Below are positions 1 through 64,000 of a stretch of 64,000 bases of DNA, in pieces (the stretch's first letter is position 1; every line of letters starts with the position of its first letter). The notes under the pieces are model-generated. The model was not told the origin of the DNA. It did no database searches and saw only the letters and a list, made by a program, of their open reading frames with translations. The stretch comes from an uncultured Flavobacteriaceae bacterium (lineage in GTDB: Bacteria > Bacteroidota > Bacteroidia > Flavobacteriales > Flavobacteriaceae). The DNA lies in the NCBI GenBank assembly GCA_947494825.1, contig CANLWN010000001.1, forward strand, positions 496,001 through 560,000, in the 5' to 3' direction. Both the position numbers and the translations under genes were made by a program.

Positions 1-370
1 CGTCTACAACCCAAACCATATTAGTATAAAATAATTCTCTCTCAATTATTTTCTCTGGCGAAATCGAAGAATGTTGAAACTCAATTACTAAACCCTGAGG
101 GGTAAAAATATCGGCAAAATGTTTTTCGTTATTTCTTTCCAAAACTACTTCACGCCAGTCTTCGGGAAATTGATTTTGCCAATTCTTATGCCATTCTGAC
201 ATTGGTTCATAAAAAGAATCACAATCGGGTAATTCATTGTGCCTCCAATGCCAAATATTTATTGTTCCACAGTAAGCTCGCACTTGATTTCCGCATATTT
301 GACAAATACCTACTGCTCCTGGTTGGGGTTCTATTCGTAAATTTCCAGAACAAGCATATCTCATGTTCAT
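1..370 (-). CDS. CoiA-like competence/nuclease protein (partial, runs off left edge)
   Basis: The minus strand is open from an ATG at 370 to the window edge, giving about 123 N-terminal residues. A CxxC-type zinc-binding start (CQICGNQVRAYC, then WHWRH) is followed by HFADIFTPQGLVIEFQHS. This matches the arrangement of CoiA-like proteins: a zinc finger followed by a PD-(D/E)xK-like nuclease core in which the Asp of AD and the IEFQ strand would be catalytic. In known relatives the protein acts on incoming or damaged DNA. The C-terminal part lies outside the window, so completeness cannot be judged. The family call is inference from motif order and is fairly strong. Confidence 0.62.
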   Translation of the reverse strand, partial: MNMRYACSGNLRIEPQPGAVGICQICGNQVRAYCGTINIWHWRHNELPDCDSFYEPMSEWHKNWQNQFPEDWREVVLERNNEKHFADIFTPQGLVIEFQHSSISPEKIIERELFYTNMVWVVD

Positions 371-440
371 ACCATAATAACATTTGATACTATATTTAAT
401 TTGGTGATTTTGTTTTGTTTCAATGAAAAAGAAGCAAAAA

Positions 441-528
441 CCTGCCTACCGGCAGGCATTACACTCCCCTCCTTCCCTCCTATGCTGAAAATAGTTTCGG
501 AAGACCTGTAGGTCTTGTAGTGTAATGC
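441..528. terminator. Nested inverted repeats between CoiA-like and HNH genes
   Basis: Three stacked inverted repeats are visible. CCTGCC/GGCAGG (441-446/451-456) has a 4-nt loop. AAGACC/GGTCTT (501-506/511-516) has a 4-nt loop. A 10-bp pair GCATTACACT/AGTGTAATGC (456-465/519-528) encloses the second. They lie downstream of the HNH gene on the minus strand and upstream of the CoiA-like gene. There is no clear T-run, so they could be a structured terminator or a repetitive palindrome rather than a classical rho-independent site. Confidence 0.45.
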
Positions 529-559
529 ATGTCAGTCTTCTGCAGTTTCTCTTTAGCAT

Positions 560-1333
560 TTAACCTTTGTACCTTGCACGCAAATAGTCTTGTCTGGGCC
601 ACCCGCCATCCTTCCTTGTACGCAACATTTTTCCATCAAATCTAGCATATGGTGTTTTGGAAAGCGAGGGGTTCAATTCGATCATATATGTTTTGGGATT
701 TATTTTCAAAAGACCATCATCAAAAAGATCGTGAAGATCCGACCTTAAAAGCAAGCCATTATCTATTTGATTATTGCCGGACACACTGTGAGGTACAATA
801 TGGCACGCCTCTAGAACATTATCAGGGCCGTGTCCGCAGATTGCACAACCGAATTCATACAACCGCAAGAGCTCTTCCCTAAATTTTGGTTGACCTTTCC
901 TGATCGTGCGCGCATATAATTGCTTGTCCTTGAAGTCATCATCGGTTATAGAATCGACTTTTTTAGTTGAAAATTCATCGAAACGAATATCTATTTTGCT
1001 AATGGAATTAGTAGAATTTGTGCGGGGGTCACCGCCAATATCATTAAATGACAATGCTGGGTCGAATTTTTTATAGTCCACCAGATGGGCAGCATATCGC
1101 TCTCTTTTTCTAATATCGCTTTCTAGTGGTGGTTTCAATTCGATATTATTGATCCGACCATATCCCAATATCCTTTTGTCATCTGAAGCTGATTTTTTGG
1201 TCAAGCAAAAAACAATAAAGTCGTTCACTCTTATTTGCCGGGAGTTGGGAATACCTTTGGGGTAAACATAAGTCTCCCCTACTACATCTCCATAGCCTGA
1301 ATGTTTTTTGTGAAGTACCAACCAAGTAGCCAT
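560..1333 (-). CDS. HNH endonuclease with N-terminal EVE/PUA-like domain
   Basis: The 257-residue protein has two parts. Residues about 1-120 look like a PUA/EVE-type base-recognition module (MATWLVLHKKHSGYGDVVGE, then a predicted beta-rich stretch). Residues about 145-255 are an HNH_2-type nuclease with C163/C166 (CAIC), H178 and H182 in EACHIVPHS, N192 in DNGLLL and H201 in DLHDLFDDG. This order is known in modification-dependent (type IV-like) restriction endonucleases, so cleavage of modified foreign DNA is a reasonable inference. No methyltransferase partner is adjacent, which also fits a stand-alone type IV enzyme. The nuclease half is secure; the N-terminal assignment is tentative. Confidence 0.8.
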   Translation of the reverse strand: MATWLVLHKKHSGYGDVVGETYVYPKGIPNSRQIRVNDFIVFCLTKKSASDDKRILGYGRINNIELKPPLESDIRKRERYAAHLVDYKKFDPALSFNDIGGDPRTNSTNSISKIDIRFDEFSTKKVDSITDDDFKDKQLYARTIRKGQPKFREELLRLYEFGCAICGHGPDNVLEACHIVPHSVSGNNQIDNGLLLRSDLHDLFDDGLLKINPKTYMIELNPSLSKTPYARFDGKMLRTRKDGGWPRQDYLRARYKG

Positions 1334-1817
1334 TTCTATCTAATTAATTGTGGTTCAAGGATTGGACAAAAACACATTTTAAAACATTTCATATGGCGTT
1401 CTGTATTCGTTATAATATTAACCTAGACCCAAAAGATTTCACCTTCTGTTCATCTGACATACGGTATGTTAGCTGCAAAAAATAGCAAAGACCTGCCCCC
1501 ATATGTTTTGATAAACACATGTGGTCAAACTTTCGTACTATATTATTGGGTAAAAAAAGGGGGAACTATAGCAGGACTATCCCGCTGCTTAAATATATCG
1601 CTTATAAGAAAGAATCGGTTACAGAAAAACCTTAATAATTCTAGGGTTTTTGTACCATTCCACACACCTAGGCCGAAGCTTCGGCCCTATACCCCGTATT
1701 TGAAATAATTAGGGTAAATACATACCTTTAGAGTAGCTGTAATCATGTACTGCTCCGAAAAGGCGTAGTTGATGCTGTGGAAAAAATGAAAACAACCAAC
1801 AGTAAACCATTCCCAAA
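1334..1817. other. Gene-free stretch with a 16-bp palindrome
   Basis: About 480 bases lie upstream of both the HNH gene (minus) and the DUF2200 gene (plus). An 80-codon plus frame at 1466-1708 has no recognisable protein features and is not called. The only clear structure is the perfect palindrome GGCCGAAGCTTCGGCC at 1671-1686. Confidence 0.5.
1671..1686. repeat. Perfect 16-bp palindrome
   Basis: GGCCGAAGCTTCGGCC reads the same on both strands. It is GC-rich against an AT-rich surround and is followed by a short pyrimidine stretch. It could be a cruciform, an operator or part of a repeat family; nothing adjacent decides. Confidence 0.6.
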
Positions 1818-2183
1818 ATGAAAGTTACACCAGAACACAATGAACGCATGGCAAAAATGACCTTTTCCTCAGTATACCCCCATTATGTGACCAAGGTAGA
1901 GAAGAAGGGAAGGACAGAGGAGGAACTGCTCCAAGTGATACGGTGGCTGACGGGTTATGACGAATTACAGGTCCAGGAATTTATTGCTGAAAAGGCCACC
2001 TTTAAAACCTTCTTTGAAAACGCAACATTGCATCCCAACGCCCACCTGATCAAAGGGGTAATCTGTGGTTATCGCATTGAGGAAATCGATAACCCCTTGA
2101 CCCAACAGGTACGGTTTTTGGACAAACTGGTGGACGAATTGGCAAAAGGCCGAAAAATGGAACGGATCTTACGTAAGAAATAA
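1818..2183 (+). CDS. DUF2200 family protein
   Basis: The 121-residue soluble protein shows the family signature throughout: MTFSSVYPHYVTKVEKKGRT near the start, WLTGYDE in the middle, then NPNAHLI-like, GVICGYRIEEI and QQVRFLDKLVDELAKGRKME at the C terminus. Full family length is preserved. DUF2200 proteins are small, conserved and of unknown biochemical function, so none is assigned. The gene stands alone: its neighbour upstream is divergent and 217 bases separate it from the next plus-strand gene. Confidence 0.9.
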   Translation: MKVTPEHNERMAKMTFSSVYPHYVTKVEKKGRTEEELLQVIRWLTGYDELQVQEFIAEKATFKTFFENATLHPNAHLIKGVICGYRIEEIDNPLTQQVRFLDKLVDELAKGRKMERILRKK

Positions 2184-2399
2184 AAGCCGTGGCCAACCTC
2201 GTTCCAGCCCTTCGGGTCAATGACACCTTCTACCCGTTCTTTATTGGCGACCTTATAGATGATCACCGGAAAGATATCCGGTCTTGGGTATGCAAAACCG
2301 TAAAACGGGTATGTAGTTTGTTTTCATTATGTTGTATCTTTAGAACAACACGCGCTGTACGTTACAAGGTGCCATATAACCCATTTAAAACACCATCAA

Positions 2400-2852
2400 A
2401 TGAGAACATTGATCATAGGAATGCTTTTACTGCTGACCGGCACACAGACCTTCGCCCAAACGGACACCGTGGAACAGGAAATCAAGGAACTGTCCAAACT
2501 AAAATGGCAATGGATGGCCGATAAGAATGTGGCCGAATTGGCCACCCTTTTTCACGACAAATCCAAATTTGTACATATGAGCGGCTCCTGGAAAAAGGAC
2601 AGGGAGCTCGAGATCATAGAAACGGGGAGCATTTGGTACAAGAAGGCCGACGTACATGACGTCGCGGTAGAAGTTTTTGGGGACGACACGGCCATACTCT
2701 GGAACCGTATTACCCTAACGGCGCATGTGCGCGGCAATGACGTATCCAATGAATTTACGGTGACCGAGTTTTATCAAAAGGAAGGCGATGCCTGGAAACT
2801 GCTGGATCTGACCTTTAGCAGTGTGCGGGATACCCATGAAATTGAGCATTGA
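2400..2852 (+). CDS. Secreted NTF2-like (DUF4440/SnoaL-like) protein
   Basis: The 150-residue protein begins with a signal peptide (MRTLIIGMLLLLTGTQTFAQ). The rest has the NTF2-like cone pattern: an N-terminal helix (EIKELSKLKWQWMADKNVAELATL), a first strand with FVHMSG, and a C-terminal sheet (FTVTEFYQKEGDAWKLLDLTF in part). DUF4440 proteins bind or turn over small molecules and many lack an identified activity. It precedes the IorA/IorB genes by 73 bases on the same strand and may be co-transcribed with them. Export is supported by sequence; substrate is unknown. Confidence 0.82.
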   Translation: MRTLIIGMLLLLTGTQTFAQTDTVEQEIKELSKLKWQWMADKNVAELATLFHDKSKFVHMSGSWKKDRELEIIETGSIWYKKADVHDVAVEVFGDDTAILWNRITLTAHVRGNDVSNEFTVTEFYQKEGDAWKLLDLTFSSVRDTHEIEH

Positions 2853-2925
2853 CCACTTAAAATAAAGCACCGGCAGGGCAACCGTGTCCGAATAAATTCT
2901 TAAATTCAAGGAAATCTTTTCACCT

Positions 2926-3387
2926 ATGGCAACTTTTAATCTAAACATCAACGGGGAGTCCCACCAGCTGGACGTAGACCCAACAACACCCATGCTTTGG
3001 GTGCTTCGCGACCATATGAAATTGGTCGGCACAAAATACGGCTGCGGTATTGCCCAATGTGGCGCCTGCACGGTCCATGTAGGGGACAATGCCGTACGCT
3101 CCTGCCAATTGCCGGTATCGGCCGTGGGCGAGCAAGAAATTACGACCATCGAAGGATTGTCAGAACATGGCGACCATCCGGTACAAAAGGCATGGCTTGA
3201 AACAGATGTATACCAATGTGGCTACTGCCAGGCAGGCCAGATCATGACCGCCTCCGCTTTGTTGAAACAGAATCCAAGTCCGACCGATGCCGAGATCGAG
3301 AATGCGATGCAAGGCAATATCTGCCGCTGCGGCACCTATACCCGTATCAAAAAAGCGGTGAAATTGGCCGCTAATGGCGAATCCTGA
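2926..3387 (+). CDS. [2Fe-2S]-binding subunit of a molybdenum hydroxylase (IorA-like)
   Basis: At 153 residues this is the usual small iron-sulfur subunit of xanthine-oxidase-family enzymes. The plant-ferredoxin-like cluster ligands are C40, C45, C48 and C60 (YGCGIAQCGACTVHV, then SC). The second, alpha-helical cluster has C98 and C101 (QCGYC) and C133 and C135 (NICRCGTY). It passes electrons from the molybdenum site of the large subunit encoded 21 bases downstream. The pair matches isoquinoline 1-oxidoreductase or membrane-linked aldehyde dehydrogenase types, where electrons go on to a cytochrome or quinone. The physiological substrate cannot be read from sequence. Confidence 0.93.
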   Translation: MATFNLNINGESHQLDVDPTTPMLWVLRDHMKLVGTKYGCGIAQCGACTVHVGDNAVRSCQLPVSAVGEQEITTIEGLSEHGDHPVQKAWLETDVYQCGYCQAGQIMTASALLKQNPSPTDAEIENAMQGNICRCGTYTRIKKAVKLAANGES

Positions 3388-3408
3388 TCCAACCCTAAAA
3401 CAACGAAA

Positions 3409-5679
3409 ATGACACTTGTAAAAACACAGATAGGAAGAAGGGCCTTCATCAAAAATACCAGCTTGGCCGGGGGCGGACTCGTACTCGGTTTCAGCTTTTT
3501 AAACGCTTGCAAACCCAAGGTCGCCGAGGCCGTGGCCGTTGAAATCGAGATGCCCAAGGAATGGTTTGAAATCAATGGGTACCTGAAAATTGGGGATAAC
3601 GGTATCGTTACGATCATGTCGCCCAATCCCGAAATTGGGCAGAACGTGCGGACTTCAATGCCCATGATCTTGGCAGACGAACTGGAAATTGATTGGAAGG
3701 ATGTGCTCGTGGAACAGGCCCCGCTCAACACCAACCTTTACAGCTGGCAAGTGGCCGGGGGCAGTAGATCGATCATGAATTCTTGGCAAAACCTTCGCAT
3801 GGCCGGAGCCACCGCTCGTCAAATGCTAAAGGAGGCGGCCGCAAACGCCTGGCAGGTGCCCGTTGGCGAAATTAAAGCGGTGGCAGGTGTGCTTTCTCAC
3901 GAGGCAAGTGGCAATTCTGCGGGCTACGGGGAAATGGCATCGGCAGCATCACAAATTGAGGTACCCGAAGAAGTCGAGTTAAAGGATCGGTCCGAATTCT
4001 CCATCATCGGTACTTCCCGCAAAAATGTGGACGGGAAAAAAATAGTTACCGGCCAACCTTTGTTCGGCATTGATGTGCAACGGGAAGGAATGTTGATTGC
4101 AAGCCTGGCCCATCCCCCGGCTTTTGGTATGAAACTAAAATCCTTTGATGCGGAAGAGGCCAAACAAATGCCCGGCATTCGTGATGTGTTTTCCGTAAAG
4201 CTATTTGATGACGACTTTAAAAAAATGGCGTTCCACCATACCGCCTTCAACGAATTGGTCGCCGTGGTCGGTGAAACGACCTGGCAAGTAATGCAGGCCA
4301 AAAAAGCAGTAAAGGTCGAATGGGAAGCGTCGCCCGACACTGTGGTCGGCATGAGCTTGTTCGGCAATGAAATGAAGGTGAACCATCCTTCGGGCATGGA
4401 GAATTCCGATACCCATAACGCCAAATTAAAGGAACTGAGCGCCCGAAAAGGAAAGGTAGCGCGTAGGGACGGTAATCCGGAGGCCGCATTTGCAAACGCG
4501 GCCAAGGTCATTGAACGCAGTTATAGTTGCCCGTTCCTGGCACATAATACCATGGAACCCATGAATTTCTTCGCCAACGTTACCGAAGACCATGCCGAAT
4601 TATTGGGCCCGACCCAAACCCCGGAGTGGATGGAGCCCGCCGTGTCGGAACGATTGGGACTGCCCTTGGAAAAGGTCGATATTCAGATGACCCGTCAAGG
4701 CGGTGGCTTTGGTCGCAGGCTGTACGGGCATTTCATGGTAGAGGCGGCCGTGATATCGCAGCAAATGAAAGCTCCCGTAAAATTGGTGTACAGCCGTGAG
4801 GACGACATGTCGCAGGGAATGTACCGCCCTGCTTACTATGCCACTTACCGCGCTGCCCTGGATGAAGACAACAATTTGGTAGCCTTTCATGTCAAGGCCG
4901 GGGGCGTGCCAGAGAGCCCGCTCTTTGCCAACCGTTTTCCCGCCGGGGCAATCGACCATTATTTGGCGGAAGGGTATACGATCGACTCCAACATTACCAC
5001 AGGCGCTTTTCGTGCACCACGCTCCAATTTTATTGCAGGGGCCGAACAATCGTTTTTGGACGAAGTGGCCGAGGAGATGGGCAAAGACCCCATTGACTTC
5101 CGTTTGGAATTGTTGAAGCGTGCGGAGGAAAATCCCGTTGGGGACCCGGAAACGAATGATTACGAAGCCGCTAGATATGCCGGGGTTTTGGAATTGGTGC
5201 GCGAAAAGACCAATTGGGGACAAAATGACGCCGGAGTGCATAGAGGCGTATCGGCCTATTTCTGCCATAATAGTTACGTGGCCCAGGTGTTGGACATGGT
5301 GATGGAGAATGGCAAACCCACCGTACAAAAAGTAACGTCGGCCATTGATTGCGGCATTGTGGTGAACCCTGATGCGGCCACCAATATGGCCGAAGGCGGA
5401 ATTGTAGACGGTATTGGCCATGCCATGTACAGTGCCCTTACGTTTAAGGATGGAGCGCCCGAACAGCACAATTTTGACCGCTACCGATTAATTCGGCATA
5501 AAGAGGCACCCAAAGAAATTGAAACGCATTTTGTGGATAATGGCATTGACCCGACCGGCATGGGCGAACCCCCCTTCCCTCCTATCATGGGAGCCTTGGC
5601 CAATGCGCTGTACCGTGCTACGGGAAGACGGCATTACCACCAGCCCTTTATTTCGGACAAGCCGCCATTGGTCGGCTAA
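3409..5679 (+). CDS. Molybdopterin-binding large subunit (IorB-like, xanthine dehydrogenase family)
   Basis: The 756-residue subunit carries the molybdopterin-cytosine-dinucleotide site. A twin-arginine start (GRRAFIKN, residues 9-16) is followed by a hydrophobic stretch and a Cys in FLNAC (residue 34). It is therefore probably exported folded by Tat and possibly lipidated. GGGFGRR (about residue 430) is the cofactor-binding motif, and GMGEPPFPPIMGA near residue 720 carries the GEP/GEPP active-site loop with the catalytic Glu. The small subunit lies 21 bases upstream, so the pair forms one operon. No XdhC-type maturation gene is nearby. The last 36 coding bases plus 12 bases recur at 6432-6479. 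Confidence 0.93.
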   Translation: MTLVKTQIGRRAFIKNTSLAGGGLVLGFSFLNACKPKVAEAVAVEIEMPKEWFEINGYLKIGDNGIVTIMSPNPEIGQNVRTSMPMILADELEIDWKDVLVEQAPLNTNLYSWQVAGGSRSIMNSWQNLRMAGATARQMLKEAAANAWQVPVGEIKAVAGVLSHEASGNSAGYGEMASAASQIEVPEEVELKDRSEFSIIGTSRKNVDGKKIVTGQPLFGIDVQREGMLIASLAHPPAFGMKLKSFDAEEAKQMPGIRDVFSVKLFDDDFKKMAFHHTAFNELVAVVGETTWQVMQAKKAVKVEWEASPDTVVGMSLFGNEMKVNHPSGMENSDTHNAKLKELSARKGKVARRDGNPEAAFANAAKVIERSYSCPFLAHNTMEPMNFFANVTEDHAELLGPTQTPEWMEPAVSERLGLPLEKVDIQMTRQGGGFGRRLYGHFMVEAAVISQQMKAPVKLVYSREDDMSQGMYRPAYYATYRAALDEDNNLVAFHVKAGGVPESPLFANRFPAGAIDHYLAEGYTIDSNITTGAFRAPRSNFIAGAEQSFLDEVAEEMGKDPIDFRLELLKRAEENPVGDPETNDYEAARYAGVLELVREKTNWGQNDAGVHRGVSAYFCHNSYVAQVLDMVMENGKPTVQKVTSAIDCGIVVNPDAATNMAEGGIVDGIGHAMYSALTFKDGAPEQHNFDRYRLIRHKEAPKEIETHFVDNGIDPTGMGEPPFPPIMGALANALYRATGRRHYHQPFISDKPPLVG

Positions 5680-5691
5680 TGGAGCAGTGCA
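5644..5691 (+). repeat. 3' end of IorB-like gene, copy 1 of a 48-bp direct repeat
   Basis: The last 36 coding bases of the large-subunit gene plus 12 bases downstream recur at 6432-6479 with three mismatches, two of them silent third-position changes. The segment contains a small inverted repeat AGCCG/CGGCT around the stop codon. The two copies bracket a lipoprotein gene. Confidence 0.85.
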
Positions 5692-5843
5692 AATTGTTCC
5701 AGAATAAACGCTTTGTTTTAGGAAGAAGCCGAAAGAGATCTTTGGGCATGGACCACGGGCCAATGCTGGAAAGGTTTTTAAGTCTTGACCCTTTGTGTTA
5801 AGCAACCTTTCCTATTCCTCCGTATCTTGAAATAAAGCGCGGA

Positions 5844-6344
5844 ATGAACTCAAAACGTATTTTTGGCATCGTACTAGTAATTGGTCTTTTCCTTTCCTGC
5901 GAAAAGTCCGATTCAGTATCCGGGCCCGGTTTGGATAATGCACTGATCGGCACATGGCAGCGGGCCGAATCTATTCCCAGTGGCCGTTCAGCGGCCGATT
6001 TTAGATACTTTGTTATGGAGAGCACTTTCAGGTTTAAGAAGGATGCCACCTATTCCTACACCCTTGACTTCTATGGCTTTGAAGACGAGAATCCGAACGA
6101 AATTATTGGATCGTCAGAGCGAATCGGCACTTTTGAGGTAAAAGGAGATCGTATCTTTTTTAAGGATATCGAAACAACCTCTTGGGAAAATGGGTTCAAT
6201 CCGACACCACAAACGAAAGCCTTAAACGGGCAAGTCTATGAAAATCGCTTCGAGATTGCGGAAAACATCCTGACCTTACACTACATATCCTACCCTGCAG
6301 ATGCACCCGTACAGACCCAAATGAGCTATAAGCGAGTAGAATAG
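5844..6344 (+). CDS. Lipocalin-like lipoprotein of unknown function
   Basis: The 166-residue protein starts with a lipoprotein signal (GIVLVIGLFLSCEKS, lipobox Cys at residue 20). The mature part begins LIGTWQRAES and continues with alternating strand patterns (STFRFKKDATYSYTLDFYGF, RIGTFEVKGDRIFF), the layout of Bacteroidota lipocalin-like domains. It should sit in the outer or periplasmic membrane leaflet. It lies between the IorB-like gene and a second copy of that gene's 3' end, so it may be a later arrival. No partner gene indicates a role. Confidence 0.75.
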   Translation: MNSKRIFGIVLVIGLFLSCEKSDSVSGPGLDNALIGTWQRAESIPSGRSAADFRYFVMESTFRFKKDATYSYTLDFYGFEDENPNEIIGSSERIGTFEVKGDRIFFKDIETTSWENGFNPTPQTKALNGQVYENRFEIAENILTLHYISYPADAPVQTQMSYKRVE

Positions 6345-6431
6345 CAAGACTACCTTTGTAGTATCCTAAATTTCCCTGGTATTTTCTACGGATGTGAACT
6401 TTTATAAATTGTTCGAGGGACATTATTCAAA

Positions 6432-6479
6432 CCCTTTATTTCGGATAAGCCGCCGTTGGTCGGCTAATGGAGCAATGCA
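6432..6479 (+). pseudogene. Detached copy of the IorB-like 3' end
   Basis: This is copy 2 of the 48-bp repeat at 5644-5691. Its reading frame gives the same C-terminal residues FISDKPPLVG and the stop. The two coding differences (GAC to GAT, CCA to CCG) keep the protein unchanged, so this piece seems to derive from a functional allele. No other part of the large-subunit gene is present on this side. Confidence 0.75.
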
Positions 6480-6573
6480 TTTCATTGGGCCAAGGACCTT
6501 GAAAGTCGAACTAAGTGCGCTTTCGCCTTTAACGAAAAAACACTCCTGACACACCATTGTCACTACCGTCTTA

Positions 6574-6581
6574 TATATTTG
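6574..6581 (+). promoter_or_regulatory. Bacteroidota -7 element TATATTTG
   Basis: TATATTTG is an exact match to the Bacteroidota -7 consensus TAnnTTTG and lies 30 bases before the DUF4345 start codon. A TTG at 6557 is closer than usual, so the -33 part is weak. Confidence 0.55.
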
Positions 6582-6611
6582 CAGGGTAAATAACCTTAAA
6601 AACCGATCAAA

Positions 6612-6998
6612 ATGGAAATTATTAAAATCGTTATCCTGTCCCTATCCGCCCTTTTGTTGCTCGTTGTAGGCGCAACCCGATTGGGCAATCCTATAAAAGC
6701 CTATTTAAAGAATTCCGGGATTACCTTGGCAAAGGATGTGGACCTGTTGAACGAAATGCGAGGGGTAAGCGCTGTTATGCTATGTGGAGGAATCATCATT
6801 GCCTTGGGAATCCTAGTTCCAAGTTTGACCTTTACGTCCTTCGTAGTGGCCTCCCTGCTTTTTCTTGGGTTTGCCCTGGGCCGGGTTATCAGTATGGCCG
6901 CTGACGGAAAACCGAACAAACAACTCATCCAGGGGCTTTGGTTTGAAGTGATCTTGGGGGCAGCAAATGTCTTTGGTTTAGTGAATACCCTGGTTTAG
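6612..6998 (+). CDS. DUF4345 family membrane protein
   Basis: The 128-residue protein has four predicted membrane helices: about 5-25, 50-70, 74-95 and 108-127. The loop NPIKAYLKNSGITLAKDVDLLNEMRGVSAVML has the spacing typical of DUF4345. The last helix contains ENVFGL-like residues (AANVFGLVNTLV). Function is unknown. It has its own promoter element and converges with the GH16 gene, so it is probably monocistronic. Confidence 0.8.
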   Translation: MEIIKIVILSLSALLLLVVGATRLGNPIKAYLKNSGITLAKDVDLLNEMRGVSAVMLCGGIIIALGILVPSLTFTSFVVASLLFLGFALGRVISMAADGKPNKQLIQGLWFEVILGAANVFGLVNTLV

Positions 6999-7043
6999 GA
7001 ATCCATTCCGGGATTTAAGAAAAATGAAGCGCTTTTAGTGCGG

Positions 7044-7910
7044 CTATTGGAATACCCTTATATAATCGACCACCATGGCACTTTCCGAAAACTTAGGATC
7101 AATATCCGGTTCTATGGCGATATTAAATATCAAATAGTATGGTGAATCATAGGGCCAGGTATCCGCATTTTTAACTGATGGGTGGTATTGAAAGTGCGTA
7201 ACACCATCGATACTGAACACCATTTTATCCTCGGTCCATTCAAGGCTGTATAGGTGAAATGCATTCGAAGCACTTTGTATCGTTTGGCCGCCAAGGTTTT
7301 TGACTTTGTACCCATAACTGGATCCGTTATGAACGGCGCTCGACACGTAATCCTGGTTCTTTCCCCAATGCTCCAGGATGTCTATCTCCCCACAATGGGG
7401 CCAATTCACCGTACCAAAGCCTTGGTTATCCCAGTACGCGCCATCCTCATTGATGTTTTTGTTCAACATCCAAATAGCGGGCCAGGTGCCAACGCCCTCC
7501 GGTAGTTTTGCCCTGACCTCTACCCTGCCGTAGGTGAACGCAAATTTGGAGTTTAATCTGGCGGAGGTGTACTGTTTGATCTCTCCTTGATGCTCAAAGG
7601 TTTCCTTTTTGGCCAACAGGTTCAAATGCCCGTCCTTTACATACGTATTGACCTCACGATCCGTATAGTGTTGAATTAGACCGCCCCACCAACTGCCCCC
7701 TGGGGGAAGCTGCGTTTGATGGAACCATTTATCGGAATCAATGGCCCCATCGCCATCAAATTCGTCTGCCCAAACCAAGGTATTGAACCTCGTGGAAAGA
7801 GTGGTGTCCCTCCTGGAATCTATGGGAACGGAGCGGTTTCCGTAAAAAAGGAAGTATGAGAGGAGTATGAGCCCGGTGGCCATTACGGCAACTAGTTGTT
7901 TTATCATCAT
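7044..7910 (-). CDS. Glycoside hydrolase family 16 (beta-glucanase/laminarinase-like)
   Basis: The 288-residue enzyme has an N-terminal membrane anchor or signal (about residues 4-23) and a complete GH16 jelly roll. The catalytic motif GEIDILEHWG gives E175 (nucleophile), D177 and E180 (acid/base). Substrate-cleft residues include TYGRVEVRAKLPEG and TWPAIWMLN. The C-terminal strand ends in VVDYIRVFQ. The EIDILE spacing is that of laminarinase and lichenase-type members. Marine flavobacteria use such enzymes on algal laminarin; the precise glucan is not determined. No SusC/D pair is adjacent, so this is an isolated enzyme rather than part of a polysaccharide utilisation locus. Confidence 0.93.
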   Translation of the reverse strand: MMIKQLVAVMATGLILLSYFLFYGNRSVPIDSRRDTTLSTRFNTLVWADEFDGDGAIDSDKWFHQTQLPPGGSWWGGLIQHYTDREVNTYVKDGHLNLLAKKETFEHQGEIKQYTSARLNSKFAFTYGRVEVRAKLPEGVGTWPAIWMLNKNINEDGAYWDNQGFGTVNWPHCGEIDILEHWGKNQDYVSSAVHNGSSYGYKVKNLGGQTIQSASNAFHLYSLEWTEDKMVFSIDGVTHFQYHPSVKNADTWPYDSPYYLIFNIAIEPDIDPKFSESAMVVDYIRVFQ

Positions 7911-8017
7911 CGGCTTAATTAGGTGCGAACATGGTATGCCCGACCCTAAAGGTAGTGGATTGCGGGAATTTATTTCGGGTAACCGTTAAAATAAAGCTGA
8001 TGGAACCGATAAACCAC

Positions 8018-9133
8018 CTAGCCCCCTCCACGGGTCCGATAGGCCGAAGGCGTGGTACCCTCAAACTTTTTAAAGGCGGTATTAAAGGAGGACAAGCTGC
8101 TAAAGCCGTTATCGAAGGCGATGGCGGAAATAGTATATTTTTCAGCGTGCCCGTCCAATAACATTCGCTTTGCATCCTGAATGCGGTAATAATTTATAAA
8201 ATCGTTAAAGTTCTGTTTAGCATATTGGTTGATGGCTTCCGAAGTCTTTTGCGCGCTTTTTTCAACCAGCTTGCTTAAACTCGCCAAAGAAACATCAGGC
8301 TCCAGATAGATCTTTTTTTCGATCATAATCTTGGTGATCCGCTCAAACAGGGCAGCCTTATCACCTTTGCCAAAAGCATCGCCGTCCATTTGGGTAGATT
8401 TTAATTTAAACGCCCTATAGCTCAAATAATAGATAACCACGGAATAAACAATGGGGCCAATGATATAGGGCACCGTGTCCTCGATAATATTCAACACGTA
8501 GGAAATCCAGATCACAACAAAACCTATCAACAACAACCGCAGCCATTTCAAGATGGCGGCCTGGGATTTTGTTCGCTGCGCCTTGGGATGGGTTTTCCGT
8601 ACGTTCCGCACGCCCCTGGCGGCCATAAAAATATAAAAGGCCAAGTGCAGGTAGATGAAAATAATACTGCTGGCAAACAGGACAATGGCTTCTCTATTAT
8701 GTTCATTGAACCAATCCTTGTTCAGAAAGAAACTCATGGCAAACACCAGAACAAAGGGTGCCAGTTCCAGCAAATAACGTTTTGGCAATGCAAACCTGGC
8801 CCTGGTCATGCCCAAAATGTACCATCGCAACAAGGGCCCAATGATCAGCAAAAAGGACAGGCCGGCAAATATGAACAGGGGCTCCAGGTCATCGCCAAAA
8901 TACAACATGACCGACTTACCGATCCTAAAGGCCATGAAAATCAATATCAGCCCCAGGAGCAGGTTGGGCAAACTGCGTTTCTTGTTGAAGAAGCAAAGGT
9001 AACTGGCAAAAAACACCCCATGTAAGAGTCCGGCGCTGCTAATGACTACAAGAAGTATCTCTAAAAAGCCCAAGTGGTTGTTTTTCCCAAATTTAACTAT
9101 ATTCTGCTTGGGCGTCCTCCATTTTTTTGGCAA
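8018..9133 (-). CDS. Membrane-anchored AraC-family transcriptional regulator
   Basis: The 371-residue protein has about seven hydrophobic segments between residues 22 and 240, then a C-terminal AraC HTH pair (roughly 265-365, with ISAIAFDNGFSSLSSFNTAF and a final TPSAYR). This architecture is common in Bacteroidota, where the membrane part is thought to sense a ligand. The start at 9133 overlaps the 3' end of the upstream DJ-1-like gene by 41 bases, so translational coupling is possible. A TTG at 9073 just after that gene's stop is an alternative start. Regulation of the co-transcribed DJ-1-like gene is a plausible role. Confidence 0.85.
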   Translation of the reverse strand: MPKKWRTPKQNIVKFGKNNHLGFLEILLVVISSAGLLHGVFFASYLCFFNKKRSLPNLLLGLILIFMAFRIGKSVMLYFGDDLEPLFIFAGLSFLLIIGPLLRWYILGMTRARFALPKRYLLELAPFVLVFAMSFFLNKDWFNEHNREAIVLFASSIIFIYLHLAFYIFMAARGVRNVRKTHPKAQRTKSQAAILKWLRLLLIGFVVIWISYVLNIIEDTVPYIIGPIVYSVVIYYLSYRAFKLKSTQMDGDAFGKGDKAALFERITKIMIEKKIYLEPDVSLASLSKLVEKSAQKTSEAINQYAKQNFNDFINYYRIQDAKRMLLDGHAEKYTISAIAFDNGFSSLSSFNTAFKKFEGTTPSAYRTRGGG

Positions 9134-10202
9134 AAGAGGTCAGACGGATCAAATCGTAAAATTGACCGATCTTGCCCCGCATGGCCGCTATGATGCCATG
9201 TTTTGCTATTAGCAGCCTATCAAAAGGGGTCTTGGCATCGGCCGACATCTCCTTTATCATTTCCCTCGCCTTTTGGGCGCCTTGTTCATGGTAGGCATTT
9301 AATATTTTAACGGCATTCTCTTCCCCCGTAATCTGCCTGAATTTTGGGGTATGGCCCAATTGCCGTACCATAGTTTCGGCCACGGCCCAAACGGACCAAG
9401 GGTTCTGGCCGGTAACCAAGTTCTGGTCATGGCTCATTTTTTCCAAATACATGGCACCCGGATTAAAACGGGCCCCTTGGGCGATCAACTTGTCCTGCAA
9501 TAGAAAGGGAAATACGGAGGCCGCGTCTGGAATAAGCAATAGTTCCTCCTCGTTGGTAAAGCTACTCACCGATTTGTTTTCCAAAAGGGCGCGCCCATCA
9601 TCCAAGGTAACATTGACCAAGGCCGCTGGGCCATGGCAGACCGCACCTATGACTTTATTGGATTGGTAGTAATTGCGGATAAGCGCTTGGATTTTTTTGT
9701 TTTCAGGAAAATCGAACATCGCTCCTTTTCCGCCTACAAAGAAGACCGCTTCGTAGTCTTCTTCCACCACATCCTTTATAGCAATGGTGTTACTGGTTTT
9801 TTGCTGCGCGATGGGGTCGTTCAAAAAAGCGAAATCATAGGCCCCCATATCCTCGTCATCAATGACTACGGGTGGCTTCCCGCCCAGCGGACTGGCCACA
9901 TCCACTTCAAAACCATTGGCCTGGAACACATAATAGGCACGGGCCAGTTCTGTAAGTTCATAGCCGGTAGATTTTCCGCTATTGCCCATAGTAGCAGTGC
10001 TGGTAACCACCGCCAGGATCTTACCGCGATGGGCCGGAATGTTTTCGGTTACATAGGGAAGATTTTCTACTAGAGAAGTTGCTATTTGTTTGTTCTGGGG
10101 CGGAATTAGACTTTTAAACCAGAAGCCAAAAGAAACGAGCAATACAATAAGGCTTGCCAGGGTAATCAAGGTCCATTTTAGGATGGGATACTTTTTCAAC
10201 AT
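9093..10202 (-). CDS. Membrane-anchored DJ-1/PfpI family protein (Hsp31/GATase1-like)
   Basis: The 369-residue protein has an N-terminal membrane helix (about residues 9-30) and a DJ-1/PfpI domain over about 60-290. GAVCHGPAAL carries the nucleophilic-elbow Cys (C189) followed by His190, and GGKGAMFDF (about 157) forms the usual loop. Relatives act as glyoxalase III-type or chaperone-like enzymes. A C-terminal extension of about 80 residues is helical and not recognised. It shares a transcript with the AraC regulator downstream. Catalytic type is supported; substrate is not. Confidence 0.88.
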   Translation of the reverse strand: MLKKYPILKWTLITLASLIVLLVSFGFWFKSLIPPQNKQIATSLVENLPYVTENIPAHRGKILAVVTSTATMGNSGKSTGYELTELARAYYVFQANGFEVDVASPLGGKPPVVIDDEDMGAYDFAFLNDPIAQQKTSNTIAIKDVVEEDYEAVFFVGGKGAMFDFPENKKIQALIRNYYQSNKVIGAVCHGPAALVNVTLDDGRALLENKSVSSFTNEEELLLIPDAASVFPFLLQDKLIAQGARFNPGAMYLEKMSHDQNLVTGQNPWSVWAVAETMVRQLGHTPKFRQITGEENAVKILNAYHEQGAQKAREMIKEMSADAKTPFDRLLIAKHGIIAAMRGKIGQFYDLIRLTSFAKKMEDAQAEYS

Positions 10203-10350
10203 AACTGCGTTTATTTAGATTTTGGGCTAAATAAGACAACATAGTTGGTAAAAGCTGTTGAAATGATAATTCCGTCAGAAATAAAATCGAGATAGCTGCA
10301 TGAGAAAATTAGGACAGACTGGTTTATTCATCGCTGGCTCTCAAAACGGA

Positions 10351-10677
10351 CTAGGCGAGTTTAATTTCATGCTCCCAGTCCCACGTTTTATATTTTGACC
10401 TCGAAACCAGGGTCAGCTGGTTTACATCGATCTGCTCCGAATACCCATTTTTCTGAAAATGCTGCAGGCTTTCGTACAGCATTTTCTTTCCCGTGGTCTT
10501 GGAAATGGTCATGTGCGGGTTATCCGAGAGAGCGAACGATTTCAACTTCCCTTTGAGATGATCATCGCGCAACATTTGAATGTCTTGATGTATACTGGCA
10601 ATAGTTTCACTCTTGTACATGTTCAGAAATAAGGTTCTTGAACCCTCGAAAACGCCAAACTTATCTATATTTGACTT
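10351..10677 (-). pseudogene. 3' half of a 2'-5' RNA ligase-like gene (broken copy)
   Basis: The minus strand encodes GVFEGSRTLFLN, then SDNPHMTISKTTGKKMLYES and a C terminus TLVSRSKYKTWDWEHEIKLA. These match the C-terminal half of the complete ligase-like gene at 11844-12425, with roughly four bases in five identical over about 310 bases. Only the second HxT motif is present; the first half and its catalytic His are missing. Upstream of the homology the frame runs antisense into the WG-repeat gene, so it cannot give a working protein. It and the complete copy bracket the WG-repeat gene. Confidence 0.85.
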
Positions 10678-10693
10678 GAATGAAGAAAAATAA

Positions 10694-11809
10694 ATGAAAG
10701 TCCTCAAAAATGATAAAATCCTTGCACCAGTTCGCCTAGGCAAAAAATGGGGTTTTATCAATAGAAAAGGAGACTTTGAAATACCGCTTCAATTTGATTA
10801 CGCCTATGGTTTTTATGAAGGGAGGGCAAAAGTGGTAATTGGAAAAAAGTGTGGTTTTATAAATGACATGGGAGAGTTTGTAATTCCGCCTATTTATGAT
10901 CTAGATAAGTCATTTAATTTTTTCGTTAACGGTTTTGTAAAAGTAAGATTGGAGGGAAAGTCATCTATGATAGACCCTATAGGGAATGGAATGGACGTCA
11001 GTAGCTATGAGGAAATTTACGAATTTTCAGAAGGTCTGGCTTCTGTCAAATTAAATGGGAAATGGGGATATATTAATTCATTTGGCGATATGGTCATACC
11101 CCCTAAATATAATACTACCTATGAATTTCAAGAAGGTCTAGCTGAAGTAGAATTGAATGGAAAGTGGGGTTACATTAATAATAAGGGGAATGAAGTTATT
11201 CCTTTAAAATATAGTGATGCTGCAGAATTTTCCGAAGGTTTGGCCCGGGTAGAGCATAAAAACAGCTATGGATTTATAGATAAAGAGGGTAATGAAACTA
11301 TTCCATGCCAATATGGAGATGCTGGTATATTTTCTGAGGGAATGGTTGCGGTTGCAGAAAATGAGCTTTGGGGCTTTATAAATAGTAAGGGAAAACAGTT
11401 AACCCCATTTAAATATAACCCACAGGAATCCAAATACTATTACCTACCCAATAGACCCCACTCATTTAGTGAAGGTTTAGCGGCCGTTCAATTTGCGGAC
11501 AAATATGGTTTTATAGATAAAAATGGGGATGAGATTATCCCTTTTGAATATTCTTCCACATATGGTTTTCAAGATGGGTTCGCCTTTGTTAAAAATGCCT
11601 ATGGCGGTTTTATAGATAAAAAGGGAGATGTTGTAGTTCCATTAAAATACTGGGAAGCAAAAAGGTTCTCGCATGGATTGGCTGCGGTAAAATTAAATGA
11701 TAAATGGGGTTTTGTGGATACCAATGGTGAAGAAGCTGTTCCTATACAATTCGATTATTTGGGAATTTTCAGAAATTGTAACGCACCCTTTGAAAGGATA
11801 AAAGACTAG
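10694..11809 (+). CDS. WG-repeat protein
   Basis: The 371-residue protein is built almost entirely from tandem WG beta-repeats of about 35-45 residues. Each contains a (K)WGFI(N/D)xxGxxxIPxxY/F-type core, for example KWGFINRKGDFEIPLQFDYA, KWGYINSFGDMVIPPKYN and KWGFVDTNGEEAVPIQFDYL. About nine repeats are recognisable, some degenerate. There is no signal peptide. Such repeats form beta structures used for binding; the partner is unknown. The gene is visibly more AT-rich than the IorAB/GH16 region and lies between two copies of a 2'-5' RNA ligase 3' end on the opposite strand, which suggests later insertion. Confidence 0.9.
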   Translation: MKVLKNDKILAPVRLGKKWGFINRKGDFEIPLQFDYAYGFYEGRAKVVIGKKCGFINDMGEFVIPPIYDLDKSFNFFVNGFVKVRLEGKSSMIDPIGNGMDVSSYEEIYEFSEGLASVKLNGKWGYINSFGDMVIPPKYNTTYEFQEGLAEVELNGKWGYINNKGNEVIPLKYSDAAEFSEGLARVEHKNSYGFIDKEGNETIPCQYGDAGIFSEGMVAVAENELWGFINSKGKQLTPFKYNPQESKYYYLPNRPHSFSEGLAAVQFADKYGFIDKNGDEIIPFEYSSTYGFQDGFAFVKNAYGGFIDKKGDVVVPLKYWEAKRFSHGLAAVKLNDKWGFVDTNGEEAVPIQFDYLGIFRNCNAPFERIKD

Positions 11810-11843
11810 TTGTTCCCTAAAAATGTACATTTTAATTTACCAC

Positions 11844-12425
11844 TTACAATTCTTCTTCAGAAAGTGTAATGTGATGCGCCCAGTCCCAGGTCTTATACTT
11901 TGACCTGGAAACAAGGGTCAGCTGGTTGACTTCGATTTGCTGGGAATACCCATTTTTCTGAAAATGCTGCAGGCTTTCATACAGCATTTTCTTTCCCGTG
12001 GTCTTGGAAATGGTCATATGGGGGCTGTCCGAAATAAAGAACGCTTTCAACTTTCCTTTAAGGTGATTGTCACGCAAAATTTGGACGTCCCGATGTATCC
12101 CCTCGATCGCTTCGTTCTTGGAAATGTTGAGGAACAAGGTTCTTGAACCCTCGAAAACATCAAACGTGTCTATATGTAATGTGAAACGTTCCTTTTGCCC
12201 CAACTGCCCTAAACCCTGTATGAGCAGGTCCTGATGCTTTGCGTTCATTTTAAAGGCCGCAAGGGTAATATGGGGTTTTGATCCGGAGAGCGGTTGTTTT
12301 CCATACAAGGATTCAAATTGCTTTTTAAACTCCGTTACCTGGTCATACACGAGCTCCGGAGGTACAATCCTAAGGTTGTAGTACTTTATCTTGGACGTAA
12401 AGATGGGCAAACGCAATTGTTTCAT
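11844..12425 (-). CDS. 2'-5' RNA ligase family protein (2H phosphoesterase superfamily)
   Basis: The 193-residue protein has the two H-x-T motifs that define 2H phosphoesterases: KPHITLAAF (H52, T54) and SPHMTISK (H136, T138). The start at 12425 (MKQLRLPIF) was chosen because the 21 residues upstream look unlike the family and overlap a low-complexity leader. Family members act on 2',3'-cyclic or 2'-5' phosphodiester RNA ends. The C-terminal half is duplicated at 10351-10677 beyond the WG-repeat gene. No tRNA-splicing partner is near. Confidence 0.85.
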   Translation of the reverse strand: MKQLRLPIFTSKIKYYNLRIVPPELVYDQVTEFKKQFESLYGKQPLSGSKPHITLAAFKMNAKHQDLLIQGLGQLGQKERFTLHIDTFDVFEGSRTLFLNISKNEAIEGIHRDVQILRDNHLKGKLKAFFISDSPHMTISKTTGKKMLYESLQHFQKNGYSQQIEVNQLTLVSRSKYKTWDWAHHITLSEEEL

Positions 12426-12539
12426 TGGATAGGAATTTGGTATCCGGACTCGGGCTAATCCCCCAAAAATTACGGTAAAAACCAACAACTAACAAATTAC
12501 GGATTTGTTGGGTCACATTCAAATAGGTAGTAAAGTACC

Positions 12540-12630
12540 GTTCCCATGCACTCCCCTCCTCTTCTAAAATGGCTTCGGAGAATATATGGCAGGCTCAGAA
12601 AAAGCGTGCCTGCAGAAAGGCAGGCCACTT
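12540..12630. repeat. Intergenic repeat patch with hairpin
   Basis: GCCTGC/GCAGGC (12608-12613/12620-12625) forms a 6-bp stem with a 6-nt loop. The preceding CACTCCCCTCC with a nearby CTTCGGAGA resembles the stretch at 462-503, which has ACACTCCCCTCC and TTTCGGAAGA; a shorter CACTCCCCT occurs at 21784-21794. These look like remnants of one dispersed repeat family. Confidence 0.4.
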
Positions 12631-12744
12631 GTCCGCCGAAATGAAATGAAGGATGATTATAATGCAAATGAATATATGCAGTTTCCGTACCGCCAATAAT
12701 AGCTCAAAAACCTTTATGGCTTTACTACAAGTATATTCTAATTT

Positions 12745-13614
12745 TTACTCTTTTATGCCTTCTTTAATTTGAGAGAAATCTATTTGATAAATATTTCTGC
12801 CCCCATCTTTTTCAATTCTTGAAAAATACAATGTATTACCATCTCTAGTTACAAAAGGCACCATTTCACAAGTATCCTTATTTATAACGTCTCCCAAATT
12901 TTTAGGTTTTCCCCAATTACCATCCTTGTAAAAACTAATGTATAGATCACAGCTACCATAACCGCCTTCTCTTTTACTGGAATAAAAGATCATATACTCC
13001 TTATTTGCATCTACGAATGGATGGCCATCCCACTTTTCTGTATTTATTTCTCCCCTAAGCTTGTGAGGTGTATCAAATCCGCCACCTATTTTTTCTGAAT
13101 ACCAGATGTCTTGATCGGAATTATTGCTATTAAATCTAAAAAAGAACATACTCCCATCTGAGGTGATACAAGGAAATCCTTCCGTAAAAGAAGTATTGAT
13201 AAAATCGGGCAGGCGATATGGTTTGCCCCATTGCCCTTCAATTAAGTTCGTTGCCCAAATATCATAATCGTCCTTAGAGCCATCTTGATGCGCATTTCTA
13301 TTTGTCATAAAATACATTGTTTTTCCATCAGGGGTCAACATGGGATCTGTATCCGAAAAAACTCCTGTAAAGCTCACTTTTTCAGGGGTACTCCATTTGT
13401 CATTAACTTTTTCAGTTTTTAGGATAAGACTTCCATCTACATCATTGATCTGTCTTACGAAATACATTGTTCTTCCGTCAGGAGATAATGTTGTGCTGTA
13501 TTCGTTATTGTTCGTAATAAGGCCCGGGCTTACTAATTGAGGCGTTTTCTGTGCATTACATTTAGCATTTGAAACTAAAACTATTGATCCTAGACAAAAT
13601 ATTAATTTATACAT
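12745..13614 (-). CDS. Exported PD40/WD40-like beta-propeller protein
   Basis: The 289-residue protein starts with a signal peptide (cleavage likely near NAKCNAQ). It then has repeated blades of the PD40/TolB type, each with a (L)SPDGxTMYFxRxxN-like core: TLSPDGRTMYFVRQ, LTPDGKTMYFMTNRN, ITSDGSMFFFRFNSN, YMIFYSSKREGGYGSCDLY and VTRDGNTLYFSRIEKDGG. About five or six blades would make a propeller in the periplasm or on the surface. In flavobacteria such domains often serve in binding or as part of secreted systems. It lies 267 bases downstream of a membrane LytTR regulator on the same strand, which may control it. Confidence 0.87.
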   Translation of the reverse strand: MYKLIFCLGSIVLVSNAKCNAQKTPQLVSPGLITNNNEYSTTLSPDGRTMYFVRQINDVDGSLILKTEKVNDKWSTPEKVSFTGVFSDTDPMLTPDGKTMYFMTNRNAHQDGSKDDYDIWATNLIEGQWGKPYRLPDFINTSFTEGFPCITSDGSMFFFRFNSNNSDQDIWYSEKIGGGFDTPHKLRGEINTEKWDGHPFVDANKEYMIFYSSKREGGYGSCDLYISFYKDGNWGKPKNLGDVINKDTCEMVPFVTRDGNTLYFSRIEKDGGRNIYQIDFSQIKEGIKE

Positions 13615-13881
13615 GGGTTTCGTTTTTATTTAATACATCTTAGTGCTTACATATTCAACCAATACGTTAATTTAAAGGATAACGATCTAGTTTTAGGAGT
13701 AAAGGTGTTGGTGAAATTTATCATTGTAATCCAGGCAAAATCCGAGTTCAGGTCACTTGAGGCCAGATAAAGCATCTAATGTTGACTATACAAATGTTGC
13801 CAAAGAGAGGGGGTTATCCAAGTACTATTCTATTAGACGTGGATTAAATAAGTTTACCCGAAGGCGTTTTTCGACGAGTGG

Positions 13882-14691
13882 TTAAATCTCACCGGGAGTT
13901 TTGAAAAAACTTCTTAGGTTTTCTTGATATGTCCTACTTACTTTTAACTTTTTCCCGTTTTTTAAGGTAAGATAGAATTCTTTGTTCCAATGGGGTTGCA
14001 GTTCCCTGATATCATTAATACAAACTATTGTTGAACGATGTATTCTTGTAAATTTCTTTGGATCAAGTTTCCCCTCAAGCTGTATCATTGAATCGTTCAT
14101 CAAATAAAATTTGTCCTCGGAGTGAACCTTTACATAATCTCCGTAGGCCTCAAACCAACTGACTTCATCAATCTGAAGAATCACTATTTTAAATGCTGTT
14201 TTTACCGCAATTCTCTCTAAATAGTTATTTTTCTGGTTCTCTGTTTTCAACGCTCTTAACCCAGTCCAGTCCACTAAGGAAAAGGCGCCTATTAATAACC
14301 AATAAATTAATAGATCGACATGGAATTTTTCAAGGAGCCCTAACAGCACTTCAAAATAGGCTACTTCGGATATGAGAAGATTCCATAGTAAATACACCAC
14401 GAAACCATTTACAATCAAATATAGAACGGCGGTCAAAAGACTTATCCCGAGATGAATTAGTAAAAAAGTTGATTTTGATTTTGAAATAATGGAGAATCGC
14501 TCATAAATGGAAAACACTATTGGCGTAAAAAAGGCCCAAATCAACCATCCCAAAGAAAAGATTATATTTCGGACCCATATTTCCCATTTTGGTAGATTGG
14601 ATAATCCTTTTTCGACTACCATTATGGCTGTGATAAACATCCATAAGAGAAGTACAATTATAATGAGGTGCCTTATTCTAGTTTTTAACAC
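13882..14691 (-). CDS. Membrane LytTR-family transcriptional regulator, copy 1
   Basis: The 269-residue protein has four predicted membrane helices (about 9-28, 40-62, 75-100, 118-145). A C-terminal LytTR DNA-binding domain (about 165-262) includes VSWFEAYGDYVKVHSEDKF, FTRIHRSTIVCI and LTLKNGKKLKVSRTYQENL. It closely resembles the regulator at 16088-16900 over its whole length. The membrane part may sense an envelope signal. The exported PD40 protein is the next gene downstream on the same strand. Confidence 0.9.
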   Translation of the reverse strand: MLKTRIRHLIIIVLLLWMFITAIMVVEKGLSNLPKWEIWVRNIIFSLGWLIWAFFTPIVFSIYERFSIISKSKSTFLLIHLGISLLTAVLYLIVNGFVVYLLWNLLISEVAYFEVLLGLLEKFHVDLLIYWLLIGAFSLVDWTGLRALKTENQKNNYLERIAVKTAFKIVILQIDEVSWFEAYGDYVKVHSEDKFYLMNDSMIQLEGKLDPKKFTRIHRSTIVCINDIRELQPHWNKEFYLTLKNGKKLKVSRTYQENLRSFFKTPGEI

Positions 14692-15128
14692 TTTTTTGTA
14701 GCGATTAATTGGGAATTTCTATCAGAGCTTAAAAATGTAAAGACATAAAGAAAAGGTTCCCATCAAGTCCTTTTTCCAAATAGTCAAAACCTGTTCTGGG
14801 GCCTACGTTTAATGGATATAACTACATTGTTAAGATGACCTAAGATATATCGCCAATTCAATGAAAATAGCTCTGAAGGCCACATTTTGAGCGATAACTA
14901 ATAATGTACGGGGCTGGCCTATTATGTTTTGGACCACTTTTGGCCAAAAATCTATGGTATGAACACCATCGAAGGAGGCCGTATCATAAATAATAAGGCT
15001 AGCGACAAAGGGCAGTGGCTAAACTTGAATAACAATTTTGTCCGATATCTTTTTGCCTAGCTGTGTTTTTTACGTCCATCTGAAGAGAACGTTAATTATT
15101 ATAACGAACAGACTGAGTATCTAATAGC
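14692..15128. other. Gene-free stretch between LytTR copy 1 and a lipoprotein gene
   Basis: About 437 bases upstream of the regulator have no convincing coding frame on either strand. Short open pieces on the plus strand around 14910-14995 are broken by stops and may be relics; I recognise nothing in them. A promoter for the regulator should lie in the last part, but I see no exact TAnnTTTG. Confidence 0.4.
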
Positions 15129-15716
15129 TCATTTTTCTTTAACCGCAGCTTGTGGTGTAATCATTATATGAGCCCTATGTGTGCCGGGATCCATAATCCA
15201 AGGATGGCCCGGAGCTTTTGGTCCATCTGGCAATCCCGTAGATTCGGCCGTTGCATAGGGAATATAAACAACATATCGAACTTTTTGATTTTCTATTTCT
15301 TTTGTTTGCGGATTTACATCACCACTAAAAATAAATAATGTAGTTCTATCCGGCATTTTGAGTTTTCCCGATTTAACCTCATTTTCCCTCGTATCAAATA
15401 CTTCTTGGAAACCTTTCCCCTGATTTCTTAGTTCCCTGCCTCGTGTCATAAAATCATCCAAGTCCTTATGGTAAGCAGCAGTTTGAAACCCTTCATTTTC
15501 TGGATTATCCGCTAGACAGACATATTGATTTGTTCCTTCGCGAAGTACCACTATATTCCCATTGGAATCGTACCCATAGACCTTAGCTCCCTCACGTTGG
15601 CCCTCTGGTGCCGCCAGAACAGCCGTTTTTAATTGCCATGAAGCATCAGGGATTTTTTCTTGAGAGCATGATATGAATGATGTAAAAAGCAATACGGTTA
15701 AAAACGTCGATTTCAT
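15129..15716 (-). CDS. Lipoprotein of unknown function
   Basis: The 195-residue protein has a lipoprotein signal with lipobox Cys at residue 17 (LFTSFISCSQEK). The mature part begins with ASWQLKTAVLAAPEGQREGA and ends with GHPWIMDPGTHRAHIMITP, which is compact and rich in charged turns. I do not recognise the family. It is 371 bases downstream of LytTR copy 2 on the same strand, in the position that the PD40 protein holds relative to LytTR copy 1, and may be that regulator's target. Confidence 0.75.
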   Translation of the reverse strand: MKSTFLTVLLFTSFISCSQEKIPDASWQLKTAVLAAPEGQREGAKVYGYDSNGNIVVLREGTNQYVCLADNPENEGFQTAAYHKDLDDFMTRGRELRNQGKGFQEVFDTRENEVKSGKLKMPDRTTLFIFSGDVNPQTKEIENQKVRYVVYIPYATAESTGLPDGPKAPGHPWIMDPGTHRAHIMITPQAAVKEK

Positions 15717-16087
15717 AATATTTTAATTTTCTATATTATCTATTGGCACTTGCACAAATATCCGAAAGATGTGAGGTGGCGTCCTAACACTTTTCTACGA
15801 AGAGTTGATCGATAACGTTAACCAGACCGATTCTCCAGATGAGCCGTTCTGTTTAAATGGAATTTGGGCATAAATTTTCGCACTTTGTTAGAGCGGGGAG
15901 ATGAAACCTAGAAAAAAACTAAAATTACCTATCTGAAGAGGAAGGAATTTCTTTATAAATTTATTGCTATCGTTATTCGATTAATGATATCAATATCTAT
16001 AGATAACAAGGGCAGTCCTAGCCGTATTCCTATGAGGGTGAATTGAAAGTAGTGAATTGGATATAATTTTCCGAGGACCGTCTTGTT
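15717..16087. other. Gene-free stretch upstream of the lipoprotein gene
   Basis: About 370 AT-rich bases contain no supportable gene. A short inverted pattern AACGTT lies within GATAACGTTAACC near 15810-15822, roughly 100 bases upstream of the lipoprotein start, and ACGTTAA also occurs upstream of the PD40 gene near 13661. Whether these are LytTR sites is not decided by sequence alone. Confidence 0.35.
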
Positions 16088-16900
16088 TTAAATTGCGTTC
16101 GCAATAATTTTTCTTAGATTTTCTTGATACGACCTACTAACTTTTAATTTTTGTCCATTATTTAGGGTCAAGAAGAACTCCTTGTTCATATGTGGCTCCA
16201 GCTCTCTAATGTCACCAATATTGATTATCGTTGAGCGATGTATTCTAACAAATTTGTTTGGATCCAGTAGGTTTTCCTCAAGTTCCTTCATTGAATTATT
16301 TATCAAATGAAACTTATTTTTGGAGTAAACTTTCACATAATCACCATAGGCTTCAAAATAGTTTATATCCTCTACCGGTATAATTAATATTTTCAAGGCA
16401 ACTTTTACAGCAAATCGCTCTACATAATTATTCGTGTAATGATCTGTTTTTAAATCTTTCAATCCAACCCAATCCACAAATGAAAATGCGCCTATTAGCA
16501 CCCAATAGATCAATAAATCAAAATGAAATTTTTCAAAAAGAAAAAGCAACATTTCAAAATAAGTGACCTCGTATACAAATAGGTTCCATAGTAAATACAT
16601 GATAAATCCACTTGAAACGAAATAGAGAAAGGCAGTTAGGATACTAAGACCAAAATGGATTAATAGGAAGGTCGTTTTTTTTGTGTTAATTATGGAGAAC
16701 TTTTGATAGTTATAATGGATTATCGGGGTGAAAGCTGCCCATACCAACCAGCCTAAAGAAAAAATAATATTCTTGGTCCATACATTTTCGCTTGGTGCGT
16801 CTGCCAGACCTTTCTCAATTACCATTATACTGGCGATGAACATCCATAAGAGTCCAATAAAAAAAACTAGGTGTTTTAACTTTATTTTAGACATTCCCAA
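16088..16900 (-). CDS. Membrane LytTR-family transcriptional regulator, copy 2
   Basis: The 270-residue protein has the same plan as copy 1: four membrane helices in the first 145 residues, then a LytTR domain with INYFEAYGDYVKVYSKNKF, FVRIHRSTIINIGDIRELEP and LTLNNGQKLKVSRSYQENL. The two proteins share most residues in both halves, so the gene was duplicated as a unit. Each copy is followed by a different exported protein. It is divergent from the DUF3667 gene across about 140 bases. Confidence 0.9.
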   Translation of the reverse strand: MGMSKIKLKHLVFFIGLLWMFIASIMVIEKGLADAPSENVWTKNIIFSLGWLVWAAFTPIIHYNYQKFSIINTKKTTFLLIHFGLSILTAFLYFVSSGFIMYLLWNLFVYEVTYFEMLLFLFEKFHFDLLIYWVLIGAFSFVDWVGLKDLKTDHYTNNYVERFAVKVALKILIIPVEDINYFEAYGDYVKVYSKNKFHLINNSMKELEENLLDPNKFVRIHRSTIINIGDIRELEPHMNKEFFLTLNNGQKLKVSRSYQENLRKIIANAI

Positions 16901-17040
16901 TAATTAAAAGTGCTGGGTAAGGGTGGATTATTACATCCCCAACTCGGTATAACTAAGATAATCTTATTTTTTGAAAAGCTCCACAATTGGAAGAAAGCCA
17001 TATCTACCTACTTTTTGTAACTTTAATCAAACCATTTTTC

Positions 17041-18090
17041 ATGGCCAACACCGACCAATGCAAAAACTGTGAGCGATCTTTTGACTCCAACTTTGATTAT
17101 TGTCCCTATTGTGGACAGGAAACGGCAGACAATCTCACCTTTGGGGTACTCTTCAGCAACACCATAAGCAACTACTTCTCCATTGATGCCCGTTTTTTCA
17201 AAAGTTTTATCCCGCTAATGACCAAACCAGGGGTCTTGGCCAGGCGTTTTGTAGATGGCAAACGCCTATCTTATCTGCATCCTGCACAATTCTATCTCTT
17301 TGTATCAGTGGTCTTCTTTTTTGTGTTCTCCTTCAGCATTCGAAAGGCCGATAACCAGGTATCAAAGGCGTTCGAGCGGAGTTTGGAACAAGAGGCAAGC
17401 GTGGATTCCATGTCGGTCAAAATAGATTCTGTTGGGATCGAAGCCGCCAAAAAAGCGCTTAAGACAAACCAGGTCCATACCGGGATGTCAGATGCGGAAA
17501 TGAAAGCAATTGATTCCTTGATCGACAATAGCGAGGGAATACCGGTAACCTCCTGGGGTTTTCAAAGACAAAGATTGGATTCGCTGATTGAAGGGGGAGC
17601 GCCACAGGCCCAAAAACTCGAGGCCATGGGAATGAAAAAAAATGCTGGTGTTTTTACCACCAGGGTCTTTACACAACTGTTGAAACTATACGAACAACGC
17701 GGCGGCGGCATCCTTAAGGCACTTTATGATACGGTTCCCATAGCCATGTTCGTTTTGTTGCCCCTATTTGCGGCCCTATTGAAACTGTTTTACTGGAGGC
17801 GTGGTAGTTTTGCCCATCATATGGTGTTCAGCTTTTATTTTTTCACCTTCCTGTTCATGACCTTTTGTGTACTTATTTTGGCCAATGCACTGTTTGAGAT
17901 TCCCATCTGGATCGAGGTGCCGGTCATTTTGTCCATAGTCCTCTACTTGATCCTAGCCTTGCGAAACTTTTACAAAAGTCATTGGATCGGAGCATTTTTT
18001 AAGGCCAATAGTATTGCATTGCTGTATATGCTGTTTGTACTTCCCCTAGCCATGGCTGGAGTTGTCTTTGTTTCCTTTATGCTATATTAA
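17041..18090 (+). CDS. DUF3667 family membrane protein with zinc ribbon
   Basis: The 349-residue protein starts with a zinc ribbon (C7, C10, C21, C24; CKNC and CPYCGQE). It continues with the DUF3667 hallmark FIPLMTKPGVLARRFVDGKR and LSYLHPAQFYLFVSVVFFF, a long soluble loop (about 105-220), and four more hydrophobic segments toward the C terminus. The ATG at 17041 is preferred to an upstream one because it starts directly at the ribbon. A TTG, 19-nt spacer and TACTTTTTG block upstream is a fair promoter. Function of the family is unknown. Confidence 0.87.
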   Translation: MANTDQCKNCERSFDSNFDYCPYCGQETADNLTFGVLFSNTISNYFSIDARFFKSFIPLMTKPGVLARRFVDGKRLSYLHPAQFYLFVSVVFFFVFSFSIRKADNQVSKAFERSLEQEASVDSMSVKIDSVGIEAAKKALKTNQVHTGMSDAEMKAIDSLIDNSEGIPVTSWGFQRQRLDSLIEGGAPQAQKLEAMGMKKNAGVFTTRVFTQLLKLYEQRGGGILKALYDTVPIAMFVLLPLFAALLKLFYWRRGSFAHHMVFSFYFFTFLFMTFCVLILANALFEIPIWIEVPVILSIVLYLILALRNFYKSHWIGAFFKANSIALLYMLFVLPLAMAGVVFVSFMLY

Positions 18091-18176
18091 ATACTTCTTG
18101 ATGAAAGGCTAAAGTGCCGCCCTAATCCGTAGAAACCGTTAGTTTGAACTTTGGCACGATCTCGTGGCGCATTCAA

Positions 18177-19133
18177 TCAACTGGTAGCCCTGATGGGCCG
18201 TAGTTTATCTTTTCTAAAATGTTTTAAAACGCGCATGACCCGTAAGGTGTTCCAACGGCTAGGCTGGCCAGCTTTTTCCATCACAAAGTGCACTTGTCCG
18301 GGATGGGCCGCCTGCACGTTCCAAGTACCATTTTTGTTTTGTTTTTTCAGGACTACTGCCAGGGCTTCATGCATTCTTTTATCCCATTTTCTCTCCCTGT
18401 TTTGGAAATAATCCAAAGCTCTGAGGATATCATACCTCCACCTGCTTGGGTAGGACAATTTCAAAAAGTCCTTGTGAATGATTTCCCCAGTTCTGTCGGA
18501 AAGAAACAATCGATGCGTTAAGATAAATTCTTCAGCACTTTTTTTGGCGCTGGAAATATCATTCATCCGATAGGTATACCCTGTTTTTTGAAATTCATTG
18601 AGTCCTTCAATTACAGAGATGGTGGAGTGTAAGGAACTGTGTTTTGCACCACTTCTTGTTGTCCTGCAATTGAAACCGCCATCAGGCATTATCTCATATA
18701 AAATACTATCCACAATGGTGTGTAATTCCTCTTCCGGGGTATTGAAATATGAAGCGTAATTCAGGAACATCCCGTTCACGCAGACGTCACTTCGGTGCGC
18801 AGTGGAAGGTCCCAATTGAATGCCACCATCGGCTGCAATCGAGGTGTCCAGCACCTGTTCAATCGATTCTTTTACTAGCTCGTTGTCGGGATTCAAGTTT
18901 AAATAACGAAGGTCGAGAAGCGTATAGTGGGTAGAAATCCATTTGGGTTGATAGAACCTATCTCCCCAGTGTCCATTTGACTTACGTTTGGATAAGAACT
19001 GTTTTCCCCAACCTTCATTTGCTATCCTGTCCTGAAGACTCTTTTTTTCATTTCCCAACAAATCCCGATGAACCTGATATTGAATTGCAACATCACCCTC
19101 AAGCAACCATTGTATGATTTGTTTTTCGTCCAT
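18177..19133 (-). CDS. Terpenoid-cyclase-like (alpha/alpha toroid) protein, copy A
   Basis: The 318-residue protein consists of helical repeats with QW-like and DGGF motifs: HWGDRFYQPKWISTHYTLLDL, DGGIQLGP, DGGFNCRTTRSGAKHSSLHS and NGTWNVQ. This is the prenyltransferase/squalene-cyclase superfold used by several carbohydrate and terpenoid enzymes and by non-enzymatic relatives. No DxDD or DxxD catalytic set typical of squalene cyclases is evident. It is cytoplasmic (no signal). A more distant protein of the same fold lies at 39921-40817. Specific function unknown. Confidence 0.72.
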   Translation of the reverse strand: MDEKQIIQWLLEGDVAIQYQVHRDLLGNEKKSLQDRIANEGWGKQFLSKRKSNGHWGDRFYQPKWISTHYTLLDLRYLNLNPDNELVKESIEQVLDTSIAADGGIQLGPSTAHRSDVCVNGMFLNYASYFNTPEEELHTIVDSILYEIMPDGGFNCRTTRSGAKHSSLHSTISVIEGLNEFQKTGYTYRMNDISSAKKSAEEFILTHRLFLSDRTGEIIHKDFLKLSYPSRWRYDILRALDYFQNRERKWDKRMHEALAVVLKKQNKNGTWNVQAAHPGQVHFVMEKAGQPSRWNTLRVMRVLKHFRKDKLRPIRATS

Positions 19134-19371
19134 TTAATCAAGAGCAACCTGTGCATAGGGTTATCAAGTACATCGTGATATGCCAAAAGCGAACAAAATC
19201 TGAGTAAATCGCAATCTTTTTCTTGAATTTTCAGGGGTGCGAGTAAAGCGCGTTTTCCGGTCCGGCGGTACTCACCAGGGGCGGAAAGCTATTGCCCATC
19301 ATGCCAAACACACTAAATTGCGTATTCTATAAAGCAAAATACCGTTGCTTCCCAGAAGGCCATCGCACCCA

Positions 19372-19983
19372 TTAATGTATTCCCCGGCAATTCCCTTCCA
19401 AGGTGACTTGGATTCTATCTATTTCCGTAGCACCAGTGGGTAATTCTTCCATTTGTAAACCCACATAATCATCGGCTGCTTTCCATTTTGCGATGGTCTC
19501 GCTAAAGAACTGTGAGGCCGACGCATCGGTTTCGTAGACAAACAAATCATACGCTTCGCCCTGGTCGCCCCCAAATCGGGTCACCACCTGCCAGTTTCCC
19601 TTTTCCTTATAGGAGGTATTGGTGTAGTCTGACTGTGGATAGTATTTTTCGTCCGAAGGCTTTAACAGCACCCAAATGTCCTTATCATGGGTTTCGGGAT
19701 ACACGCCCATGGTAAGAATACGGCATTTCACGGCATCGCCGTCAATAGGAGATAAAACCTGCACCTTTTTTATGGGGTATTCCACCTGTAATTTATTTCC
19801 GGTGTCGAACATTTCAAGATAGGCCAAGGGTTTCATGGCCCCATAGGCGAACCCTCCATAAAAAAGTAACACCACGCCAACAATGCCCAAAGCCATCCTA
19901 GCCTTGACATTTTTCTTATACAGTATGGCAAACAATAAACATATAGCGCCTGCAATGACCGAAATAAATACACTTGTTAACAT
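19372..19983 (-). CDS. Membrane protein with extracytoplasmic domain, unknown
   Basis: The 203-residue protein has two N-terminal membrane helices (about 3-22 and 31-50). A soluble domain follows, with IKKVQVLSPIDGDAVKCRIL and IWVLLKPSDEKYYPQSDYT. This region resembles Bacteroidota domains annotated as membrane-exposed binding modules, but I cannot name a family. It stands alone on the minus strand between two longer spacers. Confidence 0.68.
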   Translation of the reverse strand: MLTSVFISVIAGAICLLFAILYKKNVKARMALGIVGVVLLFYGGFAYGAMKPLAYLEMFDTGNKLQVEYPIKKVQVLSPIDGDAVKCRILTMGVYPETHDKDIWVLLKPSDEKYYPQSDYTNTSYKEKGNWQVVTRFGGDQGEAYDLFVYETDASASQFFSETIAKWKAADDYVGLQMEELPTGATEIDRIQVTLEGNCRGIH

Positions 19984-20185
19984 CTCCCATCAATTTTAAC
20001 ATTAAACAATACGTCGCAACGGACCGTCTTTAACAAGATAAGCAAATTTGCTGAAAAATTAAGATCTAAAATGATGACATCATGCTAAGGCCACTCAGGG
20101 TTCTATGGGAGAAATAACCGGTAATCGTTGTTATTCCATGCATCGGTACGTATAACAGTTAAGAGGTAATTGATGCTTTTTAAGG

Positions 20186-21178
20186 TTAGGAAAAGGCCAT
20201 TTCGCGGTTGTACTTAGCGCGATACTCCTTTGGAGATAATCCGGAGTACTTTCTAAAGGCGGTCCTAAAGGCTTTTTCATCATGGTATCCGATGCCGTAC
20301 ATGATTTCAAGGATAGTATCGGTGGTGGATTCCAATTTCTTTTTAGCCGCCTCGACCTTAACACGTTGAATATACTCCAAAGGGGTATTGGAAGTTGCCT
20401 TTTTAAATCGCCTTAAAAAGCTTCGGCCGTTCAAATTGACCAGGTCTGCAATCTCTTTGATGTTCAACCGTTGTCCGTAATGGTCCTCAATGTAAAGTTG
20501 GGCCTTTTTTATGGACTCGTCAGAATGCTCCTTTTGGCCGCTAAAGATGATAAACTCGCTCTGGCCGATCCTATTAAAATCGATTTCGGAAACTTTTGAG
20601 CACCATATGGCGGTTTCCCTTCCAAAATAGCGCTCGATCAGGTACAGTGTAAAATTGAGTATGGAGTAGGCACCACCACTGGAGTAAATGCCATTGTCCT
20701 CACAGATGATCTTTTCAGGGACCAGCTTCACGGCCGGATATCTTTGTCGAAACAGTTCATGTGCCGTCCAATGCGTGGCGCACGATTTGCCGTTCAACAA
20801 TCCCGTTTCGGCAAGGATAAAGGCTCCTTTGCACAGGCTCGCTATTTCTGTGCCGTTCGCTATGCGCTGTTTTTTTATCCAATCGATGAATTCCTTGTTG
20901 TTCTCGATTTCCTGCTCCAAATTCCCGCTTATGGGCGAGACCAGGACCAAATCCGTTTTTGATATTTCTTCAATAGTAGCTGTTGGTTGTATGGAGAACA
21001 GGCCTTGATAGACTATGGGCTCCAACGACAACCCGACCAGGTCTATTTTAAATTGATCTTCCCCAAGTCCTTTTAACCGTCTGGCATAGGCATTTGCCAT
21101 TTGGAGCAAGTTAAAAGGCGCAATAATGGTATCCACAATGCTGCTCCCCGAGGGAACAATTACGCTAATATGCTTCAT
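20186..21178 (-). CDS. GlxA-type regulator (DJ-1/PfpI domain plus AraC HTH)
   Basis: The 330-residue protein has an N-terminal DJ-1/PfpI-like domain (VSPISGNLEQEI, IASLCKGAFILAETGLLNG with the elbow Cys, and SGGAYSILNFTLYLIERYFG). A C-terminal AraC HTH occupies about residues 230-325 (LNIKEIADLVNLNGRSFLRR and MYGIGYHDEKAFRTAFRKYS). The start at MKHISVIVPSG (21178) fits the family; upstream Met codons give an unlikely leader. It is divergent from the monooxygenase-fold gene at 21316, and the shared region carries tandem repeats, so it probably regulates both. Ligands of GlxA-type regulators are mostly unknown. Confidence 0.88.
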   Translation of the reverse strand: MKHISVIVPSGSSIVDTIIAPFNLLQMANAYARRLKGLGEDQFKIDLVGLSLEPIVYQGLFSIQPTATIEEISKTDLVLVSPISGNLEQEIENNKEFIDWIKKQRIANGTEIASLCKGAFILAETGLLNGKSCATHWTAHELFRQRYPAVKLVPEKIICEDNGIYSSGGAYSILNFTLYLIERYFGRETAIWCSKVSEIDFNRIGQSEFIIFSGQKEHSDESIKKAQLYIEDHYGQRLNIKEIADLVNLNGRSFLRRFKKATSNTPLEYIQRVKVEAAKKKLESTTDTILEIMYGIGYHDEKAFRTAFRKYSGLSPKEYRAKYNREMAFS

Positions 21179-21195
21179 AATCATGATGTTGACTA

Positions 21196-21226
21196 CAAAG
21201 GTAAAAAACAAAATTGTCGAAAACAA
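21196..21226 (-). promoter_or_regulatory. Promoter of the GlxA-type regulator
   Basis: On the minus strand TACCTTTG (21203-21196) is an exact TAnnTTTG -7 element. A TTG (21226-21224) lies 20 nt upstream as the -33 part. This is 18 bases before the chosen start, so the leader is short. Confidence 0.6.
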
Positions 21227-21245
21227 CCCTCTAAAATGTCGAAAA
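21215..21245. promoter_or_regulatory. Tandem TGTCGAAAA operator between GlxA-type regulator and ABM gene
   Basis: TGTCGAAAA occurs at 21215-21223 and again at 21237-21245, a 22-bp period, i.e. two helical turns on one DNA face. AraC-family proteins typically bind such direct repeats. The first copy abuts the regulator's -33 element, and the second is placed about 30 bases before the -7 element of the divergent gene, a position suitable for activation. Confidence 0.55.
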
Positions 21246-21274
21246 AGACATGTATAATGGTTGTATATGTGCCA

Positions 21275-21282
21275 TACCTTTG
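21275..21282 (+). promoter_or_regulatory. -7 element of the ABM-fold gene
   Basis: TACCTTTG is an exact TAnnTTTG, 33 bases before the start codon at 21316. No TTG lies at the right distance upstream; the tandem repeat at 21215-21245 occupies that place, which suggests activator dependence. Confidence 0.5.
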
Positions 21283-21315
21283 TGTTGTACTATTATTAAT
21301 CAAAGACAATTGGAT

Positions 21316-21690
21316 ATGAAAAATCAAGAAATTACCGTGGTGTACAAATGGACCGCAAAGCCGGGAAAAGGAGAAGAACTCAAAGCCATCTATAAGGAAG
21401 TAGAAAAGGAAATGAAGGCAACGGAACCTGGAGCATTGCGGGTTGATTGTTACTTTGATGCAACCACCGGTGTGCTTATGGTCCTTGACTTGTTCAAGGA
21501 CGGGGACGCGTTGGGCCAGCATTTGGGTACCACCGCAGCCGGGCACTTTCCAGCCTTGCTTCAAATTGCAGCACCCGGACCATTTTTATTCTGTGGAGAG
21601 GTGCCTGATCAACTGAAACAAGCCGCTATTGGCATGGGGTTGAACGCGACTTTTGCGGGTCATGCCTTTGGTTTTAATAGAAACCTGTAG
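21316..21690 (+). CDS. Antibiotic-biosynthesis-monooxygenase (ABM) fold protein
   Basis: The 124-residue protein has a dimeric alpha+beta barrel pattern: EITVVYKWTAKPGKGEELK, a helix of charged residues, PGALRVDCYFDATTGVLMVL and a C-terminal stretch with GPFLFCGE. ABM-fold proteins are small quinol monooxygenases or heme-handling enzymes. The ATG at 21316 matches the first beta strand; an upstream ATG at 21250 would add an unlikely leader across the promoter. It is the divergent partner of the GlxA-type regulator and its likely target. Confidence 0.82.
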   Translation: MKNQEITVVYKWTAKPGKGEELKAIYKEVEKEMKATEPGALRVDCYFDATTGVLMVLDLFKDGDALGQHLGTTAAGHFPALLQIAAPGPFLFCGEVPDQLKQAAIGMGLNATFAGHAFGFNRNL

Positions 21691-21856
21691 CATCCCCATA
21701 CTTTCTGAAGCCTAAGGATGGCAAAAGGATTTTGAAAACCCCTTTCATCCTAGCTTTGGCATGCTGCCAAAGATGGTAAATAGCGTACCACTCCCCTAGC
21801 CTCTGGCCGATTTTCGAACGCCTTGTAAAAGCAGTTTGAAGAAAACAAGCTCAAAA

Positions 21857-21888
21857 TTTGCGCAAGTGAACTCTTGCATTTATATTTG
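21857..21888 (+). promoter_or_regulatory. Promoter of the ArsR-AHSA1 operon
   Basis: TTTG (21857-21860), a 20-nt spacer and TATATTTG (21881-21888) give a full match to the Bacteroidota -33/-7 arrangement. The -7 element overlaps inverted and direct repeats suitable for an ArsR dimer. Confidence 0.65.
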
Positions 21889-21905
21889 CAAGCAAATACT
21901 TGCAT
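21873..21905. promoter_or_regulatory. Probable ArsR operator
   Basis: ATTTGC (21884-21889) and GCAAAT (21892-21897) form an inverted repeat with a 2-nt centre. CTTGCAT occurs on both sides at 21873-21879 and 21899-21905, 26 bases apart. The set overlaps the -7 element, so binding would block transcription. Autorepression by the ArsR protein encoded 18 bases further is the natural reading. Confidence 0.6.
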
Positions 21906-21922
21906 ATAAAAGGTTGTTCTTG

Positions 21923-22255
21923 ATGATGAGAAGAGATGTATTTAATGCCATAGCGGACCCTACCAGAAGGGGTATATTGATGTCCCTATCCAACGAGTCG
22001 CAGAATGTCAATGCCTTGGCCGAGAAGTTCGACATGACCCGGCAGGCGGTATCCCTGCATATCAAATACCTGCAAGAGTGCGGTGTGATCTCCATTCAAA
22101 GAGAAGGACGGGAACGTTACTGCACGCTGGAAGCGCAGAAACTGACCGAGGTAGCGGACTGGTTAGCACCCTTCAGGAAAATGTGGACAGGAAAATTCAA
22201 ACAATTGGATACTTTGCTTCATGAACTACAGGCAAAATCCGATACAAAACCATAA
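21923..22255 (+). CDS. ArsR-family winged-helix repressor
   Basis: The 110-residue protein starts MMRRDVFNAIADPTRRGIL, the classic start of the ArsR subgroup linked to AHSA1/SRPBCC proteins. It then has the recognition helix region FDMTRQAVSLHIKYLQECG and the wing VISIQREGRERYCTLEA. No metal-binding Cys pair in helix alpha-3 is present, so it probably does not sense metal. The start at 21923 fits the family. The AHSA1 gene follows 7 bases later, and an operator-like repeat overlaps the promoter. Confidence 0.92.
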   Translation: MMRRDVFNAIADPTRRGILMSLSNESQNVNALAEKFDMTRQAVSLHIKYLQECGVISIQREGRERYCTLEAQKLTEVADWLAPFRKMWTGKFKQLDTLLHELQAKSDTKP

Positions 22256-22262
22256 GCAACCC

Positions 22263-22721
22263 ATGAAAAACAAACCACTGGTCATTGAACAGGAATATCA
22301 TGCGCCTGTAGCGCTCGTTTGGCGCGCCCTAACGGAAAAGGAGTTGATGAAAAAATGGTATTTTGATATCCCCGACTTCAAGTTGGAGGTGGGTCATACC
22401 TTTCATTTTGAAGGGGGTGAGGAAGATAAGCGTTACGTCCACATTTGCGAAATTTTGGAAATAGTGCCTTTAAAAAAACTCAAGTATTCCTGGAAATATA
22501 AAGGATATACAGGGATTTCCTATGTTACTTTTGAATTGTACCCAAATGGCGAGAAAACAAGCTTGAAGCTTACCCATGAAGGCGTTGAATCCTTCCCGTC
22601 GGACAACCTGGATTTTGTCCGGGACAATTTTGTGGGCGGATGGAAATTCCTGATCCTTGAGTCTTTAAAAGAGTATCTGGAAAACGGTAAGGCGCTCATG
22701 GAGCAGTATAACCAAAAATAG
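22263..22721 (+). CDS. AHSA1/SRPBCC domain protein
   Basis: The 152-residue protein begins IEQEYHAPVALVWRALTEKE and continues with MKKWYF, GHTFHFEG and a C-terminal SLKEYLENGKALMEQY. This is the SRPBCC ligand-binding fold of the AHSA1 group. It is encoded 7 bases after the ArsR repressor, a pairing seen in many bacteria. Members bind hydrophobic small molecules. Neither the ligand nor whether it signals to the repressor can be read here. Confidence 0.9.
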   Translation: MKNKPLVIEQEYHAPVALVWRALTEKELMKKWYFDIPDFKLEVGHTFHFEGGEEDKRYVHICEILEIVPLKKLKYSWKYKGYTGISYVTFELYPNGEKTSLKLTHEGVESFPSDNLDFVRDNFVGGWKFLILESLKEYLENGKALMEQYNQK

Positions 22722-22804
22722 GGACCGCTTAATTACAGTTTCCAGGAATAAACCATGAGATCATGGTGTATACCTTGGATTTTTTCCAACTATGATATGC
22801 TACC

Positions 22805-23275
22805 TTAGCCCGTTAAAGCACCTTGCGGAGATTTTAATATGCTTATGGCCGTATTGGCCAATGCTTCATTCAACCCCACAGTAGCGCTAGGTTGCACAAG
22901 TTTTGACTTTATGTTACTAGGCAGATTATTTAGGGTTTTGTCATCATCAATGATTACAAAAGGGCTTTCATGCCCCTTTTCAACCCATTTCATAATCTCC
23001 TCTCTCCTATTGAGGTTTCCAGCGTTTTTATGAAGTTTTTTAATGCGTAGGTTTTCGAAACCTCTAACAGAAAAAATAGCTTGCCATTGGGCAATACGGT
23101 AGCTAGACTTGTGCGAAGTGATCAATAGAATCCCTGCACCCGTTTCAGAAATGATTTTCTGGAGGGCGTCAGTTGCTTTTTTGCTAAACTTTGGGAAGCC
23201 GTCGGCTTCAAATTCCGGACGTTTCCAATGGCTAGCGGGAACCATTACTCCATCTATATCCAAGAGTACTAACAT
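22805..23275 (-). CDS. HAD-fold protein (Swiss-army-knife RNA-repair type)
   Basis: The 156-residue protein starts MLVLLDIDGVMVPASHW, the HAD motif I with the nucleophile and acid/base Asp pair. It then has LLITSHKSSYRIAQW (motif II Thr/Ser), GNLNRREEIMKW and FVIIDDDKT with NLPSNIKSKLVQP as motif IV. The short form and spacing resemble the HAD domains associated with RNA-repair multidomain proteins. It is encoded 12 bases after the ParB-like gene in the same operon. A phosphatase role is likely; RNA repair is inference. Confidence 0.8.
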   Translation of the reverse strand: MLVLLDIDGVMVPASHWKRPEFEADGFPKFSKKATDALQKIISETGAGILLITSHKSSYRIAQWQAIFSVRGFENLRIKKLHKNAGNLNRREEIMKWVEKGHESPFVIIDDDKTLNNLPSNIKSKLVQPSATVGLNEALANTAISILKSPQGALTG

Positions 23276-23287
23276 CTTACAAAGATA

Positions 23288-23674
23288 TCAAATGTTTAGT
23301 AAATCATTCAAAACGCCTACATCCACATCGTTGAGTTCAGCATCCCTAATATTATGTTCTAAAATCATTGTTTCAGTTTCATAATCCTCATCGTTAATAA
23401 CCACCTCACTCCAACTATAATTCACCGTTGTGGATGGTATAGGCCAATGGTTGATACCGATCTTAACGTTCGACAACAGGGTACATATGTACCTATGATG
23501 TCCATCTACAATTCTAGTACCATTTACACGTATATGGTCAAACATTATTCCATATTTCATTTTCTTGTATATTCTTTGCAAAATGGGCAGACAAACTTCT
23601 TGTTGAGTTGCGCTCAGTTCAAGTGAACCAGAATCTAGCAGGGCCCTCACTTTTTTTAAGGTGATTTCTTGCAT
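23288..23674 (-). CDS. ParB/sulfiredoxin-fold small protein
   Basis: The 128-residue protein carries VNGTRIVDGHHRYICTLL, the G-x-R-x-x-DGHHR signature of the ParB-N/sulfiredoxin superfamily. Before it is an LP(I)LQRIYKKMKYG segment resembling the phosphate-binding N-terminal part. No HTH follows, so it is not a partition protein. The fold can bind or hydrolyse nucleotides. The HAD gene follows after 12 bases, suggesting one functional unit. Confidence 0.68.
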   Translation of the reverse strand: MQEITLKKVRALLDSGSLELSATQQEVCLPILQRIYKKMKYGIMFDHIRVNGTRIVDGHHRYICTLLSNVKIGINHWPIPSTTVNYSWSEVVINDEDYETETMILEHNIRDAELNDVDVGVLNDLLNI

Positions 23675-23876
23675 AATTTCTTTTCTCCTACTACTGTAAA
23701 AGATGCAATGTCCCCTGGTCAGTGCCTTTTTATTTCACTTACATGAAGCTTGAACAAGGGCCACAACGGGCTAAGCGCATACTTCGGTTTCATTACTTTA
23801 TTGGGAAGGTAGTTTTTAGAAAAAAAATTGACGGGAGTCCTTAGAAATGGTACTTTACTTTTTCCAAGTGACACCA

Positions 23877-24389
23877 ATGATCGAAATAAAGAAACATGGC
23901 GAATTGTCAGCGCAAGTCAAAGCGGAGCTAAATTCCTATATAGACACTGAGTTTGGGCATATTCCCCTTGTTAAAGAAACCGAATGGGCAAGGCCCGACT
24001 GGACCGTCATACGTTATGAGGGCAATTGTATTGCCACCTTCTACAATATCGTGGAAAGGGAAATCAGCATCGACGATAAGACGTTCAAGGTTGGTGGAAT
24101 CAATAATGTGATTACCCCAAAAGCGTTTCGTGGCCATGGATACGCGGCCAAAACACTCAAGGCGACGGAGTATTTACTGTTTGAAGATTTGAATTGCGAC
24201 CTGGGACTTTTACTTTGTGCCGATAATCTGGTTCCCTTTTATAAAAAACTAAATTGGTATACGGTAGCTTGCCCCGTTTATTTTGACCAATCGACCGGGA
24301 AAAAACTATGGGCGTCGAACACCATGTTGCTGACGAAAAAAGAGAAAATGGATCCCCGAAAAATTGAATTGAAGGGATTGCCCTGGTAG
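23877..24389 (+). CDS. GNAT-family acetyltransferase
   Basis: The 170-residue protein has the N-acetyltransferase core: WTVIRYEGNCIATFYNIVER (beta2-3), GGINNVITPKAFRGHGYAAK carrying the R/Q-x-x-G-x-G/A acetyl-CoA loop (RGHGYA), then LLLCADNLVPFYKKLNW (beta5 and helix 4). The start at 23877 (MIEIKKHGE) was preferred because upstream residues are unlike the family. Acceptor unknown. Confidence 0.83.
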   Translation: MIEIKKHGELSAQVKAELNSYIDTEFGHIPLVKETEWARPDWTVIRYEGNCIATFYNIVEREISIDDKTFKVGGINNVITPKAFRGHGYAAKTLKATEYLLFEDLNCDLGLLLCADNLVPFYKKLNWYTVACPVYFDQSTGKKLWASNTMLLTKKEKMDPRKIELKGLPW

Positions 24390-24475
24390 TAAACCCGTTA
24401 TGACAATCAAATCTTTGTTATGGCTTGCTATTGTTCCTTGGGTTTTTGCTTGGATCCAAACATTGCAATGCCATA

Positions 24476-24520
24476 TGTGACGAAAGTCACTTTACAGCTC
24501 AATTTCCCAATGTATTTTTG
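24476..24520 (+). promoter_or_regulatory. CRP/FNR-type site and -7 element
   Basis: TGTGACGAAAGTCACT (24476-24491) is a palindrome with the TGTGA-N6-TCAC spacing of CRP/FNR-family sites. TATTTTTG (24513-24520) is an exact TAnnTTTG. The palindrome centre lies about 41 bases upstream of the expected transcription start, the class II activator position, and no TTG -33 element is present. The downstream genes are a tiny membrane peptide and a DUF2892 protein. Confidence 0.65.
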
Positions 24521-24532
24521 ATAAAAAGAAAC

Positions 24533-24628
24533 ATGGGCAAGAAGATACTAAAGCTTTTGCTGGTATGCATCGTCTGCATATCCCTGGTTACAGGTCTTGT
24601 TTTGCTCGTGGAATTTTTATCTAACTAA
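24533..24628 (+). CDS. Possible 31-residue membrane peptide
   Basis: An ATG 13 bases after the -7 element opens a 31-codon frame (MGKKILKLLLVCIVCISLVT, then GLVLLVEFLSN) that is one membrane helix with a basic N terminus. It ends 11 bases before the DUF2892 gene. It could be a real small membrane protein or part of the leader; position behind a promoter favours translation. Confidence 0.4.
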   Translation: MGKKILKLLLVCIVCISLVTGLVLLVEFLSN

Positions 24629-24639
24629 AACTTGGTATC

Positions 24640-24849
24640 ATGAAAAAAAATATGGGGTCTACGGACCGGATTGTTCGATTTGTTTTGGCTGCGGTCATAG
24701 CAGTGCTCTATACCACGGGAACCATAAGCGGCACTTTGGGAGTAGTACTCCTTATTCTGGCCGGCGTATTTGTACTCACGAGTTTCATTAGTTTCTGCCC
24801 ACTGTATGCCCCTTTTGGGTTAAGTACCTGCGCAACCAAGCAAAAGTGA
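24640..24849 (+). CDS. DUF2892 (YgaP-like) inner-membrane protein
   Basis: The 69-residue protein has STDRIVRFVLAAVIAVLY, TTGTISGTLGVVLLILAGVF and a C-terminal SFCPLYAPFGLSTC. This is the DUF2892 pattern of two membrane helices with Cys near the second. The same domain is fused to rhodanese in YgaP, where it is associated with sulfur or nitrosative metabolism. The CRP/FNR-type site upstream fits redox- or oxygen-dependent expression. Confidence 0.85.
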   Translation: MKKNMGSTDRIVRFVLAAVIAVLYTTGTISGTLGVVLLILAGVFVLTSFISFCPLYAPFGLSTCATKQK

Positions 24850-24868
24850 CCTTACACCTTGGCCCTTA

Positions 24869-25279
24869 TCATTGGTAGACCTCACTAATCTGGACAATGG
24901 GCTGAATATTGGTATAGTTGGGGATGTCCCCTACGATCTGCTCCGCATTAGGTCCAAACGTATTTTGATAGGCCGAAAGCTTGTCAAAGTATAAATAGCC
25001 GATTGCCAAATAGGGAATGGGCTCATCGGGCGTCCTGCCCCCAATGCCCTTGTCAATTTCCAACAGCTTTAGGGAATCACCCATTAAACTTTGCAGCATG
25101 GGCATGTGTTTGTTGGAATAATAGTCCATGTCAAAGGATTTCCCTTCACTGTTCGGATACAGTATGGTCACTTTGATCATGCCCTTTTTGGTTTTAGGCG
25201 TATCTGTTTCCGTGGTCAGTTGCCAACTCGTAAAGAGTATCAAGGCACCAAGGGTTAGGAGGATAAATTTGGTTTTCAT
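24869..25279 (-). CDS. EthD-family protein with N-terminal signal or anchor
   Basis: The 136-residue protein has a hydrophobic N terminus (MKTKFILLTLGALILFTSW). An EthD-type dimeric alpha+beta barrel follows: MIKVTILYPNSEGKSFDMDY, YSNKHMPMLQSLMGD and IPYLAIGYLYFD. EthD domains occur in ring-cleavage and ether-degradation loci. The export signal is unusual for the family but common for Bacteroidota relatives. It converges with the DUF2892 gene. Confidence 0.82.
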   Translation of the reverse strand: MKTKFILLTLGALILFTSWQLTTETDTPKTKKGMIKVTILYPNSEGKSFDMDYYSNKHMPMLQSLMGDSLKLLEIDKGIGGRTPDEPIPYLAIGYLYFDKLSAYQNTFGPNAEQIVGDIPNYTNIQPIVQISEVYQ

Positions 25280-25426
25280 ATTGCTAGGATTTAATGATTT
25301 GTAAAAGCTTACTGTTTATAGCGGTAATTTAAGCATAATTCCCGGATGCATATCGGATACTCCGAAAACCCTGCAACACTGTATAAAAAAATCCGTCTTT
25401 TGGGTATGACCAAAAAAATTGATGAA

Positions 25427-26302
25427 ATGAAAAAATTGCTTTTTGTATTTCTTGTCGTGTTCCTAAGCTTTGGATGTGAAGTAGTATCCCAAACCGCCCA
25501 ACTCAAGGAAGTAGGCTCCAGGGGCCGATACACCACGCTTGCACCCTTTGCCACGTTCGACCCCGGCCACAAATCCGTGGAAATTTGGATACCCGAGGGA
25601 AAGAAGGCGCCCATTATAGTCTACGCGCATGGGGGTGCGGGTTATCGGGACGATGATCGTGCCCGGGTGGAAATGTTCCGCCGCAACGGCTTTGCCACCC
25701 TTTCCTTTGATGCCTACGAGATGAACGGGTTGGATTGGGAGTTTGTGACCCGCAGGGTGACCAACAACGGGAAGCAGAACCTCATCTGGAACGTGTTTAA
25801 GGGCGCGGTGGCCTATGCGGCCGACAATGATGCTTGGGACAACCAAAATATCTTTTTTTATGGAGGTTCCAATGGGGGTCGTACCATATTATATGCTGGG
25901 AGCGAACTAAAAAAGTATCCCATAAAGGGCATTATCTCGGAAGCCCCGGCAGCTACCGGATACGAGCTAGGGGATTTAAATATACCCACCATTGTCCCCT
26001 TTGGCAAACTGGATACCTGGGCCGGAAAATCGGACACCGATTATGTATGGACAAGGACCTATCCCTCCTCCCCCATATCCTTGGAAACCTGGCTAAACGC
26101 CCAAAAGGAAAAAGGGCACCCGATTAAATTCATTTTTTATGAAAATGCCGGTCATCTATTATTCGCGGGGCCGCTGGAAAAGGTTACGGTAAAGCGGGGC
26201 GATAAGATTGCCTTTAAGGCCTATCAAGGAGCGAGTGAAGCAGCGCTTAAACAATACGAAGAGGATGTCATTGCCTTTGTAAAGCGTCATTTGACCAACT
26301 AA
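25427..26302 (+). CDS. Exported alpha/beta hydrolase (dienelactone-hydrolase-like lipoprotein)
   Basis: The 291-residue protein has a lipoprotein signal (LVVFLSFGCEVV, Cys at 17) and an alpha/beta hydrolase domain. HGGAGYRDDD is the oxyanion-hole loop (about 68-77). GGSNGG places the nucleophile at S148, GKLDTW the acid at D196, and NAGHLLF the base at H243. The start at 25427 gives a proper signal peptide; an earlier ATG at 25346 would spoil it. Substrate not identifiable. Confidence 0.85.
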   Translation: MKKLLFVFLVVFLSFGCEVVSQTAQLKEVGSRGRYTTLAPFATFDPGHKSVEIWIPEGKKAPIIVYAHGGAGYRDDDRARVEMFRRNGFATLSFDAYEMNGLDWEFVTRRVTNNGKQNLIWNVFKGAVAYAADNDAWDNQNIFFYGGSNGGRTILYAGSELKKYPIKGIISEAPAATGYELGDLNIPTIVPFGKLDTWAGKSDTDYVWTRTYPSSPISLETWLNAQKEKGHPIKFIFYENAGHLLFAGPLEKVTVKRGDKIAFKAYQGASEAALKQYEEDVIAFVKRHLTN

Positions 26303-26358
26303 TGTCTCCACGTCCGCCCATTAAAGAATATGTAATCCCTTGTTTGCTCCCATTGCCG

Positions 26359-26844
26359 TTAAAATTTAGCATGTCCTTTTTTACTCCATAGGTAATTTAA
26401 ATCATCTTTTTTCAGGATAAAATAAATCGTTACTACTGAAATAAGCGGAACAGGGAATCCTGAGCCAATACCGAGTGGAGAAATGGCCAGAAAAAAGATG
26501 ATGGCACCAATACATGCAAGACGAACAAACCAACCATTGAGCATCATACCTATAGCTATCAATGCCTGTCCGAAGGAAATGGCCGTGACCATCAAGGTAA
26601 CATTTTCCTTGAACCAACCGTTTATGAAAGCTTTGTATAGGTGGAAAGGGGTAAAAGTGGCATACTCCAAATAAACTTCAGGACTGCTATGGGACGTAGT
26701 GTAGTTGATCCAACACGCCCAGGAAAATAACAGCACAAATAAGAAGCGTGCTAATTTAGGTATTCGAATGGATGCCACTAGAAATAAAAGGGCAATACTA
26801 TTGGATATTATCCATGGCGTAAAATATTCCTTTAAAAGTTCCAT
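26359..26844 (-). CDS. Polytopic membrane protein, unknown
   Basis: The 161-residue protein has four or five hydrophobic segments: about 10-28, 32-48, 78-105, 108-125 and 130-146. Between them are short charged loops, and conserved-looking residues lie in YATFTPFHLYKAFINGW and GSGFPVPLISV. The pattern is DoxX-like but lacks the family's usual core, so only a membrane protein is claimed. It is followed on the minus strand by a convergent hydrolase gene. Confidence 0.72.
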   Translation of the reverse strand: MELLKEYFTPWIISNSIALLFLVASIRIPKLARFLFVLLFSWACWINYTTSHSSPEVYLEYATFTPFHLYKAFINGWFKENVTLMVTAISFGQALIAIGMMLNGWFVRLACIGAIIFFLAISPLGIGSGFPVPLISVVTIYFILKKDDLNYLWSKKGHAKF

Positions 26845-26885
26845 TTGATCTGTTAATCACAATTAGGTCCAGCGATTCAATTGGA

Positions 26886-27019
26886 GCTAACGGTTGGTAT
26901 TAAAGCAGTAGTGGTTCAACAGCACTATACTTTCAAACCACTACTAAGATACTGAATTGCTAAAGTGTTTCCAGAACCAATTCACCATTATTGCTTTTAT
27001 ACACTATTGTGAAATGTAG
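26886..27019 (-). repeat. attC-like element I
   Basis: Read in gene direction, the element begins after the DUF1330-like gene (CACAATAGTGTATAAAAGCA) and ends TAATACCAACCGTTAGCT. Inside it AGTAGTGGTT/AACCACTACT (26907-26916/26936-26945) forms a 10-bp stem with a 19-nt loop. The end GTTAGCT matches six of seven positions of the attC R' consensus GTTRRRY. It shares its ends with element J. Confidence 0.45.
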
Positions 27020-27024
27020 AGACA

Positions 27025-27762
27025 TTACTGAATAGCTTCTCCAAGAATAAAGATCAGCTTGCTCAGTGATTCATCTCGTTTGGGAAATAATTTCAGCATC
27101 CGTTCATCGGTAACCATTTGTTGCATACCTTCTTTTGAATCGAAATAAAAACGATGGATCTCACTGGGTTGTGCCAGTTCTCCTTTCGTTTCAATAGGGA
27201 AGAGGAATCTTTCAAAGTGGGTGCCAAATTCAGGAATTATAGCACATGCTTCATCGTGATATTCAGCAAACTGGTCTTCGTACTTTTTACCCGCTTTAAA
27301 ATAGACCAAAGCCACACCATACGTTTTGCTGTTGTCCCCTATTTCCCGTGTAAATTCAAAGGCTGTTTTCTTAGTGACAAAACCATACATTTTTTCTACG
27401 GACGGAGCTACGACCTCTGCTTTAAGTGCTAGAAATTCTGGGTCTTTGTTAAACGCTTCCAATGCTTCCATGTTTGGATATACGGCAAAATGGATTTCAT
27501 CAGGAAGTTCCAGATCTCCTTGAGCTACTATTGTAGGTTTTATTACCCTTTCAATCCGGGCTGCATATTTTTCTAGCAATACATTGCCCCTTGATCTTAG
27601 TTTTTCAAATTTATTTTCTTGTCCATCTTTCAGATAGAATAGTGCCACGTTAATTATTTCTTGATTATTCATCTTTTGCTTTGTATTGGATTCTACTTTT
27701 TCTTCATTTGTTGAACATGAGGTTAGCAGTGCTACCATTACACCCATTACCAATGATTTCAT
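27025..27762 (-). CDS. Lipoprotein with two tandem DUF1330/ABM-like domains
   Basis: The 245-residue protein starts with a lipoprotein signal (VMGVMVALLTSCSTNEE, Cys about 17). Two similar halves follow, each a dimeric alpha+beta barrel unit with EIINVALFYLKDGQE and ELPDEIHFAVYPNMEAL in the first, and VALVYFKAGKKYEDQF and AQPSEIHRFYFDSKEG in the second. The start at 27762 was chosen for the signal. It is encoded 5 bases after the SRPBCC gene, in the AraC-linked operon. A fused pseudo-dimer of this fold is of interest; substrate unknown. Confidence 0.82.
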   Translation of the reverse strand: MKSLVMGVMVALLTSCSTNEEKVESNTKQKMNNQEIINVALFYLKDGQENKFEKLRSRGNVLLEKYAARIERVIKPTIVAQGDLELPDEIHFAVYPNMEALEAFNKDPEFLALKAEVVAPSVEKMYGFVTKKTAFEFTREIGDNSKTYGVALVYFKAGKKYEDQFAEYHDEACAIIPEFGTHFERFLFPIETKGELAQPSEIHRFYFDSKEGMQQMVTDERMLKLFPKRDESLSKLIFILGEAIQ

Positions 27763-27767
27763 GGTTA

Positions 27768-28193
27768 TTATAGATTTTGATTGATATATGTTTCCATTTC
27801 CTGTAAGCCCGTGTTCCAAAGGTTTTTGAATGCTTCTTTTGCTATTTCACCGTTTTCGGGTGTCGCTTTAAAGGAAGCAGACCAATCCACGATGCTCTTT
27901 CCATTACCGTCATTTCGAACGGTCATTGTTTCTACGATATCTTCAACGGGTAACATGGTTTGTTGCGGGATGGCAAAACGAAAGGTTTTGGTTTCATGGT
28001 TTACCTCCAAAATGTCCTCAACCAGATCGGTACCATCTATTGTTTGACAAAAACGTTTACCATTTGCTACGCTACAAGTTTTAATTAGCGAACTAAACCA
28101 TCTGTCCACTCCTCCAATTGCACCGATTACTTCCCATGCTTTATCAGGGGTAACATCTAAATTTTTTGAGATTTTTTCTTCGATTGTCTTCAT
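27768..28193 (-). CDS. SRPBCC-family ligand-binding protein
   Basis: The 141-residue protein begins KTIEEKISKNLDVTPDKAWE and has VDRWFSSLIKTCSVANGKRF, LPVEDIVETMTVRNDGNGKS and a C-terminal helix NLWNTGLQEMETYINQ. This is the polyketide cyclase/dehydrase-type SRPBCC fold. The AraC regulator is 62 bases upstream, and the lipoprotein with tandem DUF1330-like domains is 5 bases downstream, all on the minus strand. Confidence 0.86.
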   Translation of the reverse strand: MKTIEEKISKNLDVTPDKAWEVIGAIGGVDRWFSSLIKTCSVANGKRFCQTIDGTDLVEDILEVNHETKTFRFAIPQQTMLPVEDIVETMTVRNDGNGKSIVDWSASFKATPENGEIAKEAFKNLWNTGLQEMETYINQNL

Positions 28194-28255
28194 GATTTTT
28201 AAGTTTTAATGATGAAGACAAATGTGCTAAACTTAGAAAATAGTTATTTGCACAG

Positions 28256-29116
28256 CTAGTTCAATGATTTGCCAAAATGGTTCAGCTTGTAGATTGTTGG
28301 GGGAAGACCCTTTTTTTGTTTGAAGATTCTTGAAAAATGAGCTACACTCGAAAAACCGCACTCGTAAGCTATTTCAGTTGCTCTCAAGTCGGTTTTAGCC
28401 AATAATTCAAGTGCCATTTCAATTTTTTTATTGCGAAAGTAGGTAGCTGGTGATTGTCCGTATGCTTTTTGGAATTCACGCTTAAATGTAGAGCGGCTCA
28501 TTGCTGCAAGACTCGCCAATTTTGCAATGGTAACTGATGAATATACGTGCGCATCAACAATATCCCTCAGTGTATAGGAGTTGGGCTGAAAAAGGTTGGA
28601 CAATATTGTTTTAATCTCAGGCGCATTTTTCGTTTTACTGAGCAATAATATAATTTCTTTCAGCTTCAAAACCAGAATTTCTTCGTCAACAACCTCTGGG
28701 TTTTCAAAATAAAATAACAAGGAATCAATGTATTTGGCAATGAGTTGATCTTGATGGAGCTTAGCCATACCAATTACTCCTGCAGCATCCTGCTTTTTAA
28801 GAAACTCAGGTAATTTATTTTCATAGATTTTCAATAACACCTCAGGAAAAAAATGCACCGCCACGGCTTGGTATTTATTAGTATCTGGAGTTGGAACCAT
28901 GTCCGACCAATAATTTCCACATTTCATCAATACCGCCTCTTTGGCATTAATCCTAAGCTGTTCATTTTCTGAGGTAGAATCATAGGTACCCTCCATTACA
29001 TAAAGAAAACAGGCTTCATCAGGCATGGGATTCGGTTTTTTAAATGGGGGCTTGAGAACAATTGTTTCAAATAACAGCTTCCCAAATAGGTCCATTCTTT
29101 TGTGCTCGAGTATCAT
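28256..29116 (-). CDS. AraC-family transcriptional regulator, paralogue 1
   Basis: The 286-residue protein has an N-terminal cupin-like domain with EACFLYVMEGTYDS and AKEAVLMKCGNYW. A helical linker with IDSLLFYFENPEVVDEEILVLKLKEIILLL is followed by an AraC HTH pair (about 190-282; IAKLASLAAMSRSTFKREF and IAYECGFSSVAHFSRIF). It is clearly related over its whole length to the regulator at 52701-53543. The next genes downstream on the same strand are the SRPBCC and tandem-DUF1330 genes, its likely targets. Confidence 0.9.
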   Translation of the reverse strand: MILEHKRMDLFGKLLFETIVLKPPFKKPNPMPDEACFLYVMEGTYDSTSENEQLRINAKEAVLMKCGNYWSDMVPTPDTNKYQAVAVHFFPEVLLKIYENKLPEFLKKQDAAGVIGMAKLHQDQLIAKYIDSLLFYFENPEVVDEEILVLKLKEIILLLSKTKNAPEIKTILSNLFQPNSYTLRDIVDAHVYSSVTIAKLASLAAMSRSTFKREFQKAYGQSPATYFRNKKIEMALELLAKTDLRATEIAYECGFSSVAHFSRIFKQKKGLPPTIYKLNHFGKSLN

Positions 29117-29276
29117 TCTTTATATTTCACAACAATTGGCTAAAGGACATATATCCTTTATCTGTACTGTATCAATAGCTCCAATATAATGTAAAATATC
29201 TGTTTAAAATTCTTCCCCCGTTGATTCAGGAATCCATGTCGGACCAGTAAAGGATATTAACCATGTATTACGGCAG

Positions 29277-30617
29277 TTAAACAGTAGACCAAGCCACCTT
29301 GCCATCCTGATCGTACCAGGTTTCCGTAAGCTCCCCATCCTTTATCTCCAGGATGGCAAAGCCGTTTTTGACCCGTAGTTCGTTACGGGGCACAGGCTTT
29401 TCCAGGGGCGTGTTGGCGTAATAGTCCACATGAGGCGCATTTACCAACCATTGTGCATGGCCAAAGGGTATGCCGCCATGCCCCAGGCATCGGGCCTTTG
29501 TGGCACCGCTTGGCGCAGAATCGGAATAGACCACCGCGTTGTGGATATGCCCCCAGTACCAGACCTCCGGACGTTTTCCGTTTAAGGAATGGGTCACCAC
29601 ATCAGTCCACAAGGTATTGGTCTGTCTTCCCTGTACGTCCATGGGGTTGTGATGGGTAAGTACGATCACCTTCTTGCCTTTGGCCTGCCTGGCGATAAAT
29701 CCGTCCGGACCGGGCTGATAGGGATCATTGATGGCCCCGTCCATATACATGCCGGTAGCGTTGTAGGCGGAGTCCAATCCCAATACCACCCAATCGCCAT
29801 AAGCGATGGAAAAATAGGTAGTACCCTGCTGCTTTTCAAAAATTGGGGAGGCAAGGGCGGTATGGTACAGGCCCTTGGCCCCATCGTACATCTCGTGATT
29901 GGAATTCAGGGTAAAGTTCCCCAAGGCAGCGGACTCCCAGCAATCCAATAAATTCCATTGCTCCTCATAGCCAAGGCCCGCGTAATACACATCGCCCAGA
30001 TGGATCATAATATCCGGTTTGGCCTTGGCCATCTGCTGCATGACCAGTTGTGAGGGACTGTGGGGTAGATTCCCGTCCTTGTACTTTCCCGTGCCCCAAT
30101 CGCCGAACAAGGCTATTTTTAATGATTTCTGGGTATCCGGATCTATGTTCAAGGTAGCCGGATTGTGCGCCAAAGGCCGAGGCGGATTTATATTTAACGC
30201 TACCAGAAGATAGCCGATCAGCGCCAAGGACCATCCTGGATCCATTACGGCGCAGGTAGCTGTGGAGACCAGCGAGCCATCACCGAGCAGCACCCCTTTC
30301 CCTTGCCAGATCTCCCACCAACGGGACCATTCCTTGTCATTGATATCTGATGTGGGCATCCCGGCTTTCCTCAGTTTTTCGCGGAGCGATTCGGAAATGA
30401 GATCGCTGTTGTTGAGGAAGTACAGGGCCCAGCCAAATTCAATATCCCCTTTGGCATCCGGACCCGGTGGCGTGGGGGTATTCATCAGCTGAATGAGCTG
30501 GTCTTCTGAGGCCTTGAGCATGCTCCAAATATGGAGCTCTATTTGTGCTCCGCTTTGCAGGGCATCGTACACTAGTTGTTGCTTCTCCTGAAGCGCTTGT
30601 TGGAATGGCTGTGACAT
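29277..30617 (-). CDS. Calcineurin-like metallophosphoesterase
   Basis: The 446-residue protein has a unique helical N-terminal region of about 160 residues. A complete metallophosphoesterase domain follows: GDWG (172-175), HLGDVYYAG (about 207-214), NSNHEM (238-243, in place of the usual GNHE), LTHHNP (His metal ligand) and GHIHN. There is no signal peptide; a hydrophobic stretch near 128-142 may be buried. Such enzymes hydrolyse phosphomonoesters or diesters with two metals. The variant GNHE motif keeps the His but shifts Gly to Ser. Substrate unknown. Confidence 0.88.
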   Translation of the reverse strand: MSQPFQQALQEKQQLVYDALQSGAQIELHIWSMLKASEDQLIQLMNTPTPPGPDAKGDIEFGWALYFLNNSDLISESLREKLRKAGMPTSDINDKEWSRWWEIWQGKGVLLGDGSLVSTATCAVMDPGWSLALIGYLLVALNINPPRPLAHNPATLNIDPDTQKSLKIALFGDWGTGKYKDGNLPHSPSQLVMQQMAKAKPDIMIHLGDVYYAGLGYEEQWNLLDCWESAALGNFTLNSNHEMYDGAKGLYHTALASPIFEKQQGTTYFSIAYGDWVVLGLDSAYNATGMYMDGAINDPYQPGPDGFIARQAKGKKVIVLTHHNPMDVQGRQTNTLWTDVVTHSLNGKRPEVWYWGHIHNAVVYSDSAPSGATKARCLGHGGIPFGHAQWLVNAPHVDYYANTPLEKPVPRNELRVKNGFAILEIKDGELTETWYDQDGKVAWSTV

Positions 30618-30757
30618 TTGAATTTAGGTTTTAGGTGTAAAGATGTTGTTCCACAATTGGAATGGTGGGGGAAGTACCTAAATATACGGATAAATATGAA
30701 GAAATATGTATTTTCTTACAAATAATAAGGGCAAGGATACTGTTGCGTCGTTATTCT

Positions 30758-30818
30758 GTTAAACGTTGGTATTAAAGAACCGGACTCCTGCTTTTATAAA
30801 GGGTTTTGTTGTGCTCGG
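30758..30818 (-). repeat. attC-like element J
   Basis: In gene direction it follows the ankyrin gene: GAGCACAACAAAACCC at the start and TAATACCAACGTTTAAC at the end. GCACAAC and GTTTAAC each match six of seven positions of the attC R consensus pair (RYYYAAC and GTTRRRY). The element is about 60 bases, in the attC size range, and shares its end sequence with element I. Confidence 0.5.
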
Positions 30819-30830
30819 TATTTTAATTTT

Positions 30831-31559
30831 CTATTCAGGCAAATAATCCCCAACCAAATTCCAGTCCATTGCGTTTCCCCAACCGTGTCCATGGTCGCTA
30901 ATATTTATCCTCTTATGCCCTTCGGATACCCGGTATTTGCCATAGGTCAACAAAGCTAAGATCTTTCCTGGCCTAAGATGTTGACTTGCCCAACTTAAAG
31001 GCGAATCTCCATTGGCATCTTTTGCCTGTTTATCAGCTCCGTTCTCAATCAAGAAGGAAATGGTTTGTTCGTCGGCATAAGCAGCAGCTCTGTGAAGTGG
31101 TGTTTCCCCTTTTGTACGCACATCCCGCATGAACGCCCCTGTTTGCATGCCTGGAATGGTCTTTGCATTAAGGTTTGCTCCTTTTTCAACCAATAATCTA
31201 ACCACATAAAAATAATAGGGTCTACCCGCTTTGGCCAATGAATTATGAAGCGGGGTTTCATTTGTTTTGTCAACGTGGCAATTCACATTCGCCCCTTGAT
31301 TGATTAGAAAATCGCAAACCTTCCAATGTCCAAAAAATGCAGCATTTCCCAGTTCGTCATCAATATTTATACTCTCCAAAGTTCCCCCATTCTCGACCAC
31401 CGCTCTCAATCCGGTTACATCATTATAGTAGACCAGCCATTGAAGCGGTTTTACCTCCCCTTTTTTGAGCATCTCCATCCACTTCGGTATTTTCATTAAT
31501 TCAACAATGTAATCCGTTCTTCCGCGACCAATCAGTTCTAGTATTTTTGAAGGTTCCAT
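30831..31559 (-). CDS. Ankyrin-repeat protein
   Basis: The 242-residue protein contains about four ankyrin repeats between residues 60 and 205: DELGNAAFFGHWKVCDFLIN, NETPLHNSLAKAG, GETPLHRAAAYADEQTISFL and GDSPLSWASQH. There is no signal peptide, so it is probably cytoplasmic and acts in protein binding. Its first 50 residues (SKILELIGRGRTDYIVELMK) form an extra helical cap. It is followed by an attC-like element and is isolated from functional partners. Confidence 0.88.
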   Translation of the reverse strand: MEPSKILELIGRGRTDYIVELMKIPKWMEMLKKGEVKPLQWLVYYNDVTGLRAVVENGGTLESINIDDELGNAAFFGHWKVCDFLINQGANVNCHVDKTNETPLHNSLAKAGRPYYFYVVRLLVEKGANLNAKTIPGMQTGAFMRDVRTKGETPLHRAAAYADEQTISFLIENGADKQAKDANGDSPLSWASQHLRPGKILALLTYGKYRVSEGHKRINISDHGHGWGNAMDWNLVGDYLPE

Positions 31560-31924
31560 TTTTTGCTTTTTTATCGTTGAACACTAGTGGCACATACAAT
31601 CCATGATCACATACCCATCCTGCGAACAATATAAATCTACCATTTTTTCAATCATTATTTGGTGTCCCCAAAGAAGGCCGGTTTATGGGACCGATAAAGA
31701 AAAAAGCAAGATTTCTTCCCTGGGCTTTCTGTTCCTGATCTTTTTTATGGGACACGGTATGTCTTTGGTAGTGAAATTCACAACCCTCTCCCCCTACATT
31801 GCACTACGGAGGGCAGGTTCCTATTTGGTGTTCCGTGACTTCAGTGTGGAAGGGCGAAACCCGGAAAGCTATCTCTTAAAAAGGCCAAAAACTCCTTGCT
31901 TAACATCTTCTTTCCTTCGTTTTT
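31560..31924. other. Gene-free stretch between ankyrin gene and LytTR response regulator
   Basis: About 365 bases carry no supportable gene. A plus frame at 31603-31947 of 114 codons has no family features and runs into the response-regulator gene on the other strand. An inverted pair AAAAAGGCC/GGCCTTTTT (31878-31886/31928-31936) joins the last codons of the regulator gene to a point 41 bases downstream and ends in T-rich sequence; it may serve as a terminator. Confidence 0.4.
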
Positions 31925-32638
31925 TCAGGCCTTTTTATTTAAAATGACCCGCATAAATTCCTCTTTATAGGCCCTGCCAATGGGCAGTTTGGTGCCTCCG
32001 AAAAGGTAAACTTGGTTGCCCACAATTTTTTCAATGCGCTTTTCATTGACAATATGCGACTTATGGATGCGATGAAACTGCTTGCTTGGCAACGTCTCCG
32101 ACCAGAAGCGCAGTGGCTCCTGCGATAGGTGTTTTTTGTCCTCGGTCACGATTTCGGTATAATCGGAATCCGCGGTAATATGCTGTATATCGTCAAGGTT
32201 GATTTTAACATGCTCATAACCGGACTTGATGTAGATTTCCCTTTTTGATGACACCGAATCTCCCCCATGTTTATCTTGCGGCCCATTCTTTTTTCTTTCC
32301 GATACCTTGGCGATAGCCTTAACAAACCGCTGAAAGGAAAAGGGCTTTAATAAATAATCGACGACGTTGAATTCATAACTTTCCAAAGCGTAATCCGAGA
32401 AGGCCGTAGTTAGGATGACACTGGGCGGATTAGGCATAGTTTTTAAAAAATCGATCCCAGAAAGTACAGGTAAGTGGATGTCAAGAAAAAGCAGGTCGAC
32501 GGATTCGGTCTTAAGGTATTCCATGGCCTGTAATGCGTCAGAAAAAATGCCTTTTAGTTCTAAAGAACCCGTATCTTCAATATATTTCTTGAGGATACGC
32601 TGGGCGGGAGGCTGGTCTTCAACAATGATACAGTTCAT
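31925..32638 (-). CDS. LytTR-type response regulator
   Basis: The 237-residue protein has a receiver domain (residues 1-120: acidic pocket ED at 7-8, phosphoacceptor D53 in LFLDIHLPVLSG, Thr in LTTAFSD, and Lys in LLKPFSF). A LytTR DNA-binding domain follows (about 135-235; FHRIHKSHIVNEKRIEKIVG). It overlaps the sensor kinase gene by four bases, so both are one translationally coupled operon. Such pairs often control envelope or transport genes; the divergent TonB-dependent receptor is a candidate target. Confidence 0.94.
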   Translation of the reverse strand: MNCIIVEDQPPAQRILKKYIEDTGSLELKGIFSDALQAMEYLKTESVDLLFLDIHLPVLSGIDFLKTMPNPPSVILTTAFSDYALESYEFNVVDYLLKPFSFQRFVKAIAKVSERKKNGPQDKHGGDSVSSKREIYIKSGYEHVKINLDDIQHITADSDYTEIVTEDKKHLSQEPLRFWSETLPSKQFHRIHKSHIVNEKRIEKIVGNQVYLFGGTKLPIGRAYKEEFMRVILNKKA

Positions 32639-33735
32639 GAGCCGTTCATTTTACGTAACGCTATCGATAAGTTGACCTTGTAACTGTTCTCATCTTCCTG
32701 TATTTGGAGATGGTGTCTGTTTGGATAAAGGAGTTGCAAACGCTTTTGTACGTTTTTGAGCCCGATTCCAGCGTCCACCGTGTCAAGCCCCTGAGTAGGT
32801 TCATAGTTATTGGCACAATCAAAATGCAATGTATCATTCTTCATGTGAAGCTTAATGTCGATCTCGATATTCTCGGTCTGTCCTGCTTGGCTGTGCTTAA
32901 AAGCATTTTCTATAAAGACGATCAATATCAGCGGGGCGATCTTGTATCCTGCTTCAATATCATGCGCATCAAAATGAACCTTGCCCCTATTTTCAATTTG
33001 TAATTTGCTCAACTTTATAAAGTTATGCAATTGCTCAATTTCTTTTTGAAGTGGCACAAACTTTTCTTTGCACTCATAGAGCATATACCGCAACAGTCCG
33101 CTGAGCTCTAAAATAATTTCGGGGGTTTTGGGCGAGCTATCAAGCGCGTATGAATACAGATTATTGAGATTGTTGAACAAAAAGTGTGGATTGATCTGTG
33201 ACCTCAAAAATTGAAGCTCACTTTCTTTAACCGTACTTTTCAAGACTTCTATCTGTTCTTGTTTTTGCAGGGCATCCCATCCAAACTTGAACCCCGAAAG
33301 AATGGTAATCACGGGAAGCACCCCCAAGAGGGAGAAAATTACACCCGGAAATGACTTGGCCCTTCTGGTGCCCGCAAAGAAAATTTGCTCAAGCAACAGT
33401 TCTTCCAATAAAATGACCACGGCAACGACCAAGAATACAAAGCCAAAAAATTGCCAATATTTCCTTCTGTACAGAAAGCTTGGCATCAGCGAATACCCTA
33501 TAATGGCCGACGCAATGACATAGGTACTGAAGAAGGCCAATTGGTGCGCACGAAATCCCGGATTCTCCCTGTCAAATGAATAGAACAGGAATACCAGGAT
33601 AAGAAGCACCACTTGAAAGGCAAGTTCTCTTTTAGATATTGACATGGTTAAGGTATACTGCGCTAAAGGTACCCCCACAAGGTAGCAAAAGAAAATAAAT
33701 GTCGTCAACGACCGCTTTTGGGCCTTAAACGACAA
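32635..33735 (-). CDS. LytS/YehU-type sensor histidine kinase
   Basis: The 366-residue protein has four membrane segments in the first 150 residues. A His_kinase domain follows with QINPHFLFNNLNNLYSYALD (phosphoacceptor H184) and an ATPase half with FIENAFKHS (N277 in the N box) and DAGIGLKNVQKRL (G box). There is no PAS or large periplasmic domain. It forms a two-component system with the overlapping LytTR response regulator. It is divergent from the TonB-dependent receptor across about 125 bases. Confidence 0.93.
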   Translation of the reverse strand: MSFKAQKRSLTTFIFFCYLVGVPLAQYTLTMSISKRELAFQVVLLILVFLFYSFDRENPGFRAHQLAFFSTYVIASAIIGYSLMPSFLYRRKYWQFFGFVFLVVAVVILLEELLLEQIFFAGTRRAKSFPGVIFSLLGVLPVITILSGFKFGWDALQKQEQIEVLKSTVKESELQFLRSQINPHFLFNNLNNLYSYALDSSPKTPEIILELSGLLRYMLYECKEKFVPLQKEIEQLHNFIKLSKLQIENRGKVHFDAHDIEAGYKIAPLILIVFIENAFKHSQAGQTENIEIDIKLHMKNDTLHFDCANNYEPTQGLDTVDAGIGLKNVQKRLQLLYPNRHHLQIQEDENSYKVNLSIALRKMNGS

Positions 33736-33861
33736 TTCCCAGTGTGGTGGTAGAAATCCTTGTTGATTGGAGTGAAAGCTATGTCGTTCACGGGAAATAA
33801 TTTCAATTCCCTTCCTTTTATCGGAGATTTGGATTAAAATTAAAGGAATATGGGATTGGTT

Positions 33862-36228
33862 ATGAAATACGTGTTACTACTGTTTCTATTTCTTTTTGGG
33901 ACCCTAGGCTATGCACAACAGAAGCGCACCACATTTACAGGTAAGGTGGTGGAAAAATCTTCCGGCCAACCCATAGCCTACGCAACCGTCTTGGTCGCCG
34001 ACAATGAGACCAAACAAGCCATTGATGGAACCACCACTTTGGAGGATGGCACTTTTTCGTTGGAAACCAATGCAAGCAACTATTATATCGAAATCAGTTT
34101 TATCGGTTTTAAAAAGAAGGTTTTGCAAGCACCGACTACGGAACGCCCAAAAATCGATTTGGGCACCATTGAAATTTCGGAAGATGCCCAGCAACTTGAA
34201 GAGGTAGTGGTGGAAGGTGAAATTTCACAGACCGTCTTCAAACTGGACAAGCGGGTATTCAATGTAGGCAAGGATTTGAGCACCACAGGTGCCAGTGCCC
34301 TTGAGGTATTGAACAATGTTCCGTCGGTCAACGTGAATATCGAGGGGCAAATCAGTCTTAGGGGCAGCCAGGGGGTGCAAGTGCTGATCAATGGAAAACC
34401 TTCCATATTGACCAGTGATGAGAACAATGCACTTGGCACTATTACCGCTGATATGATCGACAGGGTCGAGGTAATTACCAATCCTTCCGCAAAGTATGAT
34501 GCAGAGGGCACTTCGGGCATCATCAACATTGTCATAAAGAAGGAGGAGCAAAAAGGGCTCAATGGTTCCATTTCGGTGAATACCGGTGCCCCCAATAACC
34601 ACAGCATAGGGGTAAGTCTTAACCGAAGGACCGAAAAATTCAACCTGTTTGCCCAGCTGGGAGCGGGCTATCGCGAATTGCCCAATGAGATTACCGTACG
34701 AAATACCGATCTGACCACAGGCAATACGATTCTATCCGAAGGCGAAGAATTCAGGAACGAAGAATTTTATAACTTCATTCTGGGAACGGACTATTACTTT
34801 AGTCCGACGAGCGTACTTACGCTTTCGGGGAATTTTGCTTTGGAGATTGAAGACCAGCCATCGACCACCAATTTTGCCGCATTGGACGGGACGGGAAACG
34901 AAACTTCAGCCTGGGAACGCACCGAGGTTACCGAAGCTCGAAACCCTAAATTCCAATACGAATTGCAGTATAAAAAAGATTTTGAAGATGATGAAGACCA
35001 TGACCTACTGTTCAGTGCACTGGGCAATTTCTTCGGAAAGGACCAAAGCTCTGAATTCTTGGATGCCACAATTTCAGGAGAAGATCGTGATGCCGAACAG
35101 AACACCCGCACCGATTTCAAAGAATCTGTTTTTACCTTCAAACTGGATTATTCCAAACCTTTTTCGGATGAATTTTCCGTTGAAACCGGGGCACAGTACA
35201 TTCTCAATGATGTGAGCAATGATTTTGAGGTGCAAAATCTTGAAAATGGGGAGTTTGTCACGGACCCAGGGCTAACCAACATCTTTGAATTTGACCAGAA
35301 CGTATTGGGTGTTTATGGAACCGCAGCCTACGAAGGTGAAAAATGGGGTTTGAAAGCGGGCATGCGATTGGAAAATACCGAGGTTGGGACTTTATTGGTA
35401 AATACGAATGAGGCAAATGATCAAAACTATACCAATCTTTTTCCCAGTGCCCACACATCGTACAAATTTTCTGAAAAGGTTTCCATGCAGGCAGGTTATT
35501 CGCGGAGAATTTACCGTCCAAGACTTTGGGACTTGAATCCATTCTTTAACATCCGAAACAATTTCAACATCAGACAGGGCAATCCTAATCTACTTCCTGA
35601 GTTTACCGATTCTTATGAGGTCACAGGTATTTTCTTTGTGGGCAAGACACCGTTAAACCTGGGTGTCTATCACCGATATACCACTGATATCATTGAACGA
35701 ATTTCGTTTTTTGAAGATAATGTGAACATCACCCGACCAGAAAATATTGGAACAAATAATGCTTGGGGGGTAGAATTCAATACGAAGTACAGTCCGGCCA
35801 ATTGGCTGACCTTTAACGTTGATTTCAATTACAACACCTTTTCCCGTCAGGGTAGTTTTGAAGATACCGTTTTCGATTTCAGCGCCAATCGGTGGTCATC
35901 AAAACTGTTGACCAAAATTAAAATACCTTGGGACATTGATTTTGAGACTACCGGAAACTACCGCTCAGCTTACCAAACTGTACAAGGTGAGATAAATGAT
36001 GTGGCCTTTTTGGATTTGGGGCTGAGAAAGAAGATACTTAAAGGTAAGGCAGTACTCAACTTAAGTGTCCGGGATGCCTTTGCATCCCGAATTCGGGAAA
36101 ACCAAATCGTACAGAACGATTTTGAAGTGTTCAACCGAAGCTTTCGTGCCCGTTTTGTATCCTTCGGTTTCAGCTATGGGTTCGGTAAAGGTGAAGCCAT
36201 GCAGTATTCCGGAGGAAGGAGAAGGTGA
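33862..36228 (+). CDS. TonB-dependent receptor-like outer-membrane protein
   Basis: The 788-residue protein starts with a signal peptide (YVLLLFLFLFGTLGYAQQ). A carboxypeptidase-regulatory-like domain (about 22-110, KSSGQPIAYATVLVADNETK) is followed by a plug (about 115-225, KRVFNVGKDLSTTGASALEV) and an outer-membrane beta barrel ending VSFGFSYGFG, of the OMP_b-brl type. No SusD-like partner follows, so peptide or metal-chelate uptake is as likely as glycan uptake. The start at 33862 gives a good signal; an ATG at 33850 adds four residues. The divergent two-component system may control it. Confidence 0.92.
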   Translation: MKYVLLLFLFLFGTLGYAQQKRTTFTGKVVEKSSGQPIAYATVLVADNETKQAIDGTTTLEDGTFSLETNASNYYIEISFIGFKKKVLQAPTTERPKIDLGTIEISEDAQQLEEVVVEGEISQTVFKLDKRVFNVGKDLSTTGASALEVLNNVPSVNVNIEGQISLRGSQGVQVLINGKPSILTSDENNALGTITADMIDRVEVITNPSAKYDAEGTSGIINIVIKKEEQKGLNGSISVNTGAPNNHSIGVSLNRRTEKFNLFAQLGAGYRELPNEITVRNTDLTTGNTILSEGEEFRNEEFYNFILGTDYYFSPTSVLTLSGNFALEIEDQPSTTNFAALDGTGNETSAWERTEVTEARNPKFQYELQYKKDFEDDEDHDLLFSALGNFFGKDQSSEFLDATISGEDRDAEQNTRTDFKESVFTFKLDYSKPFSDEFSVETGAQYILNDVSNDFEVQNLENGEFVTDPGLTNIFEFDQNVLGVYGTAAYEGEKWGLKAGMRLENTEVGTLLVNTNEANDQNYTNLFPSAHTSYKFSEKVSMQAGYSRRIYRPRLWDLNPFFNIRNNFNIRQGNPNLLPEFTDSYEVTGIFFVGKTPLNLGVYHRYTTDIIERISFFEDNVNITRPENIGTNNAWGVEFNTKYSPANWLTFNVDFNYNTFSRQGSFEDTVFDFSANRWSSKLLTKIKIPWDIDFETTGNYRSAYQTVQGEINDVAFLDLGLRKKILKGKAVLNLSVRDAFASRIRENQIVQNDFEVFNRSFRARFVSFGFSYGFGKGEAMQYSGGRRR

Positions 36229-36268
36229 AAATTGGAGAACTTCTATAGCGTTTCTTCCCATATCGTAT

Positions 36269-36646
36269 TTACTGAACCATCGGCATATATTTCTCCCTAT
36301 TTTCATAAATTACCCAAAGGTTAATTGCAAAAAGAGCAGCTGCTACCGGCAAACCTGAGGTATCTGTGATGGTATGGGTCAACATTATTCCAACCATAAT
36401 TGGAAACATCATAACGGCTCCTAGAGCACGGTATTTAGGAATTATAAAAAGCAATCCTGCTACAACCTCCACTCCACCAACCAAGGGTAGTAACCAACCA
36501 ATTTCTGTCAATGCCGCTATTAGTTGCGTTAAGCTTTCGGGCATGTCTTCGGGCATAGGCATGAAGTTTAGGAATTTATTCAATCCAGAATTGATGAACA
36601 TTAAGCCAAATAATATACTTAAAACGAATAGGATTTTCTTTTTCAT
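36269..36646 (-). CDS. DoxX-family membrane protein
   Basis: The 125-residue protein has four membrane helices. MFINSGLNKFLNFMPMPEDM is the DoxX signature region after the first helix, GWLLPLVGGVEVVAGLLFIIP carries the usual Glu, and MFPIMVGIMLTHTITDTSG follows. DoxX-like proteins affect quinone or thiol redox balance in other bacteria; the role here is unknown. It converges with the TonB-dependent receptor with a 40-base gap and is probably monocistronic. Confidence 0.88.
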   Translation of the reverse strand: MKKKILFVLSILFGLMFINSGLNKFLNFMPMPEDMPESLTQLIAALTEIGWLLPLVGGVEVVAGLLFIIPKYRALGAVMMFPIMVGIMLTHTITDTSGLPVAAALFAINLWVIYENREKYMPMVQ

Positions 36647-36699
36647 GGTTTTAGTTTTTAAAGTTGATCCTTAATTAGCCCATAAGGTATAAAATAATG

Positions 36700-36790
36700 T
36701 TCGTTCCATGATTGAGAGAATGTGCCCTAAGGGTCACTGTTGTCCATCAGTTTTTAATTGCGTATACCCTATTGTCGGCAGGTTTTTTCT
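36700..36790 (-). repeat. attC-like element K (weak)
   Basis: In gene direction it follows the serine hydrolase gene: CCTGCCGACAATAGGGTATA at the start, like element D, then GTGACCCTTAGGGCAC, an almost perfect palindrome (36722-36737). A clear 3' end motif is missing, so this is the weakest member of the family. Confidence 0.3.
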
Positions 36791-36859
36791 TTTTTAATGA
36801 CTTAATTGCTACCTGATCGTGATATTGAAAAGACTGGAAAAAGGATTTTTCTATGCGGA

Positions 36860-38869
36860 TCACTTGCTACCCTCAACCAAAAAATTCTTTAGATCGAATA
36901 GCAGTGGGCCAGCAGTATTGGCGTTTGTAAATACGATATACCCTGTTCTTAAATCATCATACATCTCAAACATACAACGAAAATCCCCATTATTTCCCCC
37001 GTGTCCAAATACCAATCCAAAAGGAGAGTCGCGTAATGCAACGCCTAGCCCGTATCCAGACTTATAACCATTCATCCAGTTCTCTTGGCCTTCCAAAGTA
37101 TGGAAACGAAACATTTTTTCGGCCTGTTCTTCTGTCAATCCTTCTCGATTTAACAATGCGAGAGCAAAGGGTATAAAATCCTTTGCCTCTGTATGCATAC
37201 TAAATGCCATACCAGGGCCATCGGGACAATCAAACATATTCGGAATTCCATCAAAGTGACCGGCTACTTTAAGGTTTGGGAGTTTGTCGTTGCACATAAA
37301 ATAGGTGTTGGTCATCCCTAGAGGCTTTAGGACTTCTTTTTCCAGATGGGATTGAATGATTTGTGGCCATTCATCAGAGCTACCTCCTGTAAGTACCCTT
37401 TTTAGGTATTCAAAACCTTCACCGGAATATCCATAAGTAGTTCCCGGTTTGTTGATTATTCTGGTTCCCCAGTTCGGCAGCCCGCTCACATGTGTCAGTA
37501 CATGTCTACCAGTCATTAGCTGGTATTCAGGATATTCTTCCAATTCAGGAAATGCTAAGGTTTCATATAATGGTTTGTCAAGGTCAAATTCCGTACGCTG
37601 AACCAGGAGATTCATCAGGTAGGCAAATATCAATTTGGTAATGGAAGCTGCTTCAAAAACGGCCTCATCCCTAAGCGGTTTTTTAGATATATTGTTCTCT
37701 ACGCCATAACTACGGTGATACACCAGGGCACCTTCCTTGACTATGGCAAGCGATACGGCAGGGATATTATAATGTTCTCTGTACGCGTCCACAAATTGAT
37801 CTAATTGTTTAATGGATGTAGAATTAAATGGTGAGTGCAGTATCCCCTTCCCAGGAATCAGTTTTGGTTTGGGAACTACGGCGACCTTAATAGGATCAAC
37901 TGTTAGTTCTTGGTTTTTGGATACTGTAATATCGGAAACTGGACCGCTATGCTTTACTAAATCGATATCAAACCATTTGTTCATTTGCCAACTGGGGGGT
38001 ATGGTCATTGCATAGGAGCCAGCGGGTAACTTTAAGTCATACTGACCCAATGAATCGACGCTCACATCAAAAAATATGTCAGGTCTTTCCATATTACTAA
38101 ACTTAACCGTTCCTGGCCATTGGTCTCCGGCTTCGCCTTCCCATTTCAATGCTCCCTGTACCATACCGCTAGCATCATTGGCTTCCGACAGTACCAGATC
38201 ACCAATCAAATTAGAGTTCATGAACTTATTTCCTTCAGTTGGGCCCCAAGTGATCATGACATGTTCTTCATCTGTGTCTTTATCAAAGACTGCATAGTCG
38301 AACCCGATTACTCTACCGGCGCTTAACGTACCTGAGACCTGAATTTTCCATTCGTACGTAATTAGATTATTTTTCTTTGCGATAGCCAATTGAACTTGTT
38401 CAAAGCTGGCATTTTTAACCTGCGGATAAAAGTGAAGCCCTTCCTGTTCCACTATTTTTCGGTGGTGTTCGTCTATTTCATAGGCAATTACTCCTGACCC
38501 TTCAGGGCTATGTCTCGGGTCAAGATACAAGACTTGAAAATCATGGCTAACGAAGTGGCTATTGTCGGGCGTTTTTACGTAATCATTGTCCACCATGGTT
38601 ACTGCAATGTACAAATGACCCGATTGCGCATGGTAACCTCCCCGCCAGAATGCCAAAGCATCCTCCGGCCCCTCGATGCCGTTTCCATAATGGATATGTT
38701 GCATCGCGTTGCGATGAATTCCTAGCGGCCAATCATCGAGATTACCGTCTATGGTTATATTTGAAATTGGGTAAATATAGGCGATCGAGCCATTGTTGGC
38801 GTTCAATGAATTGCTCGATAACAACATCCATAAGATCGAATAGAAAGGTAGGTATTTCGTTGTCATCAT
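36860..38869 (-). CDS. Exported serine hydrolase with N-terminal CBM9-like domain
   Basis: The 669-residue protein has a signal peptide (about 1-24) and a CBM9/DOMON-like domain over about 28-230 (ISNITIDGNLDDWPLG at its start). A linker with a carboxypeptidase-type repeat leads to a beta-lactamase/penicillin-binding-protein fold (about 350-660). The catalytic S-x-x-K is ASITKL near residue 410, a YSGEGFEYL stretch holds the Tyr, and HGGNNGDFRC lies near the C terminus in place of the KTG triad. It could be an esterase or D-peptidase. It is the largest and last gene of the cassette-like run and may lie outside it. Confidence 0.86.
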   Translation of the reverse strand: MMTTKYLPFYSILWMLLSSNSLNANNGSIAYIYPISNITIDGNLDDWPLGIHRNAMQHIHYGNGIEGPEDALAFWRGGYHAQSGHLYIAVTMVDNDYVKTPDNSHFVSHDFQVLYLDPRHSPEGSGVIAYEIDEHHRKIVEQEGLHFYPQVKNASFEQVQLAIAKKNNLITYEWKIQVSGTLSAGRVIGFDYAVFDKDTDEEHVMITWGPTEGNKFMNSNLIGDLVLSEANDASGMVQGALKWEGEAGDQWPGTVKFSNMERPDIFFDVSVDSLGQYDLKLPAGSYAMTIPPSWQMNKWFDIDLVKHSGPVSDITVSKNQELTVDPIKVAVVPKPKLIPGKGILHSPFNSTSIKQLDQFVDAYREHYNIPAVSLAIVKEGALVYHRSYGVENNISKKPLRDEAVFEAASITKLIFAYLMNLLVQRTEFDLDKPLYETLAFPELEEYPEYQLMTGRHVLTHVSGLPNWGTRIINKPGTTYGYSGEGFEYLKRVLTGGSSDEWPQIIQSHLEKEVLKPLGMTNTYFMCNDKLPNLKVAGHFDGIPNMFDCPDGPGMAFSMHTEAKDFIPFALALLNREGLTEEQAEKMFRFHTLEGQENWMNGYKSGYGLGVALRDSPFGLVFGHGGNNGDFRCMFEMYDDLRTGYIVFTNANTAGPLLFDLKNFLVEGSK

Positions 38870-38943
38870 TTTTAAAGCGTTTAGGTTACGCTTTAAAGAT
38901 TCGATTGCTAAAGGATTGTTACACTCTCTCTAGTTTGGTGCTT

Positions 38944-39030
38944 GCCGCTAATGGTTTTTATATGGTTTGTTAGGTGAAAATCGGCTACATAGGCTAGAAC
39001 TAGCAATAAATTAAATAGGGTGTTGTGCTA
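38944..39030 (-). repeat. attC-like element H
   Basis: In gene direction the element begins TAGCACAACACCCTATTT directly after the lipoprotein stop and ends AAACCATTAGCGGCAAGC. GCACAAC matches six of seven positions of RYYYAAC; the end ATTAGCG is a weak match. Confidence 0.4.
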
Positions 39031-39032
39031 TA

Positions 39033-39476
39033 TTATTGCGTAGATGCCAATTCAACACTATGTTGGGCATATCCACTTCCCCTATCATTTTCAGCATTGG
39101 CACTGATGACCCCATTCCCTGAGTAGTCAGAATTGAATTTAATTGTGGCAATTGACTTTGCGATCAGCCCATCGACGGTATTTTCCACATCTATGATTTC
39201 CATACTGCCAGATTCTACGGTCCATAAAAATTGAGCATTGGAAGGAGTGTCATTTTTGGAATAAAAGGTTGATACAAATTTTATAACTTCATCTGGTAAG
39301 GCAAAATCAGCTCCATCTACACATATCGAGATTAAAAGATTTGGTTCAATTGCTATTTCACAATCAGTTACATTGTTTAAATTTTCAGGAGTAACATCAG
39401 TATCGTCATCATTTGAACAAGAGATTGTAAAAGTGACCAATGTGAATAACAATAAATAAATTGTTTGCTTTTTCAT
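39033..39476 (-). CDS. Small lipoprotein, PKD-like or unknown
   Basis: The 147-residue protein starts with a lipoprotein signal (LLLFTLVTFTISCSNDDD, Cys at 20, followed by an acidic export-type stretch typical of Bacteroidota surface lipoproteins). The mature part has a strand pattern with AQFLWTVESGSMEIID and GVISANAENDRGSGY, reminiscent of an immunoglobulin-like or PKD domain. It is a single-gene unit flanked by attC-like elements H and G. Confidence 0.72.
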   Translation of the reverse strand: MKKQTIYLLLFTLVTFTISCSNDDDTDVTPENLNNVTDCEIAIEPNLLISICVDGADFALPDEVIKFVSTFYSKNDTPSNAQFLWTVESGSMEIIDVENTVDGLIAKSIATIKFNSDYSGNGVISANAENDRGSGYAQHSVELASTQ

Positions 39477-39587
39477 GTTACTTTCATTTTTTAATTAAAA
39501 TACTGTCTTTATAGTCTTTACAACTTAAAATGGTTACTTCTAAATTTATTTTGTGATCAAATAGTTGTCTTTCGTTTTAGTACTATT

Positions 39588-39753
39588 GCTAACGGTCTAG
39601 GCTATGATTTGTTGTGGCCTTGGAACTCCGTAGGATTTTCAGCCGCAGACTACACTTGGTAAAGATACATAGATTTTCTGACAGAAAAATACTCAGTGAA
39701 TTCCGTTTTGACTTCATTTGAAACCTAAACTTGATTTCCGCCATTGTTGTACT
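39588..39753 (-). repeat. attC-like element G, without gene
   Basis: In gene direction it runs from GTACAACAATGGCGG to ATAGCCTAGACCGTTAGCAA. GTACAAC matches RYYYAAC at six positions. The 130 bases between the two ends hold no recognisable gene; a 67-codon frame on the minus strand has no protein features. It may be an empty or decayed cassette. Confidence 0.42.
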
Positions 39754-39843
39754 TATCGAAAAAGCTCGAATATATGTCCAACGTGGTATCATTTCCTTTT
39801 ATTTCTGTCCTCCAAACCCGATTTGATTCTCATTTTAAAATGC

Positions 39844-39914
39844 GTTACAACAGTCTCGGTTACGGTTACGTCACGCCCCTGGGGTGATGAAATATAGCCA
39901 TTGCTGTGTGTAGT
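39844..39914 (-). repeat. attC-like element B
   Basis: In gene direction it follows the alpha/alpha-toroid gene closely: AACTACACACAGCAATGGCT, a small hairpin TCATCACCCCAGGGGCGTGA, and the end CCGAGACTGTTGTAACG. It resembles element C in the order GGCTATA, TTCATCAC, GCGTGACG, GAGAC-GTTGT. Confidence 0.5.
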
Positions 39915-39920
39915 TTTTAT

Positions 39921-40817
39921 TTACTTTTCGATCTTATAATGATTTTTCAGCGTTTTCAACGTCCATAAGGTCTGTATGCCAGCCCATTCCAATTTCATTC
40001 CTTCACTAAGTCCATACCAAGTGTGCCATCCGCCATCGCTCTTTTGACGATTGATCAACTCATTTAGGTCGGCACTGATCATTTCTTTGGTAAATATTGG
40101 ATATAAGATACTCTCAGGTGAAGGTGCATAACTCAGACTATGCGGTTTTTCATACAGTCCCCAGCCCTCATCCGATTTATCCTTGCAGAGTACGCCGTCG
40201 GCCAATATCCATTTCTTTAGATCGTTGAGCGCTTTTCCCGCCTTATCCTTGCTTTTGGTGTACTGCAAAAACTGTAATCGCCTTGGCACACACAGATGGC
40301 AAAAAACGTGCTTTTCTTTAATTCGTTCAATTTCTCCCCACACAAACTGCTCTGCTTTTTGCATCCACGGAATCTCAATCCTGTATTTCTCCAGCATTCC
40401 CAACAAAGGGGCAGTGGTGCTCAAAGCAGCCCATTCTTTAACGCTTTTAAAATGCGCTTCACAAGGATAATCGTTTTTGGGACGTAACATCCATGGGATA
40501 CCACCTTTATCAGTGGTTATGCTTTCAAAATAAGGCATAAAATCATCTAAAATGATGTCTTTTGTGAGATAGCCAACTTCGTCCAATGTTTCAAGCGCCA
40601 TGATGCTAAAAAGCGGTTGACTTTCCGGGGATGCGGTATCTGGTTCCATCCCATGCCCAAAACCGCCATCAGAATTTCGGTAGGCATAAACAGCATGAAA
40701 AACCCCTTCCGGACCATCATTTTCGAAATGAAATTGAAACAAACGCCTTTCTATCATTCTGGCATTGGTAAATATAAAGTCCCTCGCTTTGATATAATTC
40801 TTCTTTGATAGTTTCAT
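39921..40817 (-). CDS. Terpenoid-cyclase-like (alpha/alpha toroid) protein, copy B
   Basis: The 298-residue cytoplasmic protein has the alpha/alpha-toroid pattern seen in prenyltransferase and squalene-cyclase superfamily members: GVFHAVYAYRNSDGGFGHGM, DKGGIPWML, DEGWGLYEKP and KSDGGWHTWYGL. These are four repeat cores with Gly-Gly turns and aromatic residues. A catalytic DxDD motif is absent. It is distantly like the protein at 18177-19133. It is a single-gene unit between attC-like elements E and B. Confidence 0.72.
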   Translation of the reverse strand: MKLSKKNYIKARDFIFTNARMIERRLFQFHFENDGPEGVFHAVYAYRNSDGGFGHGMEPDTASPESQPLFSIMALETLDEVGYLTKDIILDDFMPYFESITTDKGGIPWMLRPKNDYPCEAHFKSVKEWAALSTTAPLLGMLEKYRIEIPWMQKAEQFVWGEIERIKEKHVFCHLCVPRRLQFLQYTKSKDKAGKALNDLKKWILADGVLCKDKSDEGWGLYEKPHSLSYAPSPESILYPIFTKEMISADLNELINRQKSDGGWHTWYGLSEGMKLEWAGIQTLWTLKTLKNHYKIEK

Positions 40818-40845
40818 GCTGTATTTATGGGTGGTTCAAAATTAC

Positions 40846-40905
40846 ACACAACGGTCTCGTTTAACCGTCAGTTTTTAAATGCCATTATACATTGTTGCGG
40901 GTAGT
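40846..40905 (-). repeat. attC-like element E
   Basis: In gene direction it begins ACTACCCGCAACAATGTATA after the small lipoprotein gene and ends AACGAGACCGTTGTGTGT. GTTGTGT matches six of seven positions of GTTRRRY. Its length (about 60 bases) is in the attC range. Confidence 0.48.
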
Positions 40906-40915
40906 TTTTAAATTT

Positions 40916-41346
40916 TCACATTCCAACAGTTTCATAGATATAACAAATTCCTGTTTTCGGATTTCTCAAATATCTCGAACGCTCAAATTCATTCGCTTGG
41001 TCTTTGGCGTAAATCAGATAATTTTGGTCAGGTTTAAACCATTTCGGCAATTCAGTCCAACTCAACCAATCATTTCCGATAGTGTCAATTTCAAGTCCAT
41101 TATATTCAACAAATTCATTAAACCATTTTTTGTCCGATTTAAACTTTAGAAATAATTCATATTCGAGCGAAAAATGAGGTGATTGATAATATTCGCCTTT
41201 AATCAATTCAATTTCTTTTGGCACTTCGCTTCCAGACCAGTATTTATAGGCTTTTTCCGCATTTTTTGTTTCAATCGGCAGACAGCTTACCAGAAGAAAA
41301 ATAAATCCGAATAACGTTATTTTTTTATCAAGTTCGTTTTTTTCAA
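40916..41346 (-). pseudogene. Small lipoprotein gene with start lost in a poly-A run
   Basis: The frame ending at 40916 is open far upstream but contains no ATG, GTG or TTG before the signal peptide. Read back, it gives ITLFGFIFLLVSCLPIETKN, an excellent lipoprotein signal, then AEKAYKYWSGSEVPKEIELI and about 95 more residues. One extra A in the 7-A run at 41320-41326 (minus strand) would join this frame to TTG AAA AAA ACG at 41346-41335, i.e. LKKTNLIKK before the hydrophobic stretch. So either a frameshift or a sequencing slip removed the start. A GTG at 41224 is an internal alternative but would lack the signal. Flanked by attC-like elements E and C. Confidence 0.6.
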
Positions 41347-41350
41347 ATTT

Positions 41351-41440
41351 TGCACGACGGTCCCGACCATGATTTCGTCACGCCATAAGCGTGATGAACC
41401 CGCCTGCCGGCAGACAGGTTATAGCCAATGTTAGCAGTAG
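41351..41440 (-). repeat. attC-like element C
   Basis: It starts at the stop codon of the YwqK-like gene: TAACTACTGCTAACATTGGC in gene direction, then a CTGCCGGCAG palindrome (41404-41413), a TCACGC/GCGTGA stem (41378-41383/41389-41394, 5-nt loop), and the end TGGTCGGGACCGTCGTGC. It runs directly into the leader of the next gene. The stem sequence recurs in element B. Confidence 0.55.
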
Positions 41441-42040
41441 TTATTTTTTTTCAGCTTTGACAGCTTCTCCATTTTCGTAATAAAGATATCCATCAATTTT
41501 CCCACTTATACTATCGTACATTACCCAACGTCCGTCCTCTTTACCATTAATAAAGGTGCCTTCGGATTGTAATTTTCCGTTTCCAAAGTAGCTAAAGACA
41601 GAGTCTTGCAACATATTGTTTTTCCAGTTCTCTAAATTTTTCGGTTTGCCATTAGGGTAATAAGATTTCCAAATTCCTTCTTTGGACTCATTCGACACTT
41701 GTCCCTCCTCGGCAAGTTGTCCATTTTCATAATAATATTTTACCGTTCCATTAGCTATTCCATTATTCCACTCAACCTCTTCCTCCACTTGACCATTAGG
41801 AAAGAAATATTTCATTTTTCCATTGATAAGTCCATCTTTAAATTCAGAATATGATTGGATAACACCATTCTCATAGCTCTCGCATATTCCTGTATATGGC
41901 TTATCATTTAATGACCATGTCCCATTGTTATTTTGGAATAAGTCGTTACAGTCAACCACGCCTTCGTTAGGTACAACCTTCTTTTCTTGTTTGCAAGAAA
42001 TAAATAACATCAAAGTAAAAAATAGGAACATTTTTCTCAT
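41441..42040 (-). CDS. YwqK/MORN-repeat lipoprotein
   Basis: The 199-residue protein has a lipoprotein signal (FFTLMLFISCKQEK, Cys at 16) and six or seven YwqK/MORN-type repeats of about 22 residues: ICESYENGVIQSYSEFKDGL, NGKMKYFFPNGQVEEEVEWN, NGTVKYYYENGQLAEEGQV and GIWKSYYPNGKPKNLENWKN. Proteins of this kind are annotated as YwqK antitoxins in some genomes, but no toxin gene is adjacent here, so only the repeat structure is claimed. It is a single-gene unit between attC-like elements C and F. Confidence 0.85.
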   Translation of the reverse strand: MRKMFLFFTLMLFISCKQEKKVVPNEGVVDCNDLFQNNNGTWSLNDKPYTGICESYENGVIQSYSEFKDGLINGKMKYFFPNGQVEEEVEWNNGIANGTVKYYYENGQLAEEGQVSNESKEGIWKSYYPNGKPKNLENWKNNMLQDSVFSYFGNGKLQSEGTFINGKEDGRWVMYDSISGKIDGYLYYENGEAVKAEKK

Positions 42041-42046
42041 AATTAT

Positions 42047-42183
42047 TGCTAAGGTGTTTGTGTATGATCAGTTGCGATTCTTGCGCAGCTAATTTACCAA
42101 ATGGAAATCGAACCTTAGTAAAATCCTGTGGATTTTCCGAATAAGAACAGGCCAATCAATTATTTTCATTTATTGTTAAGTAA
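42047..42183 (-). repeat. attC-like element F
   Basis: In gene direction it begins GGTTACTTAACAATAAATGA and ends CACAAACACCTTAGCAATAA. ACTTAAC is a full match to RYYYAAC; CTTAGCA is only a partial match to GTTRRRY. At about 135 bases it is at the long end of attC sizes. Confidence 0.42.
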
Positions 42184-42185
42184 CC

Positions 42186-43067
42186 TTATTTTGTTTTAAT
42201 TGGAATCGACAATTCAATATTTGTTCCAACGGCTTTTTTGTCCGCTGTTTTTGTCGGAATAAATTTCGGCAACGACTCAATAATTTTTTGGATGGTTTTT
42301 CTTGTTTGATTTCCACCAGAAATTGAATTCAAACTTTTTACATTAGAAATATCTCCAGTTTTTGCAATGCTTACTCTGTATTTTAAAATTCCATCTTCTT
42401 TTGGTGGTTTAATATTTGTTGCTTTCAATTTATCAATTACGTATGAATGTATCGATTTCAGAGTACATTCCGTAATTTTTGATTTATCCGATTCATTCTC
42501 ACAACCCACAAATGATAAAGGTTGGACAAGTGATTCAGCCTCTTCTTTATTTGGTAGACAAATACCCTTAATTCCTTTGTTACCTGTAATTGCTACAAGT
42601 CCTAGTCCTTTTTTATAATAACGTGTTTCTTTTGCTCCGTTTGAGTATTTGTTTTCAACAACTAAAAGGTTTTCATAGTTACAGTATGGGGTTTCAAAAC
42701 TGCCCTCTATTTGGTCAATTTTCCCAGTCTCCCATTTAATTCCTTTTTCCGGTATTGCAATAAGTAAAATGTTGTCTTTTTTCTTTACCTCATCGTACAT
42801 ATAAATGGTATCGTTTTGATTTCTCAGCAACAAATCATAAACAGTTCCATTTCCAAAATCCTGCACATACATATAATATTCTTTACCATAAATTTCCTTC
42901 TTTTCCGTTACTTTCTCAACATAAAAAGCATTTCCCCAAGTAATGTTTTTTTTAAATCCGATTTCCAGAGGAAAATAACTTTCTCCAAAACTTTTGTCAC
43001 AAAAGTCACTTTGTCCGAAAGTTAAAATTGGGAAAATTGCCAATAATAAAAATGTTGTTCTTTTCAT
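42186..43067 (-). CDS. Exported protein with TonB-C-like C-terminal domain
   Basis: The 293-residue protein has a signal peptide (FLLLAIFPILTFGQSD). A domain of unknown family with FPLEIGFKKNITWGNAFYVE occupies about 20-190. A C-terminal part (about 205-290) resembles TonB_C: DGILKYRVSIAKTGDISNVK, TRKTIQKIIESLPKFIPTKT and VGTNIELSIPI. There is no N-terminal membrane anchor, so it is not a normal TonB. It is a single-gene unit between attC-like elements F and D. Confidence 0.78.
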   Translation of the reverse strand: MKRTTFLLLAIFPILTFGQSDFCDKSFGESYFPLEIGFKKNITWGNAFYVEKVTEKKEIYGKEYYMYVQDFGNGTVYDLLLRNQNDTIYMYDEVKKKDNILLIAIPEKGIKWETGKIDQIEGSFETPYCNYENLLVVENKYSNGAKETRYYKKGLGLVAITGNKGIKGICLPNKEEAESLVQPLSFVGCENESDKSKITECTLKSIHSYVIDKLKATNIKPPKEDGILKYRVSIAKTGDISNVKSLNSISGGNQTRKTIQKIIESLPKFIPTKTADKKAVGTNIELSIPIKTK

Positions 43068-43438
43068 TCGTTGATTTGGTTTTTAAAGTTGTCTAACGGG
43101 CTTCGTGCATGGCTTCGCGGGGTGGCCATCATCGCGCCCCATGCGTTATACATGTTGTTGTAGGCAGAAACTTTTGTTGTTTGCCCAAAGTAAATATAGT
43201 AAAACTTGGTATGGGCATGGGTATGATTATTTACATATATGGACGGTCCCAAAAAAAGCCGGTTTAAACGACTCTTAGGCATCAAAGACCGCACCCCCTC
43301 TCTTGCGCTAGGTAACTTAAGCGTAGAAGCGCTCTAAAACGCCTAAACTATTCTACCCGTTTATAAAGAAACGCGGAACCATCGCAAGAAACGGCACCAC
43401 CGGACAGGGCAGAGGACAAAGGCAAAACTACATTTTAC
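43068..43438. other. Gene-free stretch containing attC-like element D
   Basis: About 370 bases separate the TonB-C-like and DUF2911 genes. The right part (43170-43438) has no supportable gene on either strand. The left part is element D. Confidence 0.45.
43091..43167 (-). repeat. attC-like element D (best match)
   Basis: In gene direction it starts CTGCCTACAACAACATGTAT and ends CGAAGCCCGTTAGACAAC. GTTAGAC is a full match to the attC R' consensus GTTRRRY. The interior has the stem GCATGG/CCATGC (43107-43112/43139-43144) with further GC-rich pairing. It lies just upstream of the TonB-C-like gene, at the beginning of the six-gene run. Confidence 0.55.
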
Positions 43439-44515
43439 CTACATCCGTTCCAAAATCAGTTTGTTGGAGAGGTACATATAACGCGTATAGGGTTTGGAGC
43501 GTTCCCCGGCAAATTCATAGGCCTTGCCAAAATGATGGGTGGCCCTTTCCTGGTTCTTGTGCTTAATGTAATACTCGCCCATGGCCAGGTTGGCGATCCA
43601 ATTATCCGGCTCCTTTTGGAGCATTTCGGACAATAGGTCAAAGGTTTTTTGGGCATCATCCTCCAACAGCATAAAGCTCAAGGGGTAGTAATAATAGTAG
43701 GGGAAGCCCTTGCCAAGTTGTATGGCCTGCTCCCTATGGCTTTTGCTCTCCTTTTTATAGCCCATCTGGGCCAGCAGGTCGGCCTTTAGCATCAGGTTCC
43801 GGAAGCCTTCGCCCAACTTTAGGGATTGTTCCACATATTGCAGGGCCTGGGCCGCATTGCCCGGGTCCTGGGCCCTGGTGAGCTGGGCTATCTTAATGTA
43901 ATCGTCCACCGTTTTTTCTTCCTTGGCCTTGAGGTCCGTCAGCACATGGGCGTTGACGTCCACCGTGATCTCAATGCCGCACTTTACTGTGGACCATTGC
44001 AGTTCCAATACGGCCCGTTCGGGTTCCCGGGTTACAAATGCATAGCTAAGCCACTCCTGATAAGCGTTCTCTTCCGGGATGGCGGTAACGCGGAGCGCAT
44101 CGTCGGTTTTGTCATAGCTAAAACTGCCCCAGCTTTCCGAGTTCTTGGAGAAGATATAGGTCCACTCCCTTTCCTTTACGAAAATATGGAGGCCGTAGGT
44201 GCCCTTGGCCAGGGGCTTGCCCTGGATCTTGACATCATGGGTAAACGTTATCGTGGTGTTCTCGTTGGAACCGGCCCGCCAGGGGTACTCTACCCCATCC
44301 ACCACAAAATCATAGGGCACGATGCCCCCAAAGATCTTCCGCTGCTTGGCAGCCGGACTGTGGTACACCACGGTAACATCGGTAGTGCCTATACGCTGCT
44401 CCACACTGGCCCTGGGACTCACCTTGGTGGCCACCAACATATCCTGGGCAGTGCCCATAAGGCAGCCCATTAAAAACAATACGGTACTTACTATCCTAAA
44501 TTTCATCTTCATCAT
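43439..44515 (-). CDS. DUF2911 protein with TPR-like C terminus
   Basis: The 358-residue protein has a signal peptide (FLMGCLMGTAQDM). A DUF2911 domain over about 28-190 contains PRASVEQRIGTTDVTVVYHS, AAKQRKIFGGIVPYD, WRAGSNENTTITF and KGTYGLHIFVK. A TPR-like region covers about 210-350 (LQYVEQSLKLGEGFRNLMLK and NWIANLAMGEYYIKHKNQER). It is co-directional with the glycan-like protein gene 7 bases upstream, so the two are probably one operon. The domain's role is unknown. Confidence 0.92.
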   Translation of the reverse strand: MMKMKFRIVSTVLFLMGCLMGTAQDMLVATKVSPRASVEQRIGTTDVTVVYHSPAAKQRKIFGGIVPYDFVVDGVEYPWRAGSNENTTITFTHDVKIQGKPLAKGTYGLHIFVKEREWTYIFSKNSESWGSFSYDKTDDALRVTAIPEENAYQEWLSYAFVTREPERAVLELQWSTVKCGIEITVDVNAHVLTDLKAKEEKTVDDYIKIAQLTRAQDPGNAAQALQYVEQSLKLGEGFRNLMLKADLLAQMGYKKESKSHREQAIQLGKGFPYYYYYPLSFMLLEDDAQKTFDLLSEMLQKEPDNWIANLAMGEYYIKHKNQERATHHFGKAYEFAGERSKPYTRYMYLSNKLILERM

Positions 44516-44522
44516 TTTATAT

Positions 44523-45623
44523 CTACTTAATTTTTAAACCTTCCGGGGCCGTAAACTTCCCGGTCACCAACCAACCCCCAAAATCCTCCGAAACGGCCAA
44601 CAAGAGGGTGTTCTTTCCTTTTTTCAGGTTTAGGTACACGGCATCAAAGAGCCCTACCGTACCCAAATAGCGGTAGTCCCGGGAACGCCATCTATTGTTG
44701 CCGCTGTACATGGGAGTGCCGTTGAGGATCACCACTACCCTATCGCTATAGCCAAATTCAAAGCGTTTAAACCCACTTTTGGCCGCAGTAACCTCGATCT
44801 TTGCAAAAACGGTATTGCCCTCGGTATCGTCATAGCGCTGTACTGCCCGTGAAATATTGGCCGCCGTGCCTTCTTCTACTGCAATGGTTGCTCCCCACTT
44901 ACGTCCTTTGATCAGGCCATCGACCTTGGAGGGGTCATCCAGCAGTTTTTCATCGAACTTGTCGGACAGTTGCCATTCCGGGACCAGCCCCTCAATGGGC
45001 TTTCTGTCCATCGGTTGAAAGTCCTTTAGCTCGTAGTTGTTTTTATCGATCTTGATATTGGCCAGGTGCATGCCCTGGGCATTTCCCCCGGTGATGGAGA
45101 TACCGCCTGCTTTGGCCTCATGGAAGAGTTGCCAAGAAAGATGGGGCGTTTCCGAATGGTCCAGAAACACCTGGGCCCTATCGCCGTTAACGACGACTTT
45201 TACATGCGTCCAATCGTCATAATGATATTCGTAGGGGAAAGAATACCGTTCCCCAAAATAGAGTTGCCATGCCGTAATGCCCTTGATGAGCGGTATGGCC
45301 TGATTGGCATCGGGGTTGCCCGACTGGTGGGGCCGCACATAAAACTGTTCCGCATTGGCACCGTTTACCCGAAAATAAACCCCAGGAAAGGACTGCACCT
45401 CCTTTAGATAGATATCGTACTCAATGGTGCCGTTCAAAAAGGTTCCATCCTTTAGGCTAAGGGAGCCGCCCTGCAGGTAAACGGCCTCTTGGCCCTTATA
45501 GGTCTCCAGCACATAGGATTTTGCCTGTATGTCCCAATTTAGGGTATCCAAGGGAATAATGTCCTGGGCACTGCCCCAGGAAGCAAGGCATAGCAATGCC
45601 ATTGTAAGGATTGTTTTTTTCAT
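44523..45623 (-). CDS. Exported concanavalin-like (DUF1080-type) protein
   Basis: The 366-residue protein has a signal peptide (TILTMALLCLASWGSAQD). A jelly-roll domain of the DUF1080/3-keto-disaccharide-hydrolase or LamG type follows (about 25-200; GTIEYDIYLKEVQSFPGVYF, YDDWTHVKVVVNGDRAQVFL and a final HLANIKID). A second domain (about 220-365) contains GFKRFEFGYSDRVVVILNGT, a galactose-binding-like fold. The start at 45623 (MKKTILTMALL) was chosen for the signal; a longer frame adds a basic, unlikely leader. It heads the operon with the DUF2911 gene. Confidence 0.82.
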   Translation of the reverse strand: MKKTILTMALLCLASWGSAQDIIPLDTLNWDIQAKSYVLETYKGQEAVYLQGGSLSLKDGTFLNGTIEYDIYLKEVQSFPGVYFRVNGANAEQFYVRPHQSGNPDANQAIPLIKGITAWQLYFGERYSFPYEYHYDDWTHVKVVVNGDRAQVFLDHSETPHLSWQLFHEAKAGGISITGGNAQGMHLANIKIDKNNYELKDFQPMDRKPIEGLVPEWQLSDKFDEKLLDDPSKVDGLIKGRKWGATIAVEEGTAANISRAVQRYDDTEGNTVFAKIEVTAAKSGFKRFEFGYSDRVVVILNGTPMYSGNNRWRSRDYRYLGTVGLFDAVYLNLKKGKNTLLLAVSEDFGGWLVTGKFTAPEGLKIK

Positions 45624-45834
45624 GATGAATGTGTTTTTCTCCCGAAAAGATCTTGCATTATTGCTTGGTAGGGAAAACAAATTGGTGCAAGTTGGTGCAT
45701 TTGGGTTCAGGGCTCGCATTCGCCCGCCTTTCAAGAAACCATGAACCTCCTACTTTTTTTAGAGGGAAAGGGGTTGCCCACTTGTTTCATATACCCTAGG
45801 CTTTGTATCTTATAAGTGATTAAAACATGACCCT

Positions 45835-47427
45835 TTGCCTTACTTTGCCCGCTACTTTTTCGCCCTTGGAATCTTCCTGACGCTCACACCAGCTTGGGCC
45901 CAGGACGCGTTTGTCCATGGCAGGCTCCTGGATGCCCAAACGGAGGAACCCGTGGTGTTTGCCACCATCCGGATCAAAGGGAAGGCCATCGGGGTCATCT
46001 CCAATCAGGATGGGGGATTTAGGATCCCGAAAAGGTTTGAGGCAGAGGGCGATTCGCTGATCATCTCCAGCATGGGCTATGAAAGCAGACAGGTCTCCTT
46101 GGCACAGTTGTTCCAAAGCCCATTGAACCTCATACTGTTAACACCCAGGATCATTCAATTGGAGGAGGTGTTATTGGAGGAGAAACGGAAAAACCGCAGG
46201 AAGTTATCCGCCCGAAGAATCGTTCGCAATGCCATTAAGGCGATCGGGGAGAATTATCCGGTTACCCCCTTCTCTGCCATCGGATATTATCGGGATTACC
46301 AATTTGTGGACGGTGCCTACCTGAATCTGAACGAAGCTATCTTGGAGGTTTTCGATTCCGGTTTTGACACCGTGGACGACCTTGAAACCAACGTGAGCCT
46401 CTACTACAAAAACCAGAACACAGATTTTGAGCGCGATACGGTAGCGGATAACAAATACGGGGACCATACGGCATCCAAAAAGTATATCAGCAATGCACAC
46501 CTGTCGGACTATGGGGGTAATGAGTTTACGATTTTGAGAATCCATGACGCCATCCGCAATTACAACATCAACGCCTTTGATTTTGTAAATAAGTTCGAAA
46601 AGAATCTGATCAAAAATCATGCCTTGCGAAAGGAGCGTGATACCTATACCGAGGAAGAAGTGCTTTACACCATACGCATGTCAAAATCAATACCAGGTTA
46701 TCAAGTAGCGGGTCGTCTGTATATTTCAAAACGGGACTTCGCCATTCATAAAATGCAATATGCCGTCTATGAAACATCTGGTCAAGGCGCTAAAGACCCT
46801 TCCAGTGAAAAAAACAGATTGCTTTTTGAAGTGGTCACCGAATATAAAAGGGAAGATGAAAAGATGTACTTAAATTACATTTCCTTCCACAACGACTTTC
46901 AGTTGATCGAACCTCCCGGTTTTGTGGTGGATGCTGTAGTTTTGGTGTTCAGTTGCGAGTGTTTTGAAGTGCGGTTCAACGAGAACATTGATCCCAATAC
47001 GGCTGGTGACCTGGCCAACTATGATTTTAGTTTTAAAGGAAATAAAATAGCATTCAACGAGGTAGTCGTTTATCCCAAAGCCGTTCGCCTGTTTCCCAAG
47101 GTGGGTGCCAAGACCTTCAATACTATGGTAAAAGTGGTCTCCGCACATAACAATGACCCCAATAGGTTACCAAGTGCTTTCAGAACAGCCATTGGCGGTG
47201 TGTTGGATGAAGTGCGGGAGCAGTTGGTCAATGAGGACAAGCATCGCGAGATCCAACAGTTTCGGGAGTTTTTTGTTCAAAAATTAACTATCGGAAAAAC
47301 TACTGGGAGCGCCAGTCCGACCTATATGGACAAAAACAGACCCATTTTTGAAGATCAACCTGTTTCACAGCCAGAGGGTGCGGCCGACTATTGGATCAAT
47401 ACGCCTTTGCAGAAGGTACCGGAATAA
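45835..47427 (+). CDS. Exported protein with CarboxypepD-like N-terminal domain
   Basis: The 530-residue protein has a signal peptide (FFALGIFLTLTPAWAQ) and a carboxypeptidase-regulatory-like domain (about 24-110; GRLLDAQTEEPVVFATIRIK and ISSMGYESRQVSL). A long domain follows that is related to the Bacteroidota family found next to outer-membrane receptors, with RRIVRNAIKAIGENYPVTPF and YQVAGRLYISKRDFAIHKMQ. The frame opens with TTG (45835); a nearby ATG at 45827 is out of frame. No TonB-dependent barrel is present. Confidence 0.83.
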   Translation: MPYFARYFFALGIFLTLTPAWAQDAFVHGRLLDAQTEEPVVFATIRIKGKAIGVISNQDGGFRIPKRFEAEGDSLIISSMGYESRQVSLAQLFQSPLNLILLTPRIIQLEEVLLEEKRKNRRKLSARRIVRNAIKAIGENYPVTPFSAIGYYRDYQFVDGAYLNLNEAILEVFDSGFDTVDDLETNVSLYYKNQNTDFERDTVADNKYGDHTASKKYISNAHLSDYGGNEFTILRIHDAIRNYNINAFDFVNKFEKNLIKNHALRKERDTYTEEEVLYTIRMSKSIPGYQVAGRLYISKRDFAIHKMQYAVYETSGQGAKDPSSEKNRLLFEVVTEYKREDEKMYLNYISFHNDFQLIEPPGFVVDAVVLVFSCECFEVRFNENIDPNTAGDLANYDFSFKGNKIAFNEVVVYPKAVRLFPKVGAKTFNTMVKVVSAHNNDPNRLPSAFRTAIGGVLDEVREQLVNEDKHREIQQFREFFVQKLTIGKTTGSASPTYMDKNRPIFEDQPVSQPEGAADYWINTPLQKVPE

Positions 47428-47619
47428 TGCGGCTGTAACGGGAAACTTTAAGGTTCCGTAGGAGCCACTGTGTTTGGAACAGGTTAAAAATAACATCGTG
47501 CGTTGGGTTGGAACGGGTCATTTTAGAAACGCTCAATGCGATTTTCATCAATCTTTCTATAGTCTACAACAAAGAAAAAAAGCAGTACTTTAATAGCTGT
47601 TTTTCAAGGGCTGTATAAA

Positions 47620-48183
47620 ATGTTATTTATAGACTTCTATAACGCTATTTTAAATACTTCGTTTGCTTACGACGACCTCCCCTTTTCCGTGGAAACCATA
47701 AAGGTTACCAAGGGAACACGTTTAACGGTATACGGACAGCTTGAAGATTCCCTGTACTTTATGAACAAGGGTATCGTGGAAATGACGATCAAAAGTTATA
47801 TGACCGAAAAGATAATCGACTTTTTCTTTGAAGCCGAGCTCTTCTGTGGCTACACTTCCTTTTTGGACCAGCTTCCCACAGATGTTCAAACAACTGCTTT
47901 GATGGATTCCGAAATGGAGGTCATAAAACGCAAAGACCTGTTGCCCGCATATGACCATTCCCTTGAAGCAAACAAATTTGGAAGGATTGCTACCGAACAG
48001 GGGTATATAAGAAAATCCAACAGGGAAAAGGATCTTTTGACCAAGACCGCAGAGGAAAGATATGAAGAAATGTTCCGGACACATTCCGATTATATTTCCT
48101 TTATACCCGTTAATAAAGTTGCAAAATACCTAGGGATACACCCCGAAAGCCTCAGTAGAATAAGGAAGAAAATGAATTCCTAA
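47620..48183 (+). CDS. Crp/Fnr-family transcriptional regulator
   Basis: The 187-residue protein has a cyclic-nucleotide-binding-like beta roll (about 20-120; VTKGTRLTVYGQLEDSLYFM and FFFEAELFCGYTSFLDQLPT). A short C-terminal HTH contains VNKVAKYLGIHPESLSRIRK. Four-Cys FNR iron-sulfur ligands are absent, so direct oxygen sensing by a cluster is unlikely. Targets probably include sites of the TGTGA-N6-TCAC type such as the one at 24476-24491, but specificity is not proven. Confidence 0.92.
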   Translation: MLFIDFYNAILNTSFAYDDLPFSVETIKVTKGTRLTVYGQLEDSLYFMNKGIVEMTIKSYMTEKIIDFFFEAELFCGYTSFLDQLPTDVQTTALMDSEMEVIKRKDLLPAYDHSLEANKFGRIATEQGYIRKSNREKDLLTKTAEERYEEMFRTHSDYISFIPVNKVAKYLGIHPESLSRIRKKMNS

Positions 48184-48226
48184 CATAGGTCAAGCCCAAT
48201 TTTTAGTTTAGGCTTTTTGCCGCATA

Positions 48227-48234
48227 TATTTTTG
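48227..48234 (+). promoter_or_regulatory. -7 element of the sterol-desaturase-like gene
   Basis: TATTTTTG is an exact TAnnTTTG 27 bases before the start at 48261. It lies inside an inverted repeat CCGCA/TGCGG (48220-48238), so it may be regulated. The Crp/Fnr gene ends 43 bases upstream. Confidence 0.5.
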
Positions 48235-48260
48235 CGGTGAAATTATTTAAACTAAAAATC

Positions 48261-49040
48261 ATGGAACATTTTATTTCACAATTGCCCACTCCCTTAGAAA
48301 TTTTACTGGACCCCATTTCCTTAATCGTTTATGCCATTTTTGGAAGCTTGTTTCTCTGGGAATCCCTATTCCCGGCCAGAAAATTGCCCAAAATGAGGTT
48401 CTGGAAAACCAAGGGCCTAACATTCTTTATTGCCTACATGCTGCTCACCACCTACATCCCTTTGCTCTGGGACGACTTTTTTGCGTCCTATCAATTAATG
48501 GACCTAAGTGGTTTGAGCATTTCTGCGCAGGTTATCTTGGGCATATTCTTATTTGAACTGGTGCAATATGGCTGGCATATAAGCATGCACAAATCCGACT
48601 TTTTATTTAGGGTGTCCCACCAGATGCATCATAGTTCCGAAAGGCTGGATGTTCCGAGTGCTTTTATGCTAAGTCCAAACGATATGATCGGACTGTCATT
48701 GGTGGGGTCGGTCAGTTTTGCCCTGGTCATGGGGTTAACTCCCCAAGCGATCACCATTATTATCCTATCGCTCACCTTTTTTGGTGTTTTTCAGCACGCC
48801 AATATCAATACGGCCAGATGGATAGGCTATATCATTCAGCGTCCTGAGAGTCACACCATCCATCACGCCAGGGGCATACATAGATACAACTATACCGATC
48901 TGCCGGTCATAGATATGCTGTTCGGGACTTTTAAAAACCCCAGATCATACGAGCACGAAACGGGATATTACCTGGGTGCCTCCAATAGGATATGGGACAT
49001 GTTGCGCTTTAAGGATGTAACCTCAAAGGAAAACAAATGA
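48261..49040 (+). CDS. Fatty-acid hydroxylase/sterol desaturase family membrane protein
   Basis: The 259-residue protein has four hydrophobic segments and the diiron histidine clusters of this superfamily: HISMHKSD, SHQMHHSSE and a final HTIHHARGIHRYNYTDLP. Start 48261 (MEHFISQLPTP) matches the family; an ATG at 48237 adds eight residues. Such enzymes hydroxylate or desaturate lipids or carotenoids using oxygen. The Crp/Fnr regulator lies upstream and a methyltransferase follows after 150 bases. Confidence 0.9.
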   Translation: MEHFISQLPTPLEILLDPISLIVYAIFGSLFLWESLFPARKLPKMRFWKTKGLTFFIAYMLLTTYIPLLWDDFFASYQLMDLSGLSISAQVILGIFLFELVQYGWHISMHKSDFLFRVSHQMHHSSERLDVPSAFMLSPNDMIGLSLVGSVSFALVMGLTPQAITIIILSLTFFGVFQHANINTARWIGYIIQRPESHTIHHARGIHRYNYTDLPVIDMLFGTFKNPRSYEHETGYYLGASNRIWDMLRFKDVTSKENK

Positions 49041-49190
49041 AAAAAATAAAAATCATTTGGTTCGGTTGGAGCAGTCCTAATAAAATGGTGCTCCAACAAA
49101 GAAGAACTTACGCAGCAGGTCTGATCCTTTATTATTACAAATTCATCGATCATTAAATGCTTACGTCATAACCACTAAAAACAAAATTCT

Positions 49191-49829
49191 ATGAGCAACG
49201 AATTTAAAAATAACCGTATTCTAGGGCCTATTAACGCTTGGATGTTCAAGATGCTTTCCGGTTACATGAACTATCTTTTTGGAAAGTCGAAAAGAAGCCT
49301 TTTCAAAAACCATCCGGAGACTGTGGTGGAAATAGGTCCCGGAGCCGGAGCCAACATGCGATACCTTAAAAAGGGAACAAAGTTGATTGCAATAGAGCCC
49401 AATATCCATATGCACAAAAACTTGAAGGCGAGCGCAAAAAAATACGGGATAGCCCTTGAAATAAAGACCATGGTAGGTGAAGCCATAGACCTGCCCGATG
49501 ATTCGGTCGACTTTGTGGCCTGCACCCTTGTTATGTGCACGGTGTCCGATCCTGCCAAATGCATGGAGCAAATAAGGCGCATCCTAAAGCCTTTGGGTGT
49601 TTTTGTGTTTATTGAGCATGTGAAAGCAAAGGAAAACACGGTCTTGGCGCTGATCCAACACCTGACCCACGAACCCTGGCATTGGTTTTTTGAAGGATGC
49701 CATACCAACAGGGACACGAAATCGCTATTGGAATCGGCCGGTTTTAGTGCTTTGACCTTGGAAGAATACAACTCGTACTCTCCCTTTGTTCCCATTATCC
49801 CCCAAATTAGGGGAAGGGCCATAAAATAA
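49191..49829 (+). CDS. Class I SAM-dependent methyltransferase
   Basis: The 212-residue enzyme has the methyltransferase nucleotide fold: TVVEIGPGAGANMRYLKKGT (motif I), LIAIEPNIHMHKNL (acidic post-I), IDLPDDSVDFVACTLVMCTV (motif II) and LKPLGVFVFIEHV (motif III). It resembles UbiE/COQ5-like or phospholipid-type methyltransferases. It may modify a lipid in connection with the neighbouring hydroxylase. The last 171 bases of the gene recur at 51321-51490 beyond the symporter gene. Confidence 0.92.
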   Translation: MSNEFKNNRILGPINAWMFKMLSGYMNYLFGKSKRSLFKNHPETVVEIGPGAGANMRYLKKGTKLIAIEPNIHMHKNLKASAKKYGIALEIKTMVGEAIDLPDDSVDFVACTLVMCTVSDPAKCMEQIRRILKPLGVFVFIEHVKAKENTVLALIQHLTHEPWHWFFEGCHTNRDTKSLLESAGFSALTLEEYNSYSPFVPIIPQIRGRAIK

Positions 49830-49999
49830 TAGAGGTCATGGCACTCTTTCTGTTTTTTCATCAGTTCTTCCAAGGATCGCTTCAATGAAAAAATCCAAGT
49901 GGTTGAATCAATGGCTTAATTGACTAATTTTATTGTGCAGGTGGCGCATGTTTCGTCATTGGCCGTAAACGCTTATTTACCATTATTTAAAACTGGATT

Positions 50000-51307
50000 T
50001 TGATCAGCATAAAACCACTTAATGACCTCTCTGTCTATTTAAGCCATTTGGTAAAAGGCCGTTTATGGTTAAAGGTGACCCTTGGAATCCTTTTTGGTGT
50101 GGGGGTCGGTATACTGATCAACCCGGCCTTTGGCCTGGTATCCCATGAAATGAGCACCACGCTTGGCAGTTGGTTAAACTTACCGGGAGAAATATTCATG
50201 AAGCTTGTCCAAATGGTGATGATCCCCTTAATATTTGCCTCCATTATTACCGGATTGGCGAGCAATGTTTCGGGGAACCTTAAATCTTTTGGTCTTTGGC
50301 TCCTGTTGTATTTTGTTTTTACCACCGTGGTGGCGATTTTCATTGGCGTTGTCATGGCGTTCTTGTTCCGTCCTGGCAAATATGTAAGCGCGCTCGGTGG
50401 ATTCTCGGAAAACGACGTTCCACAAGCGGTTCAGGAATCGGGCGCTATGGTCCTAAATCTCCCGGAATCCATCTCCAATCTTATTCCGGTCAATCCGCTG
50501 GAAGCCATCTTACGGGGAGAAATGTTGAGCATTGTCATCTTTACCATCATTATTGGAGTGGCCATCACACAACTGGAAGACCGGTTCGCAACTCCAGTGA
50601 TGCGGTTTGTGGAGGCCATGCAAAAGATCTGTATGATCGTGGTCGGTTGGGCCATGAGACTGGTTCCGTACGCCGTATTTGGATTGATGGCCGCACTGCT
50701 GTCCAAGACAGGATTTGCCATTCTTACCGGGCTCGGATATTATATCTTGGTCGTGGTTGTGGGACTTATGATCTTAATGGGATTTTACCTATTGCTCTAT
50801 TTCTTGTTCAAGAGGGAGAATCCGTTCACCTTCTTACTGCGAATAAAGGATGCACAGCTACTGGCATTTTCTACGGCCAGTTCGGCCGCCGTAATGCCGC
50901 TTTCCATGAAAATTGCGGACGAAAAGCTGGGGGTTTCCTCTAAGGTCAGTGATTTTGTAATCCCTATTGGCGCAACCATAAACATGGATGGAACGGCCCT
51001 ATTCCAGTGCGTGACCGTACTTTTTATGGCACAGGCCTATGGAATGGAATTGGCGGTTTTTGAGGTGTTACTCATCACCGTTACCGTTGTAGCGGCTTCC
51101 ATTGGCACACCCGCCATCCCGGGCGGAGGCGTTATTGTTCTGGCCTCGGTACTAAAAAGTAGCGGCATACCGGTAGAGGGCCTTGTCGTTATTATTGGAA
51201 TAGACCGGATTTTGGGAATGCTTAGAACAGCCGTCAATGTAACAGGGGATTTAACGGCTACCGCCATTTTCAATACCTGGTATGGAAATACGGCCAGTAC
51301 AAACTAA
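50000..51307 (+). CDS. Dicarboxylate/amino acid:cation symporter (DAACS, GltP-like)
   Basis: The 435-residue membrane protein has eight hydrophobic segments and the two family signatures: STASSAAVMPLSMKIADEK (serine-rich re-entrant loop) and VIPIGATINMDGTALFQC (NMDGTA). The second re-entrant loop, ASIGTPAIPGGGVIVLASVL, is present, with GIDRILGMLRTAVNVTGD near the C terminus. The frame opens with TTG at 50000; no ATG fits. It transports acidic amino acids or dicarboxylates with protons or sodium. It lies between the full methyltransferase gene and a second copy of that gene's 3' end. Confidence 0.95.
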   Translation: MISIKPLNDLSVYLSHLVKGRLWLKVTLGILFGVGVGILINPAFGLVSHEMSTTLGSWLNLPGEIFMKLVQMVMIPLIFASIITGLASNVSGNLKSFGLWLLLYFVFTTVVAIFIGVVMAFLFRPGKYVSALGGFSENDVPQAVQESGAMVLNLPESISNLIPVNPLEAILRGEMLSIVIFTIIIGVAITQLEDRFATPVMRFVEAMQKICMIVVGWAMRLVPYAVFGLMAALLSKTGFAILTGLGYYILVVVVGLMILMGFYLLLYFLFKRENPFTFLLRIKDAQLLAFSTASSAAVMPLSMKIADEKLGVSSKVSDFVIPIGATINMDGTALFQCVTVLFMAQAYGMELAVFEVLLITVTVVAASIGTPAIPGGGVIVLASVLKSSGIPVEGLVVIIGIDRILGMLRTAVNVTGDLTATAIFNTWYGNTASTN

Positions 51308-51320
51308 AACTATGTCGAGG

Positions 51321-51490
51321 CTGATCTAACACCTGACCCATAGGCCCTGGCGTTGGTCTTTTGAAGGATGCCATACCAAGAGGGACACGAAATCCCTTTG
51401 GAATCGGCCGGTTTTGGTGCTTTGACATTGGAAGAATACAACGCTTACGCTCCCTTTGTTCCCATTATCCCCCAAATTAGGGGAAGGGCC
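51321..51490 (+). pseudogene. Detached, frameshifted copy of the methyltransferase 3' end
   Basis: The 170 bases correspond to 49650-49820 of the methyltransferase gene with about 90 percent identity by eye and a one-base deletion near 51393. Even so the ending GRA and a 40-base identical tail are shared. The frame is broken by stops near the beginning, so it is a remnant. It begins 14 bases after the symporter stop codon. Confidence 0.88.
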
Positions 51491-51546
51491 ACGGCTAACT
51501 TATGCCAAGACAGAAGACAAATACCGGATGGAGTCGGTCTATTGTA

Positions 51547-51852
51547 TCACATATAGGTATAGACAATAGCTCCCCAGACCAGAACCAGGTTGACCAACAA
51601 AATAACAAAAGCATAAAAGGAATAGGTTTTTGGGGACCACTTGTCCTGAGTCAAGTGTTTTAATGAAACGAAAAAAGCGACAGGCAGCACAACTAGCGTC
51701 ATGGGGATAAATAATGATTCTGCTATAATACCCATCAAATTTTTAGAAAACTTTGATCCTACGAAGTAATGGCTAAAACAGATGAGTAAAAAGAAGGAAG
51801 ATATGATCAGACTGATGTAAAATACCTGTTTGGGTTTTAATCTTTTCAACAT
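51547..51852 (-). CDS. Small membrane protein, unknown
   Basis: The 101-residue protein has three hydrophobic segments: about 11-30, 39-63 and 80-100. Charged residues lie between them (SKFSKNLMG and LKHLTQDKWSPKTY). Its basic start (MLKRLKPKQVFYISL) looks like a true membrane-protein start. I recognise no family. Confidence 0.62.
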   Translation of the reverse strand: MLKRLKPKQVFYISLIISSFFLLICFSHYFVGSKFSKNLMGIIAESLFIPMTLVVLPVAFFVSLKHLTQDKWSPKTYSFYAFVILLVNLVLVWGAIVYTYM

Positions 51853-52033
51853 GACCTTTTTATATCGCCTTGGTTGGATTCAAGGTATCCCATTGGAATG
51901 GAAAACTCAAAAACAATGTAAGCGCTGGGCGTATATGGGGATAAGTGGGTAAATCGAGACGTATCTGTATATACAAAGGAGGTGTTGGTGGGGAAGCTGG
52001 AGGTTTGGTCCCCTACCCTATTGGTCTAGCTGT

Positions 52034-52393
52034 TTACTCCCTTATGTTAAAGGTAATTTTCACTAGGGTAATTTCCGTATTCGCACTTGCACCGTCAGAA
52101 CCGCGTGCTGCAGAAATTTCAACGAAGTCGGTTCCCACATATCCCGCAAGGGGTTGGTAGGTATAGATGACCTGTCCGCTATTAAAATCCCGTTCCAACT
52201 CGCTGACTTCAAAATGGCCCGCCTGCGTACGGATGCTAGCGCCTTCCTCATCTCCGAAACCGCCTAAATTGTAAGTGAAACTTTCGGTATTGGAGATAAC
52301 CACATTCTCTGCAATTACTTCGGTATTGGTATCGTCATCCGAGCAAGACGAGAACAAGACGATCATCGATACTAGCAAAATTACTTTTTTCAT
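52034..52393 (-). CDS. Lipoprotein with Ig-like (Big_9/cadherin-like) domain
   Basis: The 119-residue protein has a lipoprotein signal (SMIVLFSSCSDDDTNTEV, Cys at 17). The core pattern is typical of bacterial Ig-like or cadherin-like repeats: VIYTYQPLAGYVGTDFVEIS, then SANTEITLVKITFNI. The start at 52393 (MKKVILLVSM) was chosen; an upstream ATG gives an unlikely leader. Probably surface-exposed; partner unknown. Confidence 0.78.
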   Translation of the reverse strand: MKKVILLVSMIVLFSSCSDDDTNTEVIAENVVISNTESFTYNLGGFGDEEGASIRTQAGHFEVSELERDFNSGQVIYTYQPLAGYVGTDFVEISAARGSDGASANTEITLVKITFNIRE

Positions 52394-52700
52394 GATTCTT
52401 AGCTGTTCGTTTCTACTAGGATTTTCAAAGTACGTGATGGTTGCGTCAAATTGCCTATTTGCATCGCACAAAACCTCTTCTACCCTCTAAGGACTGATAA
52501 CATGGACGACCTGTACGCCCAACTGAAACGAAGGGTTCTGGAGTGAACGACTAGTTCTAGTTCGGACTTGATCAAACCGCTTTACTCATTTCCAAACAAA
52601 AAGTAGTACTTTCAAATCGGTAAGGTGCCCTTACATGGATTTTGATGCATACCCCGCCGCTGTTTACCATAAGTGCATCTCCCGAAACTACAAGAAAACC

Positions 52701-53543
52701 ATGGTCGTTGATCGAATAGCCTTTGAATACCAAAATAGGGTCCTTATTGAAAAAATCAAGGTAAGTACGCCCTTTAAGTACGAGGCCATCTTTCAAAATA
52801 GGGGCTGCTTTATTTATTTTAAGGAGAAAGGGCCAAAATTACTTTCGGCCGATACTAACACTCAAGTAGCAGGGCGCGAAGCGGTATTGCTTAAATGCGG
52901 CAGTCATTTTTTAGACCTCCTGAAACAGACCGATGGCGAGGAAATTGAAGTAATCGTGGTGCACCTTTATCCAGAATTTCTAAAAGAGTTATACATAAAG
53001 GAATTGCCGGCTTTGCTCGAAAAACGCGGCACCAGTAAACAAAGTCAGGTGGTGGCCTCCACCGATGTCATATCAAAATTTATCGATTCCCTGGATTTCT
53101 ATTTCCAAAACCCCATGTTGGTCAATGACGACTTATTGGAACTTAAGATCAAAGAATTGATTCTATTGTTGGTGCAATCCAAGAACATAGGCTCCATACA
53201 GGAATTGGTGACCGACCTATATTCCACAAGAGCTATACAGTTGAAGGAGGTGATTAAACTACATCTGTTCTCCGATCTAAAAATGGAGCAACTAGCGAAA
53301 TTATGTAACCTGAGCCTATCTTCCTTTAAACGTGAATTTAAAAAGGAATTCAATGACAGTCCCGCTAGTTACATCATTGGAAAAAGACTGGAGAAAGCCA
53401 AAGAACTGCTGCGTATCACCGATTTATCGATCAGTGAAATTGCCTACGAAACCGGATTTCAAGACCCTTTATATTTTACCCGACTTTTTAAGAACAAAAT
53501 AGGTGCCGCACCTTCTGCCTATCGGAAGGAAAATTCGCTTTGA
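52701..53543 (+). CDS. AraC-family transcriptional regulator, paralogue 2
   Basis: The 280-residue protein aligns end to end with the regulator at 28256-29116: cupin-like CFIYFKEKG and REAVLLKCGSHF, linker FIDSLDFYFQNPMLVNDDLL, HTH pair MEQLAKLCNLSLSSFKREF and IAYETGFQDPLYFTRLF, and a final PSAYRKEN. The start at 52701 (MVVDRIAFEYQ) matches the paralogue; an ATG at 52635 would add 22 residues. The secreted NTF2-like gene downstream is a candidate target. Confidence 0.88.
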   Translation: MVVDRIAFEYQNRVLIEKIKVSTPFKYEAIFQNRGCFIYFKEKGPKLLSADTNTQVAGREAVLLKCGSHFLDLLKQTDGEEIEVIVVHLYPEFLKELYIKELPALLEKRGTSKQSQVVASTDVISKFIDSLDFYFQNPMLVNDDLLELKIKELILLLVQSKNIGSIQELVTDLYSTRAIQLKEVIKLHLFSDLKMEQLAKLCNLSLSSFKREFKKEFNDSPASYIIGKRLEKAKELLRITDLSISEIAYETGFQDPLYFTRLFKNKIGAAPSAYRKENSL

Positions 53544-53755
53544 GCCAATTATCCATATCTCTGGCCCTATACTACATCGCCCTTCCTGCCAAACCCAATA
53601 ATTTTGCTTCTTAAGAAAAAAGGGTGAAAGGTCAGCTTATTTGAAAAATGTTGATCGGACCATCAATCCCTTTTGCACTTGAATTTAAGTTGGCCTTTTT
53701 ACCACTGTCCTTCAGGGCAGGTGAATTAATATTGGATATTAATAAAACTGTTATT

Positions 53756-54265
53756 ATGAAAAATTTGATTTTATCACTACTGCTTGCTAGCGCATTGGCT
53801 TTTAAGCTCAACGCTCAAAACGTATCTGTACCGGGGAACGAATCCCCAACCCATAACCTAATAAAAATTGAAAAAATGGAAACTAAAACAAATGAATCAC
53901 AAAGTTTTGCCGAATACCAAGAAGTTGCCAAAGCACTGCAACCCTATATCAAAAGTGCCCGTACTGGCGACGGAAAATTGAGTCGCTCAGCATTTTATGA
54001 CCATGCGCATGTCGTGGGGTCGATGGACGGAGAATTCAACAACGTGGATGCCGACCAATTTGGGGAGAACCTCAGTACCTTTGGTCCTTCCGAAAACATT
54101 CAACACCATATTGCCTGGATAGATATTTCAGGACCTGCCGCTGCCGCCAAAGTGGAGTTTATAGATTGGTTGGGGTTCCGGTTTACCGATTTCTTTGTCT
54201 TGTATAAAAAAGACGGACAATGGAAAATCAGTGGAAAAGTCTATGATTCCCATTCACGGAATTGA
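53756..54265 (+). CDS. Secreted lumazine-binding-like (NTF2 fold) protein
   Basis: The 169-residue protein has a signal peptide (LILSLLLASALAFKLNAQN). An NTF2-fold domain of the 'putative lumazine-binding' type follows: EYQEVAKALQPYIKSARTGD, RSAFYDHAHVVGSMDGEFNN, AAAKVEFIDWLGFRFTDFF and LYKKDGQWKISGKVYDSH. The start at 53756 gives a proper signal. It follows the AraC paralogue by 212 bases, in which TAATTTTG (53599-53606) fits TAnnTTTG. Confidence 0.85.
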   Translation: MKNLILSLLLASALAFKLNAQNVSVPGNESPTHNLIKIEKMETKTNESQSFAEYQEVAKALQPYIKSARTGDGKLSRSAFYDHAHVVGSMDGEFNNVDADQFGENLSTFGPSENIQHHIAWIDISGPAAAAKVEFIDWLGFRFTDFFVLYKKDGQWKISGKVYDSHSRN

Positions 54266-54307
54266 CAAAGCCTGTATCAGCTCCTTGTTTTTTTGGCGCT
54301 GATTCTT

Positions 54308-54781
54308 TCAGGTCAATGTTCTTTCAAAATACATTGCTCCTTCCATCGGGTTATATCGGTAGGGTTCAATCTCATAGAAGCCATAGCTTTTGTATAATCC
54401 GATGGCGGGTCGCATTGTAGACAAGGTGTCCAAACGTATCTTCATATATCCCAATTTTCTTCCTGCCTTTATCGATTCTTCCATCAGTAGATTTCCTATG
54501 CCCTGCCCACGAAACTCAGGATGTATGTACATCCTTTTTAACTCGCAGATTCCTTCATCCAGTTTTCGTATCCCAAAACATCCAATCGGTTGTTTCTTGT
54601 TCGAATAAGCGATTACCAAGCTGCCTTCGGGCTCGCTATATTGCCTTGCTATATCTTGAAGTTCATCCTCAAAATTCTGAAACGTCAGATCGATTCCCAG
54701 TTCTTCGGCATATGCCCTAAACAGGCCTTTTCCGATTTCAAATTCTTGATCGGATGTTGCTTTTTTGAATGTCACCATCAA
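54308..54781 (-). CDS. GNAT-family acetyltransferase
   Basis: The 157-residue protein has the GNAT core: GSLVIAYSNKKQPIGCFGIR (beta2-3), CELKRMYIHPEFRGQGIGNL with the Q/R-x-x-G-x-G/A loop RGQGIG, LGYMKIRLDTLSTMRPAIGL and YKSYGFYEIEPYRYNP. It resembles the group annotated as small-molecule or phosphinothricin-like acetyltransferases. Substrate unknown. It is convergent with the NTF2-like gene. Confidence 0.9.
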   Translation of the reverse strand: MMVTFKKATSDQEFEIGKGLFRAYAEELGIDLTFQNFEDELQDIARQYSEPEGSLVIAYSNKKQPIGCFGIRKLDEGICELKRMYIHPEFRGQGIGNLLMEESIKAGRKLGYMKIRLDTLSTMRPAIGLYKSYGFYEIEPYRYNPMEGAMYFERTLT

Positions 54782-54886
54782 TTCCTCTTTTCCCAGTGGC
54801 CGTATAGGACCTATAATCTTAATATGTTCCTCTAACCGGAACTACATTTGCTATTAAAGATTAAAGCGGCCTGCATGGATTTTACC

Positions 54887-56020
54887 CTACATCACGATGT
54901 CATTTTTCCAGGTATAGGCGCTTGGAATATCCGTATCGTCTATCAATTGCCGGATATCGATTTCAATGCCGCGGCTCATATCGGTTATGGGCACGTCATT
55001 GGGCCCGCCCTCGAAGGGGTTTTCGGTATTCTCCCCTATGGCTTCCATGGTATGAAAGACCCAGGCGATCATGGCGCTGAACGGAATGGAGAACCATACA
55101 AAGTGCTTGCCAATAAAAAGCTGCAGGTTTTGGGTTACCTCAAAATAGGCCGGGTTCGCGGTTAAATCTTCGATAATTCGATCGCCGATGACTTCAAATC
55201 CTTCCATAATGCCAAAGGGGACCAACAAAATGAATATCCAGACAAAAACATAGTTCAAGGTGGCGAACTGCCGGGGATACGGAAAGTTTTTGATTCGCTC
55301 GCTTTTTCCCTGTAGGGTGTAGAACTCGGTGAGCATGGCCATCATTTCCATATGGCGAAAATCTTCGATAAGTCCGTCGTTCATAAGCTCGCTCAATCGC
55401 TTTGATTGAATCCCCAACAACTGGGAAGCCTGATTTCCCTTGGCAAAAATCTCGTCGACCTCCTGTTGTGAAATATAAGGGCCAATCGCTTCAGCAATGG
55501 GTACCGTATCTTCATAAACGGTGTATTGGCTGGCCCGGAACTCTCTATTGGATTTTTGATTTTTTAAATGCGTTTCCCAGGGCTTGTCCTGCCGTAATTG
55601 GTAGCGCAGAGCGGTCAACCAGGCAACATGACGGTGCACCAGTTCCCTTTTGATAGCCTCCAGTTCCTCCGCGCTCCTGGTATCTTTTGAATGTGTGTTG
55701 GTAACAAAATCCTTGACCATGATGGTCCACGAACGGGAAGCATTTACGATCCCGCCCCATATTTTTCTGGCTTCCCAGAGTCGGTCATAAGAGGCGTTGT
55801 TCTTAAAACTGACGATAAAAGCCACAGCCGTACCCAATACTCCCAGGGGAAGCCATGGCACATGTAGCCATTTCCACCGAAGTAAGTCAAACAGCAAAAC
55901 GGGTACGGCGGCCAATAAGAGAAAAATAAAAATGTGTCTTCGGGTCCATTTGATAACCCCTTTGATCGGGAATATTCGTTTTGTGTACATAGGCCAAAAT
56001 GGTGTGTGTTCAGTTTTCAT
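54887..56020 (-). CDS. Bestrophin-family anion channel
   Basis: The 377-residue protein has the bacterial bestrophin layout: IKWTRRHIFIFLLLAAVPVL (first helix), WLPLGVLGTAVAFIVSFKNN, ASYDRLWEARKIWGGIVNAS (conserved RxWEARK-type stretch), a long cytosolic middle, and FVWIFILLVPFGIMEGF before the final membrane part. The C terminus has NPFEGGPNDVPITDMSRGIE. Bacterial homologues form cation- or anion-selective pentameric channels. It is divergent from nothing and follows the GNAT gene. Confidence 0.92.
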   Translation of the reverse strand: MKTEHTPFWPMYTKRIFPIKGVIKWTRRHIFIFLLLAAVPVLLFDLLRWKWLHVPWLPLGVLGTAVAFIVSFKNNASYDRLWEARKIWGGIVNASRSWTIMVKDFVTNTHSKDTRSAEELEAIKRELVHRHVAWLTALRYQLRQDKPWETHLKNQKSNREFRASQYTVYEDTVPIAEAIGPYISQQEVDEIFAKGNQASQLLGIQSKRLSELMNDGLIEDFRHMEMMAMLTEFYTLQGKSERIKNFPYPRQFATLNYVFVWIFILLVPFGIMEGFEVIGDRIIEDLTANPAYFEVTQNLQLFIGKHFVWFSIPFSAMIAWVFHTMEAIGENTENPFEGGPNDVPITDMSRGIEIDIRQLIDDTDIPSAYTWKNDIVM

Positions 56021-56119
56021 ACAAAATAGGAAAATTAAGTAAGAATACTAAAACTGGAACGCATTTAAGTGGTATGCTCCCCTTGGGGAATTTTCCAACA
56101 TGCTCTTTATGGATCCGCG

Positions 56120-57310
56120 CTAATCCAATTGGATCAGATCGTTCTTTGTCCTGGGTTGGGCCACGGAGATCTGTGCTATATATTCGGCCAGGGAGCCCAC
56201 CTCCTTCTTTGCCAAAAACTCGGCCATTTGGCCCTCCTGTAAAATGCGAAGACGTCGCTCCAATTCCGTTTTGAAGGCGTCCGTGTAGATAAAATCAATT
56301 TTCGCGGAAAAGTGCAGCTGGTCCAGGGGGTTTAAGAAAATCAGTGCGTCGTATGCATCGTACATGGTCTGATCTGCCTCCACATTTAGCATATGGTTGC
56401 CTACATACGCCGCCCTGCCAAAAACATTATCCTTGAGTGAAAAAGCAATGGGCTGGTTGTTGTTCTCGGCAAAAGCATGGTCCCAAATTCCATTTTGCAT
56501 TTGGATCCATTCATATTTATAGCTCCCCAGGCCATCTGAAGTGGCATTTTTGTCGGCCTCCTTTTTTCGTTCAATGGAAAGGGTAGCATTGTGGATCCTT
56601 ACGGAATAGGTCTTATCCGGATGCCACTGGTTAAAAAAAGTCCCGGTATTCCAATAGAGCGCACCTTCTTTATTCCTTATATGCTTATAGGCGTGACGGG
56701 TATTGGTCAAAAAAATGCCCTTTCTTCCTTCTTTAAAGGAGGCCATCATATCCAAAATCGTTTTGTACATGAAGTAATCCCTGCCCACAAGGGATTTTAA
56801 GAAGATATCGTATTGCTTGCGAGTATGGATCCCCTCCCAATAAATGGGCTGGTCTACAGCTCTTACTTTTATTTTTTTATCGCTGGAGCGATTAATATCC
56901 CAAATGGTGGAGAGCAGTTCATAATAGGTCTCATATTTCCATCCATATCCGCTAAAATCATCCTGAAATACTTTTAACAACAGGCCATCATCCTTATCAG
57001 CGCTTTCCAAATACGCATCAATCTGCGGTTGGTGATTGATACCGAAAACTTCTAGAAAAACATAGGCTATTTGGTTTTCCTCCGCATGCAAGAGGTCCTT
57101 GTAAAATTCAAAAGGCTCCACGGCGTTGTGCAGCGCATCATCAAATAGTATCAAGTCATGGGTGTCCAGTTGTTGTTGAACAAACTGTAAGGGGTGCTCC
57201 CCTTCCCTCTTTATCACCTCATAATACGCATCAACGGTTTCTTGTGAAAAACCAAGGGAACTGAGTACTAAAAAGAAGGTTTGGACCAGGTGCAGCGTTC
57301 TTTTTTTCAT
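56120..57310 (-). CDS. Exported protein of the ChaN/EreA-like superfamily (tentative)
   Basis: The 396-residue protein has a signal peptide (LVQTFFLVLSSLGFSQ). An opening strand follows, HDLILFDDALHNAVEPFEFY, that resembles the GExHG-type core of ChaN/EreA/TIKI-like proteins. Next come VFLEVFGINHQPQIDAYL and a FLTNTRHAYKH stretch with further His residues. Members bind heme or act as hydrolases. The start at 57310 (MKKRTLHLVQ) gives the signal. The superfamily call is by motif order only. Confidence 0.6.
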   Translation of the reverse strand: MKKRTLHLVQTFFLVLSSLGFSQETVDAYYEVIKREGEHPLQFVQQQLDTHDLILFDDALHNAVEPFEFYKDLLHAEENQIAYVFLEVFGINHQPQIDAYLESADKDDGLLLKVFQDDFSGYGWKYETYYELLSTIWDINRSSDKKIKVRAVDQPIYWEGIHTRKQYDIFLKSLVGRDYFMYKTILDMMASFKEGRKGIFLTNTRHAYKHIRNKEGALYWNTGTFFNQWHPDKTYSVRIHNATLSIERKKEADKNATSDGLGSYKYEWIQMQNGIWDHAFAENNNQPIAFSLKDNVFGRAAYVGNHMLNVEADQTMYDAYDALIFLNPLDQLHFSAKIDFIYTDAFKTELERRLRILQEGQMAEFLAKKEVGSLAEYIAQISVAQPRTKNDLIQLD

Positions 57311-57623
57311 GATCGGTGGATTGTCTTTTTGATAAAGACCTAAAAAAAAAACCAACGTTACAAAGCTCAGTCTAAAATTGAACGATTTTTATACCAAATC
57401 CAGTCCAAAACACATGGGGTTTTAAAAACCGAAAAGCCCTTTGAAAGTTTCAGGACTTTCCAAAAAAAATTAAGTGGTATGCCTATACGTTTCCTAGCTT
57501 ATAACCAAAGCTGGGTGGTCCAAGAAAATGATAGTAGGTGTAAATTATGTAGCCTATTGGGTTATATAGGTACCCAATAATCGCTTGCTCCCCTTTTCGG
57601 GCTGTATGGTAAAGGGATCGGGC
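57311..57623. other. Gene-free stretch with a small hairpin
   Basis: About 313 bases contain no supportable gene. GAAAGT/ACTTTC (57444-57449/57456-57461) forms a 6-bp stem with a 6-nt loop followed on the plus strand by an A-run, so it is not a clear terminator in either direction. Confidence 0.4.
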
Positions 57624-58085
57624 TTATTTTAGCAAGGTAACTTTAACGGCATTCATGCCTTTCATTCCCTTTTCCAGTTCAAAGGAAACCTTGTCATTTT
57701 CGGCGATTTCATCAATTAAACCACTGACATGCGTAAAGTATTTCTCCTGGTTTTCGGCATCGATTATGAACCCAAATCCTTTGGAAGAATCAAAAAACGA
57801 AACTTTTCCATTTCTGACGGGGTCAATTTCCTCTTTGTCGCTCTCCAATGTTTTTGGAATGCTTATTTCTATGCTCTCTGCCTCTACTTTAATTTTTTTT
57901 GAGGGATCTGGTGGCGTATCCGTTAAGTTCCCATCATGATCTACATAAGCGAATTCAATTCCCTTTTTTCCACTCTCCTTTGCCGCAGCCTTGCGGGCCT
58001 CCATTTTCTTTCGCTTCTCCTCACGTTTTTTTAAACGCTTTTTTTCTTTTTCACTCTTATTAAATGTTTGTTGTGATTTTGCCAT
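57624..58085 (-). CDS. Cold-shock-domain protein with basic N-terminal extension
   Basis: The 153-residue protein has a lysine-rich coiled N terminus (residues 5-40, EKEKKRLKKREEKRKKMEAR) and a linker. A cold-shock domain over about 90-152 has RNP1-like KGFGFIID and RNP2-like YFTHVS. This extended form is common in Bacteroidota. It should bind single-stranded RNA or DNA. A strong promoter lies just upstream. Confidence 0.92.
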   Translation of the reverse strand: MAKSQQTFNKSEKEKKRLKKREEKRKKMEARKAAAKESGKKGIEFAYVDHDGNLTDTPPDPSKKIKVEAESIEISIPKTLESDKEEIDPVRNGKVSFFDSSKGFGFIIDAENQEKYFTHVSGLIDEIAENDKVSFELEKGMKGMNAVKVTLLK

Positions 58086-58128
58086 TCGTTCAGTTAAAAT
58101 GTTTAGGTCAATACTTGCAATAATTCCC

Positions 58129-58161
58129 CAAAGATATCTCTTTACATTAAATTAATGCAAA
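58129..58161 (-). promoter_or_regulatory. Promoter of the cold-shock gene
   Basis: On the minus strand TTTG (58161-58158), a 21-nt spacer and TATCTTTG (58136-58129) match the Bacteroidota -33/-7 arrangement exactly. The leader before the start codon at 58085 is about 40 bases. Confidence 0.7.
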
Positions 58162-58336
58162 AGTTAGGGCTAACATTCTAATTTAATGTCCTGTGGTCCA
58201 TCCTTTTTCTTACTCTCCCTCCAAGGTTACCCCTGTCGCCCATAGCCGTCCAAATACGTAGTTTATGCAAAAATTAAAACCGATGATAGCCATATAATTA
58301 GTACATTACCTACACAAAACCAGCCTGTTTGTTTTC

Positions 58337-60529
58337 ATGGATAATCAACCCACTACAACAAGAAAGTTTGGAACCTTCGGAGGTGTTTTTACCCCTACCC
58401 TCCTTACCATTTTGGGGGTAATCATGTACCTGCGTTTGGGGTGGGTCGTGGGCAATGCCGGACTTTTGGGTGCTTGGCTGATCATTCTGATTTCCTTCTT
58501 GATCACCCTGTGTACCGCCCTGTCCATGTCTGCCATTACCACAAATATCCGCATCGGTGCCGGAGGTGCCTATGCCATTGTTTCCCAGGCGTTGGGTCTG
58601 GAAGTTGGCGGTAGCTTGGGCATTCCCAGATATATTTCACAAGGTTTGGCCGTTACCATGTATATTTTTGGTTTTCGGGAAGGTTGGCTGGGAATCTTTC
58701 CCCATCATAATGCGTTCTTGGTAGATATTACGGTTTTCACACTGCTTTTTACCATTGCCTATATAAGCGCAAATCTTGCCATTAAGACCCAATATATCAT
58801 CATGGGCATCATTGTGTTATCGCTCATTTCCATTATCGTGGCCGCTTATGGGGGGTCTATGGAAATCCCTACAAATGATGCTTTAAGTTGGGGATCGTTC
58901 AAAGGCTCCATTGAAAATGGGTTCAGTGGCAGCAATTTCTGGATTGTTTTTGCGGTCTTCTTTCCCGCTGCGACCGGTATCATGGCCGGCGCCAACATGT
59001 CTGGCGAATTGAAACATCCCAAACGCAGTATTCCCACGGGGACACTTTGGGCCATCGGTGTCAGTTTTATCATCTATATGTTCCTTGCCTTTTGGATTGC
59101 TAGAAGTGCCTCGGAAACAGAATTGTTGAACAATTACTATATCATGGTTGAAAAAGCCTATATAGGGCCTTTGATCATTGCCGGAATACTCGGTGCCACC
59201 TTCTCTTCGGCCCTGGCTTCCATTGTGGGTTCATCCCGCATTCTATTTGCTATGGGCGAACATAAGGTTTTGCCCTATTCCAATTTTTTAGCGGGTCAAA
59301 GCAGCAATGGGCAGCCAAGAAATGCCATGATGGTCACCGGAATCCTGATTTTTATAACGCTCCTATTGCGAAATATAAATGCGGTGGCTCCTTTGGTGAC
59401 GCTCTTCTTTTTGATTACCTACGCCATGATCAACATTGTGGTCATCATTGAGCAGAACCTGGGATTGATCAGCTATCGACCAGTGTTTAAGATCCATAGA
59501 TGGGTACCCTGGTTCGGACTGGTTTCCTCGGTCTTTGCCATGTTCATTATAAACCCCGCCGTTAGTCTGATCTCTATCATGATCGTTTTAATGGTGTACT
59601 GGTACCTATCGCGACAAAACCTGGAGACCCCCTTTGAGGATGTGCGTTCGGGCCTGTTCGTTTCCTTTGCCGAATGGGCGGCCAAGCATACTTGGGGCAT
59701 GAAAAAAATGCAACAACGCGCCTGGAAGGCCAATCTGATGGTGCCCGTTCGGGACGTCAATGGCCTCAAGGGAACTTTTGAATTCTTACGGAACATTGCA
59801 AAGCCCAAAGGCTCCATAAAGTTATTGGGCGTTGAACCCTTTTCGGAAACCAGTACCCTGGCCAAGGAATTGGAGGACATTTCCGCTTCCTTCAGGGAAA
59901 AGGGCGCCTTTTCCTCCTCTTCCGTGATTCATACGGATCAATTTGCCAACGGCATAAACTATAGCAGCCAGGCACTCCAAGGGGCCTTTTTTAGACCCAA
60001 CATCGTCTTTTTGAATTTACAGGATCACGATGATTATGAAACCGAGTTACGTCCCGTGATGAAGGAATCCATCAGGCTGGAAGTGGGTGTCCTCTTGTAT
60101 TTGTCGCATCCCACCGCCTTATTGGGCCAGCGCAATACGATCAATGTTTGGGTGAGCGACCGGCAGAGCAAATGGGATCTGGGCTGGGATATAGGAAATT
60201 TGGATCTTTCCATTCTGGTGGCCTACAAGCTTAAAATGAATTGGGGCGCACGGATTAGATTGATTACGGTCATCAAGGACCCCGAGGAAGAGGACAATGC
60301 CAAGCAATTTTTGAGTTCTTTGATCAATCTCGCCCGATTGCCGCAAACCCTGACCGAAGTCCATATTGGCGATTTCGGTTCGGTCGTAAACAAAGCCCCT
60401 TCTGCCGATTTGAACATCTTTGGAATGGACGAGGGCCTCCCCTTTGGATTTGTAAAGGAAATGTCCGTAAAAACCCAAAGTTCCTGCCTTTTTGTCAAGG
60501 ATTCAGGGCATGAGAGTATTTTGGCGTGA
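58337..60529 (+). CDS. Cation-chloride-cotransporter/APC-type permease
   Basis: The 730-residue protein has about twelve membrane helices in the first 450 residues, starting with FGGVFTPTLLTILGVIMYLR, GWVVGNAGLLGAWLII and RIGAGGAYAIVSQALGLEVG. It also has ATGIMAGANMSGELKHPKRS, the conserved loop of Na-K-Cl and K-Cl cotransporter relatives. A C-terminal cytosolic half (about 480-730) is of the SLC12-like type. Probable role: coupled chloride or amine transport. It lies close to the bestrophin and cold-shock genes, which hints at ion or osmotic homeostasis. Confidence 0.92.
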   Translation: MDNQPTTTRKFGTFGGVFTPTLLTILGVIMYLRLGWVVGNAGLLGAWLIILISFLITLCTALSMSAITTNIRIGAGGAYAIVSQALGLEVGGSLGIPRYISQGLAVTMYIFGFREGWLGIFPHHNAFLVDITVFTLLFTIAYISANLAIKTQYIIMGIIVLSLISIIVAAYGGSMEIPTNDALSWGSFKGSIENGFSGSNFWIVFAVFFPAATGIMAGANMSGELKHPKRSIPTGTLWAIGVSFIIYMFLAFWIARSASETELLNNYYIMVEKAYIGPLIIAGILGATFSSALASIVGSSRILFAMGEHKVLPYSNFLAGQSSNGQPRNAMMVTGILIFITLLLRNINAVAPLVTLFFLITYAMINIVVIIEQNLGLISYRPVFKIHRWVPWFGLVSSVFAMFIINPAVSLISIMIVLMVYWYLSRQNLETPFEDVRSGLFVSFAEWAAKHTWGMKKMQQRAWKANLMVPVRDVNGLKGTFEFLRNIAKPKGSIKLLGVEPFSETSTLAKELEDISASFREKGAFSSSSVIHTDQFANGINYSSQALQGAFFRPNIVFLNLQDHDDYETELRPVMKESIRLEVGVLLYLSHPTALLGQRNTINVWVSDRQSKWDLGWDIGNLDLSILVAYKLKMNWGARIRLITVIKDPEEEDNAKQFLSSLINLARLPQTLTEVHIGDFGSVVNKAPSADLNIFGMDEGLPFGFVKEMSVKTQSSCLFVKDSGHESILA

Positions 60530-60597
60530 TGGCCAGCTCCCATTCTTTTTTGAAGGTGTCCTCAAATAAAAGCGATGTTACACACCTAGGCCAAATC

Positions 60598-60780
60598 TCA
60601 GCTGGGCGAATCTTCCGCCATAACGATAAGCTTTAGGACATCGTTTTCGGTATGTACGATCCGGTGGATATAATAGAGTTTGTTGTTGATTTCCACCCAT
60701 TCCCTGTCCCTGGGTTGGGTCTTTAGGTGTAACTCCCCTATCCGTTCATTGCTTTGATAATCAATTAAAATAGTTTTCAT
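60598..60780 (-). CDS. Small hypothetical protein
   Basis: The 60-residue protein is soluble and compact: MKTILIDYQSNERIGELHLK, REWVEINNKLYYIHRI and NDVLKLIVMAED give alternating strands. It has no known family. It lies 51 bases after the FAD monooxygenase gene on the same strand and may be the last gene of that transcript. Confidence 0.52.
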   Translation of the reverse strand: MKTILIDYQSNERIGELHLKTQPRDREWVEINNKLYYIHRIVHTENDVLKLIVMAEDSPS

Positions 60781-60831
60781 AATAGAGATTGATATTAATT
60801 TTATCTGTTTTAATAGTCCTTGACGGTGCGC

Positions 60832-61965
60832 TTATTCCAAGCTATAAATTGATCGCCATTCCGATTTTAATAGGGCCCGTGGGGCTGTTTTCAATAGTAA
60901 ATTTCTGAGTCCGGTAAAATGTTTCCAATGTCCCGCCTTGCCCATGATCCACGATCTTTTAACTATTCTTGCAACTTTTTTTGCTCGTAGTTTTTGAAAC
61001 CTTGCAAAGGCACTCCCAGGTCCTCCATTTTTAATGGCCCTTGTCAAAAAATAGGCGTCCTCAATGGCTTGCGCCCCTCCTTGGCCCATGTTTGGTGTTG
61101 TGGCATGGGCTGCATCGCCAAGAAGGCAAATGTTTTCATGGTACCATTTGGTCATGGTCAAAACCTCATAAATATCACTCCTTATGATGTCCTGCTCATC
61201 CGTGGCCCGGATCAACGTTTTCACAATGGGATGGAAGTTTTTGAAGCTTGTAGATAATCGGTCCTTTACCCTTCCCTGTATGTCCTTTTCATCAGGCGGA
61301 CTCAAAATGACCGCAAACCAGTAAAATTTGTCCGTTTCAATTTGGGAAATTCCAAACCTTAGCTGTTCGCCCCACATCTCTATTCCCCTGTAGCGGTATG
61401 CTTCCGATATATTTTGATCCAGCGCGCAGATGCCGCGCCAACACGTCTGTCCCGAATACCTTGTCCCGCTTGTCGGGAAAAGGCGTTGTCGTATTCTGGA
61501 GTGGATACCATCGGCCCCGATCAAGAAACTGGTCATGGTGGCCGTTCCATCCTCAAATAACATCCTTACCCCATCGTCTTCTTGCTCAAATCCGGACAAG
61601 GATTTTCCCAGATGTATTTTTTCATTTGAGAGTCCCTGCAGCAGTATTCGTTGAAGCTCCCATCTGTGGATGGAAAGGGAGTAATGTCCATATTTTTCCT
61701 TTACATCGTCCTGTTGGTAATCGAACAAGGGTGAAAGATCCGGTTTCGTAAGGGTTATCCGTTTCATGGGGCTGCCGCTGCGCACTATATCATCGAGTAT
61801 TCCCAACCATTCAAAGACTTTCAAAGCGTTTGGGGTGAGCAGAATACCGGAGCCTATGGGTCGCAATCTTTCGGCCTTTTCAAAGAGCTGGTATTCCACT
61901 CCCATTTTCTCAAAGGCCAAAGCTGTCGTAAGTCCCCCTATTCCGCCACCGATAATGCTGTACAT
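60832..61965 (-). CDS. FAD-dependent aromatic-ring-type monooxygenase
   Basis: The 377-residue protein starts MYSIIGGGIGGLTTALAFEK, the GxGxxG FAD fold. It has the family DG motif (SFLIGADGIHSRIRQRLFP) and the second FAD motif NICLLGDAAHATTPNMGQGG with GD at the ribityl site. The start at 61965 lies at the nucleotide fold; an upstream ATG at 62043 spans an inverted repeat and is unlikely. Such enzymes hydroxylate aromatic or polyketide-like substrates with NAD(P)H. It is the third gene after NTF2-like and YHS genes; a hairpin precedes it. Confidence 0.92.
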   Translation of the reverse strand: MYSIIGGGIGGLTTALAFEKMGVEYQLFEKAERLRPIGSGILLTPNALKVFEWLGILDDIVRSGSPMKRITLTKPDLSPLFDYQQDDVKEKYGHYSLSIHRWELQRILLQGLSNEKIHLGKSLSGFEQEDDGVRMLFEDGTATMTSFLIGADGIHSRIRQRLFPTSGTRYSGQTCWRGICALDQNISEAYRYRGIEMWGEQLRFGISQIETDKFYWFAVILSPPDEKDIQGRVKDRLSTSFKNFHPIVKTLIRATDEQDIIRSDIYEVLTMTKWYHENICLLGDAAHATTPNMGQGGAQAIEDAYFLTRAIKNGGPGSAFARFQKLRAKKVARIVKRSWIMGKAGHWKHFTGLRNLLLKTAPRALLKSEWRSIYSLE

Positions 61966-61995
61966 TATTTTTATTTCAGCGTTGATAAAGCACAA

Positions 61996-62023
61996 AGCAT
62001 GCCGACCCAATGGACGGCATGCT
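61996..62023 (-). terminator. 9-bp inverted repeat before the FAD monooxygenase gene
   Basis: AGCATGCCG (61996-62004) pairs perfectly with CGGCATGCT (62015-62023) across a 10-nt loop, and on the minus strand is followed by TTTGTGCTTT. It lies after the YHS gene (end at 62058) and about 30 bases before the monooxygenase start, so it could be an attenuating terminator or an operator. Confidence 0.5.
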
Positions 62024-62057
62024 CGGCATCTAAAAAAAAGCAATCACAAACGAACCA

Positions 62058-62522
62058 CTATTTTGTCTGCAAACCTTTCCAGTTCTTGTTGGCAGTAGGC
62101 AAAAGCTTGGACTCCTTTTCGGCAATCCACAGTTGTTTTGCATCCACTTCAACATCGTTTAGGAACAGATAGTATTTTCCATTGCTCACCACGAATTTGG
62201 TGGGATCTACCCTGAACTTTGCTCCTGCATAAACCCCAAAGGCACAAAAACCACCGTATTGCGGCATATATTTTCCAGGATTGCTGTCAAAGGTTTTTTT
62301 CTGCTCCGCCGAGGTAAAGTAATAAGCAATTTTGTTGTGGGTAGATTTAAACTGCTTAGATCCCCTTTGGGCCAAGCCCAAATCCAAATAGGATACCGGG
62401 CTGTACCCCTGTAGGCCTATTTTGCTATCATCAATGTTGTTGGCCTTTTTATCTTGTGCAAGACCTATTGTACTTACCATTATAGCAAGTGCAATTACTG
62501 TTGTTTTGAATACATTTTTCAT
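62058..62522 (-). CDS. Exported YHS-domain protein
   Basis: The 154-residue protein has a signal peptide (TTVIALAIMVSTIGLAQDK). A YHS-type domain follows: GLQGYSPVSYLDLGLAQRG, IAYYFTSAEQKKTFDSNPGK and YMPQYGGFCAFGVYAG with the metal-binding Cys region. YHS proteins bind metals (often copper or iron) or act as targets of redox stress. It is encoded 36 bases after the NTF2-like gene. Confidence 0.9.
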   Translation of the reverse strand: MKNVFKTTVIALAIMVSTIGLAQDKKANNIDDSKIGLQGYSPVSYLDLGLAQRGSKQFKSTHNKIAYYFTSAEQKKTFDSNPGKYMPQYGGFCAFGVYAGAKFRVDPTKFVVSNGKYYLFLNDVEVDAKQLWIAEKESKLLPTANKNWKGLQTK

Positions 62523-62558
62523 TTTTCCTATTGTTTTTGTTTATACGCGTTTAATTAA

Positions 62559-62912
62559 TTATTGTGCATTGAAATATTCTTCATGCGACACTTTTCCTTC
62601 CTCGTTCCAGGTCCTACGGATGACTTCGTGCCAGTAGATCTTACTACCGTCCGCCATATTGAAATCAAAGGTGAATTCCGAGGCGGATTCGTTGCCATCC
62701 ACTATAGTATTGTGATGGGTAATGCCGTTTACCTGGGCAATTGCTCCGGCAAACCCTTCCATCTTTTCCACCATCTGCTGTTTGTTGGTCGTTGCTAATC
62801 CGTTGTAGTCGGATGTAGTGGCATCCTCTGCAAAAAACTGTTGGACCGCATCTACGATAGCTCCTTTTGAAACTACGCCGTCCATCTCTGTAACTATTGC
62901 TTTAATGTTCAT
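62559..62912 (-). CDS. NTF2-like (SnoaL-type) protein, copy 1
   Basis: The 117-residue cytoplasmic protein has the NTF2-like core: DAVQQFFAEDATTSDYNGLA, QVNGITHHNTIVDGNESASE, TFDFNMADGSKIYWHEVIRR and TWNEEGKVSHEEYF. No signal peptide. It is related along its whole length to the protein at 63535-63900 and its promoter region is also copied. It heads a unit with YHS and, past a hairpin, an FAD monooxygenase. Confidence 0.86.
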   Translation of the reverse strand: MNIKAIVTEMDGVVSKGAIVDAVQQFFAEDATTSDYNGLATTNKQQMVEKMEGFAGAIAQVNGITHHNTIVDGNESASEFTFDFNMADGSKIYWHEVIRRTWNEEGKVSHEEYFNAQ

Positions 62913-62984
62913 TTTTTTAATTTTTAAGTTTTACTTTAATTGTTTTTAATTACAGTACAAATTTCAGCACAACAGGGGGGTTCC

Positions 62985-63013
62985 TACGTATGAAAAAAGC
63001 GCAAAGAATTGTA
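62985..63013 (-). promoter_or_regulatory. Conserved 29-bp element upstream of NTF2-like copy 1
   Basis: TACGTATGAAAAAAGCGCAA and the following AGAATTGTA, read on the plus strand, agree with 63972-64000 at 27 of 29 positions. The neighbouring genes have diverged much more, so the element seems under selection. An ATTTG-type -7 lies closer to the gene on the minus strand (GAAATTTG, 62973-62966). Confidence 0.6.
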
Positions 63014-63103
63014 CTTTTTGAATCAGTGAATTGGCTGTCGGGTTTGGTTCCCATTGGGTTTAAACTCCTTGTCCCATTTTTCGTCCTTGGCGGTTCTGCA
63101 AAT

Positions 63104-63133
63104 AAAAAAAGGTGTGGAAATCCACACCTTTTT
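63104..63133. terminator. Bidirectional rho-independent terminator
   Basis: GGTGTGGA (63111-63118) pairs perfectly with TCCACACC (63121-63128), with A-run on the left and T-run on the right, so it works on both strands. It ends the NTF2-like copy 2/membrane-protein transcript before the NTF2-like copy 1 promoter. Confidence 0.85.
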
Positions 63134-63161
63134 GGTAAAGCCGTTCTTTTTTTAGCAGGTC

Positions 63162-63515
63162 CTACACCGCCAATTCCGGTTTGTGCAAACTCACCACGGT
63201 AAGTACGGCAGCACCGTTTAGCCAGTAGTAATACGCATCGATCCCCTGAAATGCAAAGGCAAAGGGTACAATGATAAAAACCACGGCTACCAACAAATCA
63301 ACCAACAAATGAATTTTATAGGGAATCACACGTAGTGCTCCCAAATGATGGTCTGTCAATAAGGTCAAAACAAAGGCCGCAATACCTGTGGCCACCGAGA
63401 GCTGCAAAGCCAAGGGATTTGAATCTCCCAAGCCCAATAAAAAGGGAAGGGTCATTAAGGCAACAGCAACGGGATAGTCCAAAAATGCATGTATTCTTTT
63501 TGTTACAAATTTCAT
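63162..63515 (-). CDS. SPW-like small membrane protein
   Basis: The 117-residue protein has four membrane helices: about 14-28, 36-52, 65-86 and 93-110. The conserved-looking stretches are KRIHAFLDYPVAVALMTLPF, RVIPYKIHLLVDLLVAVVFI and IDAYYYWLNGAAVL. It resembles the SPW-repeat type of small membrane proteins. It is 19 bases after NTF2-like copy 2 on the same transcript and is followed by the terminator at 63104-63133. Function unknown. Confidence 0.76.
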   Translation of the reverse strand: MKFVTKRIHAFLDYPVAVALMTLPFLLGLGDSNPLALQLSVATGIAAFVLTLLTDHHLGALRVIPYKIHLLVDLLVAVVFIIVPFAFAFQGIDAYYYWLNGAAVLTVVSLHKPELAV

Positions 63516-63534
63516 GATTACAAGTTTTAAAAGG

Positions 63535-63900
63535 TTAAATTTTCGTTTTATGTGAGTTAAAATATTCTTCCTTGACTACCTGGCCCTTTTCGTTCCAGGT
63601 ACGACGTATGATCTCATGCCAATAAATGGTACTATTGCCGCTTAGCTTAAAATCGAACGTGAATTCCGAGGCGGATTCGTTACCCTCTATCAGGGTACCG
63701 TGATGGGTAATACCGTTGACTTTCGTAACGGCGTCCGCAATAGCCTGCATCTTTTCCAGGGCCTGTTTTTTGTTCATGGTCCGTACCCCTTTATAATCCA
63801 GGGTAACGGCATCATCGGCAAAGAATTGCTTCACGCCATCTACCATGGCGCCTTGGGACACGAGTACGTCTAAATCTTCTACCAGGGTTTTAAGGTTCAT
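63535..63900 (-). CDS. NTF2-like (SnoaL-type) protein, copy 2
   Basis: The 121-residue protein is homologous to copy 1: DGVKQFFADDAVTLDYKGVR, KVNGITHHGTLIEGNESASE, TFDFKLSGNSTIYWHEIIRR and KGQVVKEEYFNSHKTKI. The two agree at well over half of positions. It heads a unit with the SPW-like membrane protein, where copy 1 heads a unit with a YHS protein. Confidence 0.86.
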   Translation of the reverse strand: MNLKTLVEDLDVLVSQGAMVDGVKQFFADDAVTLDYKGVRTMNKKQALEKMQAIADAVTKVNGITHHGTLIEGNESASEFTFDFKLSGNSTIYWHEIIRRTWNEKGQVVKEEYFNSHKTKI

Positions 63901-63971
63901 TTGTCAAATTTTAATGTCATGGCATGTCATCGCCATTCACAGTGCAAATTTGAAAATGATCGGAGGGATTT

Positions 63972-64000
63972 TACGTATGAAAAAAACGCAAAAAATTGTA
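63972..64000 (-). promoter_or_regulatory. Conserved 29-bp element upstream of NTF2-like copy 2
   Basis: This is the second copy of the 29-bp element at 62985-63013, 71 bases from the NTF2-like start and continuing to the window edge. TCAAATTTG nearer the gene fits a -7 element (62-70 bases closer in orientation on the minus strand). Confidence 0.6.

Follow-up and report, generated by a model that had tools for sequence, protein, structure and literature searches.

In an integron, the bases that precede the hairpin of a cassette are complementary to the start of the same cassette, that is, to bases inside the preceding element, because both cassette ends meet in the excised circle. For a static hairpin, pairing is expected within its own element. 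Clusters of at least two attC sites within 4 kb, with no integrase nearby, are termed CALIN. REP/BIME repeats of RAYT transposases are short palindromes found beside a TnpA-REP gene, and genes are not mobilised by them.

Integrons are considered to be almost missing from Bacteroidota: for Bacteroidetes, the IntegronFinder 2.0 survey recorded nothing beyond In0 elements and a single complete integron, that of Salinibacter (PMC9024848). The IntI insert has been termed essential for integron function (PMC8138268), and no Bacteroidetes were included in the taxon-specific attC models (PMC8352920). In Treponema integrons, intI is transcribed toward attI (PMC3607928). No earlier description of a cassette system in Bacteroidia was found in the open-access literature, subscription papers and preprints being outside the search, and the system is provisionally taken to be undescribed.

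Here, a row of small genes in a Flavobacteriaceae-like genome was analysed together with arrays in related genera. The elements between the genes are very probably attC-type sites, and the genes cassettes of an integron-like system that would be widespread in class Bacteroidia, with the row analysed here as a decaying array.

Genes and elements of the array

The window, i.e. the whole stretch of 64,000 nucleotides that was analysed, corresponds to bases 496001-560000 of contig C1 of a 4.54-Mb genome. Between 36.8 and 43.2 kb it carries unrelated small minus-strand genes interspersed with imperfect inverted elements, as a preliminary description had stated. As the short elements could not be aligned with MAFFT well enough to build a covariance model, the analysis relied on weight matrices and on testing the barcodes directly. 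Elements in the window were called with a two-part matrix trained on the other array of the same genome, on contig C3. No Rfam family matched in the window, and simple fold energies did not separate the elements from other gaps.

All features below lie on the minus strand and are given in the direction of transcription. Element A (43095-43165) forms the upstream edge of the array; its L core at 43159 scored 12.6, and its R core, GTTAGAC at 43097, is below the matrix threshold and was identified by eye. Cassette gene 1 (42186-43067, 293 aa, without a Pfam family) is followed by a degenerate element G (42047-42178; R core CTTAGCAATAA, L core TTACTTAAC) and cassette gene 2 (41441-42040), encoding a 199-aa MORN_2 repeat protein. 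Element B (41354-41436; L core at 41432, score 21.3; R core at 41358, score 12.8) precedes cassette gene 3. The span given earlier for this gene, 40916-41346, does not form a single reading frame. The listed open frame is 40916-41224 (102 aa, from GTG); its upstream extension is open and holds no ATG, and the gene is probably decaying. Next are element C (40848-40900; R core at 40852, score 16.5; L core at 40896, score 9.7), cassette gene 4 (39921-40817, 298 aa, without a Pfam family) and element D (39847-39909; L core at 39905, score 13.5; R core at 39851, score 15.9). Following a gene-free interval, element E (39589-39752; R core at 39593, score 24.6; L core at 39748, score 9.3) has a long loop. 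A possible cassette gene 5 (39033-39476, 147 aa) and a gene for a CBM9-like protein with a beta-lactamase (serine hydrolase) fold (36860-38869) complete the row; the latter probably lies outside the array.

An element had been described after each gene. Five were found; gap 42041-42185 holds only the degenerate one, and no recognisable element is present after the last two genes (gaps 38870-39032 and 36647-36859). Elements had also been suggested at 26880-30820, where none scores with the weight matrix. On the gene strand the element consensus reads CTACNNNCAACAATGGCTATAA...ATCATAGCCNNGACCGTTGNNNN, and the window elements share the frame CTAC NNN CAAC A ATGGCTATAA ... ATCATAGCC NN GACC GTT GNNNN. 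The proposed rule that elements end in GTTRRRY, the core of canonical integrons, does not hold: GTT is conserved at 0.98-0.99 and the bases that follow are variable (e.g. GTTGTGT, GTTACCC).

A search with the right half of the element gave matches in the window and, clustered, on contig C3. There, a 45-kb row (635-680 kb) comprises about 45 small genes, almost all of them in one orientation, and has elements of the window type in many intergenic gaps. The right-end motif is clustered in this genome: 11 of its 17 matches fall inside the two arrays, and the reversed motif, used as a control, matched twice. Given the C3 array, it is certain that the window elements are non-random. In the nearest genome (G018), only two genes are shared with the window, and no gain or loss of a single cassette could be mapped at this locus.

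Barcode pairing and folding of the elements

The decisive test compared the seven variable bases after GTT in one element with those before AAC in the next, using six arrays (the C3 array and five arrays from other genera). Matches to the previous element were found at 664 of 861 positions, against 303±15 with shuffled partners (z = 24), and 84 of 123 pairs matched at six or seven of the seven bases. Within the same element, 263 of 728 positions matched, with 254 expected. The offset pairing is also seen in the C3 array alone. It continues as far as base 14, interrupted at base 11 by an A.C mismatch that hardly varies. Complementarity to the previous element and not to the same element is the signature of integron cassettes, and supports the earlier reading of the locus as a gene-cassette array.

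In the window itself the barcode pairs are partly eroded. The pair that flanks cassette gene 4 (40852 to 39905) matches perfectly (7/7), and the R core of element G at 42053 matches the next L core at 41432 at six of seven bases; possible cassette gene 5 scores 0/7. Over all six pairs, 23 of 42 positions match, against 15.3 with shuffled partners (p ~0.04), and taken alone this signal is of only marginal significance.

Covariation was analysed in 259 distinct hairpins from 52 genera. The L-box hexamers, located 6 nt inward from each core, are completely paired in 80% of these hairpins, with compensatory types GGCTAT/ATAGCC, GTGTAT/ATACAC, GTATAT/ATATAC, GTATAA/TTATAC and GGCTAA/TTAGCC (z = 20.8 relative to shuffled partners). 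The two spacers differ in length (3 and 6 nt) and thereby recall the spacer that stays unpaired in attC, and the core-to-core length of the sites is typically 124 nt. The paired R and L boxes with an unpaired spacer that characterise canonical attC are thus present, the R box from the barcodes and the L box from covariation. The bottom strand would be the one that folds and reacts.

Recombinase and attI-like site in related genera

A tyrosine recombinase of 375-400 residues, full-length or nearly so, was found in about 70 of 149 related genera. Four arrays carry it at their 5′ edge, on the same strand as the array, and where the context is readable it usually lies upstream of an array in the same orientation. 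Most of twenty further recombinase loci have elements downstream on the same strand. Few elements were found near twenty paralogous recombinases taken as controls, some of which are related lineages in the tree. Just after the stop codon of the recombinase is an attI-like site, a palindrome (e.g. ATAAACNC..GNGTTTAT or ATAAACACACTAGTGTGTTTAT) followed by GTT, and the GTT barcode is located 27-185 nt past the stop. In 10 of 18 loci this barcode is identical to that of the first cassette. Among 80 named loci, 59 had enough sequence for the comparison, and the two barcodes agree in 42 of these, against 7.4 expected. The named loci include Winogradskyella, Aquimarina, Arenibacter, Seonamhaeicola, Xanthomarina, Polaribacter, Flavobacterium, Algoriphagus, Pontibacter, Rufibacter, Prolixibacteraceae and others.

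In the genome of the window, neither IntI nor the 375-400-residue recombinase was found, nor an attI; its two arrays are therefore integrase-less, and the earlier remark on an array lacking its integrase was right for this genome. XerC and XerD of the same genome could in principle serve the arrays; their genes are at other loci, and no link to the arrays is seen. The alternative then offered, a Bacteroidota repeat family with another mechanism, is borne out in one respect, as the recombinase beside the arrays of relatives is not a canonical IntI.

Against the IntI model TIGR02249, the recombinases score 186-213 bits, the cut-off being 265. The spacing between the KGxxDR and HxLRH motifs is 100 residues in 12 IntI, whereas it is 58-59 residues in nearly all Bacteroidia recombinases and in Xer; the insert of IntI between patches II and III is thus lacking. 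In a tree of 84 proteins, IntI forms one clade (100/100) with the Bacteroidia recombinases outside it. The nearest neighbours of this clade are two recombinases from Flavobacteriales MAGs (95/86), the deeper forks being weak. Among solved structures, the closest are IntI of Vibrio (2A3V), which matches in two pieces around the IntI insert, and XerA. Two of four recombinases reach the XerA (NF040815) cut-off and the others fall just short. The catalytic core is about as close to XerA/XerCD (NF040815, PDB 5HXY, 4A8E) as to IntI, and the Bacteroidia recombinase differs from the former in its N-terminal domain, cassette array and attI. The additional domain at the N-terminus measures about 100 residues, carries a conserved (R/K)WS...CWxxP-like motif, is alpha-beta in a fairly confident AlphaFold model and matched no Pfam family. 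Its best structural matches were the XPB damage-recognition domain (Z 6.5), eIF1-like folds and SMARCAL1 HARP (4.3); this likeness was considered too weak to count it as a DNA-binding domain of the XPB/HARP type.

In many respects the arrays resemble chromosomal integrons such as the Vibrio superintegron. Cassettes hold mostly one gene, in one orientation and each followed by a folded site, R″ complements the preceding R′, attI lies beside the recombinase and the platform is at one end; both systems have large arrays of unknown genes and plasmid-borne relatives. They differ in the recombinase, which in Bacteroidia is outside the IntI clade, lacks its insert, has the added N-terminal domain and points toward its own array, and in the R box, which in Bacteroidia has about 14 nt and a fixed mismatch, compared with 7 nt in integrons. 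Recombinase and cassettes are co-oriented in Treponema integrons as well, although those carry a true IntI.

The same likeness in cassette logic and hairpin anatomy would be expected if the genes were ordinary IntI cassettes, captured horizontally, and the array a CALIN of a canonical integron on which IntI acts in trans. Like a CALIN, the window and C3 arrays are site clusters in a genome without a recombinase, and the window has five elements within 3.6 kb with a recombinase of either kind absent from the genome; CALINs are defined via the IntegronFinder attC model, whereas the elements here were called by weight matrix and barcodes. CALINs are common (PMC9024848, PMC9668308), and true IntI occurs in other classes of the phylum. 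However, 397 genomes of the family yielded no IntI when the best five candidates per genome were scored, while elements occur in 68 of 149 genera; the same search gave 84 of 296 genomes of the phylum over the cut-off, just one of which is listed under the same class, and therefore works. In addition, a different recombinase with a matching attI stands at the start of arrays, and the core reads GTTRNNN instead of GTTRRRY, the R box having 14 nt. Capture of IntI cassettes is accordingly considered improbable.

Movement of cassette units and the proposed system

Within one genome, duplicated cassettes that are 100% identical share the gene and its 3′ hairpin; identity ends at the following GTT (e.g. 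CACGTT|GTAGCAC versus CACGTT|AGCTTCA), and the 5′ hairpin mostly differs. Likewise, in three inter-genus pairs of more than 93% identity, the 3′ hairpins are 95-96% alike and the 5′ hairpins 28-66%. As in canonical integrons, R″ is complementary to the preceding R′ and units end at G|TT, which would be the position of the cut. In other inter-genus homologues (G068/G098, G014/G098, G063/G068, G109/L192, G009/L199) only the gene is alike, core to core, and both hairpins are different. Hairpins must therefore be exchanged too, and this swapping is not explained by a simple cassette model.

Those exact core-to-core units would suit a transposon-like movement of genes with 14-bp inverted ends, the hairpins being separate, fixed landing sites. 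Against this, the recent copies, both those within a genome and the three inter-genus pairs, carry the 3′ hairpin along, and such movement is judged unlikely. That the elements are dispersed REP/BIME-type repeats or transcription terminators between unmoved genes would fit their number, intergenic position, imperfect hairpin form and conservation between genera, yet it is already contradicted by variable bases that pair with the previous element, by movement of whole gene units with exact ends between genera and by clustering in arrays beside a recombinase, and is hardly credible.

Plasmids of Persicobacter, a member of another order, and of Flagellimonas carry one 123-nt hairpin with 95-98% conservation; in Persicobacter it occurs at 16 places. 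On the Flagellimonas plasmid, a dihydrofolate-reductase-family gene sits between matching barcodes in a complete cassette, and erm(F), a Tn3 transposase and a tyrosine recombinase are nearby. The phage collection searched with the hairpin gave no match.

The strict element pattern, which covers one part of one hairpin type, matched in 68 of 149 related genera, and the reversed pattern, as a control, once. In 26 of the 68, no full-length recombinase match was obtained; draft assemblies are interrupted at such repeats. By genus, recombinase and elements co-occur only moderately (42/28/26/53, p = 0.001, with kinship ignored). Among 95 cassette proteins scanned, few matched Pfam (TPR, MORN, DMP19, FRG, CdiI-like, Tubby-like), and a few matched the candidate defence families LmuA and PDC-S15.

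In short, a cassette would be laid out as GTT-barcode, gene, reverse-complement barcode-AAC and hairpin. On excision as a circle, the start barcode would meet the complementary barcode before the hairpin, giving a complete folded single-strand site. Its R box would comprise about 10 bp and 3 bp, with the fixed A.C mismatch at base 11, followed inward by the unpaired spacer of 3 and 6 nt, the L box GGCTAT/ATAGCC and a variable loop. The Xer/IntI-type recombinase of 375-400 residues, encoded upstream and in the same direction, would then insert the cassette at attI, just past the recombinase stop codon, or into a further attC. Unit structure, barcodes, exact ends, transfer between genera, attI and recombinase neighbourhood can all be read from the sequences compared; that this recombinase performs the cassette reaction is inferred.

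Bacteroidia may well have an integron lineage of their own, with an Xer-like recombinase that has an N-terminal extra domain and acts on folded cassette sites although it lacks the IntI insert, representing either an independent origin or the ancestral state of IntI; we lean toward this view. If ancestral, IntI would derive from such a recombinase by gaining the insert; if not, gene-cassette capture arose more than once. The system would offer a natural test of which recombinase parts are needed for folded single-stranded sites, and the barcodes would be a record of cassette ancestry. With cassettes present on plasmids, one near erm(F), and arrays of at least 40 genes in dozens of Flavobacteriaceae genera, it would add a large unread gene pool and would explain many of the small orphan genes of these bacteria.

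Gene units and their hairpins

Gene units shared between genera were identical in extent exactly core to core, that is, from the GTT core to the next AAC core with the hairpin left out, in the pairs G068/G098, G014/G098, G063/G068, G109/L192 and G009/L199 (genomes and comparison loci), and in each of these pairs the hairpins were unlike on both flanks. Hairpins are therefore exchanged. Some cassette proteins (L020/L021 and L086-L088) matched the candidate anti-phage families LmuA and PDC-S15 and, weakly, HamA.

Recombinase and decay

The N-terminal domain of the recombinase (L176:10013-10285 and homologues) is conserved across the recombinase family. No Pfam family was found for this domain; structurally it bore a weak likeness to two domains that bind irregular DNA, the damage-recognition domain of XPB and the HARP domain of SMARCAL1. 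The recombinases of two Flavobacteriales MAGs (L221 and L222), without the IntI insert, formed the branches closest to IntI in the tree, and their attI barcodes matched a cassette.

At the recombinase loci of G070, G017, G005 and G008 (L136, L139, L138 and L135), several contigs stopped 0.2-2 kb past the recombinase; draft assemblies thus break at cassette arrays, concealing them.

In G018, a relative of the window's genome, a broken recombinase of 186 aa immediately adjoined an element (L281, C5:91133-92419), representing a platform being lost. Within the window, the frame at 40916-41346 was open 5′ of its GTG, with a lipoprotein-like N-terminus and without ATG; this is probably a cassette gene in decay.

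Arrays and cassettes on plasmids

A hairpin array was located at 285-334 kb of the Persicobacter psychrovividus plasmid pPP2 (L311). The host belongs to another order. Its hairpins were 97.6% identical to Flavobacteriaceae hairpins, and the barcodes fitted the cassette rule (43 of 56).

The Flagellimonas marinaquae plasmid NZ_CP092416, which is mobilizable, carried a dihydrofolate-reductase-family gene in a complete cassette (L312:7412-8123) flanked by hairpins of two unlike types; in its neighbourhood lie erm(F), a Tn3 transposase and a recombinase that bears the annotation xerA. This cassette may represent a mobile form of the integron-like system of Bacteroidia.
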